NCBI RefSeq assembly: GCF_029227915.1
Contig: NC_079875.1
Span: 27,962,001 to 28,026,000 of the forward strand
Length of the DNA: 64,000 nucleotides
From: Hydractinia symbiolongicarpus
Lineage: Eukaryota; Cnidaria; Hydrozoa; Anthoathecata; Hydractiniidae
Direction of reading: 5' to 3'
The notes below the pieces were generated by a model. It did no database searches. It was not told the origin of the DNA and saw only the letters and a program-made list of their open reading frames with translations. Position numbers and translations under genes: made by a program. Shown piece by piece: positions 1 to 64,000 of the stretch (positions are counted from its first letter, which is position 1; each line of letters begins with the position of its first letter).

Positions 1-360
1 GCATTATTCTGCACTTAATACTGCAAGATCAGCATTATTAATCATAATGGAGCCTCAATATGGAATTACGTTTGGGAGGCAACAAAATATGAAACGTTTT
101 ACGCGTGGAGTATTTAAATTGCGTCTGCCACGTAACTCCTTTACGTATGATAGAGATATTGTTTTACCGGACTGTGACTTTTTTATGTATTCTTTCAGGA
201 CAAAGAAATGACACTATTTCATCAATCGACGTACGTAACATTGTGTTTCAACCAAGAAAAATTGTTGTGTTTATAACAGAACTTTTGAAAACATCTCAAC
301 CTGGACATCATGTTGCTCCTTTAGAAATTTTAAAATACGATCTATCAAGAAATGAAGATA
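1..360. other. Unassigned AT-rich sequence
   Basis: No gene, RNA or element end could be recognised here. An open frame at 105-395 (+) has no family resemblance that I can see and runs into the hairpin repeat that begins near 361, so it is probably fortuitous. Confidence 0.4.
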
Positions 361-482
361 ATAATTTACAAAGAGGTGGCAAGCCACCGCAATGATGAAC
401 TCAACCTGTTAGGTCTTTGGAAATAAGCTAGAGGTTGTACTCCTCTAGAGAAAATGCCTCTAAAAGCACAATTCTCCCTTTT
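361..482 (+). repeat. Dispersed hairpin repeat, copy 1
   Basis: About 120 bp, repeated at 3796-3900 (+) and 37841-37963 (-). All three copies begin with the same aataatttacaaagaggtgg edge and end near a run of pyrimidines. Two stem-loops are visible: GGTGGC-AA-GCCACC at the start, and TAGAGG/CCTCTA around a 7-base loop in the middle. Outside these edges the copies have unrelated flanks. No ORF, tRNA boxes or known RNA family were recognised. It could be a short non-autonomous element or a structured RNA-derived repeat. Confidence 0.7.
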
Positions 483-1589
483 TACAAGGAAATAATTAAA
501 AAATATATAAAAAAATAAATAGGACACAACACATTTGAAAAGATGAACAGAACTTTAATCAGGGTCAGGTGGGTTTCGACCCATATTTCTGAACCTGAGT
601 ACCCTGGATGTCTAGCTGGTCACCTCGAAGAGGTCCTCGAACGGTCATCAGCAGAAACTAGACATCCCTATCTTCCTAAAGTAAGCTTTGACCACTTTCT
701 GTTCAACTGTGCTATTACTTTTTTTTAACTGGGGTGAAAGGTATGGAAAGGGTACAGTAATACGAGAGGCAATTTTTTACACAAGGCCGTTGGCAGTACT
801 TTGGAAAAAGAAGGTGAAATCTATGCTTCAAGATCTTTTACGAGATTAATACTTTTTGATTTTGCTTTATACTATGTTTTTTTGCGATTTCTTGGTTTTG
901 GCATTTTTATAGCTTCTAACAATGATATCTTATGATTGGAGCATTTATTTTCTTTTTGGTAAACTTTTAGTTAATTATGTGCATAATTATCACAATCATG
1001 TTGAAAACCAAACCAACCCTGCTCTCAGGGGCCATTTTCCTCTTGAGATCTAGAGAAAGTGCAAAAAGGATCCTGGGATAGAGGATGGTAGATATGGATA
1101 AAAACAATCTAAAAATTTATTAACATATACATACAAAATCAGTTAAAATGTTTTCTTATTTTAATTGTAAATTGACTATAAGATCCCAGTTTTAAATATT
1201 TTAGTTTTTCTAATTCAAGTTTGACTTTAGGTAACTTCAGAAGATAACCAGGGTTTCTTGTCTTCCTGCAATGATTATTGATTTCGAAATAATCGTTAAA
1301 ACTTGACCGCAGATCTTATCCGGGGACTTCTTGACGAGACAGCACGCTTCCTTGTTCCCACTGATTATACACGGAACCTTTACTCACGGAAGCTAATACA
1401 GTGGCTTACAATTTATTCTAACTTGATATAGTTTTTTTACAGGGGAACCACCTGAAAGAAATTTGCGGCTTTTGTTCAAACTAAAATTCAAACAAAAAAT
1501 AATAAATAAACATTTTACTAATTGCTTGTCAGTAGCAGAATGTTCTAAACGAAAAATTGTATTGTTAATTTTTATTTACAAGAAAATAA
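483..1589. other. Unassigned AT-rich sequence
   Basis: No coding segment with family resemblance and no structured repeat was found. Short open frames occur but have low-complexity translations. The 3' part may be the upstream flank or intron of the recombinase pseudogene that becomes readable near 1590. Confidence 0.4.
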
Positions 1590-2647
1590 TAAATATTTAA
1601 ATTTTGACGGAAGTGAGGATGAAAACGAAAATATTGAAAATATAGATATTTCAATTACACCATGGACGAATAAGTCATTTTTTGACAATTTTAAATTGTG
1701 GTTGGTTAGCCCCGATGGTAAGTGAAAAAATAAACGTGCTAGACAAGTGCAACTAACATTAAAGGACACCAGCCGAAATTCATACGAATTATCCGTTCTT
1801 TAATTTTGAAAAACAAAGAAAAACTGGAACTATAAAAAGTTACTTTCATTCCCTATGTCATTTTTACAAGTATATTTTGTGTGATACACCTGTCCTTTTC
1901 AAATATTTCGTCAAGGACTGTCCAAGCATGATAGTTATCATGGGAAACTGAATTGTAAAGTGTAGAAAAAAAGCCAAGAGTGACAAAAGGATAAAAGATT
2001 TGGAGCAATTGGATCAGCTCATTTGTCGCAGAAATATCAAAGAAGTGTTGGCCACTCCAGCAATTCACCTCTGTTTGAGATTAAATATGAACTTATCCCT
2101 GCTTGGATAACGCGTCAAGGACGGGTGCTTTGGCTAACATTACAACCAAAGAGTTCATGCGAGGGGGAATGGCAAAATGGAATATATATTGTGTTTTTAA
2201 CCACAAAACTAATCAGTATTCTTTCAACATTTTCGAAATAGGTTTGAAGGCCTCAATTATAAATAAGGTTCTGCCAACAACCCGCTTTTTACCCGCTGGA
2301 GCGGAAATGAAATCTCTTCTTCGATGGCCACAGGGCAGCTGAACTCATTCTGGAATAAAGCAGTAGGAAGAAGTTTGTTGCGACCACATCTTAATGCAAC
2401 GCTAGTCCGCAAGACGTGTGTCCCTAAAACTCATTCTTTGAGGCCGGATTTGGAGCAAGAGTTGGCAAAATTAATGTGCTACTCCAAGGCAACAGCCAGA
2501 CGGTCGTACTTTCTGCAAGAACGGTCAAAAAATACTGCAGCAACAAATAAGGAAGTGAGATCTGTACTACACCAAACTGGCAATGAAAGAAAAGTCAACA
2601 TTACATGCAAGCTTTTTAGATCTTACCTCACTACAATTACGAGATAA
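1590..2647 (+). pseudogene. Decayed tyrosine recombinase (integrase-like) of a mobile element
   Basis: Read across frames, the plus strand gives a collinear protein. An acidic stretch is followed by FFDNFKLWLVSPDGK near 1680. A core-binding segment starting GTIKSYFHSLCHFYKY follows near 1830. The catalytic domain opens with DNASRTGALANIT near 2110, whose Arg is the likely first catalytic residue. Then come NHKT near 2200 (Lys), NSFWNKAVG and TLVRKTCVPKTH (Arg/His region, 2340-2440), and LMCYSKATARRSYFLQ near 2480, which would hold the Tyr nucleophile. At least three frame changes and stops (near 1725, 1960 and 2330) break it. The pattern fits cnidarian Crypton/DIRS-like recombinases as I remember them. 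DNA strand-exchange activity is a family property; this copy looks dead. No element termini were identified. Confidence 0.55.
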
Positions 2648-3795
2648 AATACAATGTACAATGCTTGGGAAATGGATGAAACGTTCCAAGTGTATCCACG
2701 GATAGTGAATGATCATGAGTCACATATATTTCCAATTTAGGATTGTCATGAATATTGTCACATGCCCAAACTTTTACTGTATCAGCAGCAAATATATCCA
2801 AATTCCAAGCTTAAGCATTTTGGCTCGATTTACAAATTCTCGAACGATTAATAGCATATATGGGTGGTTGGTTCCACTGTTGTATTTAACTTTTTCTCTG
2901 CAACATTTTTTTGCTAGTAAACACAAACATATACTTGACTGTTTTTCTTTTATCATCTAGAAGAAAGTATTATATATGCGTGATTATTATATGTGAATTA
3001 TCCTTTTTTCTGTAGTTGAAATATCTGAAAGCGTATTGAATCGCACTTACGTTGTACTATCTCGCTTTGTAGAAAATGCTTCTCACAAATATACAGATTA
3101 CATTCATCTATTTGTGTTCTCAACTGTTTATCAATAACGCCATCTTTGATTATCACAGCGACTAGCTTGTCTCTCGAGGATGCGTCGTACTCATCATTCG
3201 CTTGAGTAATTTTGAAAATAGAAATTTCACTTGTTCTACGGGAGCTAGAGCAACCAAACCCTGAACAATTAGCTCCAACTATAGTTTATAATACTAAAAA
3301 ATCCAGGCAAACTTCTGTAAAGTACATAGCATACAAAGCTGTTTTTGATTTCTTGGTGCCCTTAAAAGTAGACTGGCACTAGAAAAATTCTGAACGCGAG
3401 TCAGATACCGGAGCGGAGCTCAATCACGGCGGTACTCAGACTATCTATCTCTCGTATGGCTATGATGAGGAGGAAGAAGCTGGAGGTGTGGTTAATGACG
3501 AGAGAATCCTTTTTGAAGAAAAAAAGATATGTAATGTGTGAGGCTATAGAGCTAGCAATAAGGAACGAATGTGTATATGTTGATGAAGCTAAGGACACAC
3601 GGGGTTATTTCTTTCCTAGCGGACAGAGTGTACAGGCATGGTCAATGGGTGGGGAGCTTTATAAAATAATCAGTCCGGCGTGTGTTCTGACAACAAGAGT
3701 ATGTACATCTCTAAAACCAGACTTGTGTTTTCCGTGTTTGGACTTAATTGGCCACACTACGCTTTCAAAACAACTGTTCATTCTTTATTAAGGAA
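2648..3795. other. Unassigned sequence with one open frame
   Basis: The longest open frame, 3456-3791 (+), would encode 111 residues with a basic, Lys/Arg-rich start. I recognise no domain, and codon use is not clearly coding. It ends next to hairpin-repeat copy 2. Nothing else is supportable. Confidence 0.35.
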
Positions 3796-3900
3796 AATAA
3801 TTTACAAAGAGGTGGCAAGCCACCGCACCTGTTAGGTCTTTGGAAATTGGTTGTACTCCTCTAGAGAAAATGCCTCTAAAAGCACAATTCTCACCTTTTG
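3796..3900 (+). repeat. Dispersed hairpin repeat, copy 2
   Basis: Second direct copy of the repeat at 361-482. It keeps the GGTGGC/GCCACC hairpin but lacks about 14 bases between this hairpin and the cctgttaggtcttt segment, and lacks part of the left arm of the second stem. The shared 5' edge and the deletion indicate an independently inserted, older or internally deleted copy. Confidence 0.7.
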
Positions 3901-4270
3901 CGGAGCGTAGCGGAGCCCATTTCCTAATTAAATAAGCCAAATATAAAAGAAAAAGGAAGTACGGTGGAGAGTATATAGGTTTCCCAGCGATTTAATATGG
4001 TCATTCTTAATTACATTTTTTAGTAAGCGAGACAATATGTTTTTAGCACGGCGATGGAGTTTTTATTGTTTTTTAACTAAGCGTAAATAGTGCTGTTTCC
4101 AGTTGAGATTAAGTTTGCCTACAATTTTTAGCCACGTGATACACATATTAATTTTACTAATATCACATGACTTTTTTCTCGGACACATAGCGCCTCAAAC
4201 TCAAACTTTCGTTAATCTAAGCTATATCGCAACTGACGGAAGGGTTTGTTCAAGAAAACGAAGAAAGGGT
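3901..4270. other. Unassigned AT-rich sequence
   Basis: No ORF with family resemblance, no RNA gene and no repeat edge was recognised between hairpin-repeat copy 2 and the GCTA cluster. Confidence 0.35.
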
Positions 4271-4522
4271 ATGTTTTTAGCTAGCTAGTATATCACTATT
4301 CCTTTACATGTAATGAACTCTCTTATTCTCACTCACACTTAAGGCTAGCTAGCATAAAACTACTGACTGAGCTGGAATAATAATAGAACTTAAATAGCTA
4401 GCTAGAGCTACTTGAATTGAAGAGCTAGCTAGCTAATAGTATAAAAAAGATCAAACAATATCATAATGGCTAAACTAGCTAGCTACAAAGAAATAGATTT
4501 TTTGGCTATAGCTAGCTATAGC
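4271..4522. repeat. Cluster of GCTAGC palindromes
   Basis: Within 250 bp the self-complementary tetramer GCTA/TAGC recurs as short blocks of two to three units (TAGCTAGCTAG, GGCTAGCTAGC, AGCTAGCTAGCTAA, CTAGCTAGCTAC, TAGCTAGCTATAGCT) separated by unrelated AT-rich DNA. It is neither a pure microsatellite nor a gene. Each block is palindromic, so single strands could pair across the region. No function is evident. Confidence 0.65.
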
Positions 4523-5639
4523 TCTACATATACTACACAGCGAGTGAGATAATACACTCAATCAAAGTGCCGTGTTTAATTTTTAATCTTTAACAGAAAC
4601 TTTTTACATTAAATATTGCGGGGGTTTTTTGCTTAGAGAAGGTAAAAACAGGTTATAAACTGTATTTTTATTTTTAAATGTTACAAAATTTTCCACAAAG
4701 TATATAAAATTGTTTTAGCTGCGTAGGATAAGAACAGGTTGTTAACTGTCTGTTTGTTTGAACTGAAGTTAGGATAGGTTTTTAGAAATGGGTATTGTGC
4801 AACCTGTGTTTCTATTTAACAGAAGTTGCGCTAATTTTTTGTTTGAAATGGTATTAAACCTATATGGATGTGCGACATTGTTTACCTATACTAAGCTTTC
4901 ACCCTGGGTTGAAATTCACTTTTAAATTTTGCGAGAAACATTTTGAGAAATTCGCTAAGATGGCACAACAAACTATTTTTGAAGAAAATTATTATTTAAA
5001 AAATATATTACACCTGAAACATATTACTGTTGTGTGTGCTTCACATAATTTATGATATACTGCATACTTGTACTAAAGCGCACAGTTTACAAAGCGTATA
5101 AATCGCTCTACACCAGACGTTTAATGCCAGGTGTTATAGTTACTTGTGACTAAACCAGACATTTCAACGCCAGGTCGCTCTGCCTAGTTAGTAAAAAGAC
5201 TGTGAGCATATATAAGATGCACATGTAAAGTTTTTCAATTTGGCAAGTATCCACTTCCAATTTGTTCCAATTATCATAACTGGATAGCTTTAAGCTGACT
5301 CTAACAGCGCATCATGCATTGCTGTACCATATGCATAGAGTTTTCCTCTACAAAGATACCAAATAATTAGACAAGACTCATTAAATCTTATTTCATAATT
5401 TGCTCTTGATTTATGTCACTAATGCATTTTGAGCGCGCGAAAGCTTACGGCGTGAAAGCCTCTTTCAGTGTTCGATTGCCAGAAATTCACTACACATTGG
5501 TTGATACACAGCATTGACTAACAGATTCCAAATTAACAAAATGCATGGCATATTTGTATATTTTTCATCATGATTATGTTAGTGTATTGTCTATTTTCAA
5601 GGTTAAGGAGGTCAATGAAAAGACTTACTGTGTTGGCTT
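4523..5639. other. Unassigned sequence with a remnant of the GCGCTTTAGTACAG repeat
   Basis: No gene recognised. Around 5066-5185, in inverse orientation, there is a GTACTAAAGCGC/ACAGTTTAC motif resembling the GCGCTTTAGTACAG repeats at 15.7-16.2 kb and 35.8-36.0 kb, followed by two approximate repeats of ccagac-tt-aa-gccaggt. The rest is AT-rich and featureless to me. Confidence 0.35.
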
Positions 5640-5912
5640 ATTAGTCGTCACAATACCAGTTGTGTTGTTTTGTTAGTAGGAAGATGGAGTGGTTTCTTGT
5701 GACCCTGTTAGAGCCTGCACTGTACTAGAAAACTTCCGGAAACATCCAACAGCCTGCACAGTGTGCAATCTTCTTAATTTCCCTCACATGGCTTGGGTTA
5801 AGCCGGGGCTATGGTAACATTCACTCCCCATATTAAATCGCCGTCAAGAGGAATCGAACCCTGGTCTCCCGCACAGCGTACGAGAGCTATAACAACTAAT
5901 CTACGGCGCCAC
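5640..5912 (-). mobile_element. tRNA-related SINE-like element
   Basis: On the minus strand, 5912-5838 has a tRNA layout. CGCCGT near the start pairs with ACGGCG about 70 bases later as an acceptor stem. A degenerate A box (TAGATTAGTTGTTATAGC) is followed by a CTCTC/GGGAG anticodon-like stem. The B box GGTTCGATTCC matches the consensus exactly. The anticodon arm is too long and the T stem is mismatched on its 5' side, so a functional tRNA is unlikely. Downstream (to about 5640) is a non-tRNA body containing two AGCCTGCAC direct repeats about 40 bp apart. This head-plus-body plan is that of a tRNA-derived SINE transcribed by Pol III. The 3' limit is uncertain; a plain tRNA pseudogene is the alternative. 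Confidence 0.5.
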
Positions 5913-6130
5913 AACGCTGTAAACTTTTCTGATGTATGTATGAAATCCTCATGTCGTATTTGAATTGCAAGAACTTCAAGTGAATGGAATCAAGATGGAC
6001 TTTTCTCCATTTCCTTCACACCAACGTGTTTGATTCTTAAATGCCAAAATCAAAAACCTGGCCAAAGAAAGAAAACGAACGTAAGAGCAACCCGTCTGAA
6101 AAGCCTTTCCCAGATTTGCCTACCCAAAAC

Positions 6131-6163
6131 GGTAGGCACTATAACCAGGGATCAAGTCGGAGG
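6131..6163 (+). repeat. Left terminal inverted repeat of the Ulp1-PHD element
   Basis: 33 bp, beginning GGTAGGCACTATAACC. It is the exact reverse complement of 7225-7257. The preceding host sequence GCCTACCCAAAAC can also fold back on GGTAGGC, so the left end sits in a small hairpin. Confidence 0.9.
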
Positions 6164-6323
6164 TCTTATACAAAATAATTTTGGCGAGTTAACCTGATGG
6201 TCTCGATTGTCCAATAAGCAAGTAAAAATGTTTTGAATGCCACGGGAAAATATCAAAACACTATAAGTCAAATAAAACACGTGGTTTTATTTTGAAAATT
6301 TCGTACGTTTTTAAAAGAGGAAG

Positions 6324-7073
6324 ATGGTGTTTTCTTCAGTCGAAGAACATGGCATTATAAATAACCAGATGTTAACTGACGAATCTATTAACTTGGTACA
6401 GCAACATCTTGCAGCACAATTTTCCCAATACGATGGCTACTTCGACACGTGTCTCGGTATCCCTAGACGTGAAAAATTAGTTGTGTCAAATAAGCCTTTT
6501 ATACAAATCCTTCACACTGGTGCACTGCATTGGATTTGTGTAGGGAACACTAAAAATCATAACAATTCGTGTAATGTTTATGATAGCTTAAGTAGTGGTA
6601 ACATCACACCCAGCGTTGCGTGCCAAATAGCATTATTCTGCCGCACAGCAGATCCGGAGATAAGGGTAGAGATATGTTCCGTCCAGCAACAAAAAAATTC
6701 TGTGGATTGTGGACTATACGCCATTGCGTTCGCAACAACTCTTGCTTTTTTTTGATCCAACTAAAGTAGTTTACGATCGTAAAAGATTGCGTCCGCATCT
6801 ACTTAGTGTTTGCATCAAGAAAAAATGCTTCCTTTTCCTGAAGAAAAAACATTAAGATCTTTAAGATGTGAAATCAAAATTTTGGCTATTGAGTTGTACT
6901 GCAGTTGTCGCATGCCCTACGACGAAGAAAACGCAGATGACATGGCCGAATGTTCGAAATGTTTACAGTGGTTTCATCAAAAATGCGAAAATATCCCACC
7001 AACAATTTTTAGATCAAGAAACAAAAAATATTTTTGTAAAGCTTGCGTTGAGGAAAAAAAAAATAAAAATTAA
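6324..7073 (+). pseudogene. Ulp1-type cysteine protease with C-terminal PHD finger (two homopolymer frameshifts)
   Basis: The first 143 residues form a C48/Ulp1-like protease. HWICVGN supplies the His, VYDSL the Asp, QQQKNSVDCGLYAIAFAT the oxyanion Gln and nucleophilic Cys. Such enzymes cleave SUMO or related ubiquitin-like proteins; the substrate here is unknown. After a +1 shift in a run of eight T (near 6752) and a -1 shift in an A run (near 6822), the frame returns and ends in a complete C4HC3 PHD finger: CSC, CSKC, WFHQKC, CKAC (about residues 193-243). PHD fingers usually read histone H3 tails. The two shifts cancel, giving exactly 250 codons from ATG 6324 to TAA 7073, and both lie in homopolymers. 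Sequencing error is therefore a real alternative to mutation. It lies wholly inside the TIR element. Confidence 0.8.
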
Positions 7074-7224
7074 GACGTAAAATCATTATCTCCTTTTTTA
7101 TTTTTTAACCCCTCTGATTTGGTAACGAGTGGTGGAGAGCTCTTTAAAGGTAAAGAACACAACGATGAAGTTCTTTGACGGATGTTGACGAGTAACTCGA
7201 AGAATTTAATTTATAAAAGAATCG

Positions 7225-7257
7225 CCTCCGACTTGATCCCTGGTTATAGTGCCTACC
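7225..7257 (-). repeat. Right terminal inverted repeat of the Ulp1-PHD element
   Basis: 33 bp ending GGTTATAGTGCCTACC, the exact reverse complement of the left end at 6131-6163. The 9 bases that follow match the left flank at eight of nine positions. Confidence 0.9.
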
Positions 7258-7266
7258 ACCCACAAC

Positions 7267-7873
7267 ACTGCATCAATAACTCTAGGTAATACGTGCTATA
7301 CCATTTCTATTTTTGCAAGCATTAAGTGTTCTCCTCACTCACAATGTGCATCTGTGTCCTCTTGTGTTGCTTTTTTCTCCAGGTAGGTTTTAGTATCATG
7401 TATCGTGTAAGTATTTTCTTTTCAAATTAGGAAACAATTGTGTCAATTATTTTTTACCTCTTATTTTTACAAAACAAAAATGAAGAGTTCAGCTCACTCT
7501 TCTCTGGGAACTTAGAAGTTAGCAAGGGGGCTTGTTTTTAGCTTGTCTTTTGGTATAACGACCCTACTTATTACCCCAGTTCAGTAAGGTTCCCAAGTTC
7601 CCTAACTTGCCCTGCAGGCTTGACAACCCTGATGTCCTTAGTCAAAATATGTACAGTCTGGTCCTGTCATGACAACCTGCTGTGTAAGGCTGAGTGGTGG
7701 GGCCCTGTAACACATGTGGAAAGCTTGCCTCCTGTGCGCTAGTGTCACAAGTTCTGGCCCACAGGAGGGTTTTTATTGACTTCTTTTTTATATTATGTAT
7801 TTTTGAGATATACATTTTTTCTATTTGTATTTGTTCTGTAACCAGTCTGTTTGTGTTGTTAGCGTTGTCTTAT
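7267..7873. other. Unassigned sequence
   Basis: No gene or RNA recognised. The open frame 7694-8077 (+) runs into the dispersed repeat and has a hydrophobic, low-information translation, so I do not call it. Confidence 0.35.
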
Positions 7874-8085
7874 GTCGTATCGTTTGTGATTGAAGGATTG
7901 TTTTTTCTCCTTAAGATTTTCTCAGAGAATAGTTATAGGTCCAAGTTGGGCAGTACTCATGCTTGTAATAAGCGAGAAAGTGTATGCAGCACCTTTTTCT
8001 GGGAGCCTAATCCCAATTTTATTTACATCCACCGTCCCTGTAGACAAGATACTTCAGTGCAGCCTGCTGTATTGTAAACCTTTTT
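7874..8085 (+). repeat. Dispersed repeat D1, copy 1
   Basis: About 211 bp from GTCGTATCGTTTGTGATTG to ATTGTAAACCTTTTT, repeated with a few substitutions and one small deletion at 16206-16416 in the same orientation. Both copies leave a long open frame on the plus strand, but the substitutions do not look protein-constrained. Element identity is unknown. Confidence 0.75.
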
Positions 8086-8215
8086 ATTTCACGCATACAT
8101 ATCATTACTGTTGTTTGCCCAGGATTACCTTTTCAGGTTCTAATGATACTGTTATCAATGAGGGTCCTAATAAAAAGTGTCTAGCACATTTAAAGCATGG
8201 GGTTGCCACCCCTGC

Positions 8216-8474
8216 GTTCCAAGTCTGCCTTTCTAAGGGTCGGTTTTTTGGTCAACCCAAGGTTTACGATACGATTTTTCAAGTGTTCATGTCTAAGGGT
8301 GGAAAACCTTTTTGTTTCCAGGTGTGCTGCTTTTCAGTCTTAGTCACAACCTTTCTAAGGGCTGGGTTCCAAGTCTACCTTTCTTAGCCCTAGGCTCTAT
8401 GTCAGTAGGTATAAGGAACAACAATACGATTTGTAGTTGTCTTTTTCCAACGTTTAACAAAAGTTATTGGTTTT
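8216..8474 (+). repeat. Dispersed repeat D2, copy 1, with internal direct repeats
   Basis: Similar to 42361-42593 (same orientation) up to AAAAGTTATTGGTTTT. Internally it contains several near-identical phrases of TTCCAAGTCTACCTTTCT followed by AAGGG or TAGCCCT, so the repeat is itself built of short direct repeats. In this copy the sequence continues as GGTGGATGGTG, whereas at 42594 it breaks directly into the satellite array. Confidence 0.7.
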
Positions 8475-11400
8475 GGTGGATGGTGTTAATGAATGTGGCT
8501 GGTGTCTTGCAGGAGGCAGGGCATGCTTATTCAAGCGCCCGTGCCAGATCTTCATGTTTCCACATTCATAGGTGTTTGTTTCAATACAGCCAAAATCAAA
8601 TAGCTTTTCGGTCATCCCTGTAAAGGGGAGAATACAGAAGTTTTCCACTTGCTTCTTATTCTTTGGGGAAAAACGTCCTTTTTTCATTAACATCTCTGTC
8701 TTAAAAGGTTAGTTATATTTGCATTGCGATGTAATTACTCATATTCTCTCTCCCATTATAGCTACGTAAGGCATGCAAATACAACAGTTGCACAAGATAC
8801 AATTCTATTCTCCTGCAAAAAGGATCAATCTACACTTTGATACCTTCTGCCATGGCTCGGACCGTGTTTAAACCGAAGACTTTCCACATTGCTCTATCAC
8901 AAAGCCCACAGTTGGTTAGATACTGGTGTCAGTTCTATGAAATAAATGCCAGTGATGAGAGGCAGAGCGCAGCTCTTGCATTTTCTTTATCACATGTTCC
9001 AGAACTTTGGTTAAGTCTTCTTAAAGTGGGACTGTTTGGGGTTTTCTCAGATTTATCTGTCTGTTGGTGGTTAGCCTGTAAGTAGAATCTGCAAAAAAAT
9101 ATTGATTCCACTTCTTCCAAAAAACTAAAAACCTGCCGACTTATTCTGCTTCCTCATTTTTACCTTTATTAAACAGGTAGAACTGCAAAAATTATGCTGC
9201 TCGTTTGATTAGGTAATATAGATTTCTCTTCAAGCATTCATGTCATGCCTGCTGCTTTTTGTGTTCTCGATGGAACTTGCCAGACAGTCAAAATTCTGCC
9301 GATTGTTCATGTCATGACTATCATTGTGTTCATGTCACACATCTTTCTTTACATTAAAGTAGTTATAACAATGAGCTATTCGCCTAATGTCCCTGTCTTA
9401 CCGCCCTTGACACCTCAAACACTTTGTCCTTCTTCTCTTTCAATTGCCAGAAAAATCAAGATCCGATGTGCATGATAGTCTTGTCAATTCGACATATCTT
9501 CCCAGTGCTGTTGTTTCTAAATTTTGCAACAAGTCTGTCAAAAAAAAACGGGATTGTAGTTTTCATCCTCCTCCACTTCACGTAATGACAGTGGAACAGA
9601 CCATTTGTCATTGCAGTGCATTTCTCTTAATGCCTGGAGTAATTTTCTCTAAGGACATTAACATCACAATGTCAATGGCTGCAGGGAGACGAAGGGTCTT
9701 TTTTGTTATCTTGTTCACTTTGATATTTAAAAGAATCATTTGGTGCTTGTTCTTTGGTAAACAATACAATGCTTTTTTTCAAATTGTTGGATTTTTGGCA
9801 ATTTCAATGCATTCTTGACGTTTTTCTTGTTGTGATGTTTCTTTTTAAATGTCTACTCAATTTTTATCTCGTTTTCAAACATAATGGGCATAATCGGTAG
9901 GGCCTTTTTGATTCGCCCTGTTTCCTCTAAAATGAGGGAAAACTGAAAAGAACATTTTAATATTAACACCTTTTTAAACAAGCATCAGGAAAATTAAGAT
10001 CGATCCTAATTCTGTGCAGTTTTGGCAACAGTCAGGCTTGCTTGCATCCAAGTAATCACAGATTTTTGGGAGTTCAAAATCTTTTTAAACAAAAGTACTT
10101 ACAGCTAAGGGTAAATTTGAAACACCGATATTTTTTCCCTTAATTCTTTAAATTATTACTTTTTTTAAATTAACAAAATTGCTTTTTTTACAACGAATAT
10201 GTAGTCAAATAACAAAAGAGTTGAGAAATATTCTTTTTTACATTATATGCAAATAAGTGTTATTAAGTTACTGGTGCTCAATAGTTATATTGAAAAGCTA
10301 TTTTATATAGAGAACATTATGGCACATCTTTTAATTTCGGAAATTATTGCATTATTATTTAGAACTAGTTATTGGTCCGTGGAAAAATCTACGGGTTCCC
10401 TTATCCTGCATTTTGTGGGGTTAGCTACTGCGCTACTATTTTGGGCAGAGACTATTATTAGATTGGCTATTATTGGTGGTGACCACATTTGATATTTGTG
10501 TTTCCATTGCACGTCTTTTTAACTAAACTTCGGGTCCTCGCAGATACAGACAAAATACGGCTATTATTAAGAAAACTACAACCCTTTGCATTTTGCATTT
10601 CCATCACGTGAAGTAAGAAAATTATCTCTTTAAGCAAATCAGCCATTGATTCTCATGTTTTGGAAAGGGTGTTTGCTTCAATGTACACTCTCAAGCGATC
10701 AAAGATAGCCATTCGTTTTGCTAAAGAACTCTCAGATGGAAAAGTAAACATTCTTTGCATTTCTCAATAGTCATCCATTAAACGTGTGGAAAGGCTTTGG
10801 TATTGAATTACTTTTGTGGAAAATTTATAGTTGGCATTGCGACTTTATTCAAAGTGCGTGTTTAAAAAAGGGAGGAAAGGGCATGCATTCCACCAAAGTT
10901 TACTTCAAGTGATGAGAGAATCAAATTAAACAACATATACGGCTGCAAAATATTAATTATCTACAGTATCTACCAGCAACCTAATCCAAGAGATGGCAAT
11001 GGATTATCTTATTCGCAACAGACTGAGTTTTACACACAGTATTTAAATGTTTCTTTCATCGTCACTACTACTGCTATTGTCATTATTTTCCTCATGTGTC
11101 AACTGTGAGAAAAAATAAACTGTTTATGCCAAAAGGCAACTGTTTAGAAGTAGCAGATCCACCCAATATCTTTACTAAAAAATCGTAGTGTTCAAAAAAA
11201 ATTTAACCACTTCCAGAACGAGAACCAAATATTACTGCTTTTGAAATTGATTGATGGATTTTCTTTGTTTTACAGATTTTCTTTGTTTTTTTTTCAATGA
11301 CACGATTTTTGCCTTTTCTTTGAACAGCAGTTTTGAAACTGGTCAACTATTATCTTCTTTCGTGGTGTCTATGGTTCTTCTTATTCTTATTCCTTGTTAC

Positions 11401-11569
11401 TAGTAGCTATTCTCAAAAAGGACCAAAAAATAGTAACAGTTAAACTTTTTCAAGCGGTAGTAATGTTCACCTGTCAGTTTCTTAACGACAGTCTCTTTTA
11501 ATTGATACTTAAAAATCATGCTATAATTTTTTTTTTTTTTTGAAGACATCACTTTCTAATTATTTTTCC
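8475..11569. other. Three kilobases without a recognisable gene
   Basis: Open frames at 8837-9085, 9444-9818 and 10247-10492 (all +) have no domain I recognise. The last is hydrophobic and AT-driven. A possible splice acceptor (pyrimidine tract plus TATAG) lies near 8760 before a less AT-biased stretch (8761-9085), which could be an exon of an unidentified gene, but I see no corroborating partner. Poly-T runs occur near 11528. No RNA genes or element ends were identified. Confidence 0.35.
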
Positions 11570-12027
11570 TTAAATTTCATCACTTTCAGGATCAAATAAT
11601 AGGCCTAGTCTTGCCACCAAATCCTTACCTTCGATTGGACTATTTTTCGTGAGCTACCTGTTTCAGCAAATAGTGAAAAGGGGCCGACATGATAGTCTGA
11701 ATTCTCATCTGAATCCAACGGAGACAGACGCCAACGTTTCTCTCTGAAGGATTTTTTTATGTTTGTCTTTAAAAGTGAGTATATTTTGTGTGAAAAAATA
11801 AATAAAACAAGTATCACAGTGGTGAACTATACCTCTGAAAGAAGTTACATTGTCTGATGTTAATTCCGTCATATGTGGTCACAAATGTTTTGATGCCATC
11901 ACCGTTACAACTATTATCCCAGACTAACTTTAATGATTCCATATCTTTTTAGGTTCTAGTGAAACGAAAAGAAACAATTGGCACAATTTATACATGAAAA
12001 GGTGTTAAGAATTATCAATGTTTATGG

Positions 12028-12348
12028 TCAAACACTAAAATAAATAAATTTTCTTAATGTGAAATTACATTGTTTACGTTGGAAAAGCATGTACTTAGTT
12101 GTATTTCCATCGCGTGACAAGTAGCTATTAAGTTGTTTAGCTTCTTCACCTGATGTCTTTACCTGGAGAACATGATTTGAAATCATGTTATTGACATAGC
12201 ATTGTGTCGTAAAAATCAAACTGAAAATTGAAAAATCTGTAGGTATCTGACCTGACAAGACATCTGGTGTAGTTTCGCCAGGCATTACTGAGACTGGGAG
12301 TTTCATTTGATCGGAAATAAACCGTCGTGTAAATTGAGCAATACGCAA
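12028..12348 (-). CDS. Hypothetical ORF of the duplicated segment (copy A)
   Basis: 106 codons with SVMPGETTPDVLSGQIP near the N-terminus and MISNHVLQVKTSGEEAKQL in the C-terminal half. Near-identical frames occur at 28958-29278 and 28538-28948 (the two tandem copies inside copy B), with scattered substitutions but no frame loss in the shared core. I know no family for it. It may be an exon of a multi-exon mobile-element gene, because neighbouring minus-strand frames (12679-12876, 15224-15424) also recur. Function unknown; its coding status rests only on frame conservation. Confidence 0.35.
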   Translation of the reverse strand: MRIAQFTRRFISDQMKLPVSVMPGETTPDVLSGQIPTDFSIFSLIFTTQCYVNNMISNHVLQVKTSGEEAKQLNSYLSRDGNTTKYMLFQRKQCNFTLRKFIYFSV

Positions 12349-13775
12349 TATTTAAAAGTATTCAATCATTAGGAACCTCATTAACAATTGCAAATCATCA
12401 CCCGCAGCATTTATTTCCGTCAAGGTTTCGGTATGTTTCCCAAAGTTTGATTAGGATCAAGAGTTAGTTTTTGTGCACAATGATCGAACTTTATTGCATA
12501 TTTTAACGAGTTGAAATGCCACAAAGCAAATAAAAATACCTCTTTTTTTCTCCTTAACTAGGTTAAAAGTCATACATTTTAGCCATATGTTTTACTGTTT
12601 ACTATTCCGTACAAACAAGACAACATATGTACTTTTTTATGGGGATTTCATCATTAATAAGGAAATCATAAAAGCGCATTAACAAGGACAGATACTTCTT
12701 ACTAACAGTGGGGCATACGATTGTTTTTCGCAGTACTTGGTAAGAAACTCATTTCTAATGATGTTCTGGTCCAGGAGGGCTGCCAAGTCATCCGTTTTCA
12801 TAGCTTTCATGATATTTTGAATGTTTAAAACTTCACTAGATGCGGTACTGGCATCTAACCTCCCATCAACTGACACTACAAATTTTAATTTTATCCTTCA
12901 ATAAAAAAGTATAATGTGTATAATTTAGCGTTTTCTGAAAGATATTTTTGGTTTGCTAAGTGTACCTGTTAATATCTGTACCGCAAGCAAAAAAATTGCC
13001 AAAAGTGTAATTATGATAACAGGTTATACTAATTTAAGCAAATGAGTTTCCTTTCAATTAGTCAATTTATTGTTTTCTCGTCCGGTTTATCGGAAATCCA
13101 GATATGGAGATTTGGATAAACTATGTTAAAGAATGGCATTCTTCGCTCCACTCAACAACGAAGCGAAAATGTCATTTGCAAATACTATTGATAAAAAGAA
13201 AAAGCGAATCTAAGGTCTTTTCTCTAAATTTTGTGTTTTCAAGGGGTTTTACGTTTCTTTGTTAAGTTTGGAGTTTTTTTCCAATTTTGACAGTAGCCAT
13301 ATTTGTTTTTATTATTTTCACGTTGTCGATTTCGTTTAAGATTTTGGATTCGATTTTTGGCGCGTTTTTCATAGTCGAATTCTAAATATTTTATGAGACA
13401 TCTAATTATGTCTCATGAAACATTTAGAATTTGCCTACCTTTTAAATACTGAAACGAAATGACATAGGTTGTTTTACGAAACGAAATTAAATGTGCTTGA
13501 ATTTGCAGAAAGGTTCTGTGCAACGCACACACGAAGTAATAGCTATATAGAGAAGTAAAAAAATATGTCCCAATCTCCCTAATTGTTGACATATAAATTA
13601 AAATTATCTCTGTTATTGATTATTTTTAAATTTGAAATAAATGTAGCTGTCTGTTTCCTATCGCTTATTTACTAAAACAAACAATTATTATATTTAATTT
13701 AACATATGCTCTAATGCGATATTTAATTACTCTTCAATAAAACAAAGCAACATAAGCAAATAACCACTATTTAAC

Positions 13776-14081
13776 ATGATGAAAACTGATACAAATGTTA
13801 GTAAAGTCTTCGCTATGTACACACCTAGGAAGAAAAGGTTAATTGGGTTCATCCGGGCGAGTAGCTTTCAACATAAAGGAATTATAGCTGAGGCTGATGT
13901 CACCATGTTTCTACATGACAATACCGAAGTATGTGTCATTCTTATAAACGGACACATCCTGCAACATAGAAAAAGAGAATTTGAACCGCGTTTGAAGATG
14001 TTTATATCAAATAAGAAAAATCACCTTGGTGTATCCCCAAAGTGTCTTCATAAATTATCATTCCGACATTTACCCAATTAG
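13776..14081 (+). CDS. Hypothetical 101-residue ORF of the duplicated segment (copy A)
   Basis: Starts MMKTDTNVSKVFAMYTPRKK and is rich in charged and aromatic residues. The copy at 31351-31656 keeps the same start, stop and length with two amino-acid changes (Arg/Gln and His/Tyr). I recognise no domain. The plus-strand orientation is opposite to the other conserved frames of the segment. It could be an internal exon or a small gene. No promoter or splice evidence is visible. Confidence 0.35.
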   Translation: MMKTDTNVSKVFAMYTPRKKRLIGFIRASSFQHKGIIAEADVTMFLHDNTEVCVILINGHILQHRKREFEPRLKMFISNKKNHLGVSPKCLHKLSFRHLPN

Positions 14082-14488
14082 ATGTGCGTTTTCGAATGTA
14101 TCCTAGGAGTATAAAAGAGTATAAAATTTTAGTATTTTGCATTGTATAAACTGCCATGATTTTAATCATATACATAAACAATGTTAAGCAACGCCACCAC
14201 CGCCACCAAAATTACTAATTAGCAAATTAGTTACCCGAATTATATTGCATTACACATTATTTTCCTAATTTTGATATTAATGAAAATATTCGTATATAAG
14301 ATCCATGCAAAAATCCACACAGTGGCGTTAAAGTCATTTGAAGAAATAAGATTTTGTGAGGAGCTGTTACAAAGATGATGGGAATTAAATGTAGTTGAAT
14401 ACGCTATCAATCCGTTTGTTTCAGAATGGATGATTGACTTAGCTTTTGGGAATTATTCTCCTAAGACACTGGCTAGTTATGAAAGCTA

Positions 14489-14710
14489 TTGGTCGAAAAG
14501 GAAATGGCCAAACAGTATAACTTGTCCAGTCCTGGAAAGGTTTGTGAACTTTGCAAAATTATTGAACCAGGTTTGACTAATATTGAAGATATTTACATCA
14601 AATACCTTCACAATGTTCGCATATCCCGATTGCGTCCCCATAACATCAGCCTCCAAAGCTGCGGTAGAACAGGATTTGTTGACAAATTTAACAACAACCT
14701 TAAAGAATAA
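14489..14710 (+). pseudogene. Open frame partly conserved in the duplicated segment
   Basis: Contains SSPGKVCELCKIIEPGLTNIEDIYIK and continues to SCGRTGFVDKFNNN. In copy B (about 32060-32275) the same reading is recognisable but frameshifted by a small deletion near 32165. The Cys pair CELC is too little to call a zinc motif. Function unknown. Confidence 0.25.
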
Positions 14711-15223
14711 AACAACTGTTTAAATTGGATTGGATGAACGAGACGAGAACATAGGTCCAATATTTACCCAATTTTTTTGCCTTTTAATATCAAAAAGTCA
14801 AAAATCCGTGTGAATGAAAGCTGTTCGGCAATATTCAAGAATAGCCCAAAACATGACCAAATATTATGTTTAATTGATGTAGTTCCAAAGAAATGGTGAA
14901 TCGAAGTATTAAAATTTATTTTGTGCCATGGCCTCACCGTGCGCATATACACACAAGGTGTATTAATATAGAGATGATAGAAAATCAGGCTGTGTCCTGT
15001 GTGGTAACATAAGGCTAACTTACTTTGAGTATTCTTTGTAATTGTGATCTGTGGGTCCATTTGATTTATTCAACAGCAAGCTTTCCTAGGCAAGATCAAC
15101 AGCATCAATCTTTGAATGACATTAATTGCATTAACCTGTCAGTCAATGCATTGAAAGTATAGTACTAAAGCTTTTTCTATGCCTCAAGTTGGAGGTGCAA
15201 CTGTATGACCATTAATTCAGCAA

Positions 15224-15424
15224 TTAATGGATGGCAAGAAAAGAAATGGCTGTTTGTACTCCAAGTTTATTTCTTTTCACTAGAATTTTTAATTCCCTGT
15301 GTAAACGTTCATTCCTATTGGTCCCCATGCCTACATGAATATTAGAAACGCATCCAACAGCAATATTCGGTTTAAGAGTTTTCACTTCCCTTAGGAAAAT
15401 TTGATTAAAAAATATTCCAGCCAT
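15224..15424 (-). pseudogene. C-terminal fragment with GTNRNERLHRELK motif (copy A)
   Basis: 66 residues, including VGCVSNIHVGMGTNRNERLH and RNKLGVQTAISFLAIH. The same fragment forms the end of the minus-strand frame at 32780-32974 in copy B, where it has been fused by chance to Penelope-like reverse-transcriptase sequence through the insertion at 32987. I recall similar GTNRNE-LH motifs in unclassified repeat-associated cnidarian proteins but cannot name a family. Confidence 0.35.
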
Positions 15425-15697
15425 TGTAATAAATGTTTTCCTATTTCTTTACGAAACAATCAAAACTGTTATTATTTGTTCAATGCTTGCTGTACATTTT
15501 ATTCTACTTGTTTCCAAGTCATTTTTCTGTAAAAAATTCAAGCTTACACACATGGAAAAAGGGATGTTTTTAGAAAGAGTCTTGATAAGTTGCTAAATTG
15601 CATGAAATCAGTCTAGTTTCACACTACACGTCGGAAAAATTTCTTGAAGCTTGTTCCGCGAATGACAACAATTATCTATACAAACTAGCCGGAAAAC

Positions 15698-16180
15698 CCG
15701 GCGTCAAAACGCCGAGGTAAGTCACAAGTCAAGGTGTGACCCACCGTTGAACACTATGTGGAGCGCTTAATAAGAGCCGTAAACTGTGCCACGGGGTCAG
15801 GTGGAGCGCTTTAGTACAGGTATGCAGTATATCGTTAATCGAGTAAATCGCACACAACACTATAGTCTTAAACACCAGATTGAGTAATTAATAAGAACAT
15901 CAACTGTGCCACACATTCAGGTAAAGTGCTTTAGTACAGCCATATAGTGTGTAGAAAATGAAGTGAAGTGCACATAACTTTACGGTGTTTCCGGTGTAAT
16001 ATACTATTCAAAAAATAACTTTCGACAACTTAGGTAAAACAAAAACACAGATTACAATTCAATGTTACCCTGTCATAGCGAAAGCAGCTGGCCAACATTT
16101 TTTATTTTTCAGGGAATGTTCCCGGGAAAAGTTCAAAAAAATGTTAAGCTGAGCGCTTAGTATAGGTAAACAATGTGTAC
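15698..16180 (+). repeat. Degenerate GCGCTTTAGTACAG repeat cluster 1
   Basis: At least three diverged repeats of GAGCGCTT(T)AGTACAGGTA followed by ATGCAGT or TATAGTGTG, plus a CCCGGCGTCAAAACGCCG hairpin near 15700. A stretch around the second motif (about 15925-15977) matches 35970-36022 almost exactly. Both clusters lie directly downstream of the duplicated segment, so the cluster may belong to the same larger unit. Confidence 0.55.
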
Positions 16181-16205
16181 TTTTTTCTGTAAAAAACTGT
16201 CTTGC

Positions 16206-16416
16206 GTCGTATTGTTTGTGATTGAAGGATTGTTTTTTCTCTTTAAGATTTTCTCAGTGAATAGTTATAGATCCAAGTTGGACAGTACTCATACTTGTAA
16301 TAAGCAAGAAAGTGTATTCAGCACCTTCTTCTGGGAGCCTAATCCCAATTTTATTTACATCCACCGTCCTTGTAGACAAGATACTTCATGCAGCTTGCTG
16401 TATTGTAAACCTTTTT
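16206..16416 (+). repeat. Dispersed repeat D1, copy 2
   Basis: Second copy of 7874-8085 (same orientation), with roughly ten substitutions and a short deletion near 16388. Confidence 0.75.
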
Positions 16417-16574
16417 CAATAAATTTGGTAGCTGCAATGCTTTCAATGGCTTAAGTGTGACGATCGTGCCATTACTGCGGTGGATTCATCGCAAATTACA
16501 ATTGCTCAGCTTACATACTGTTCTTTAGTAGAAGTTCTTTTCTGCAACAAAGTGAATCGGTGAAAAAAATTTTC

Positions 16575-16700
16575 CTAGCGGTTGCAATTTACCCCGACTG
16601 ACCATTGATTGGTCAACCCACCGAGAAAGTGGAGTGTTTTCCCACAAGAAGTAGGGCCTGTGAAAATAGCCGTATTAGGTTCTTTAACAATATCCAGCAT
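16575..16700 (-). pseudogene. Truncated A32-like packaging ATPase (N-terminal Walker A fragment)
   Basis: Too short for most ORF callers. From ATG at 16700 the minus strand encodes 41 residues with AIFTGPTSCGKT, a Walker A (P-loop) motif 12 residues from the start, preceded by MLDIVKEPNT. In Polinton, adintovirus and related packaging ATPases the P-loop lies this close to the N-terminus. After GKT-LHFL the similarity ends and a stop follows at 16575, so the Walker B and remaining domain are gone. Its start lies 46 bp downstream of the HNH frame's stop, with a perfect 16-bp palindrome between. The assignment rests on the short motif plus context. Confidence 0.5.
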
Positions 16701-16712
16701 TTATTCTTCATG

Positions 16713-16728
16713 TATACCACGTGGTATA
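16713..16728. promoter_or_regulatory. Perfect palindrome between HNH and ATPase frames
   Basis: TATACCACGTGGTATA, 16 bp, perfectly self-complementary with a CACGTG core. It lies 12 bp upstream of the ATPase ATG and 18 bp after the HNH stop. A related but spaced dyad sits just upstream of the HNH start (17416-17443). Both contain GGTATACA on the coding strand, which suggests a shared promoter or transcript-processing signal; that is inference. Confidence 0.45.
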
Positions 16729-16746
16729 TATGAAACTTGTAGGTGC

Positions 16747-17411
16747 TTATTCTGTAATTATTCGATTACCCTTTGATATATTTTCACTTGCCCACATTGG
16801 TTGACTATTGGTGTAGTGCAACCGTCTCGCTACATCATCAAGCGACGGAGCAACACCATTTTTCTTATATTGTAGGGAATTTTATGTTCAGTATGCCAAT
16901 CTCCATAATTGTCCCAATTAATACCTTCAGTGAACTGAACTTCGATATGATCCCTCAGTATAGCCATATTGCACCCAAGGTACTCTTGAGATCTCAGGTC
17001 TTTGCTCCTCTGTAGGGTATGGCTGACCTGACTGCGTACAACATGGGCGAGATGGCCAGGGGGATCATGATTTTTACAGGTGGATCTTATCCTACCACAT
17101 GGGCATATTTTGCTGCCTCCACAATCTTTACATTTAGATCTTATCTTGTTATGTGGGCATATACCTCTACCTCCACAATCTTTACATATGGATTTTATCC
17201 TACTATGTTCGATGCATATTTGATTACCTCCGCAATCCTTACATTGATATCTTATCCTACCATGTTCAATGCACCTATTTCGTTCCCTTGACGCCTTCAT
17301 GCCGTCTAGGCATTTGATACATTGTTTTGTCCGCTGCCCATTACGCTTGTTGATCTTGAAATTGCCTAATGTAAAAGAGCGATAGCATTTATTGCATTTC
17401 TTGGTCCCCAT
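16747..17411 (-). pseudogene. Zinc-cluster protein with C-terminal HNH endonuclease domain (one frameshift)
   Basis: Residues 1-35 carry CNKCYRSF and CIKC, a zinc-ribbon-like pair. Residues 48-118 hold four consecutive repeats of the C-EHGRIR-CKDCGG type (CIEHGRIR, CIEHSRIK, CPHNKIR, CPCGRIR with CKDCGG between). The C-terminal part has the HNH signature: YLGCN, FTEGINWDNYGDWHTEHKIP. A one-base loss in an A run near 16862 shifts the frame. The next frame supplies RRLHYTNSQPMWASENIS and a stop at 16747, the usual end of this HNH type. Similar Cys-rich plus HNH proteins occur in large DNA viruses and phages and cut DNA, often as homing nucleases. The start is the ATG 4 bp after a strong dyad. 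Confidence 0.65.
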
Positions 17412-17415
17412 ATTG

Positions 17416-17443
17416 TTTGTGTATACCGCCTGATATACACAAA
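17416..17443. promoter_or_regulatory. 10-bp-arm inverted repeat immediately upstream of the HNH start
   Basis: TTTGTGTATA and TATACACAAA flank an 8-base spacer. The dyad sits 4 bp upstream of the HNH ATG and 20 bp after the stop of the 80-residue frame. It could be a promoter operator or an RNA hairpin ending the upstream transcript. It shares GGTATACA with the palindrome at 16713-16728. Confidence 0.45.
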
Positions 17444-17463
17444 TTTTTCGCTGGACTATTATT

Positions 17464-17706
17464 CTATTTTGGAGGCATCATGGAACGCTTATACCAGCCT
17501 TGTTTTATTGCGTAATCGTCAAATAAGATCGTACCAGTCATATATCCAGCGAGCTTAAGCCCATCCTCCAGATCCATCTTCGCACCTGGTCGAGAAACGC
17601 CTAATGCTTTTTTGGCACCCAGTGCCAAGACGATTGTATATGAAACTAGTCTGACAGACTCCCATAGACTATCAACAACTTCCTTCTGATATTCTTTGCC
17701 GCTCAT
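17464..17706 (-). CDS. 80-residue hypothetical protein of the virus-like cluster
   Basis: Intact frame from ATG 17706 to TAG 17464. It has an amphipathic N-terminus (KEYQKEVVDSLWESVR), one hydrophobic segment around LVSYTIVLALGAKKAL, and a second weaker one around LAGYMTGTILFDDYA. The C-terminus is basic. I recognise no family. Its ATG is 12 bp after the stop of the 113-residue frame, as in tightly packed viral operon-like clusters. A virion or membrane-associated role is only a guess from neighbours. Confidence 0.45.
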   Translation of the reverse strand: MSGKEYQKEVVDSLWESVRLVSYTIVLALGAKKALGVSRPGAKMDLEDGLKLAGYMTGTILFDDYAIKQGWYKRSMMPPK

Positions 17707-17718
17707 TTATATTATACA

Positions 17719-18060
17719 TCACCGCATCTTAAAAATATCAATATCGTGGTTCGTGGTAGGTTTTTGATGAACCGCTGGTGGAGGCTGCTGAGTATTCGCG
17801 GATTTTTTACGAGTAAAATATATGACACTTCCGATACAGGCGATCGCAAGTAGGCCTCCACCAATGTATATTCCACTGCCTGACTGTACAAAACTCACTC
17901 CAGAAGAGTTTTTGACTGGAGGTTGTACAGCACCCTCTTGTTTAAGTTCTTCCTTCCTTTTCTTCATCAGTGCGGCTAATTTGTGGCCTTGGGCTACTCT
18001 ACCAGGATGCTTCACTGGTTTTGTTAAAACTCTTTCTTCTTGTGGTTGAACTTCGCTCAT
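17719..18060 (-). CDS. 113-residue single-pass membrane protein of the virus-like cluster
   Basis: Intact frame with a basic N-terminal half (KHPGRVAQGHKLAALMKKRK), one clear transmembrane segment at about residues 62-83 (GIYIGGGLLAIACIGSVIYF followed by TRKK), and a Pro/Gln-rich tail. The Lys/Arg after the membrane segment predicts the C-terminus on the inner side. No homologue comes to mind. It is the most upstream readable frame of the cluster. Composition and intactness contrast with the decayed retroelements around it. Confidence 0.5.
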   Translation of the reverse strand: MSEVQPQEERVLTKPVKHPGRVAQGHKLAALMKKRKEELKQEGAVQPPVKNSSGVSFVQSGSGIYIGGGLLAIACIGSVIYFTRKKSANTQQPPPAVHQKPTTNHDIDIFKMR

Positions 18061-18129
18061 TTTTTATAAGACGCGAGAATTATAAAATTACTTCCCTAAT
18101 CACTAGGGACCTGTCTTGCATCTGTTCTC

Positions 18130-18890
18130 AAATCTGCCAAAATCAGTGGACATCTGTTACTAAGAGATTCTGTCGACCCTTGTGTGTCTAAGTGCGTACC
18201 AGATTTAAAAGCTGGAAATTGGAAAGTTAGTGAGGCAGTTCTTTCGGCGGATAGGCAGCTCAATTTCAAAAGGATTTTATGTTTGCATCAGACTGGTCGA
18301 GCTGGCTTAGGGCTCTTAGACCACAAAAATATACCACCAAAAGGCACTTATGCTTACCAAAAGCTTGTTTCCAATATCATTGAAGAAAATGAAGAAGATA
18401 TTTACCATGCCAGAGCTGTACAGTTGCATTTGCAAGGCAATTGGACGAAATGGTGCTCTTATATGAAAAATGATTTATCTTGGAGAAAAATTCTTTTACT
18501 GCCACAATGTCTAACTTCCTTTTGTATAGAGGCAACCTACGACACCCTTCCCTCTCCAACCAATCTTGTGAGATAGGGAATTGAGAAAGACAAAAGTTGC
18601 ATTCTGTGCAACAAACCATCCTCAAATGTCTCTCACATATTGGATGCCTGTAGGACCTCCCTTACGCAGGGTAGATACCGTCATGACTCGGTTTTAGTAG
18701 TTTTGGTTAAGGCATTAAAAGAGTTTTTGGTATTATATGAACCTCTTAGGGTTTCCAAGTGCAACAAAATTAATTTCATTCCGGCCGGTCAATCATCATC
18801 TAAGAAGAGGCATACAAAGTGTCCAGGCCTTCTTCACCTTGCTTTCGATTGCAAAATACTGTCAGATTTAAATTACGTTTTAGTTGTTCC
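18130..18890 (+). pseudogene. C-terminal part of a reverse-transcriptase-type element with zinc cluster
   Basis: In one frame, interrupted by a TAG at 18574, the strand encodes AVQLHLQGNWTKWCSY, DLSWRKILLLPQCLTSFC, EATYDTLPSPTNLVR-stop-GI, CILCNKPSSNVSHILDACR and GRYRHDSVLVVLVKALKEFL. The CxLC...H...C cluster after a WTxW-DLSW block is a pattern I remember from the C-termini of cnidarian and fish reverse-transcriptase elements. The stop replaces what is usually Trp. The catalytic core upstream is absent: the left edge abuts the virus-like cluster, and the right edge is cut by the TTTA tract. Confidence 0.5.
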
Positions 18891-18897
18891 ACCATAC

Positions 18898-19179
<282 letters not shown>

Positions 19180-21845
19180 CATCAATATTTACCCAGGATA
19201 TACATTTCAGAATAAATTTCTGCTTTTCAAATGTGTCCTGCTAAAATTAAAATCAAATACTCTGCATTATATACAATTAAATATAAAATCGCCGATGTTC
19301 TAAAATCCAATAAAATGAAAAGGAATAGGCAAAACAAAAAGAAAAACGCTAAGCACATAGATGAAATGGTGAAAATACACTAAAGATAAGATTATAGGTG
19401 TCCATGAGTTAAGCGCTCAAATGGGAGATAATTGGTATAAATGGGTGAGGCAACAAAGCTAGTATAATATATGAAATATTGAAAATGCTATACTAAGAGA
19501 CGAAAGATGAAACATGCCATATCACAAATGCTTCCTTCTGCTAAATGTCGAATGAATAATCGGCAAAAAACATTTTAATTCAAAACCGCGTATGTCATAA
19601 GCTTGCAGTATCTAAAAACATCAAGTAGAAAGGGTGAGAAACAGAGGTGAAAACATATAAATAAGGAAGACTAGACAAGGTTTAAGAGCTTCATATTGTG
19701 TTAGGGTCCAAAGTCCAAATAAAGTGTGTAAGTAGGCCAAACGATTAAAAAATATGGTTATCCAATTTATTTTTAAATTTCCTATAACTAGGCTCCCTTC
19801 GTATATCTATTGGTAAAGAATTATATATACTGGCACCCATATAGTAAAAACCATTTCTTGCCATATCCAAACGTACTGCTGGTAACTTTAGCGAATAACA
19901 ATTGTTTCGAGTCAGTCTTTGATGGTTTAGCAGCTGAAAGTGGTTCCAATAATTTGAGCATGTTTTACGATCAATACATTTTCTGACAATATTACAAGCA
20001 TTTCGTTGAATTTTGTCGTAAATGGGTTGTAAACTGTTGTTGTTAGTTACTACTCTGGCACGTCTATCCAAGGACTGCAGTTTGTTCAACTGGGTGTTAT
20101 TCAGGTTCAAATTGATGATACTATTGAATGTAATGATTGGAGTTATCATTGTTTCGTAAATCTTTTTAGCAGTTGTATCGTCAACTTCGGATCGTAGTCT
20201 CGTCAGTAAACGGAGTCTTCCAGATGCTTTTTTGTATGTAGAGTCGAAGTTGTTATTTAGAGACAACTTAGGATCAATAGTTGATCCCAAATACTTGTAG
20301 CTTTTCGTCTCATTAATCTCCACAAAATTACTTGACAATGATATTTTTCCTTTAGCACTTTTCAACATTTTACTCGTCCCGAATATCATCCATTCTGTTT
20401 TCCCTTTGTTTAAATTAATAACAAGATCATTTTCTCGTAGATATGTCTCAACAGCAAGAAGTTCTTCATTTAATAGATTTTCAAGGACGAGAAAGCTTTC
20501 ACTTGAGAAGTAGATAACAGTGTCATCTGCAAATTTAATAACGCTAGCTTTAAGTAGGACATTATCAAAGTCATTAAAGAAAATTAAAAATAATAATGGC
20601 CCGAGTATGGACCCTTGCGGAACACCACAATTCACTGGTTGTGGGTCAGATTTGATGTTATTTATCACTACTTCCTGCTTTCTCCCAAACAAATAATCAG
20701 AAAACCATTCTAGTTCGTTACCAAGTATACCATAGGCTGATAATTTCTCAATTAAAATACTATGGCCAACCGTGTCGAAGGCTTTTGACAAGTCCATGAA
20801 AACTGCAGCAACGTATTTTTTCTTATCAACTTCCTTTCTAATGTCATCTAACAATAGATTAGCAGCCAAATCTGTTGATCTGAGACGACGATACCCAAAT
20901 TGATACTAAGATAGTAAGTTGTTCTTCTCAAGATATTCGATAACTTGGTCATATACTGCCCTTTCGAGAATTTTTGAGATGACCGGCAATATAGATATAG
21001 GTCTATAGTTATTGTTATCGTCAGTCGAACCTTTTTTAAAAATTGGCTTAACTACAGCATGTTTCCATTCTCCAGGTATCATAGCCGTTTGTATCGATAA
21101 GTTTATTATGTGACAAAGTGGAGCAGCGATTTGACTGGAACAATCTTTGAGCAGTCCAGGTGGAAGATCGTCTACACCTGTGGCTTTACTTCTCTTTAAT
21201 TTTTTCAGTTCTTTTTCGATCGATATTTTCGATACATATTTGAAGGTAAATATGGAAGTAGTTCGTAATTTCGACCATTGTGGTTGTTTCCATACAAAAT
21301 CTTTTAAGTGAATCGATTTCTCCTTGATTTGAGCTGCTATTGAAGAGAAAAACAAACATAGTGATTCAACTTTCGATTTGGTTGCTGTAGCATCACTGAC
21401 GACGTTTCGTGGTTTAGTTGGCATTATTTTCTTTATCGTATCCCAAAATTTCTTTGGATTATGACAATTCTGTGCTAGTAAGTTTTTACTAAATTGGGAC
21501 TTCGATTCTCGTATTTTACGTGTACATAAGTTTCGAACTTTGCAGTAAGCCTTCCAGTCGCTTGGCTTTTTCGATTTTCGCGCTTTTCGTAAAGCCTCTC
21601 TTTCGTTCATCAATTTATATATCTCATTGTTAAGCCACGGACAAAATTGTCCTTTGACTGTCTTCCCGATGATAGGGGCATGTTTGTTGAACAATGCGGT
21701 GAGAGTAGTTTTGAAATATGACCATGCGATGTTCACATCGTTCATTCCATAAAGTTCACCCCAGTCGTGTTTACTAATTTCGTCAACCATTTGCTCACTA
21801 GAGTACTTGGCATACTTGGCATAAAAACACCTCCGTAGACTGACC
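19180..21845 (-). mobile_element. 5'-truncated non-LTR retrotransposon (LINE-A)
   Basis: Antisense LINE consisting of about 560 bp of 3' untranslated sequence, a reverse-transcriptase ORF (19745-21790) and no endonuclease domain. The absence of the upstream endonuclease indicates the usual 5' truncation of target-primed insertion. The 5' edge lies near 21845, where THAP-domain coding sequence of the neighbouring transposon begins. The 3' edge runs into the TTTA tract. No target-site duplication could be defined, because the sequences on the two sides belong to different elements. Confidence 0.7.
19745..21790 (-). pseudogene. Non-LTR reverse transcriptase with one internal stop
   Basis: One continuous frame of about 680 codons with a single TAG at 20906-20908. 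The N-terminal part shows the region before the palm (CPWLNNEIYKLMNEREAL, NPKKFWDTIKKIMP, KSKATGVDDLPPGLLKDCS, WKHAVVKPIFKKG, YRPISILPVISKILE). After the stop follow YQFGYRRLRST, FMDLSKAFDTV (motif A, Asp), NCGVPQGSILGPLLFLIFFND (motif B), KFADDTVIYFSS (motif C, FADD) and NKGKTEWMIFG (motif D). The C-terminal thumb is present up to the natural stop at 19745. The order and spacing fit jockey/CR1-type reverse transcriptases. The stop (probably from CAG) makes this copy inactive unless read through. Confidence 0.9.
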
Positions 21846-21856
21846 CCTTTACGGGT

Positions 21857-24336
21857 AGTATTTTATCACATTCCTAGTGCGAAAAAAGATAAAGAGCTTC
21901 GGAATAAATGGCTACACAATATAAAAAGAAGTGGTACCTTGCCGAAAGACTCTGGGTTTTATATTTGTTCTCATCATTTTGAACCAGAGTGCTTCGAAAG
22001 AGATTTACAAGTAAGTCTTTTCGTTACCTATGTTTCACCAAACAGCCAAACATTTGTCTTTCTCGTATTTAGAAAAATTCAACACAGTTTCATTTATTAC
22101 AGCCATTTCCAAAACAAAACCATGTCAAAAAAAATCATTATATTTTCTTCGCATGTTCGCATTTTCTTTCCCCCAGTGCTGAATGTTTTTTTAACATCGA
22201 AAAATCCTTCAAGAACATGTGCTTTCGTAAGACGGGGATAATGGAAGTCTATTATTTTTAAATTTCTAGGCTGAACTAATGGGTTCTCCACCGCGGAAGA
22301 AATTAAAAGATGGTGCTGTTCCGACCTTGTTTAATTTTACAAAACAGCCTGAGAAACGTAAAAGAACAGAAAAAAGAATCGAAGACCGTCAGAAACGACA
22401 GGTAAAATAAGTGTCTATATGTTTTTGCAATACAGAGGGTTTGTTTTAAAATGAAATTTTGTTTGGTTATCTTCTAGCTAATTGATTCTATGCTGGAAAC
22501 AGAAGCAAGTGATACTACACAACCTGAAAATAAACAAGAAATGGGAACCCAGACTGAAACAAATGGCGTTGATAAAGCTGTCAATGCTGTCAAGTGCACT
22601 AAAACACGCGGCGTTCAATGTCAATCATCACTGTATGTGAGTCATGAAAAGGTTGGAATCCAAGTAGCTCCAATAAAAGTGAAGATTCCAAAACCAAAAA
22701 AAAAGAAGGACAAATGTTGTAATACCGATTTTTCTTTCTCGCCCGATGTAGAAGTATCGATGTCTGTCATAGAAGAATTTTCAGAATACGAGGAAGAAGC
22801 AATTAGTAATAATGAGAAAAGTCAAGACGAATCGTTCAATTTGGAAAATCTGTCAGATAGTGAGAATGATAACGACTCCGATGCGGACATTCCCGACCTA
22901 AACGGCACGTGTTTTATCGTTTTTTGGTCTTGTCTTCTACCTCTGCTACGATTTTGTTTCACCTGTTTTAAGCCAGCTGAAGTGAATAAAATTGCAGTTA
23001 AAGGGACTCAACTAATCGTACATTTGCTGTGCAGTGACCATCATGCTCACCAATGGTCATTGCAACCACTGGTGAGTAAGCGACCGTGGGGAAATTTATT
23101 GCTTTCCTCAGCCATTTTAATTTCCGGTAACACATACCATCGCGTTAAAGAAATGATGCAAATCGCAAAAATACGTTTTTTGTCCAAAACCACCTTTTAC
23201 GAAATACAAAAAAAGTACATATTCCAAGCGATTCACAAAATATATTCCACTCATCGAGAATTACGATTTCAGTCTTACCTAGAAAGCAATGAGGCACTAG
23301 ACTTAGCAGGCGATGGGAGGTGTGATTCACCAGGTTACAGTGCAAAGTGCGGAACTTACACGTTACTTAATTCAAAATCAAATGAAATAGTTGATTTCAT
23401 GTAGTTCATGTCGGCCAAGTTGGGAATTCGTCGCGTATGGAAAAACAAGGATTGATTGTTGTTCTTAATCGTTTGTTAGAAAATCAACTGTCAATTGAAG
23501 GCATTGCAACTGACAGGCACGTTCAAATCCGGAAGTACATGCGAGAAGAACGCAAGGATATTAAGCACCATTTTGACGTATGGCATATGGGGAAAAACAT
23601 TAAAAGAAAGTTGGTCAAATGTGCCAAGAAAACAACTGCTAAAGATTTACTTCTTTGGGTAAAAGCTGTCATAAATCATTTCTGGTGGTGTTGCGCCTCT
23701 GGTAATGGTAACGTGGTAGAGTTACGAGAGAAATGGCTGAGTTTGTTGTGTCATGTAAAGAACAAACACAAATGGGAAAGCAACAAAATATATCACAAAT
23801 GTGAACACTCTAAACTCTCTAAATTAGAACAGCGATCAAAAAAATGGTTGATGGAAGGAACGCCTGCTTACAAAGCCCTTGAATCTGTAGTTCGGGCTAA
23901 GTCTTTGTTGCGTGATTTGAAGTACTTCGTCGAGTTCAAACACACAGGAAGTTTGGAAGTTTACCACTCACTCTACAACAAATATTGCCCAAAGAGGTTA
24001 CACTTTAGCTTTGCAGGAATGATTGCTAGGTCACAACTCGCCGTTCTTGACTTTAATGCTGGAGCTGGCTCCTCCCACGCACAAACATCGTCTGGAGAGC
24101 ATCGCTATAAGCAACAATACTCGAGGATTACAGACTCCTGGGGTGTCAAAAAAGTTTACACGGAAAAGCAAAGGTCGTACGTAGAGGATATTGTAAGTGA
24201 AGTTAAGTATTTGGTTACAACTAAAGAAGGGTACGCAGCTCCCAAAGTCGCCGATGTTCCAAATTATATAGCGCCAAGAGAGAAACCAGATAAAAAAGAA
24301 GCCATTGAAAATATGAAAACAAGGTTTACATTGTAA
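21857..24336 (+). pseudogene. THAP-domain transposase, Kolobok type (three visible exons, one frameshift, 5' part missing)
   Basis: Exon to 22010 encodes the second half of a THAP zinc finger (FYHIPSAKK, KWLHNIKR, ICSHHFEPECF) and ends at a GTAAGT donor. Exon 22270-22401 (acceptor TTTCTAG, donor GTAAAA) has RKKLKDGAVPTLF, the linker usual after THAP domains. Exon 22478-24336 (acceptor CTTCTAG) carries an acidic Ser/Glu region, then the transposase core with LDLAGDGRCDSPGYSAK near 23295 and ATDRHVQIRKYM and FDVWHMGKNIKRK near 23510-23600. All junctions are phase 0. A one-base loss near 23400 breaks the frame between IVDF and VHVGQVG. The first THAP Cys pair is absent, lost upstream at the LINE-A junction. 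THAP plus this core is typical of Kolobok elements as I recall; P-element relatives are the alternative. Confidence 0.7.
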
Positions 24337-24396
24337 TAATTTTTTTTTTATTAATATTCAATCCCCTCTTTAGCTCTAAGGTTGAAGTTGGTTCTT

Positions 24397-25420
24397 TTAT
24401 TCAGAATCGGAATCCGTGTTTTCATACAGTCGTTTGTCGTCGGATTTGCTCTCCGTGAATGGGATATAAATACCATTTTCAGATGGATATTTATTATGAA
24501 TTGCCCATAAAGCACACGACGGTATAATTTTTCGCACACCTTTTCCCAATCTGTTATGTATCCACCACGTGTACTGTTTATAACCGGCAAAACGTAGTGA
24601 ACTAAAAAGAAATTGTGATATAACACAAGTTTGTTCCCAAGTCCTTTCTTGCCCTTAACCCTTAAAATAAAATGCAATAAAAAAACGTACCAATTATCCG
24701 TGTGCATTGCATCGCCCCTTAAATTATTTAGAACAGAAAGTGCAGTGGTTAGTACTGGTTTACATAGACAAACCATCCCAAAAGTTTCGGCTTCAGTTAT
24801 ACATTGTTTTCCTAAAAAGAAAATTACCCCCGTCTCGAGTTTTGATTTTTGAGCGCACGTTCTCATTCGATTTGTAAAGCTGAATAAAATAAAACAACCA
24901 CCGTTGTGTTTTTTTTGTGAGATTGTTTTGGCAGTAGCGAATGATAACGAATAAAATATATGCGAAGGAGAGTTAAATGTTTTTGAGAAAAAACTTATGT
25001 TAGGCAAAATATTTTGAAAGAAGTTTTGCGTCAGTTGTCGTGTTCGTAGGCATATTTTTTTTTATCAACGCGAAGACCAATATTTAAAGGGAATATGTAT
25101 AGTTTTGTTATGGTTTTAAACACGAAAAAGAAAATTATGCTTGGCTAAATTTTTTGTTTATTTTACCTTCAAAATGATTGTCAGGAATTTCATTTGTATC
25201 CCTGCAACACAAGCTTTCACTGTACGACTCCATCGCTCTACAGTGACCACCGCATTGGCACCAGTTATTATTGCCGATCCTTGAAACTTCATCTTCTTCC
25301 TCATCACTCTCGGAACTACACGTTCCTAATTTCAAAATTGAAGGGTCTGAGAGTGGATAAATCAGGTATGTCATCGTTTTCATCTTCGTTAGAACTTGAA
25401 TCGCTTCGAATTTGATCCAT
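24397..25420 (-). pseudogene. P2X7 C-terminal (ballast)-domain gene, three exons, one frameshift
   Basis: Exons 25420-25167, 24811-24691 and 24601-24397 join with consistent phase (donors GTAAAA and GTACGT, acceptors TTTTTAG). The product starts with an acidic Ser/Asp/Glu-rich region. Next comes NWCQCGGHCRAM and SLCCRDTNEIP (zinc-binding Cys cluster). Exon 2 gives CITEAETFGMVCLCKPVL. Exon 3 gives FAGYKQYTWWIHNRLGKGVR, KIIPSCALWAIHNKYP, then an acidic tail. This order matches the cytoplasmic ballast domain of vertebrate P2X7 receptors, without any channel part. A single-base-scale shift near 25330 breaks exon 1. It converges on the transposase gene with 60 bp between stops, inside the same element. 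Its biochemical role in a transposon is unknown; DNA or nucleotide binding are guesses. Confidence 0.75.
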
Positions 25421-26045
25421 TGCTTACAAAACTAACACTGTATTTTCAAAGAAGTAATTTGTTACAGATTTGTAAAGAAATATAGCAGGAAAGAAGTAGA
25501 TTCTTCTAGCAAATTGTGTAGCCTGTGTTGTGACTCTTTCACGCGATGCAATGTTTTGAACTATAAAACGTCATACTTGAGTTAGAACCCAGCTTTTTTT
25601 TTCTGACACGCTTTTTCAAAAACGGAGCATTTTCAAGAAGTTTGTGTCAACATTAGAGACATTTCCGATGTATTATAAAATAAAATAAATTTATTTTTTT
25701 GACCGAACTTCCCCTTTAAATTTCATCACTTTCAGGATCAAACAATAGGCCTAGTCTTGCCACCAAATATTTACCTTCAAATGGACTTTTTTTCATGTCA
25801 GAGGGGCCAACATGATAGTCTGAATTCTCATCTGAATCCAACCGAGACAGACGCTAACGTTTCTCTCTGAAGGATTTTTTTTATGTTTGTCTTTAAAACT
25901 GAGTATATTTTGTGTGAAAAAATAAATAAAACAAGTATCACAGTGGTGGACTATACCTGTCAAAGAAGTTATATTCTTGGATGTTAATTCCGTCATGTGG
26001 TCACATTAGTTTTGATACCAGCACCGTTACAACTATTATCCCAGA

Positions 26046-28518
26046 CTAACTTTGATGATTCATATCATCAACAGTTCCGATATTGCCTCGGATATCAATT
26101 CTTTGGCATGTCAGTACATGTTGTGGGGTTTGAATTTCACCACAGACGCAATTTGGGCTATCAACTAATCCAATTCTATGCATGAAGTTAGCATATCTTC
26201 CGTAGCCTGAGCGGATACGATTTAGCAACACCCAATGTCGGCGCTCGAGGTCGTGACCATTAGGCTTATCCGACGGATCTGGTATGAATTGTTTGAGTCG
26301 AAAGTTCGATTCTCGAAACAGTTGCTCGAAACAGTTTTTGGCATGTTGAGCTTCAGTCTCCAGTCGGTAGAATAGTCTCTAAGGGTATCAGTGTCTTGTG
26401 ACAGAACTCTTTCGATTTCTGGAAAATCTTTCTTGCAAGTCATTAAAGCTATGTCATCTGCATAGATGTATTTCATGCTAGTGGTCGGAGGAATATCGTA
26501 CGTGTAGATATTGAATAATAGTGGTGCAAGAACAGATCCTTGCGGTACACCGTTGATCAAGGTTCTGATTCTTGACTTCTTCCCACCAATTTGAACATAG
26601 AATCGCCGTTGCGAGATCATGGACATGATCACACGTACAATGTTTTTACTTGGCAGTGTGTTGAGAAGTTTAAAAGTTAAGCCACGGTGCCAAACAGTGT
26701 CATACGCGGCCGATAGATCCACAAGTACAACTCCAGCCTTGAGCTTTTTGTTAAAGCAGCATTCAATGTCTTCAGTCAGGCGTACAACTTGGTCTTGAGA
26801 TGATCGACCTGGGCGGAAACCGGCTTGCTCCTCAGGTAAGAAAGACTCAGCAATCGGTTGAATGCGATTGTAGATCAGACGTTCGTAAAGTTTGTAAGGG
26901 ACGCAAAGTAGACTAACAGGTCTGTGGCTTGAGTACGGCCACAACTTTCGCTAGCTTCCATATCTTTGGAACTTTCGTTGTCTTTAAGCAGATGTTGAAG
27001 AATTCTCGAAGCCATTTTGTACAAGACTCGTCTATGTGGAGGAAGAACTCTGGGTGTAAGTTGTCGACACCTGGTGCTTTTCCGGCTTTGAGTGTTTTAA
27101 TTGCGGTCGTAACTTCTTCTAGTGTAAAATCACAACACACATTCAGATCTGCCGACGGAGCATTCCATGCCTCTTTCAGTTGGCGATTTACTTCCCTTGT
27201 GAATGGTTTGTTCGGGTTTTTGAACTTGCCGTTGCTTAGTAAGCATGGTGTAACTGCATTGGGACTCATTGTATTGGTATTAGGAGAAACATTCTTACGA
27301 CCAGTGAGTTTGTTTAATGTTGACCAAGCTCTCCTGCTTGAACGTTTCATGTCGATGTTTTCAACAGTAGCGATCCATTGTTCTTTTCGCTTGGAGTTTA
27401 AGTGGTCAATCAAGCGATTTGATGCATGAAGCTTTTCTTCAGATGTCTGAGCTTCTTCCAACTGGGAAGAGAGATCATCACAGGTTGCGTCCCATTTCGG
27501 AATGTATTTCTTACGGAAGCCTCTCGGTATTGTCTCTTTCGCTGCCTTTAAAAGTTTCTTTTGGAATGCTGTGAAGCAAGCATTGATGTCAGGTTCAAGT
27601 GGAGGAAGATCGTCACACATGTTCGTTGTGGCTGTACGGGAACTCCTCCCAATTGGCTTTGTTAAAGTTCCAACGAGGAATCGGTGTTGTTGGAGTATAT
27701 TCGATCAGCGCAGGGTGATGTATGACCGTAGGTCGGTGCTGAGACTTCGGAAAGTTCCCAATAATGTTGTGAACCGGGTACGGTAACGGACTGTTGATGT
27801 CATGTGTGAATAACGTCAAGTCCGGCTTCGTGAAAGTATTCCATGCTGCCGAGTGAAATGTTTTTCGTTGGTTTGGGTCATAGAGTAACCTTAGGTCAAT
27901 CGTATTTGACCATTCGTGTAGAGCTTCATCGTCAGGGTTATTTCGAGCGTAACCCCAGGTTGTGTAATGGTAGTTGAAATCTCCCGAGTATATAGCTGGG
28001 TGTTCATATCGAGAAGGTGGTTCGAAAGGAGCGTTTGGTGGCTTGTAGAAATTCGTAATGGAAATTTCACCGTTTATTGAGATAGTAATCCATTCAGTCT
28101 CGCTACCGTCTCTGCTTCGTCCAATCGGAGTAGCGGGCAGATGGCTTTGAACAAGTGTGGCGATTCCATGTTTTGCGTGGTTAATAGAGTCAATGAGAGT
28201 GTAGCCGTAGATCTTTAATTTCTCGTTGCTGGTTGCATGAGTTTCTTGGAGTAAAATAACAGATATCGAATTGTCTGTGGCAATTTTCTGGATGACTTCG
28301 CATTTCGGTCTCGTAAGGCCTTCAACATTGATTTGAAGGATAGCAGTACCAGATGGTTCGTGTAGCTTTGGATTATCAGATGGACTCTGCTGTTCTGGAT
28401 TTGGCATTAGTTTCCCAGTAAAGTACCGGTACTTACAGGGTGGATCACGAGAAGGTTGCCAATACCCACCCCTAGGTTCTAGTAAAACGAAAAGAAACAA
28501 TTGGCACAATTTATACAT
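26046..28518 (-). pseudogene. LINE-B ORF: APE endonuclease plus reverse transcriptase, frameshifted
   Basis: Frame 1 (28518-27613) gives an AP-type endonuclease: ILQINVEGLTRPKCEVIQKI, VILLQETHA (catalytic Glu), YSGDFNYHYTTWG (Asp/Asn) and DLTLFT. An extra base near 27630 shifts to frame 2 (27620-26913), with the pre-palm region KAGKAPGVDNLHPEF and WKLAKVVAVLKP. A deletion near 26930 shifts again to frame 3 (26944-26222), giving SHRPVSLLCVPYKLYERL, VLVDLSAAYDTVWH (motif A), NGVPQGSVLAPLLFNIY (motif B) and YIYADDIALM (motif C, YADD). A final shift gives RIRSGYGRYANFMHRIGL and CVCGEIQTPQHVLTC, the C-terminal Cys/His tail common to this group. The 3' end lies near 26058. Confidence 0.88.
26058..28473 (-). 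mobile_element. Non-LTR retrotransposon (LINE-B) inserted in copy B
   Basis: Antisense LINE with endonuclease, reverse transcriptase and a C-terminal Cys/His tail. It lies between GATGATTCATAT (left) and AGGTTCTAGT (right), which are almost adjacent in copy A (near 11935-11955, separated there by about 6 bases). Copy A is thus an empty site. The coding region is broken at two or more places, so the copy is inactive. Its sequence differs from LINE-A, and it belongs to another clade (jockey superfamily, exact clade not determined). Confidence 0.85.
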
Positions 28519-29280
28519 GAAAAGGTGTTAAGAATTGTCAATGTTTATGGTCAACACTAAAATAAATAAATTTTCTTAATGTGAAATTACATTGTTTACG
28601 TTGGAAAAGCATGTACTTAGTTGTATTTCCACCACGTGACAAGTAGCTATTAAGTTGTTTAGCTTCTTCACCTGATGTCTTTACCTGGAGAACATGATTT
28701 GAAATCATGTTATTGACATAGCATTGTAACGTAAAAATCAAACTAAAAATTAAAAAATCTGTATGTATCTGACCTGACAAGACATCTGGTGTAGTTTCGC
28801 CAGGCATCACTGAGACTGGGAGTTTCATTTGATCGGATATAAACCGTCGTGTAAATTGAGGTTTGCCAATACCCACCCTAGGTTCTAGTGAAACGAAAAG
28901 AAACAATTGGCACAATTTATACATAAAAAAGGTGTTAGGAATTGTCAATGTTTATGGTCAAACACTAAAATAAATAAATTTTCTTAATGTGAAATTACAT
29001 TGTTTACTTTGGAAAAGCATGTACTTAGTTGTATTTCCACCACGTGACAAGTAGCTATTAAGTTGTTTAGCTTCTTCACCTGATGTCTCTACCTGAAGAA
29101 CATGATTTGAAATCATGTTATTGACATAGCATTGTAACGTAAAAATCAAACTGAAAATTAAAAAATCTGTATGTATCTGACCTGACAAGACATCTGGTGT
29201 AGTTTCGCCAGGCATCACTGAGACTGGGAGTTTCATTTGATCGGATATAAACCGTCGTGTAAATTGAGCAATAGGCAATA
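28475..29280 (+). repeat. 406-bp tandem duplication spanning the LINE-B 5' junction
   Basis: GGTTCTAGT-AAACGAAAAG starts at 28475 and again at 28881, and both units run collinearly to AAATTGAG. Between the units lies TTTGCCAATACCCACCC, the same sequence that forms the LINE-B 5' edge at 28455-28472. The duplicated block therefore contains about 20 bp of LINE-B and arose after that insertion. Copy A has one unit and no such edge. Confidence 0.8.
28958..29278 (-). CDS. Hypothetical ORF of the duplicated segment (copy B, tandem unit 2)
   Basis: 106-codon counterpart of 12028-12348 with about nine amino-acid differences. A third version at 28538-28948 lies in tandem unit 1, where it is extended at its N-terminus by joining sequence. 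No family recognised. Confidence 0.3.
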   Translation of the reverse strand: MPIAQFTRRFISDQMKLPVSVMPGETTPDVLSGQIHTDFLIFSLIFTLQCYVNNMISNHVLQVETSGEEAKQLNSYLSRGGNTTKYMLFQSKQCNFTLRKFIYFSV

Positions 29281-31350
29281 TTTAAAAGTATTCAATCATT
29301 AGGAACCTCATTAACAATTGCAAATCATCACCCGCAGCATATTCGTATCTCTTCATTTATTTCCGTCAAAGTTTCGGTATGTTTCCCAAAGTTTGATTAG
29401 GATCAAGAGTTAGTTTTTGTGCATAATGATCGAATTTTATTGCATATTTTAACGAGTTGAAATGCCACAACCTCTTTTTTCTCCTTAACTAGGTTAAAAG
29501 TCATACATTTTAGCCATATGTTATACTGTTTACTATTCCGTACAAACAAGACAACATATGTACTTTTTTATGGGGATTTCATCATTAATAAGGAAATCAT
29601 AAAAGCGCATTGACAAGGACAGATACTTCTTACTAACAGTGGGGCATACGATTGTTTTTCGTAGTACTTGGCAAGAATCTCATTTCTAATGATGTTCTGG
29701 TCCAGGAGGGCTGCCAAGTCGTCCGTTTTCAGAGCTTTCATGATATTTTGAATGTTAAAAACTTCACTAGATGCGGTACTGGCATCTAACCTCCCTCCAT
29801 CAACTGACGTCAACTGACAGGTATTAAAAAAGGTGTTTCTTAAATGAACTTTTCCGTGGCCATACATTTAAGCTGTTTTATGTGTTTTTTATTTTAATTC
29901 AGTACATATCCTTTTCTAAAGCCGCTTCCCTAAATTCTTTTCAATGATGCCTTCATTGGACTTTACGCACATTAAAAACTTGTCTAGTTCACCCGATAGG
30001 TGTCATATGTGCTTCCACGCATATTTTTATATGCTCTGCTTTTAAATAAGTCCCATGGTAGTACTACCATATCATCCTGCTTCTGTGAATAATTTATTCA
30101 GTCCGCCGCCATCAATGTATTTCCCCAAGAGTGTTATTACCTCAGTTGCATGCATTGTAAGTCAAAAGTGATAATAGTCTTCTTCTATCCCAGTGACTTT
30201 AACGTTAATACCTTAAACCATCTTTAGCACAGAATACAGAGTTGACCAATCTGTTGGTAAGAATCTATATAATGGCAAACCTTGACACCTTGTGACAACA
30301 CCACTTTTATTAAGTAAGGAGTTGTAGGCTATCAACATTGGAGGAATAACATTGATGAAAATGTGAAAGACCGTTATAGTTTATCTTTGCAAAAGTGTTC
30401 AAATTAAAAATTGTTGTAATATCAATAATATCATAGTAATATCAGATTTACACTACAAATTTTAAATTTATCCTTCAATAAAAAAGAATAATGTGTATAA
30501 TTTAGCGTTTTGTGAAAGATATTTTTGGTTTGCTAAGTGTACCTGTCAATATCTGTACCGCAAGCAAAAAAATTGCCAAAACTGTACTTATGGTAAACAG
30601 GTTATACTAATTTAAGCAAATGAGTTTCCTTTCAATTAGTCAATTCATTGTTTTCTCGTCCGGTTTATCGGAAATCCAGAGATTTGGATAAACTACGTTA
30701 AAGAATGCCATTCTTCGCTCCACTCAACAACGAAGCGAAAATGTCATTTGCAAATACTATTGATAAAAGGAAAAAGCAAATCTAAGGTCTTTTCTCTAAA
30801 TTTTGTGTTTTCAAAGGGTTGTACGTTTCTTTGTTAAGTTTGAAGTTTTTTTCCAATTTTGACAGTAGCCATATTTGTTTTAATTATTTTCACGTTGTCG
30901 ATTTCGTTTAAGATTTTGGAATCAATTTTAGCGCGTTTTTCATAGTCGAATTCTAAATATTTTATGAGACATCTAATTATGTCTCATAAAACATTTAGAA
31001 TTTGCCTGCCTATTAAATACTGAAACGAAATGACATAGAAAGGTTGTTTTACAAAACGAAATTAAATGTGCTTGAATTTGCAGAAAAGTTCTGTGCAACG
31101 CACACACGAAGTAATAGCTATATAGAGAAGTAAAAAAATATGTCCCAATCTCCCTAATTGTTGACATATAAATTAAAATTATCTCTGTTATTGATTATTT
31201 TTAAATTTAAAATAAATGTAGCTGTCTGTTTCCTATCACTTATTTACTAAAACAAACAATTATTATATTGAATTTAACATATGCGCTAACGCGATATTTA
31301 ATTACTCTTCAATAAAACAAAACAACATAAGCAAATAACCACTATTTAAC
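29281..31350. other. Copy B sequence without a recognisable gene
   Basis: Collinear with 12349-13775 of copy A, except for about 630 bp (roughly 29.82-30.45 kb) absent from copy A. A conserved minus-strand frame at 29568-29867 corresponds to 12679-12876 (MKALKTDDLAALLDQN, QSYAPLLVRSICPC) and may be an exon of unknown identity. No RNA gene seen. Confidence 0.4.
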
Positions 31351-31656
31351 ATGATGAAAACTGATACAAATGTTAGTAAAGTCTTCGCTATGTACACACC
31401 TAGGAAGAAAAGGTTAATTGGGTTCATCCAGGCGAGTAGCTTTCAACATAAAGGAATTATAGCTGAGGCTGATGTCACCATGTTTCTACATGACAATACC
31501 GAAGTATGTGTCATTCTTATAAACGGACACATCCTGCAACATAGAAAAAGAGAATTTGAACCGCGTTTGAAGATGTTTATATCAAATAAGAAAAATCACC
31601 TTGGTGTATCCCCAAAGTGTCTTTATAAATTATCATTCCGACATTTACCCAATTAG
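31351..31656 (+). CDS. Hypothetical 101-residue ORF of the duplicated segment (copy B)
   Basis: Same start, stop and length as 13776-14081, with two amino-acid differences. Frame integrity in both copies is the only coding evidence. Function unknown. Confidence 0.35.
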   Translation: MMKTDTNVSKVFAMYTPRKKRLIGFIQASSFQHKGIIAEADVTMFLHDNTEVCVILINGHILQHRKREFEPRLKMFISNKKNHLGVSPKCLYKLSFRHLPN

Positions 31657-32974
31657 ATGTGCGTTTTTGAATGTATCCTAGGAGTAAAAAAAAATATAAA
31701 ATAGTATAAAATTTTAGTGTTTTGCATTGTAAAAACTGCAAATTAGTTACCCGAATTGTATTGCATTACACATGATTTTCCTGATTTTGATATTAAATGA
31801 AAATATTCGTATATAAGATCCATACAAAAATCCACACAGCGGCGTTAAAGTTATTTTAAGAAAAATGATTTTGTGAGGAGCTGTTACAGAGATGTTGGGA
31901 TTTAAATGTATTTGAATACGCTATCAATCCGTTTGTTTCAAAATGGATGATTGACTCAGCTTTTGGGAATTAGTCCAAATTTGGTCTACAAAGACACTGG
32001 CTAGAAACTTCGATTATTTCTGCGACACTGGACATATAAGTTTGTGAAAGCTATTGGCCAAAAAGGAAATGGCCAAACAGTACAACTTGTCCAGTGCTGG
32101 AAAGGTTTGTGAACTTTGCAAAATTATTGAACCAGGTTTGACTCATGTTGAAGATATTTACATCATACCTTCACAATGTTGGCATGTCCCGATTGCGTCC
32201 CCATAACATCAGCCTCCAAAGCTGCGGTAGAACAGGATTTGTTGACAAATTTAACAACAACCTAAAAGAATAAAACAACTGTTTAAATTGGATTGGATGA
32301 ACGAGACGAGAACATAGGTCCAATATTTACCCAATTTTTTTGCCCTTTAATATCAAAAAGTCAAAAATCCCTGTGAATAAAAGCTGTTCGGCAATATTTA
32401 AGAATAGCCCAAAACATGACCAAATATTATGTTTCATTGATGTAGATCCAAAGAAATGGTGAATCGAATTATTAAAATTTATTTTGTGCCATGGCCTCAC
32501 CGTGCGCATACACACACAAGGTGTATTAATTATATAGATAATGGAAAATCAGGCTGTGTCCTGTGTGGTAACATAAAGCTAACTTACTTTGAGTATCCTA
32601 TGTAATTATGATCTGTGGGTCCATTTGATTTATTCAACAGCAAGCTTTCCTAGGCAAGATCAACAGCATCAATCTTTGAATGACATTCATTGAATTAACC
32701 TGTCAGTCGATGCATTAAAAGTATAGTACCAAAGCTTTTTCAAATTGGAGGTGCAACTGTATGACCATTAATTCGGCAATTAATGGATGGCAGGAAGAGA
32801 AATGGCTGTTTGTACTCCAAGTTTATTTCTTTTCACCACATTTTTTAATTCCCTGTGTAAACGTTCATTCCTATTGGTCCCCATACCTACATTAATATTA
32901 GAAACGCATCCAACAGCAATATTCGGCTTAAGAGTTTTCACTTCCCTTTTAAAAATTTGATTAAAAAATATTCC
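31657..32974. other. Copy B sequence corresponding to 14082-15417
   Basis: Holds the frameshifted counterpart of the 14489-14710 frame (near 32060-32275), the minus-strand frame 32327-32515, and from 32780 the GTNRNERLHRELK fragment on minus. No known family. Confidence 0.4.
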
Positions 32975-32999
32975 AGCAATTGTAATTAAAAATAAAAAA

Positions 33000-34533
33000 G
33001 TCTTTTTGTGGTGCGAAAGAAAAGCATTAGCAAGGCTGGGGCCAAGAGGTGATCCCATAGCTACCCCATCGACTTGCTTGAATAGTTGACCGTCAAACGT
33101 GAAATAAGAATTTTCTGTGGCCAGAGAGAGGAGTTTACGAAAATCACTTTTGCAAAAATTACTGACTGGGTCAGTCTCTGAAAATAAAGAATCAGTACAA
33201 ATATCTATAGTTTCTTGCAAAGGAATATTTGTAAATAAAGAATCAACATCTAGGCTAGCCATAAACAAACTACTGTCCTGTTTACTAATTTCTTCAGCAA
33301 AGGAAAAAGAGTTGAAAACAGTATACTCATTAACTGTTAAGGGTGCCAAAAGTGGTACAAGAAACTTAGCCAAATTGTAGGTGGGTGTATCGATAGCCGA
33401 TAAAATGGGCCTAAAAGGTGGACTTCCGTTAACAATAGATTTGTGAATTTTACATAAACCATATAATATTCCTAGCTTTGACCCAGTTGGTTTAAGTTTT
33501 TCATGTAATCTTCTTTCCAAGGAACCGTTGTGAAGCAAAGTTTTCAAAACTGCTGTAACTTTTTTCTCTTGATTGATGATAAAATTCAGTTCCTTCTCTT
33601 TATCACATTTAACTTTTGCAAACTTCGCTGTGTCATTCAAAATATCACTACGTTTACGTATATATCTTTATCGACAAGAACAACTGAATTTCCTTTGTCA
33701 GATTTTTGAATAACTAAGTCCAAATTATTTGCCAACGAAAACAGAGCTTCAAGTTCTTCATCGCTCAGGTTTTTGGGTTTCTTCGAGGAATTGTAACTTT
33801 CAAAAGATGAAATAGCACAATCTTTCATCCGCGATTTTAAAAGATCTCTTGTTTCGGACGACATTTCCATACTTTTAACATTACGATAGAGCTTTTCGAA
33901 GGAAACCATATAATCAGCATACTCGACTTTTGAAGGTGGTATTGCATAATTCAGACCTCTGGCCAGCAACGATTTATCAGCTTCGGACAGAATGTGTGAC
34001 GAAAAGTTGTGGATTACGCGATCTGGATCATGTTTTGTTGGCACAGACTGCAAACCAAGGTTGAACAGTTTTTTCTTTTGGGTTTCGTCGTTAGCAGCAA
34101 GGATTCTGTCATTTCGAGCGAGGAAAAGGCAGGTAATGTGAGTGAAATCCAAATATGATAAAGATGCTCTGAGCGAGTTTCGATGGACATTAAACTGATT
34201 TTCGAGCGTCCGTATCGTTGACTTTTTAATGTAGATTTCTTCATTCAATAATCTGTTTTGACATTGTCTATAAGCATCGGAGGATCGTAAGTCTTTATTA
34301 CTCAACTTAAACTGCAAAAATCTTGGAGTTAAGCCATGATGAGAACATGTTTCGAGAAATTCAAGGTCGAGCTTTGCTTTCCGGAGTTTATAATCAACTT
34401 TTTCAAATTTTCTACACAGCTGTACTTTCAAATTGCCGTAACGGTCGCGTAAAACCTCATTGATGGACTTACCACCTGGAAATCTAAGTCTAATCAGGAA
34501 CAGTAACGCTATAGTCACAACTCTCAATATCAT
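33000..34533 (-). pseudogene. Penelope-like ORF: N-terminal region and reverse transcriptase to motif B
   Basis: The first part (34533-33640) has a coiled, Lys/Glu-rich N-terminus (YGNLKVQLCRKFEKVDYKL) and ends LDLVIQKSDKGNSVVLVDKD, the usual entry to the PLE reverse transcriptase. A one-base shift near 33640 leads to GILYGLCKIHK, FRPILSAIDTPTYNLAKFL, MASLDVDSLFTNIPL (motif A) and VDGVAMGSPLGPSLANAFL (motif B). The sequence stops at the insertion edge, so the YVDD motif and endonuclease are not on this segment. The downstream continuation of the frame to 32780 is host duplicated-segment sequence and not part of the protein. Confidence 0.88.
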
Positions 34534-34536
34534 GAC

Positions 34537-34604
34537 CTTTTGAAACTAAAAACGAACACAACTCTTTAACGACGTTTCGGCCGTACGACGGCCATTTTCA
34601 AGTA
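34537..34604 (-). ncRNA. Hammerhead-like motif in the Penelope leader
   Basis: On the minus strand CTTGAAAATGGCCGTCGTAC is followed by GGCCGAAACGTCG. GGCCG and CGGCC form a short stem II, followed by GAAAC, and the right strand begins CTTGAAAATGG where active hammerheads have CUGAUGA. Hammerhead ribozymes are known in the terminal repeats of Penelope-like elements, and the position just before the ORF fits. The core is degenerate, so catalytic activity is doubtful. Confidence 0.5.
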
Positions 34605-34691
34605 TAGCTATTTACAATTGACAAATTCAACACTATATACAAAATATCGTACGATATATCATCGTACGATCAAATATTCCGTAGGGGCAAG

Positions 34692-35045
34692 TCAATTATC
34701 TGAAAATAGCAATAATGGCATTGATGCAATATTTCTATTAAGAATTGGCTTATCCCTACGGATTAACAAGCTTTCCTTCAATTCCAAATCAAAATTATTA
34801 GATGCGGAGGAGATAATAGAAAAATTATCTAAAGATGGTCTATTTTTACAGAAAACAACATGCTCCAAAACCGCACTAGGGTTAATAGATTTGACGGATT
34901 TTCCAGTCAAGGCAGAAACGGCCATGTGTTCGCAGGCTCTAACTTTCAAATGTCGCATAGTTTTCCCATAATAGATGGCATTGCAGCCATCACACTGATA
35001 TTTATATACGACTTTTGAACGCAGAGCCTTTGGAACACGGTCACG
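34692..35045 (-). pseudogene. GIY-YIG endonuclease domain of the Penelope-like element
   Basis: Readable from RDRVPKALRSKVVYKYQC through DGCNAIYYGKTMRHLKVRAC to EHMAVSALTGKS, CKNRPSLDNF, ESLLIRRDKPILNRN and a stop at 34692. The Tyr-rich YKYQC...IYYGKT block with the following Arg, Glu-His and later Glu (LKESLLI) is the GIY-YIG pattern found at the C-terminus of Penelope-like polyproteins. The linker to the reverse transcriptase is missing; at 35043-35057 the sequence switches to RT on the other strand. It precedes the leader in a tail-to-head order, as in tandem PLE copies. Confidence 0.8.
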
Positions 35046-35441
35046 TTTGACGGTCAACTATTCAAGCAAGTCGATGGGGTAGCTATGGGATCACCTCTTG
35101 GCCCCAGCCTTGCTAATGCTTTTCTTTCGCACCACGAAAAGACTTGGTTGGATAATTGTCCATCATCCTTTAAGCCAGTGTATTATAGAAGATATGTTGA
35201 TGATGTTTTTGTGTTGTTCTCATCTCCTAGCCATTTGCCTCTATTTAAGGACTATCTTAATAGGCAACACATCAACATATCTTTCACGTCTGAGTGCGAG
35301 GCCGATAAAACTCTTCCGTTTCTTGACGTATCTGTTTCTCGCAATGAATCAAAGTTTGTTACATCTATCTATAGGAAACCTACATCGTACGGCCGAAACG
35401 TCGTTAAAGAGTTGTGTTCGTTTTTAGTTTCAAAAGTCTGA
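35043..35441 (+). pseudogene. Penelope-like reverse-transcriptase core, inverted piece
   Basis: Encodes FDGQLFKQVDGVAMGSPLG (motif B), YYRRYVDDVFVLFSS (motif C, YVDD), INISFTSECE, LPFLDVSVSR and FVTSIYRKPT (motif E and thumb start). After YRKPT it jumps at 35385 into the leader sequence (52 bp identical to 34537-34588 inverted), so the last residues are not RT. It overlaps the minus-strand RT at motif B, showing that two overlapping copies or an inversion built this locus. Confidence 0.88.
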
Positions 35442-35742
35442 ACATACACACCAATTCAATCAAGCAATTGTAATGTTTTCCGATTTCTTTACGAAACCAT
35501 CAAGACTGTTATTGATTTGTTCAATGATTGCTGTACATTTTATTCTACTTGTTTCCAAGTCATTTTTCTGTAATAAAATCAAGCCTACAGACATGGAAAA
35601 ATAGATGTTTTTAGAGAGAGTCTTGATAAGTTGCTAAATAGCATGAAATCAGTCTAGTTTCACAATACACGTCGGAAAAATTTCTTGAAGCTTGTTCCGC
35701 GAATGACAACAATTATCTATACAAACTAACCGGAAAAACAAT

Positions 35743-36025
35743 TGGTCAATTTTATTTTATTTTGCGAAATAAGTTTCAGTAAATGTTAACAAATTAATTG
35801 TGACACTGGACCCAGCGCTTAGTACAGGTAAACCGTGCGGCACATGCGTTTAGGCTTAAGACCCTATTCAAAAAAACTATTGCAGCTTTGATTTACAAAA
35901 CACAGGAAAACTCTGTTAAAACGCCGGGTTAAGCCGCAAGTAGCTGTGTTACCCAGTGTTAAACACCAGATAAGTGCTTTAGTACAGCCATATAGTGTGT
36001 AGAAAATGAAGTGAAGTGCACAAAA
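35743..36025 (+). repeat. Degenerate GCGCTTTAGTACAG repeat cluster 2
   Basis: Contains CAGCGCTTAGTACAGGTA, an AAAACGCCGGGTTAAGCCGCAAGT segment and GTGCTTTAGTACAGCCATAT. Ordered pieces match 15700-15980 with deletions. It follows copy B as cluster 1 follows copy A. Confidence 0.5.
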
Positions 36026-37840
36026 AATTTTCTTTTCTTAACGTTTTCTAGTTTCGCTTTTTCTTAATAATTTCTTTATGTTTATCGTCCTGTGTGGGTC
36101 CATTACGTCGTCTCTTTTTGTTTTATCATCTATGCCTTCGTCGCCGACTTCTTCCGACGTAAAATAGGCAGCAAACTGCTTGTCATTTTGATATTTGTAA
36201 TCTATCTCATCCAATTTCTTTTTCTTATCTAGTAAAAAAGAGGAAAAATATAGAATATACTAATGAATTTTCACTGTTTGCTTCGCTTTGTTAACATGAT
36301 AAATTAAAAATTTTCTCCTTATTCTATTCGCCATTGTTTTTGGAGACCAGAAACAGAAAGACCTGTCTTTTTTATTAGCATATTATAAGCAAAAAAGCCC
36401 AACGAGGAAGAATGCACATTCTGAAAATTTAGGTATTCTAATTGTCTAATCTGATAATCGGATAATGATAAGGAAACGACTAACTGTTGGAACAAAGGAA
36501 AATAATAAAAAAGTAGGACAGCTAGCGAGGCGTAGCCCGGGTTCTGAATTCACGTTGATGATTGGCTGAAATTTTGATTGTCAGCGTGAACAAAATATAT
36601 AAATAAATTGTCGGTGAGGCATGTTTAACGAACCTCACCCACAAAAGGAAAGCAAAACAAAAGCCTTTTAATCAACCTAGACCCCAACGTTAGTTAACTT
36701 TATTTGTTTCAGTTGTCGAGAATTAAGTAATACGTTGTTCAACCCGTGCCGTCTAATTTACATATGAACAGATGGCAACTTTTGGAGATGGTTTTCATGA
36801 TCATTAGCTGTTAGGGTGGTTTGTTTTTGCTTTTTAATAAATAATTCTGCTTATTGTCATTTCTTTCATTCTTATGTCATATTCCGTACTTCATAATTCC
36901 ATTTTATTGCTTATAAAATGTTCATAAACACTGTACCTCCTGTAAATGACTTTTGCTATTTGAGGAGAATGTAGTGTACAACTGAAATAAGAAAAGTACG
37001 ATGATAAACACCAGGCTTTTCCACGTGCTTTCTTTTTTACTTTTTTTGTGACCTCATATGTCCTATGAAAAAAACAACCACAGTTTCTTCAAAGAAATAC
37101 ATCTATATCATGTCCACAGCGTTTTAAACAAAGTGCTCAACAAACAGAGCGGGCGAAGTAGCGCAGTTAAAAATGTGTTTTGAAAAGGACAGATATAGAG
37201 GAGATTTCTCAAAAAAGGAGAGTAAAAGTAGACACAAGCACACTCATTGAGGTAAATCTGTATAATCGTATCATGTTGCGGTGTATTCATATGCTTGCTC
37301 TCGAAGCTTTGGTTCGTTAAACATGTCAATAACATTGCATTTGGTATAAAATTTCATTTTAAGTGCTAAAAGGCTTTTTAGGGTGAAAGGTTCTTCGTTT
37401 TCTGATCACTGGTTCTATTAGCCCTACCATTTTTAAAGTAACATTTAAATTCGCATAATTATGAGTAATTACAAAATTATGCGGGAAAATTTCGAAAATT
37501 CAAAGTTCGTTTTTTTTAACTGTCAAAAATTGGAATCAATGTCCACGTGACTCTTTTTTCTTCCCTCACTTAAAAACTGTAGAAGAAGAATTAGAAGAAA
37601 AAAGTCAGGTAGGCCAGGCTAGCGAGGCGAAGCTATCTTCAGAAACAAGAAGAAGAAGAGGTCGATGTTGCAAAGAAGTCTGATTTCAGTAAGTTTAAAC
37701 GTTTAAATAATAAAGAATAACACAGGAACTGCGATTGGTTTATCTGATTTATCATGTTCGGAACTTTGTTGATATATTTATAAATGCATTACGATGGAAA
37801 CACAGCTATAGATGATCTCCCTCATTCATTATTGTGAAAA
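36026..37840. other. Unassigned AT-rich sequence
   Basis: No gene recognised. One hairpin, GGTGAGG (36613-36619) with CCTCACC (36633-36639) around 13 bases, stands out. A phrase GCTAGCGAGGCG(T/A)AGC occurs at about 36520 and 37618. Open frames are short and low-information. Confidence 0.35.
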
Positions 37841-37963
37841 GGGAGAAATGTGCTTTTGTGGCATTTTCTCTAGAGGAGTACAACCTCTAGCTTATTTCTA
37901 CAGACCCAACAGGTTGAGTTCATCATTGCGGTGGCTAGCCACCTCTTTGTAAATTATTTTCTT
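37841..37963 (-). repeat. Dispersed hairpin repeat, copy 3 (inverted)
   Basis: Reverse-complement copy of 361-482, full length, with GGTGGC-TA-GCCACC in place of the AA loop and several substitutions. Same outer edges as the other two copies. Confidence 0.7.
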
Positions 37964-39454
37964 TTCTTTTTTCTGTAATGGCATAAATCCAGCAACCATG
38001 TGATCGATTTTGGCTGCGTTTATTTTCGCATGATTCGTGCAATGAAATGTAATGGCGATTTAGATTGTCAGTTTTCACTAAAATTTTCAGGATGAAGATT
38101 TCTCGTGTATATCTTTCAATTTTCACAATAAAATAGGCACCTCAAAGAAATTGCCTACAGGGTGATTTCGCGCCTTTAGAGAACTTGACGAAATGATTCT
38201 TGCAATTTCTGCAATTATATTCCATATAATTTTCCTAATTTCGGACTTATTCCAAAGACAGACATGCAGGCAACTCCATGTCTGAAGGTGATGTAAGTTC
38301 CTAGGATGGACTTAGCAGATCGTTGAAGGGATTTTTGTTATGCTAGCCTGTTGATCTCCATTAGGGTATAAAGCAATTCTTGGCAGGGAATCCTGATACA
38401 CCTGATAATATTCTTCTCATGGGCTTTTCTTTTTCTGCCTTGTTCTCTTTCAGCATATACATCAATATCAAGTTTATCCACTTTAAGGTTTTGAAATAGA
38501 TTGATCCCATTTTCCTTTCCTGCTGGACACACGTGAATACCTTCTTCTTTTGTCCTCAAGTGACAATATATTACTAGCTCAAAACACATGCACCAAATCA
38601 ATAAATCTTGTAACGTTAATACCACTGATTATTGCCACACCCATACTGCAATTCAAGGTTGTCACCTGAATGTAATTAAATTAATGCATAAATTAAGGTA
38701 TGTAGATGACTATGGAAGATAAATATCCTTTAATAACGATTTTAAAAATTTCAGTCAAAAAACTGAAAAATGTAAATAAAAGAAAAATAAGAAATAAACA
38801 AAAAGGGGAAACAAACTAGAGCAAACATGCTGTTTCGAATTTAACTTTTTAACTTTATTCCAATTTGCATAAATAGAATACTAGAAAATAAAATTAAAAA
38901 TTTTTCAACGAAATTGTATATATGTCATACCTTAAAAAAAGCGCATTGTATTATTTACTCTGTTTCCATTATCCATCCATTTCTAATGGTCAATCCATTT
39001 CCCAAACATATTCAATCCTGGTGTTGACATACGTAAATTTGTCAGCAATACTATCATTGATTTCTAACTTATCTATTTTGGATGACTGTTCCTCCCATCC
39101 AATCAACTCAGATGCACACTCAAGCGTCGGTTGACTCAGCGGATTTACCTCTGTCCATTCTCTCAAAGACAGACCGCGTAGCCATGTTCGAACCTCCTCC
39201 CGATAGCACCCATTGAATCCATCCGTACTGCCCTCCCCTGGTCCTGATTTCTCTGAATTAAATTGGCAATTCTTATATACAAAGCGTATTCCTTTCATAA
39301 CCTCTGTGTGTCGATTTTACGTGCTTTATAAATAACCCATTTGACTCCTCGACATGGCTACACAACAGACAACACCACCTTAGGCTACCACTGCCGGGAT
39401 GCGTCACTGACAATAGCATTCCAGGAGTTTGTTTACCGTTTCGTTCCCCTTAAG
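37964..39454. other. Unassigned sequence with two possible exons
   Basis: Minus-strand frames 38990-39298 (102 codons, with REEVRTWLRGLSLREWTEVN and CASELIGWEEQ) and 38338-38625 (95 codons) have protein-like composition richer in Gly, Trp and Glu than random AT-rich frames. I recognise no family, and no clear splice pair joins them. They could be exons of an unidentified gene or element. Confidence 0.3.
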
Positions 39455-39780
39455 CCAGGGTATACCAGCGTTCAGTGTTTCTTAGGCCTTTCTGAACTAG
39501 AAGTTTAAAATTTGCTTTATGTATTGGTGTAACTATAGCTAGTGTAAGTTTATCTGAAAATACTCCTTCTACAAATGATGCGTTTGCAATGCGTGCGAGT
39601 GTATTGGGTATTACATATCTAGAAAGTTTAATGATTGAGCTTTGAAATCTGATATATGAATAGCTTTGTTATGGTTTAGTTTGGATATTAGCTTATTAAC
39701 TTCAGTTGAATCAGTGGAAGAAATAAACATAGTATTTCGAGATCTATTATTGAGATATTTAGAAAAATGGTAATTATGGT
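39455..39780 (-). pseudogene. LINE reverse-transcriptase fragment (N-terminal palm region)
   Basis: Not in any long open frame. The minus strand reads FISSTDSTEVNKLISKLNHN then, after a one-base shift near 39640, YVIPNTLARIANASFVEG and VFSDKLTLAIVTPIHK. This is the conserved stretch before motif A in jockey/CR1-type reverse transcriptases. Both ends are truncated; nothing of motifs A-C remains nearby. Confidence 0.55.
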
Positions 39781-41134
39781 TATCAATTTTTGCGCTTTAA
39801 TCATTAAATTCATCGAATTACATCTTGTTATTTCTTAATTAACTCTGAGTTATGCTCCTAAATCTGCATTTTGACTGCAAGAAAGCTTAAAGCATGAAAG
39901 CCTTTTGGCCACATTAGTCGCTAAATAAATATTGCAGCATGATCATTGTGTCCCATTTTTTTAAATCCTTGCAACAAGGTAGATTTTGTAGAAATGCAGA
40001 ATCTTTAGAGGGTATAACCTCTACATAGCAACAACCACCTGTCTTATGACAAGTGTTATCAATACAGCTTGCTGTTCCGTCACCCCATCATCAATTTAGT
40101 ACATCCTGAATTATTTTTCTACTAAATGCAATTGAAGAAAATTCTGCAACATTGTTCCCTTTATTCGACCAACACTTCTGGTGGCATATATCCAGGTGGC
40201 ATATGTCCAGGTGTTCTGAGCATTCCTCTGTGAATGTTAGAGGTATTAGGGCTGAACAAGTCAAAGGTTATGAGTTTTATGGAAAACTCCTCGTTGATGG
40301 TGATATTCTCAGGATTTCTATCAAGACGAGCAATGTTTTTTTATGACAGAACTTTACAGCTGATACCCTCCACAAAAATAACAGTTAAATATAGACTTTT
40401 TTATAACCAATTCCATAAGATTTTGACTTTTTAGCCGGGCGCTTATTCGAGAGGGGCGGTAAATCGAGGGGGGCTCATTATTATAGCTTTTTTAGGTAAA
40501 AGACAGCCTGGTAACTTAACGTGGTTTTTAACCAATCAAAAAGCTTCATTGATATAAAATTATTTATGAAGTAAAGTTGTAAATGACAATGTAGAATTTT
40601 AGTCGTTATTTTGCGTCCCGGTTTGGTATGATCTTCAAATTTTCCACTTCCTCAGAGACAGAATATCTGTGCTTATCCAGCCAAGTTCCCTCTTCCGCTT
40701 CTTTCCATTCACGTAGCAAAAGTCGGGCAGGTTAACCACCTCGACGACCATTAAATAATGTTAAACATGTGCATGCGCAATTTCGCATTTTGACAAACGA
40801 ATGTGTGTTCCAAATCTTAAATTCATCATTTTCAAAGCTTTCCATCGCGTTGATGACATATTCTCTTATCTTTGTGATATCTGCTTTAATAGGTCATTAA
40901 GCAGGCTTTTTACTCTTCACATTACGCCTCAAGTTGAGATCATATGTTGCATCTGTGATATTTTGTAATATTTGCAAAGGAAAGAAATATGTTGTAAAGC
41001 GAAGCCATTGGACGCATATCACTGTGCACAGATTTGGCAACTGTCGACAATTTTTCTTTTTTGTACTTCAGCTTGTTATGAACTTTGTTTTCAAGGTACA
41101 ATATAAATTCATCCTTCTTACCACCTTCCTAGTG
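39781..41134. other. Unassigned sequence with a GGGCGCTTATTCGAG repeat
   Basis: No gene recognised. At 40434-40480, GCCGGGCGCTTATTCGAG and a following GGGGCGGTAAATCGAGGGGG form a GC-rich island of the GGGCGCTTATT repeat type seen dispersed in several invertebrate genomes, as I recall. The remainder is featureless AT-rich DNA. Confidence 0.35.
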
Positions 41135-42350
41135 TTATAAAAACTTGGTCAGATGATTTGATACAATTTTTCCTGTGTGAGTGAAGAAAAAATTGAAGAT
41201 AGTAGCAGAGCAAGTGTTACATAGCATGACTGTTTTGTGTGTAACGTAAGAAAAGTATTTAGGTAATTCTATGTATAAGTAACTTTCTTTAAAGTAAGCA
41301 ATAGTAAGGATGGCATAAGGAGGAGTTGAATTTCCACCCATTGCTGTACCTGTTAATTGGTGAAACAATTGTTAGACATTTCTTTGACGTCAAAGTAATA
41401 CTAAAGATAAGGAAATTTTTGGTGGAAAACACTTCTTATCAACACGAGTCTGTCGTCGCCATACAGCCCAAAGTTATCTTTTGACTGATGGTTCGACAAG
41501 GTTGTCCTACTAGTTCGCATACCTCAGCGCCATTGTAACTTCCCATGGTTATGTGGAATAGATATTCCGTTGTTTTTTTTCTCCAACTTTCTCCATTTTT
41601 AAACAACAAGGTCTTTTGACAGTGTTTTATGATGCGGATGTTTTCGTCGCGTGTATCAATACGTTGTTGAGCAAAAGAAATTGCGTTTTTTAAAATGTAT
41701 ATTTCAATATATATGTTGTTATAAATGGGTAAAATTCCTTTATATCAAGCTGGCTGAAGGTGCACTCATTTCTGTTTTCGACGTAATGAAACCATTGTAG
41801 AACTTCGGTCGTATTTTTCCACTGGTTTAGTTGCAGGCGTTCAACGAGTTGTTTGTTGATACATTGCAGAACTGATTTGCTGATTTTACCAAGTTTCCTT
41901 TTGGAAAGATTTATTAAACGGCATAATGGGTTTGCACTGTCTTTGTGATCTTTGAGGGTTATATATGCGTCCGTCTTTGCAAGACAGTCAATACGGTGAT
42001 CGATTTCTAGTTTTTTTGCGATACATTTAGCTTCTGCGTTGATTGATTGTTGGATTTTGCTGGAAGCCTGTCGGAAAGTTTTTGTGATATTTTCCATGAG
42101 TAACTTATCGTGCTCTTGTGACGAATATGTTTGGCGACTTGGTGATTGACGGCATGTCTTCTTTCAATTTCGACTAAAAGATATTTAACAATATTGAGAA
42201 TGTCGTTTTCAAAATCCGTGTGGGTAGGTAACTGTTCTTGTCCGGTGTAGGGATGTTCTTAAATGAATAGTCGTATTCCACAGCATCAAGCGTGGCAGAT
42301 TTCGAAGCATAAAAGTTGACTGGGTGGTGAAGTGATGGTTTTCTGGGTTT
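41135..42350 (-). pseudogene. Decayed reverse transcriptase of a retroelement related to Penelope-like/retron-type RTs
   Basis: Collinear minus-strand pieces: 42428-42174 (HPVNFYASKSATLDAVEYDY), 42097-41690 (NITKTFRQASSKI, AYITLKDHKDSANPLCRLIN, NQWKNTTEVLQWFHYVEN, FSQLDIKEFYPFI) and 41368-41135 (GTAMGGNSTPPYAILTIAYF). DIKEFYP looks like motif A and GTAMGG-PPYA like motif B. The YxDD motif is not found, and about 320 bp in between is unreadable. LKDHK-N-CRLIN is a motif I associate with an abundant group of Hydra retroelement proteins; the exact class is uncertain. The element appears to stop where dispersed repeat D2 starts at about 42350. Confidence 0.55.
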
Positions 42351-42360
42351 GCCGCAGCTG

Positions 42361-42593
42361 GGTTCCAAGTCTACCTTTCTCAGGGGCGGTTTTTTGGTCA
42401 GCCCAAGCATTACGATACCATTTCTCAAAAGTTCATGTCTGCTTTGTATTCTTTGTCACAACCTTTCTAAGGGCTGGGTTCCAAGTCTACCTTTCTTAGC
42501 CCTGGGCTCTGTGTCAGTAGGTAAAAGCAACAACGATAGGATTTGTAGTTGCCGACTCTTGTTTTCCAACGTTTAACAAAAGTTATTGGTTTT
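42361..42593 (+). repeat. Dispersed repeat D2, copy 2, cut by the satellite
   Basis: Matches 8216-8474, including GGTTCCAAGTCTACCTTTCT twice and the final AACAAAAGTTATTGGTTTT. Immediately after this phrase the satellite begins (AACCTCGTCTCAGG), while the 8-kb copy continues with GGTGGATGG. Confidence 0.75.
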
Positions 42594-44347
42594 AACCTCG
42601 TCTCAGGTTCTATATATTTTAGTTGTAAAATTGCTTAAGGAGGCATTGCAAAGAGACATGTATTTGCGATTTTTCGTATTGATACAAGATAATTGTACCT
42701 TAGGGACGACAAGCTCGTCTCAGTTTCTATATATTTTAGCCGTAAAATTGATAAACGAGGCATTCAAAAGAGACAAATGTCTCATATATTTGCGATTCTT
42801 CGTGTTGATACAAGATAATTGTCATTTAGGGTCGACAACCTCGTCTCAGGTTCTATATAATTTAGCCGTAAAATTGATAAACGAGGCATTTCAAAGTGAC
42901 ATGTGTTTGCGATTTTTCGTATTGATACAAGATAACTGTCATTTATGGTCGACAACCTCGTCTCAGGTTCTATACTTTCTAGCCATTTAAAAGAGACAAA
43001 AGTCTGATATATTTGCGACTTTTCGTATTAATACAAGATAATTGTACTTTAGGGTCAACAAGTCTCAGTTTCTATATATTTTAGTCGTAAAATTGATAAA
43101 CGAAGCATTTAAAAGAGACAAATGTCTCATATATTTGCGATTCTTCGTGTTGATACAACATAATTGTCATTTAGGGTCGACAACCTCGTCTCAGGTTCTA
43201 TATAATTTAGCCGTAAAATTGATAAACGAGGCATTTAAAAGAAACAAATGTCTCATATAATTGCGATTCTTCGTGTTGATACAAGATAATTGTCATTTAG
43301 GGTCGACAACCTCGTCTCAGGTTCTATATAATTTAGTCGTAAAATTGCTAAACGAGGCATTTCAAAGTGACATGTATTTGCGATTTTTCGTATTGATACA
43401 AGATAACTGTCATTTAGGGTCGACAACCTCGTGTCAGGTTCTATACTTTCTAGCCATTTAAAAGAGACAAAAGTCTGATATATTTGCGATTTTTCGTATT
43501 GATACAAGATAATTGTCATTTAGGGACGACAATCTCGTCTCAGGTTCCATATATTTTAGTCGTAAAATTGATAAACGAGGCATTTAAAAGAGACAAATGT
43601 CTCATATATTTGCGATTCTTCGTGTTGATACAAGATAATTGTCATTTAGGGTCGACAAACTCGTCTCAGATTCTATGTATTTTAGTTGTAAAATTGCTTA
43701 AGGCGGCATTTCAAAGAGACATGTATTTGCGATCTTTCGTATAGATACAAGATAATCGTTATTTAGGGTCAAAAACCTCGTCTCAGGTTCTATATATTTT
43801 AGCCGTAAAAGTGGTAAAGGAAGCATTTAAAAGAGACAAATGTCTCATATATTTGCGATTCTTCGTGTTGATACAAGATAATTCTCATTTAGGGACGACA
43901 ACCTCGTCTCAGGTTCTATATATTTAAGTCGTAAAATTGCTAAACGAGGAATTTCAAAGTGACATGTATTTGCGATTTTTCGTATTGAGACAAGATAGTT
44001 GTCATTTAGGGTCAACAACCTCGTCTCAGGTTCTATATTTTTTAGCCTTAAAATTGATAAACGAGGCATTTAAAAGAGACAAATGTCTGATATATTTGCG
44101 ACTTTTCGTATTGATACAAGATAATTGTCATTTAGGGACGACAATCTCGTCTCAGGTTCTATATAATTTAGTCGTAAAATTGCTAAACGAGGCATTTCAA
44201 AGTGACATGTATTTGCGATTTTTCGTATTGATACAAGATAACTGTCATTTAGGGTCGACAACCTCGTCTCAGGTTCTATACTTTCTAGCCATTTAAAAGA
44301 GACAAAAGTCTGATATATTTGCGACTTTTCGTATTAATACAAGATAA

Positions 44348-47300
44348 TTGTACTTTAGGGTCAACAAGTCTCAGTTTCTATATATTTTAGTCGTAAAATT
44401 GATAAACGAGTTATTTAAAAGAGACAAATGGCTCATATATTTGCCAATTTTCGTATTGATACAAGATAATTGTCATTTAGGGACGAAAATCTCGTCTCAG
44501 TTTCTATATATATTAGCCGTAAAATTGATAAACGAGGCATTTAAAAGAAACAAATATCTCATATAATTGCGATTCTTCGTGTTGATACAAGATAATTGTC
44601 ATTTAGGGTCGACAACCTCGTCTCAGGTTCTATATAATTTAGTCGTAAAATTGATAAACGAGGCATTTAAAAGAAACAAATGTCTCATATAATTGCGAGT
44701 CTTCGTGTTGATACAAGATAATTATCATTTAGGGTCGACAACCTCGTCTCAGGTTCTATATATTTTAGTTGTAAAATTGATAAACGAGGCATTTAAAAGA
44801 GACATTTATTTGCGAATTTTCGTATTGATGCAAGATAATTGTACTTTAGGGTCAACAAGTCTCAGTTTCTATATATTTTAGTTGTAAAATTGATAAACGA
44901 GGCATTTAAAAGAGACATTTATTTGCGACTTTTCGTATTGATACAAGATAATTGTACTTTAGGGTCAACAAGTCTCAGTTTCTATATATTTTAGCCGTAA
45001 AATTGATAAACGAGGCATTTAAAAGAGACAAATGCCTGATATATTTGCCAATTTTCGTGTTGATACAAGATAATTGTCATTTAGGGTCGACAACCTCGTC
45101 TCAGGTTATATACTTTCTAGCCATTTAAAAGGGACAAAAGTCTGATATATTTGCGATTTTTCGTATTGATACAAGATAATTGTCATTTAGGGACGACAAT
45201 CTCGTCTCAGGTTCCATATATTTTAGTCGTAAAATTGATAAACGAGGCATTTAAAAGAGACAAATGTCTCATATATTTGCGATTCTTCGTGTTGATACAA
45301 GATAATTGTCATTTAGGGTCGACAAACTCGTCTCAGATTCTATGTATTTTAGTTGTAAAATTGCTTAAGGCGGCATTTCAAAGAGACATGTATTTGCGAT
45401 CTTTTGTATAGATACAAGATAATCGTCATTTAGGGTCAAAAACCTCGTCTCAGGTTCTATATATTTTAGCCGTAAAGTGGTAAAGGAAGCATTTAAAAGA
45501 GACAAATGTCTCATATATTTGCGATTCTTCGTGTTGATACAAGATAATTGTCATTTAGGGACGACAACCTCGTCTCAGGTTCTATATATTTAAGTCGTAA
45601 AATTGCTAAACGAGGAATTTCAAAGTGACAAGTATTTGCGATTTTTTGTATTGAGACAAGATAGTTGTCATTTAGGGTCAACAACCTCATCTCAGGTTCT
45701 ATATTTTTTAACCTTAAAATTGATAAACGAGGCATTTAAAAGAGACAAATGTCTGATATATTTGCGACTTTTCGTATTGATACAAGATAATTGTCATTTA
45801 GGGACGACAATCTCGTCTCAGGTTCTATATTTTTTAGCCTTAAAATTGATAAACGAGGCATTTAAAAGAGACAAATGTCTGATATATTTGCGACTTTTCG
45901 TATTGATACAAGATAATTGTCATTTAGGGACGACAATCTCGTCTCAGGTTCTATACTTTCTAGCCATTTAAAAGAGACAAAAGTCTGATATATTTGCGAT
46001 TTTTCGTATTGATACAAGATAATTGTCATTTAGGGACGACAATCTCGTCTCAGGTTCCATATATTTTAGTCGTAAAATTGATAAACGAGGCATTTAAAAG
46101 AGACAAATGTCTCATATATTTGCGATTCTTCGTGTTGATACAAGATAACTGTCATTTAGGGTCGACAACCTCGTCTCAGGTTCTATACTTTCTAGCCATT
46201 TAAAAGAGACAAAAGTCTGATATATTTGCGACTTTTCGTATTAATACAAGATAATTGTACTTTAGGGTCAACAAGTCTCAGTTTCTATATATTTTAGTCG
46301 TAAAATTGATAAACGAGTTATTTAAAAGAGACAAATGGCTCATATATTTGCCAATTTTCGTATTGATACAAGATAATTGTCATTTAGGGACGAAAATCTC
46401 GTCTCAGTTTCTATATATATTAGCCGTAAAATTGATAAACGAGGCATTTAAAAGAAACAAATATCTCATATAATTGCGATTCTTCGTGTTGATACAAGAT
46501 AATTGTCATTTAGGGTCGACAACCTCGTCTCAGGTTCTATATAATTTAGTCGTAAAATTGATAAACGGGGCATTTAAAAGAAACAAATGTCTCATATAAT
46601 TGCGAGTCTTCGTGTTGATACAAGATAATTATCATTTAGGGTCGACAACCTCGTCTCAGGTTCTATATATTTTAGTTGTAAAATTGATAAACGAGGCATT
46701 TAAAAGAGACATTTATTTGCGAATTTTCGTATTGATGCAAGATAATTGTACTTTAGGGTCAACAAGTCTCAGTTTCTATATATTTTAGTTGTAAAATTGA
46801 TAAACGAGGCATTTAAAAGAGACATTTATTTGCGACTTTTCGTATTGATACAAGATAATTGTACTTTAGGGTCAACAAGTCTCAGTTTCTATATATTTTA
46901 GCCGTAAAATTGATAAACGAGGCATTTAAAAGAGACAAATGCCTGATATATTTGCCAATTTTCGTATTGATACAAGATAATTGTCATTTAGGGTCGACAA
47001 CCTCGTCTCAGGTTATATACTTTCTAGCCATTTAAAAGAGACAAAAGTCTGATATATTTGCGATTTTTCGTATTGATACAAGATAATTGTCATTTAGGGA
47101 CGACAATCTCGTCTCAGGTTCCATATATTTTAGTCGTAAAATTGATAAACGAGGCATTTAAAAGAGACAAATGTCTCATATATTTGCGATTCTTCGTGTT
47201 GATACAAGATAATTGTCATTTAGGGTCGACAAACTCGTCTCAGATTCTATGTATTTTAGTTGTAAAATTGCTTAAGGCGGCATTTCAAAGAGACATGTAT

Positions 47301-48161
47301 TTGCGATCTTTTGTATAGATACAAGATAATCGTCATTTAGGGTCAAAAACCTCGTCTCAGGTTCTATATATTTTAGCCGTAAAGTGGTAAAGGAAGCATT
47401 TAAAAGAGACAAATGTCTCATATATTTGCGATTCTTCGTGTTGATACAAGATAATTGTCATTTAGGGACGACAACCTCGTCTCAGGTTCTATATATTTAA
47501 GTCGTAAAATTGCTAAACGAGGAATTTCAAAGTCACATGTATTTGCGATTTTTTGTATTGAGACAAGATAGTTGTCATTTAGGGTCAACAACCTCATCTC
47601 AGGTTCTATATTTTTTAACCTTAAAATTGATAAACGAGGCATTTAAAAGAGACAAATGTCTGATATATTTGCGACTTTTCGTATTGATACAAGATAATTG
47701 TCATTTAGGGACGACAATCTCGTCTCAGGTTCTATATTTTTTAGCCTTAAAATTGATAAACGAGGCATTTAAAAGAGACAAATGTCTGATATATTTGCGA
47801 CTTTTCGTATTGATACAAGATAATTGTCATTTAGGGACGACAATCTCGTCTCAGGTTCTATACTTTCTAGCCATTTAAAAGAGACAAAAGTCTGATATAT
47901 TTGCGATTTTTCGTATTGATACAAGATAATTGTCATTTAGGGACGACAATCTCGTCTCAGGTTCCATATATTTTAGTCGTAAAATTGATAAACGAGGCAT
48001 TTAAAAGAGACAAATGTCTCATATATTTGCGATTCTTCGTGTTGATACAAGATAATTGTCATTTAGGGTCGACAAACTCGTCTCAGATTCTATGTATTTT
48101 AGTTGTAAAATTGCTTAAGGCGGCATTTCAAAGAGACATGTATTTGCGATCTTTCGTATAG
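44348..48161 (+). repeat. Higher-order repeat, 1,907-bp period
   Basis: Landmarks repeat at exactly 1,907 bp: 44348/46255, 44693/46600, 45151/47058 and 45511/47418, with identical or almost identical sequence between. Each block holds about 16 monomers in the same class order. Parts of the block recur again around 49.1-50.3 kb and 53.2-53.7 kb at other spacings. Confidence 0.85.
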
Positions 48162-50287
48162 ATACAAGATAATCGTCATTTAGGGTCAAAAACCTCGTCT
48201 CAGGTTCTATATATTTTAGCCGTAAAAGAGGTAAAGGAAGCATTTAAAAGAGACAAATGTCTCATATAATTGCGATTCTTCGTGTTGATACAAGATAATT
48301 CTCATTTAGGGACGACAACCTCGTCTCAGGTTCTATATATTTAAGTCGTAAAATTGCTAAACGAGGAATTTCAAAGTGACATGTATTTGCGATTTTTCGT
48401 ATTGAGACAAGATAGTTGTCATTTAGGGTCAACAACCTCGTCTCAGGTTCTATATTTTTTAGCCTTAAAATTGATAAACGAGGCATTTAAAAGAGACAAA
48501 TGTCTGATATATTTGCGACTTTTCGTATTGATACAAGATAATTGTCATTTAGGGACGACAATCTCGTCTCAGGTTCTATATAATTTAGTCGTAAAATTGC
48601 TAAACGAGGCATTTCAAAGTGACATGTATTTGCGATTTTTCGTATTGATACAAGATAACTGTCATTTAGGGTCGACAACCTCGTCTCAGGTTCTATACTT
48701 TCTAGCCATTTAAAAGAGACAAAAGTCTGATATATTTGCGACTTTTCGTATTAATACAAGATAATTGTACTTTAGGGTCAACAAGTCTCAGTTTCTATAT
48801 ATTTTAGTCGTAAAATTGATAAACGAGTTATTTAAAAGAGACAAATGGCTCATATATTTGCGATTCTTCGTGTTGATACAAGATAATTGTCATTTAGGGT
48901 CGACAACCTTGTCTCAGGTTCTATATATTTTAGCCGTAAAATTGATAAACGAAGCATTTTAAAGAGACGAGTGTCATGTATTTGCGATTTCTCGTATTGA
49001 TACAAGATTATTGTACCACAGGGTCAACAACGTCTCAGTTTCTATATATTTTAGTTGTAAAATTGATAAACAAGGCATTTAAAAGAGACATTTATTTGCG
49101 ACTTTTCGTATTGATACAAGATAATTGTACTTTAGGGTCAACAAGTCTCAGTTTCTATATATTTTAGCCGTAAAATTGATAAACGAGGCATTTAAAAGAG
49201 ACAAATGCCTGATATATTTGCCAATTTTCGTATTGATACAAGATAATTGTCATTTAGGGACGAAAATCTCGTCTCAGTTTCTATATATATTAGCCGTAAA
49301 ATTGATAAACGAGGCATTTAAAAGAAACAAATATCTCATATAATTGCGATTCTTCGTGTTGATACAAGATAATTGTCATTTAGGGTCGACAACCTCGTCT
49401 CAGGTTCTCTATAATTTAGTCGTAAAATTGATAAACGAGGCATTTAAAAGAAACAAATGTCTCATAGAATTGCGAGTCTTCGTGTTGATACAAGATAATT
49501 ATCATTTAGGGTCGACAACCTCGTCTCAGGTTCTATATATTTTAGTTGTAAAATTGATAAACGAGGCATTTAAAAGAGACATTTATTTGCGAATTTTCGT
49601 ATTGATGCAAGATAATTGTACTTTAGGGTCAACAAGTCTCAGTTTCTATATATTTTAGTTGTAAAATTGATAAACGAGGCATTTAAAAGAGACATTTATT
49701 TGCGACTTTTCGTATTGATACAAGATAATTGTACTTTAGGGTCAACAAGTCTCAGTTTCTATATATTTTAGCCGTAAAATTGATAAACGAGGCATTTAAA
49801 AGAGACAAATGCCTGATATATTTGCCAATTTTCGTATTGATACAAGATAATTGTCATTTAGGGTCGACAACCTCGTCTCAGGTTATATACTTTCTAGCCA
49901 TTTAAAAGAGACAAAAGTCTGATATATTTGCGATTTTTCGTATTGATACAAGATAATTGTCATTTAGGGACGACAATCTCGTCTCAGGTTCCATATATTT
50001 TAGTCGTAAAATTGATAAACGAGGCATTTAAAAGAGACAAATGTCTCATATATTTGCGATTCTTCGTGTTGATACAAGATAATTGTCATTTAGGGTCGAC
50101 AAACTCGTCTCAGATTCTATGTATTTTAGTTGTAAAATTGCTTAAGGCGGCATTTCAAAGAGACATGTATTTGCGATCTTTTGTATAGATACAAGATAAT
50201 CGTCATTTAGGGTCAAAAACCTCGTCTCAGGTTCTATATATTTTAGCCGTAAAGTGGTAAAGGAAGCATTTAAAAGAGACAAATGTC

Positions 50288-52219
50288 TCATATATTTGCG
50301 ATTCTTCGTGTTGATACAAGATAATTGTCATTTAGGGACGACAACCTCGTCTCAGGTTCTATATATTTAAGTCGTAAAATTGCTAAACGAGGAATTTCAA
50401 AGTCACATGTATTTGCGATTTTTTGTATTGAGACAAGATAGTTGTCATTTAGGGTCAACAACCTCATCTCAGGTTCTATATTTTTTAACCTTAAAATTGA
50501 TAAACGAGGCATTTAAAAGAGACAAATGTCTGATATATTTGCGATTCTTCGTGTTCATACAAGATATTTGTCATTTAGGGTCGACAAACTCGTCTCAGAT
50601 TCTATGTATTTTAGTTGTAAAATTGCTTAAGGCGGCATTTCAAAGAGACATGTATTTGCGATCTTTTGTATAGATACAAGATAATCGTCATTTAGGGTCA
50701 AAAACCTCGTCTCAGGTTCTATATATTTTAGCCGTAAAGTGGTAAAGGAAGCATTTAAAAGAGACAAATGTCTCATATATTTGCGATTCTTCGTGTTGAT
50801 ACAAGATAATTGTCATTTAGGGACGACAACCTCGTCTCAGGTTCTATATATTTAAGTCGTAAAATTGCTAAACGAGGAATTTCAAAGTGACATGTATTTG
50901 CGATTTTTTGTATTGAGACAAGATAGTTGTCATTTAAGGTCAACAACCTCATCTCAGGTTCTATATTTTTTAACCTTAAAATTGATAAACGAGGCATTTA
51001 AAAGAGACAAAAGTCTGATATATTTGCGATTTTTCGTATTGATACAAGATAATTGTCATTTAGGGACGACAATCTCGTCTCAGGTTCCATATATTTTAGT
51101 CGTAAAATTGATAAACGAGGCATTTAAAAGAGACAAATGTCTCATATATTTGCGATTCTTCGTGTTGATACAAGATAATTGTCATTTAGGGTCGACAAAC
51201 TCGTCTCAGATTCTATGTATTTTAGTTGTAAAATTGCTTAAGGCGGCATTTAAAAGAGACGTGTATTTGCGATCTTTTGTATAGATACAAGATAATCGTC
51301 ATTTAGGGTCAAAAACCTCGTCTCAGGTTCTATATATTTTAGCCGTAAAGTGGTAAAGGAAGCATTTAAAAGAGACAAATGTCTCATATATTTGCGATTC
51401 TTCGTGTTGATACAAGATAATTGTCATTTAGGGACGACAACCTCGTCTCAGGTTCTATATATTTAAGTCGTAAAATTGCTAAACGAGGAATTTCAAAGTC
51501 ACATGTATTTGCGATTTTTTGTATTGAGACAAGATAGTTGTCATTTAGGGTCAACAACCTCATCTCAGGTTCTATATTTTTTAACCTTAAAATTGATAAA
51601 CGAGGCATTTAAAAGAGACAAATGTCTGATATATTTGCGACTTTTCGTATTGATACAAGATAATTGTCATTTAGGGACGACAATCTCGTGTCAGGTTCCA
51701 TATATTTTAGTCGTAAAATTGATAAACGAGGCACTTAAAAGAGACAAATGTCTCATATATTTGCGATTCTTCGTGTTCATACAAGATATTTGTCATTTAG
51801 GGTCGACAAACTCGTCTCAGATTCTATGTATTTTAGTTGTAAAATTGCTTAAGGCGGCATTTCAAAGAGACATGTATTTGCGATCTTTTGTATAGATACA
51901 AGATAATCGTCATTTAGGGTCAAAAACCTCGTCTCAGGTTCTATATATTTTAGCCGTAAAGTGGTAAAGGAAGCATTTAAAAGAGACAAATGTCTCATAT
52001 ATTAGCGATTCTTCGTGTTGATACAAGATAATTGTCATTTAGGGACGACAACCTCGTCTCAGGTTCTATATATTTAAGTCGTAAAATTGCTAAACGAGGA
52101 ATTTCAAAGTGACATGTATTTGCGATTTTTTGTATTGAGACAAGATAGTTGTCATTTAGGGTCAACAACCTCATCTCAGGTTCTATATTTTTTAACCTTA
52201 AAATTGATAAACGAGGCAT
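50288..52219 (+). repeat. Higher-order repeat, 611-bp period (preceded by a 485-bp variant)
   Basis: The same five-monomer block begins at 50773, 51384 and 51995 (611 bp each). The preceding block, from 50288, is 485 bp, that is one 126-bp monomer shorter. Differences between units are a few bases, e.g. AGTGACATG versus AGTCACATG. Confidence 0.85.
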
Positions 52220-55200
52220 TTAAAAGAGACAAATGTCTGATATATTTGCGACTTTTCGTATTGATACAAGATAATTGTCATTTAGGGACGACAATCTCGT
52301 CTCAGGTTCCATATATTTTAGTCGTAAAATTGATAAACGAGTTATTTAAGAGAGACAAATGGCTCATATATTTGCGATTCTTCGTGTTCATACAAGATAA
52401 TTGTCATTTAGGGACGAAAATCTCGTCTCAGGTTCTATATAATTTAGTCGTAAAATTGCTAAACGAGGCATTTCAAAGTGACATGTATTTGCGATTTTTC
52501 GTATTGATACAAGATAACTGTCATTTAGGGTCGACAACCTCGTCTCAGGTTCTATACTTTCTAGCCATTTAAAAGAGACAAAAGTCTGATATATTTGCGA
52601 CTTTTCGTATTAATACAAGATAATTGTACTTTTGGGTCAACAAGTCTCAGTTTCTATATATTTTAGTCGTAAAATTGATAAACGAGGCATTTAACAGAGA
52701 CAAATGTCTCATATATTTGCGATTCTTCGTGTTGATACAAGATAATTGTCATTTAGGGTCCACAAACTCGTCTCAGATTTTATGTATTTTAGTTGTAAAA
52801 TTGCTTAAGGAGGCATTTCAAAGAGACATGTATTTGCAATCTTTCGTATTGATACAAGATAGTTGTCATTTAGGGTCAACAACCTCGTCTCAGGTTCTAT
52901 ATTTTTAGCCTTAAAATTGATAAACGAGGCATTTATAAGAGACAAATGTCTGATATACTTGCCATTTTTCGTATTGATACAAGATAATTGTCATTTAGGG
53001 ACGACAATCTCGTCTCAGGCTCCAAATATTATAGTTGTAAAATTGATAAACGAGGCATTTTAAAGTGACGAGTGTCATGTATTTGCGATTTTTCGTATTG
53101 ATACAAGATTATTGCACCATAGGGTCAACAACGTCTCAGTTTCTATATATTTTAGTTGTAAAATTGATAAACGAGGCATTTAAAAGAGACATTTATTTGC
53201 GAATTTTCGTATTGATGCAAGATAATTGTACTTTAGGGTCAACAAGTCTCAGTTTCTATATATTTTAGTTGTAAAATTGATAAACGAGGCATTTAAAAGA
53301 GACATTTATTTGCGACTTTTCGTATTGATACAAGATAATTGTACTTTAGGGTCAACAAGTCTCAGTTTCTATATATTTTAGCCGTAAAATTGATAAACGA
53401 GGCATTTAAAAGAGACAAATGCCTGATATATTTGCCAATTTTCGTATTGATACAAGATAATTGTCATTTAGGGTCGACAACCTCGTCTCAGGTTATATAC
53501 TTTCTAGCCATTTAAAAGAGACAAAAGTCTGATATATTTGCGATTTTTCGTATTGATACAAGATAATTGTCATTTAGGGACGACAATCTCGTCTCAGGTT
53601 CCATATATTTTAGTCGTAAAATTGATAAACGAGGCATTTAAAAGAGACAAATGTCTCATATATTTGCGATTCTTCGTGTTGATACAAGATAATTGTCATT
53701 TAGGGACGACAACCTCGTCTCAGGTTCTATATATTTAAGTCGTAAAATTGCTAAACGAGGAATTTCAAAGTGACATGTATTTGCGACTTTTCGTATTGAT
53801 ACAAGATAATTGTCATTTAGGGACGACAATCTCGTCTCAGGTTCCATATATTTTAGTCGTAAAATTGATAAACGAGTTATTTAAGAGAGACAAATGGCTC
53901 ATATATTTGCGATTCTTCGTGTTCATACAAGATAATTGTCATTTAGGGACGAAAATCTCGTCTCAGGTTCTATATATTTAAGTCGTAAAATTGCTAAACG
54001 AGGAATTTCAAAGTGACATGTATTTGCGACTTTTCGTATTGATACAAGATAATTGTCATTTAGGGTCGACAACCTCGTCTCAGGTTCTATATATTTTAGT
54101 TGTAAAATTGATAAACGAGGCATTTAAAAGAGACATTTATTTGCGAATTTTCGTATTGATGCAAGATAATTGTACTTTAGGGTCAACAAGTCTCAGTTTC
54201 TATATATTTTAGTTGTAAAATTGATAAACGAGGCATTTAAAAGAGACATTTATTTGCGACTTTTCGTATTGATACAAGATAATTGTACTTTAGGGTCAAC
54301 AAGTCTCAGTTTCTATATATTTTAGCCGTAAAATTGATAAACGAGGCATTTAAAAGAGACAAATGCCTGATATATTTGCCAATTTTCGTATTGATACAAG
54401 ATAATTGTCATTTAGGGTCGACAACCTCGTCTCAGGTTATATACTTTCTAGCCATTTAAAAGAGACAAAAGTCTGATATATTTGCGATTTTTCGTATTGA
54501 TACAAGATAATTGTCATTTAGGGACGACAATCTCGTCTCAGGTTCCATATATTTCAGTCGTAAAATTGATAAACGAGGCATTTAAAAGAGACAAATGTCT
54601 CATATATTTGCGATTCTTCGTGTTGATACAAGATAATTGTCATTTAGGGACGACTACCTAGTCTTAGGTTCTATATATTTAAGTCGTAAAATTGCTAAAC
54701 GAGGAATTTCAAAGTGACATGTATTTGCGACTTTTCGTATTGATACAAGATAATTGTCATTTAGGGACGAAAATCTCGTCTCAGGTTCTATATAATTTAG
54801 TCGTAAAATTGCTAAACGAGGCATTTCAAAGTGACATGTACTTGCGATTTTTCGTATTGATACAAGATAACTGTCATTTAGGGTCGACAACCTCGTCTCA
54901 GGTTCTATACTTTCTAGCCATTTAAAAGAGACAAATGTCTGATATATTTGCGACTTTTCGTATTGATACAAGATAATTGTACTTTAGGGTCAACAAGTCT
55001 CAGTTTCTATATATTTTAGCCGTAAAATTGATAAACGAGGCATTTAAAAGAGACAAATGCCTGATATATTTGCCAATTTTCGTATTGATACAAGATAATT
55101 GTCATTTAGGGTCCACAAACTCGTCTCAGATTCTATGTATAAGGAGGCATTTTAAAGAGACATGTATTTGCAATCTTTCGTATTGATACAAGATAGTTGT

Positions 55201-58200
55201 CATTTAGGGTCAACAACCTCGTCTCAGGTTCTATATTTTTTAGCCTTAAAAATGATAAACGAGGCATTTATAAGAGACAAATGTCTGATATACTTGCCAT
55301 TTTTCGTATTGATACAAGATAATTGTCATTTAGGGACGACAATCTCGTCTCAGGTTCCAAATATTATAGTTGTAAAATTGATAAACGAGGCATTTTAAAG
55401 TGACGAGTGTCATGTATTTGCGATTTTTCGTATTGATACAAGATTATTGTACCATAGGGACAACAACGTCTCAGTTTCTATATATTTTAGTTGTAAAATT
55501 GATAAACGAGGCATTTAAAAGAGACATTTATTTGCGACTTTTCGTATTGATACAAGATAATTGTACTTTAGGGTCAACAAGTCTCAGTTTCTATATATTT
55601 TAGCCGTAAAATTGATAAACGAGGCATTTAAAAGAGACAATTGCCTGATATATTTGCCAATTTTCGCATTGATACAAGATAATTGTCATTTAGGGACGAA
55701 AATCTCGTCTCAGTTTCTATATATATTAGCCGTAAAATTGATAAACGAGGCATTTAAAAAAAAAACGTCTCATATAATTGCGATTCTTCGTGTTGATACA
55801 AGATAATTGTCATTTAGGGTCGACAACCTCGTCTCAGGTTCTATATAATTTAGTTGTAAAATTGCTTAAGGAGGCATTTCAAAGAGACATGTATTTGCGA
55901 TTTTTCGTATTGATACAAGATAATTGTCATTTAGGCTCAACAACCTCGTCTCAGGTTCTATATATTTTAGCCTTACAATTGATAAACGAGTTATTTAAAA
56001 GAGACAAATGGCCCATATATCTGCGATTCTTCGTGTTGATACAAAATAATTGTCATTTAGGGTCGACAACCTCGTCTCAGGTTCTATATATTTTAACCGT
56101 AAAATTGATAAACGAGGCATTTAAAAGAGACGAGTGTCATGTATTTGCGATTTCTCGTATTGATACAAGATTATTGTACCATAGGGTCAACAACCTCGTC
56201 TCAGGTTCTATATATTTTAGTTGTAAAATTGATAAACAAGGCATTTAGCTAAAAGAGACATTTATTTGCGACTTTTCGTATTGATACAAGATAACTGTCA
56301 TTTAGGGTCGACAACCTCGTCTCTGGTTCTATACTTTCTGGCCATTTAAAAGAGACAAAAGTCTGATATATTTGCGATTTTTCGTATTGATACAAGATAA
56401 TTGTCATTTAGGGTCAACAACCTCGTCTCAGGTTCTATATATTTTAGCTTTAAAATTGATAAACGAGTTACTTAAAAGAGACAAATGGCTCATATATTTG
56501 CGATTCTTCGTGTTGATACAAGATAATTGTCATTTAGGGTCGACAACCTCGGCTCAGGTTCTATATATTTTAGCCGTAAAATTGATAAACGAGGCAATTA
56601 AAAGAGACGAGTGTCATGTATTTGCGATTTCTCGTATTGATACAAGATTATTGTACCATAGGGTCAACAACGTTTCAGTTTCTATATATTTTAGTTGTAA
56701 AATTGATAAACGAGGCATTTAAAAGAGACATTTATTTGCGACTTTTCGTATTGATACAAGATAATTGTACTTTAGGGTGAACAAGTGTCAGTTTCTATAT
56801 ATTTTAGCCGTAAAATTAATAAACGAGGCATTTAAAAGAGACAAATGCCTGATATATTTGCCAATTTTCGTATTGATACAAGATAATTGTCATTTAGGGA
56901 CGACAATCTCGTCTCAGGTTCCATATATTTTAGTCGTAAAATTGATAAACGAGGCATTTAAAAGAGACAAATGTCTCATATATTTGCGATTCTTCGTGTT
57001 GATACAAGATAATTGTCATTTAGGGTCGACAAACTCGTCTCAGATTCTATGTATTTTAGTTGTAAAATTGCTTAAGGCGGCATTTCAAAGAGACATGTAT
57101 TTGCGATCTTTCGTATAGATACAAGATAATCGTCATTTAGGGTCAAAAACCTCGTCTCAGGTTCTATATATTTTAGCCGTAAAATTGATAAACGAGGCAT
57201 TTAAAAGAGACGAGTGTCATGTATTTGCGATTTCTCGTATTGATACAAGATTATTGTACCATAGGGTCAACAACGTCTCAGTTTCTATATATTTTAGTCG
57301 TAAAATTTATAAACGAGGCATTTAAAAGAGACAAATGTCTCATATATTTGCGATTCTTCGTGTTGATACAAGATAATTGTCATTTAGGGTCCACAAACTC
57401 GTCTCAGATTCTATGTATTTTAGTTGTAAAATTGCTTAAGGAGGCATTTCAAAGAGACATGTATTTGCAATCTTTCGTATTGATACAAGATAATTGTACC
57501 TTAGGGACGACAAGCTCGTCTCAGTTTCTATATATTTTAGCCGTAAAATTGATAAACGAGGCATTCAAAAGAGACAAATGTCTCATATATTTGCGATTCT
57601 TCGTGTTGATACAAGATAATTGTCATTTAGGTTCGACAACCTCGTCTCAGGTTCTATATAATTTAGCCGTAAAATTGATAAACGAGGCATTTCAAAGTGA
57701 CATGTATTTGCGATTTTTCGTATTGATACAAGATAACTGTCATTTATGGTGGACAACCTCGTCTCAGGTTCTATACTTTCTAGCCATTTAAAAGAGACAA
57801 AAGTCTGATATATTTGCGACTTTTCGTATTGATACAAGATAATTGTACTTTAGGGTCAACCAGTCTCAGTTTCTATATATTTTAGTCGTAAAATTGATAA
57901 ACGAAGCATTTAAAAGAGACAAATGTCTCATATATTTGCGATTCTTCGTGTTGATACAACATAATTGTCATTTAGGGTCGACAAACTCGTCTCAGATTTT
58001 ATGTATTTTAGTTGTAAAATTGCTTAAGGAGGCATTTCAAAGAGACATGTATTTGCAATCTTTCGTATTGATACAAGATAGTTGTCATTTAGGGTCAACA
58101 ACGTCGTCTCAGGTTCTATATTTTTAGCCTTAAAATTGATAAACGAGGCATTTATAAGAGACAAATGTCTGATATACTTGCCAATTTTCGTATTGATACA

Positions 58201-61200
58201 AGATAATTGTCATTTAGGGTCGACAACCTCGTCTCAGGTTCTATACTTTCTAGCCATTTAAAAGAGACAAAAGTCTGATATATTTGCGATTTTTCGTATT
58301 GATACAAGATAATTGTCATTTAGGGACGACAATCTCGTCTCAGGTTCCATATATTTTAGTCGTAAAATTGATAAACGAGGCATTTAAAAGAGACAAATGT
58401 CTCATATATTTGCGATTCTTCGTGTTGATACAAGATAATTGTCATTTAGGGTCGACAAACTCGTCTCAGATTCTATGTATTTTAGTTGTAAAATTGCTTA
58501 AGGCGGCATTTCAAAGAGACATGTATTTGCGATCTTTCGTATAGATACAAGAAAATCGTCATTTAGGGTCAAAAACCTCGTCTCAGGTTCTATATATTTT
58601 AGCCGTAAAAGTGGTAAAGGAAGCATTTAAAAGAGACAAATGTCTCATATATTTGCGATTCTTCGTGTTGATACAAGATAATTGTCATTTAGGGACGACA
58701 ACCTCGTCTCAGGTTCTATATATTTAAGTCGTAAAATTGCTAAACGAGGAATTTCAAAGTGACATGTATTTGCGATTTTTCGTAATGAGACAAGATAGTT
58801 GTCATTTAGGGTCAACAACCTCGTCTCAGGTTCTATATTTTTTAGCCTTAAAATTGATAAACGAGGCATTTAAAAGAGACAAATGTCTGATATATTTGCG
58901 ACTTTTCGTATTGATACAAGATAATTGTCATTTAGGGACGACAATCTCGTCTCAGGTTCCATATATTTTAGTCGTAAAATTGATAAACGAGTTATTTAAA
59001 AGAGACAAATGGCTCATATATTTGCGATTCTTCGTGTTCATACAAGATAATTGTCATTTAGGGACGAAAATCTCGTCTCAGGTTCTATATAATTTAGTCG
59101 TAAAATGGCTAAACGAGGCATTTCAAAGTGACATGTATTTGCGATTTTTCGTATTGATACAAGATAACTGTCATTTTGGGTCGACAACCTGGTCTCAGGT
59201 TCTATACTTTCTAGCCATTTAAAAGAGACAAAAGTCTGATATATTTGCGACTTTTTGTATTGATACAAGATAATTGTACTTTAGGGTCAACAAGTCTCAG
59301 TTTCTATATATTTTAGCCGTAAAATTGATAAACGAGGCATTTAAAAGAGACAAATGTCTGATATATTTGCGACTTTTCGTATTGATACAAGATAATTGTC
59401 ATTTAGGGTCGACAATCTCGTCTCAGGTTCCATATATTTTAGTCGTAAAATTGATAAACGAGGCATTTAAAAGAGACAAATGTCTCATATATTTGCGATT
59501 CTTCGTGTTGATACAAGATAATTGTCATTTAGGGTCGACAAACTCGTCTCAGATTCTATGTATTTTAGTTGTAAAATTGCTTAAGGCGGTATTTCAAAGA
59601 GACATGTATTTGCGATCTTTCGTATAGATACAAGATAATCGTCATTTAGGGTCAAAAACCTCGTCTCAGGTTCTATATATTTTAGCCGTAAAATTGATAA
59701 ACGAGGCATTTAAAAGAGACGAGTGTCATGTATTTGCGATTTCTCGTATTGATACAAGATTATTGTACCATAGGGTCAACAACGTCTCAGTTTCTATATA
59801 TTTTAGTCGTAAAATTTATAAACGAGGCATTTAAAAGAGACAAATGTCTCATATATTTGCGATTCTTCGTGTTGATACAAGATAATTGTCATTTAGGGTC
59901 CACAAACTCGTCTCAGATTCTATGTATTTTAGTTGCAAAATTGCTTAAGGAGGCATTTCAAAGAGACATGTATTTGCAATCTTTCGTATTGATACAAGAT
60001 AATGGTACCTTAGAGACGACAAGCTCGTCTCAGTTTCTATATATTTTAGCCGTAAAATTGATAAACGAGGCATTCAAAAGAGACAAATGTCTCATATATT
60101 TGCGATTCTTCGTGTTGATACAAGATAATTGTCATTTAGGTTCGACAACCTCGTCTCAGGTTCTATACTTTCTAGCCATTTAAAAGAGACAAAAGTCTGA
60201 TATATTTGCGACTTTTCGTATTAATACAAGATAATTGTACTTTAGGGTCAGCAAGTCTCAGTTTCTATATATTTTAGTCGTAAAATTGATAAACGAGGCA
60301 TTTAAAAGAGACAAATGTCTCATATATTTGCGATTCTTCGTGTTGATACAAGATAATTGTCATTTAGGGTCGACAAACTCGTCTCAGATTTTATGTATTT
60401 TAGTTGTAAAATTGCTTAAGGAGCCATTTCAAAGAGACATGTATTTGCAATCTTTCGTATTGATACAAGATAGTTGTCATTTAGGGTCAACAACCTCGTC
60501 TCAGGTTCTATATTTTTAGCCTTAAAATTGATAAACGAGGCATTTATAAGAGACAAATGTCTGATATACTTGCCATTTTTCGTATTGATACAAGATTTAA
60601 AAGAGACAAATGCCTGATATATTTGCCAATTTTCGTATTGATACAAGATAATTGTCATTTAGGGACGAAAATCTCGTCTCAGTTTTTATATATATTAGCC
60701 GTAAAATTGATAAACGAGGCATTTAAAAGAAACAAATGTCTCATATAATTGCGATTCTTCGTGTTGATACAAGATAATTGTCATTTAGGGTCGACAACCT
60801 CGTCTCAGGTTCTATATAATTTAGTCGTAAAGTTGATAAACGAGGCATTTAAAAGAAACAAATGTCTCATATAATTGCGAGTCTTCGTGTTGATACAAGA
60901 TAATTGTCATTTAGGGTCGACAACCTCGTCTCAGGTTCTATATATTTTAGTTGTAAAATTGCTTAAGGAGGCATTGCAAAGAGACATGTATTTGCGATTT
61001 TTCGTATTGATACAGGATAATTGTGACTTAGGGTCGACAACCTCGCCTCAAGTTCTATACTTTCTAGCCATTTAAAAGAGACAAATGTCTGATACATTTG
61101 CGATTTTTCGTATTGATACAAGATAATTGTACCTTAGGGACGACAAGCTCGTCTCAGTTTCTATATATTTTAGCCGTAAAATTGATAAACGAGGCATTCA

Positions 61201-64000
61201 AAAGAGACAAATGTCTCATATATTTGCGATTCTTCGTGTTGATACAAAATAATTGTCATTTAGGGTCGACAACCTCATCTCAGGTTCTATATAATTTAGC
61301 CGTAAAATTGATAAACGAGGCATTTAAAAGAAACAAATGTCTCATATAATTGCGATTCTTCGTGTTGATACAAGATAATTGTCATTTAGGGTCGACAACC
61401 TCGTCTCAGGTTCTATATAATTTAGTCGTAAAATTGCTAAACGAGGCATTTCAAAGAGACATGTATTTGCGATTTTTCGTATTGATACAAGATAACTGTC
61501 ATTTAGGGTCGACAACCTCGTCTCAGGTTCTATACTTTCTAGCCATTTAAAAGAGACAAAAGTCTGATATATTTGCGACTTTTCGTATTGATACAAGATA
61601 ATTGTACTTTAGGGTCAACAAGTCTCAGTTTCTATATATTTTAGTCGTAAAATTGATAAACGAGGCATTTAGCTAAAAGAGACATTTATTTGCGATTTTT
61701 CGTATTGATACAAGATAATTGTACTTTAGGGTCAACATGTCTCAGTTTCTATATATTTTAGCCGTAAAATTGATAAACGAGGCATTTAAAAGAGACAAAT
61801 GCCTGATATATTTGCCAATTTTCGTATTGATACAAGATAATTGTCATTTAGGGACGAAAATCTCGTCTCAGTTTCTATATATATTAGCCGTAAAATTGAT
61901 AAACGAGGCATTTAAAAGAAACAAATGTCTCATATAATTGCGATTCTTCGTGTTGATACAAGATAATTGTCATTTAGGGTCGACAACCTCGTCTCAGGTT
62001 CTATATAATTTCGTCGAAAAATTGCTAAACAAGGCATTTCAAAGTGACCTGTATTTGCAATCTTTCGTATTGACACAAGATAGTTGTCATTTAGGGTCAA
62101 CAACCTCGTCTCAGGTTCTATATTTTTTAGCCTTAAAATTGATAAACGAGGCAATTATAAGAGACAAATGTCTGATATACTTGCCATTTTTCGTATTGAT
62201 ACAAGATAATTGTCATTTAGGGACGACAATCTCGTCTCAGGTTCCAAATATTATAGTTGTAAAATTGATAAACGAGGCATTTTAAAGTGACGAGTGTCAT
62301 GTATTTGCGATTTTTCGTATTGATACAAGATTATTGTACCATAGGGTCAACAACGTCTCAGTTTCTATATATTTTAGTTGTAAAATTGATAAACGAGGCA
62401 TTTAAAAGAGACATTTATTTGCGACTTTTCGTATTGATACAAGATAATTGTACTTTAGGGTCAACAAGTCTCAGTTTCTATATATTTTAGCCGTAAAATG
62501 GATAAACGAGGCATTTAAAAGAGACAAATGCCTGATATATTTGCCAATTTTCGTATTGAAAGAAGATAATTGTCATTTAGGGACGAAAATCTCGTCTCAG
62601 TTTCTATATATATTAGCCGTAAAATTGATAAACGAGGCATTTAAAAAAAAAAACGTCTCATATAATTGCGATTCTTCGTGTTGATACAAGATAATTGTCA
62701 TTTAGGGTCGACAACCTCGTCTCAGGTTCTATATAATTTAGTCGTAAAATTGATAAACGAGGCATTTAAAAGAAACAAATGTCTCATATAATTGCGGGTC
62801 TTCGTGTTGATACAAGATAATTGTCATTTAGGGTTGACAACCTCGTCTCAGGTTCTATATATTTTAGTTGTAAAATTGCTTAAGGAGGCATTTCAAAGAG
62901 ACATGTATTTGCGATTTTTCGTATTGATACAAGATAATTGTCATTTAGGGTCAACAACCTCGTCTCAGGTTCTATATATTTTAGCCTTAAAATTGATAAA
63001 CGAGTTATTTAAAAGAGACAAATGGCTCATATATTTGCGATTCTTCGTGTTGATACAAGATAATTGTCATTTAGGGTCGACAAACTCGTCTCAGGTTCTA
63101 TATATTTTAACCGTAAAATTGATAAACGAGGCATTTAAAAGAGACGAGTGTCATGTATTTGCGATTTCTCGTATTGATACAAGATTATTGTACCATAAGG
63201 TCAACAACCTCGTCTCAGGTTCTATATATTTTAGTTGTAAAATTGATAAACAAGGCATTTAGCTAAAAGAGACATTTATTTGCGATTTTTCGTATTGATA
63301 CAAGATAATTGTACTTTAGGGTCAACAAGTCTCAGTTTCTATATATTTTAGCCGTAAAATTGATAAACAAGGCATTTAAAAGAGACAAATGCCTGATATA
63401 TTTGCCAATTTTCGTATTGATACAAGATAATTGTCATTTAGGGACGAAAATCTCGTCTCAGTTTCTATATAAATTAGCCGTAAAATTGATAAACGAGGCA
63501 TTTAAAAGAAACAAATGTCTCATATAATTTCGATTCTTCGTGTTGATACAAGATAATTGTCATTTAGGGTCGACAACCTCGTCTCAGGTTCTATATAATT
63601 TCGTCGAAAAATTGCTAAACAAGGCATTTCAAAGTGACCTGTTTTTGCGATTTTTCGTATTGATACAAGATAACTGTCATTTAGGGTCGACAACCTCGTC
63701 TCAGGTTCTATACTTTCTGGCCATTTAAAAGAGACAAAAGTCTGATATATTTGCGATTTTTCGTATTGATACAAGATAATTGTCATTTAGGGACGACAAT
63801 CTCGTCTCAGGTTCCATATATTTTAGTCGTAAAATTTATAAACGAGGCATTTAAAGGAGAGAAATGTCTCATATATTTGCGATTCTTCGTGTTGATACAA
63901 GATAATTGTCATTTAGGGTCGACAAACACGTCTCAGATTCTATGTATTTTAGTTGTAAAATTGCTTAAGGAGGCATTTCAAAGAGACATGTATTTGCGAT

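Follow-up and report, generated by a model that had tools for sequence, protein, structure and literature searches.

How does a gene for the cytoplasmic ballast domain of P2X7 receptors come to lie tail to tail with a THAP transposase in Hydractinia symbiolongicarpus, and do the two belong to a single mobile element? We read the stretch, with a probability of roughly 0.92, as an old, inactive, left-truncated Kolobok DNA transposon of the Kol0 lineage, whose convergent second gene is KolX. This reading is based on the Pfam P2RX7_C and THAP matches of the two products, the matches to solved P2X7 sequences, seven cysteines, an AVPTLF box, a DVWH motif, a TTAA-AGGGG end and the published two-protein content of such elements: a transposase and KolX are the two proteins that Kojima and Bao (2022, Mob DNA 13:24, PMC9587614) report from Kolobok elements of the Kol0 lineage. 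The features are collected in Table 1, in coordinates of the window, the whole 64-kb stretch of DNA that was analysed.

Table 1. Coordinates and supporting signals of the transposase gene, the KolX gene and the element end in the window.
Feature	Position	Strand	Basis or remark
THAP-transposase gene	about 21855-24336	+	splice-like signals and open frames
Remaining part of transposase THAP exon	21855..22010	+	left border approximate; donor GTAAGT at 22011
Transposase exon with AVPTLF box	22270..22401	+	AG acceptor, GT donor, open frame
Transposase catalytic exon	22478..24336	+	frame broken near 23395-23404
KolX exon 3 (KIIPSCALWAIHNKYP)	24397..24601	-	stop 24399-24397; P2RX7_C match
KolX exon 2 (KQCITEAETFG...)	24691..24811	-	splice-like sites, frame, P2X7 alignment
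KolX exon 1	25167..25420	-	WCQCG..C and CC cysteines; ballast frame open from ATG 25383
Right terminal inverted repeat AGGGGAAGTTCGGTC	25701..25715	-	AGGRR-type end beside TTAA
TTAA target site	25716..25719	.	adjoins right end

The spliced KolX product (164 amino acids, ballast frame from 25335) matches P2RX7_C at 2.1e-22 (80.4 bits, cut-off 23.5), and this is the sole Pfam family found at E-values up to 1; a P2X channel domain is not among its Pfam matches, in line with the first-pass annotation, which saw none in the second gene. The match is independent of the splicing model, because the cut-off of 23.5 bits is exceeded by part of exon 1 (25168-25335) alone, at 24.8 bits, and likewise by exon 3 alone, at 34.7 bits, with the two in the right order along the profile. 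The 39-residue exon 2 alone has no Pfam match. Among solved P2X7 structures, four distinct sequences match the product, with E-values between 8.6e-9 and 9.9e-7. A three-exon P2X7-like gene is upheld by the domain match, but its acidic start is not: the reading MDQIR from ATG 25420 lies in a different frame from the ballast domain and meets a stop at 25316. ATG 25420 is the likelier start of KolX, yet it is out of frame; either the frame has changed in this copy, or the second ATG, at 25383, is used, from which the ballast frame is free of stops. KolX by itself gives no sign of decay, since exon 1 has a reading free of stops.

By alignment, the zinc cysteines of the ballast domain are retained. 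In a HMMER alignment with P2X7 chain 6u9v, which we take to be the rat protein, all seven (477, 479, 482, 498, 499, 506 and 572) face KolX cysteines. When a second P2X7 sequence, u160554, is aligned by HMMER instead, the third cysteine is displaced by one residue, and in a MAFFT alignment six of the seven fall in invariant columns. Identity to three solved P2X7 pieces is 34, 34 and 32% over the ballast domain, which in KolX is split by two introns, before the positions of Cys506 and Leu545. At the level of sequence, the product fits the description given for published KolX, a protein with the ballast fold and seven cysteines that resembles the C-terminal part of P2X7 (human 476-595; PMC9587614).

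The opposing gene encodes a damaged THAP transposase. Pfam THAP matches 21843-22010 at 2.8e-10 over profile positions 18-64 of 87, and the first part of the domain is therefore missing, with no exon noticed upstream that would supply it; PaaX_M is a second family on this piece, below its cut-off. Together with the next exon, the piece matches the solved THAP2 (1.3e-5) and THAP1 (4.3e-4) sequences in the PDB. The gene joins a partial THAP domain to an AVPTLF box, and a box of the AVPTIF type is assigned to the THAP domain of Kolobok (PMC6004289); an H2CH putative zinc finger is also named for the superfamily in that paper. The catalytic exon is divided between two open frames that overlap, 22478-23404 and 23395-24336, and neither matches any Pfam family at E-values up to 1. 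The exon contains a DVWH motif, a candidate for the C/DxxH that lies between the second D and the E of the Kolobok DDE core, and the D, D and E of that core are presumably those of GDG, TDRH and LEVYHSL, placed by eye. Of the three-exon THAP transposase proposed in the first-pass annotation, the three pieces and the THAP match hold, while the domain proves truncated and the catalytic frame broken.

The right end of the element, TTAA-AGGGGAAGTTCGGTC at 25719-25701, is the only such site in the 64 kb in a 19-base search allowing up to three mismatches, with 0.01 expected by chance. AGGGGAAG adjoins the TTAA, giving a 5'-RR terminus, which is a Kolobok feature (PMC9587614), and the end agrees with T2-MITE, a family linked to Kolobok, in its TTAA target and AGGRR motif, and with the AG ends of the ten full-length Xenopus copies described in the same paper (PMC6004289). 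Apart from that site, the same 19-base search gives nothing in the window that could serve as a left terminal repeat. A 12-mer search with two mismatches yields two sites, one of them the known end, where chance would give 3.86, and the best TTAA-anchored left-end candidate in 1-21900 reaches 11 of 20 matches, a score without a chance control. The TTAA is thus seen at the right end only, and the element borders are unproven here because a single terminal repeat was found. On the - strand, a 45-residue open frame at 25716-25853 follows an AG site, and its TAA stop lies inside the element's TTAA; it matches no Pfam family at E-values up to 10 and could be the terminal exon of a different gene.

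The arrangement of the two genes bears on the main alternative, in which a host nanor-like ballast-domain gene lies beside a Kolobok fragment by chance. Both genes sit on the inner, left side of the one identified end, and their stops face each other 60 bp apart (24337-24396), so that the element end, the placement of both genes to its left and the tail-to-tail order with this spacing are all as first annotated. The absence of a second terminal repeat and the single copy of the stretch seen in the window would suit a host gene, as would a ballast frame that is open from ATG 25383, as in a working host gene, but the acidic start, which is more like that of a transposon gene, lies out of frame, and a second protein of the KolX type is the published Kol0 content (PMC9587614). 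We consider a chance neighbourhood improbable. That the element is instead a piggyBac, or another that targets TTAA, and carries a KolX-like protein is hardly credible, as KolX-like proteins of such elements are described as lacking most of the seven cysteines (PMC9587614), which are kept here, and as the transposase matches THAP and the end begins with AG, an RR terminus.

The element at this locus belongs to a known family, in which it is ordinary, and this copy can very probably no longer act as an autonomous element because its transposase frame is broken and half of its THAP domain is gone. Left of the THAP piece is a - strand LINE region with reverse transcriptase at 19748-20905, and between the two there is no Pfam match above cut-off. 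Reverse transcriptase is also found on the - strand at 26225-28527, there with an endonuclease domain, and LINEs therefore flank the element. The left LINE may reach the junction with the THAP piece. No LINE insertion with target duplication was found at that junction: 21825-21900 and 16501-19800 share no word of at least 10 bases. Other repeats in the window are a perfect (ATTT)n tract of 70.5 copies at 18898-19179, two tandem repeats of a 408-bp unit (97% matches) at 28456-29268, and, at 42984-64000, a satellite array that has periods near 126 and 243 bp, occupies the last 21 kb and contains repetitive open frames.

DDE elements move by cut and paste. An intact Kol0 element would do so through its transposase, the THAP domain binding the terminal repeats and the DDE domain cutting and joining at TTAA. 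KolX would be a small protein that has the zinc-binding ballast fold of P2X7, held by two zinc ions, and there is perhaps an even chance that it acts as an accessory protein, aiding the transposase complex or the survival of the element in the nucleus. The idea that an acidic DIPDL motif present in both proteins is a docking site common to them was abandoned, with 364 of 5000 block-shuffled pairs sharing a 5-mer.

The ballast domain of rat P2X7 contacts GDP through R546, H547, R574, R578 and K583 (Rump et al. 2020, PMC7016195). The corresponding KolX residues in the alignment are R, F, L, H and S. With only one of the five listed contacts kept, KolX probably lacks the guanine-nucleotide binding of rat P2X7, and the residues suggest that its role in the transposon needs none. 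Tyr550 and the F/Y581-P582 pair, called strikingly conserved in the same study, are retained.

The first-pass annotation had proposed that, should the pairing be general, stand-alone P2X7-like genes of invertebrates and fish may be transposon genes and that the vertebrate P2X7 tail could derive from one. That proposal was already published: Kojima and Bao (2022, PMC9587614) describe P2X7 as the product of a P2X4-like gene fused to KolX, and nanor as likely a domesticated KolX. The pairing at this one locus and their account agree, and the proposal is supported. Within the collection of papers searched by full text, KolX is found by name in Kojima and Bao (2022) only, and P2X7 together with Kolobok, or with transposon and domestication, in the same paper and the review PMC9319628; by term search, 'transpos' is absent from the main text of Rump et al. 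2020 (PMC7016195). The locus is thus an independent sighting of the published link between KolX and P2X7, and channel-less animal genes annotated as P2X7-like may be transposon genes. What it adds is a ballast domain with two introns, a detail that could help trace which KolX was captured. More tentatively, and with rather low confidence, the ballast domain may first have been a zinc-only transposon protein that gained guanine-nucleotide binding after its capture by P2X7, in which case the two introns would mark a KolX lineage other than the source of P2X7 exon 13.

Outside animals, no relative of KolX was confirmed in viral contigs (0 pattern matches failing tblastn in one search, 58 in another), in prokaryote genome contigs (27 pattern matches failed tblastn) or in phages. 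Likewise, no relative of the transposase piece 23395-24333 was confirmed in viral contigs, where four pattern-matching stretches failed tblastn. These searches are silent on animals, because the collections are viral and prokaryotic by their descriptions.

Among known systems, the closest is the Kol0 Kolobok, as represented by Kolobok-1_XT (PMC9587614). It shares with this locus a transposase and KolX, the TTAA target and the RR terminus, whereas the copy here is truncated, with a broken transposase frame. The Xenopus Kolobok transposases, likened here by their description (PMC6004289), similarly have a THAP domain with an AVPTIF-type box, TTAA and an AG terminus (AGGRR in T2-MITE). Vertebrate P2X7 differs in that its ballast domain is encoded by the single exon 13 (PMC7016195), compared with three exons in KolX, and in that KolX is without a matching channel part. 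R578 is reported as conserved among invertebrates (Rump et al. 2020, PMC7016195), whereas KolX has a histidine at that position. The stand-alone ballast (ZCD) proteins and nanor (PMC7016195) are likewise ballast domains without a channel, in which the zinc cysteines are kept; as in KolX, R546 is retained among their GDP contacts, while H547 and K583 are not found.
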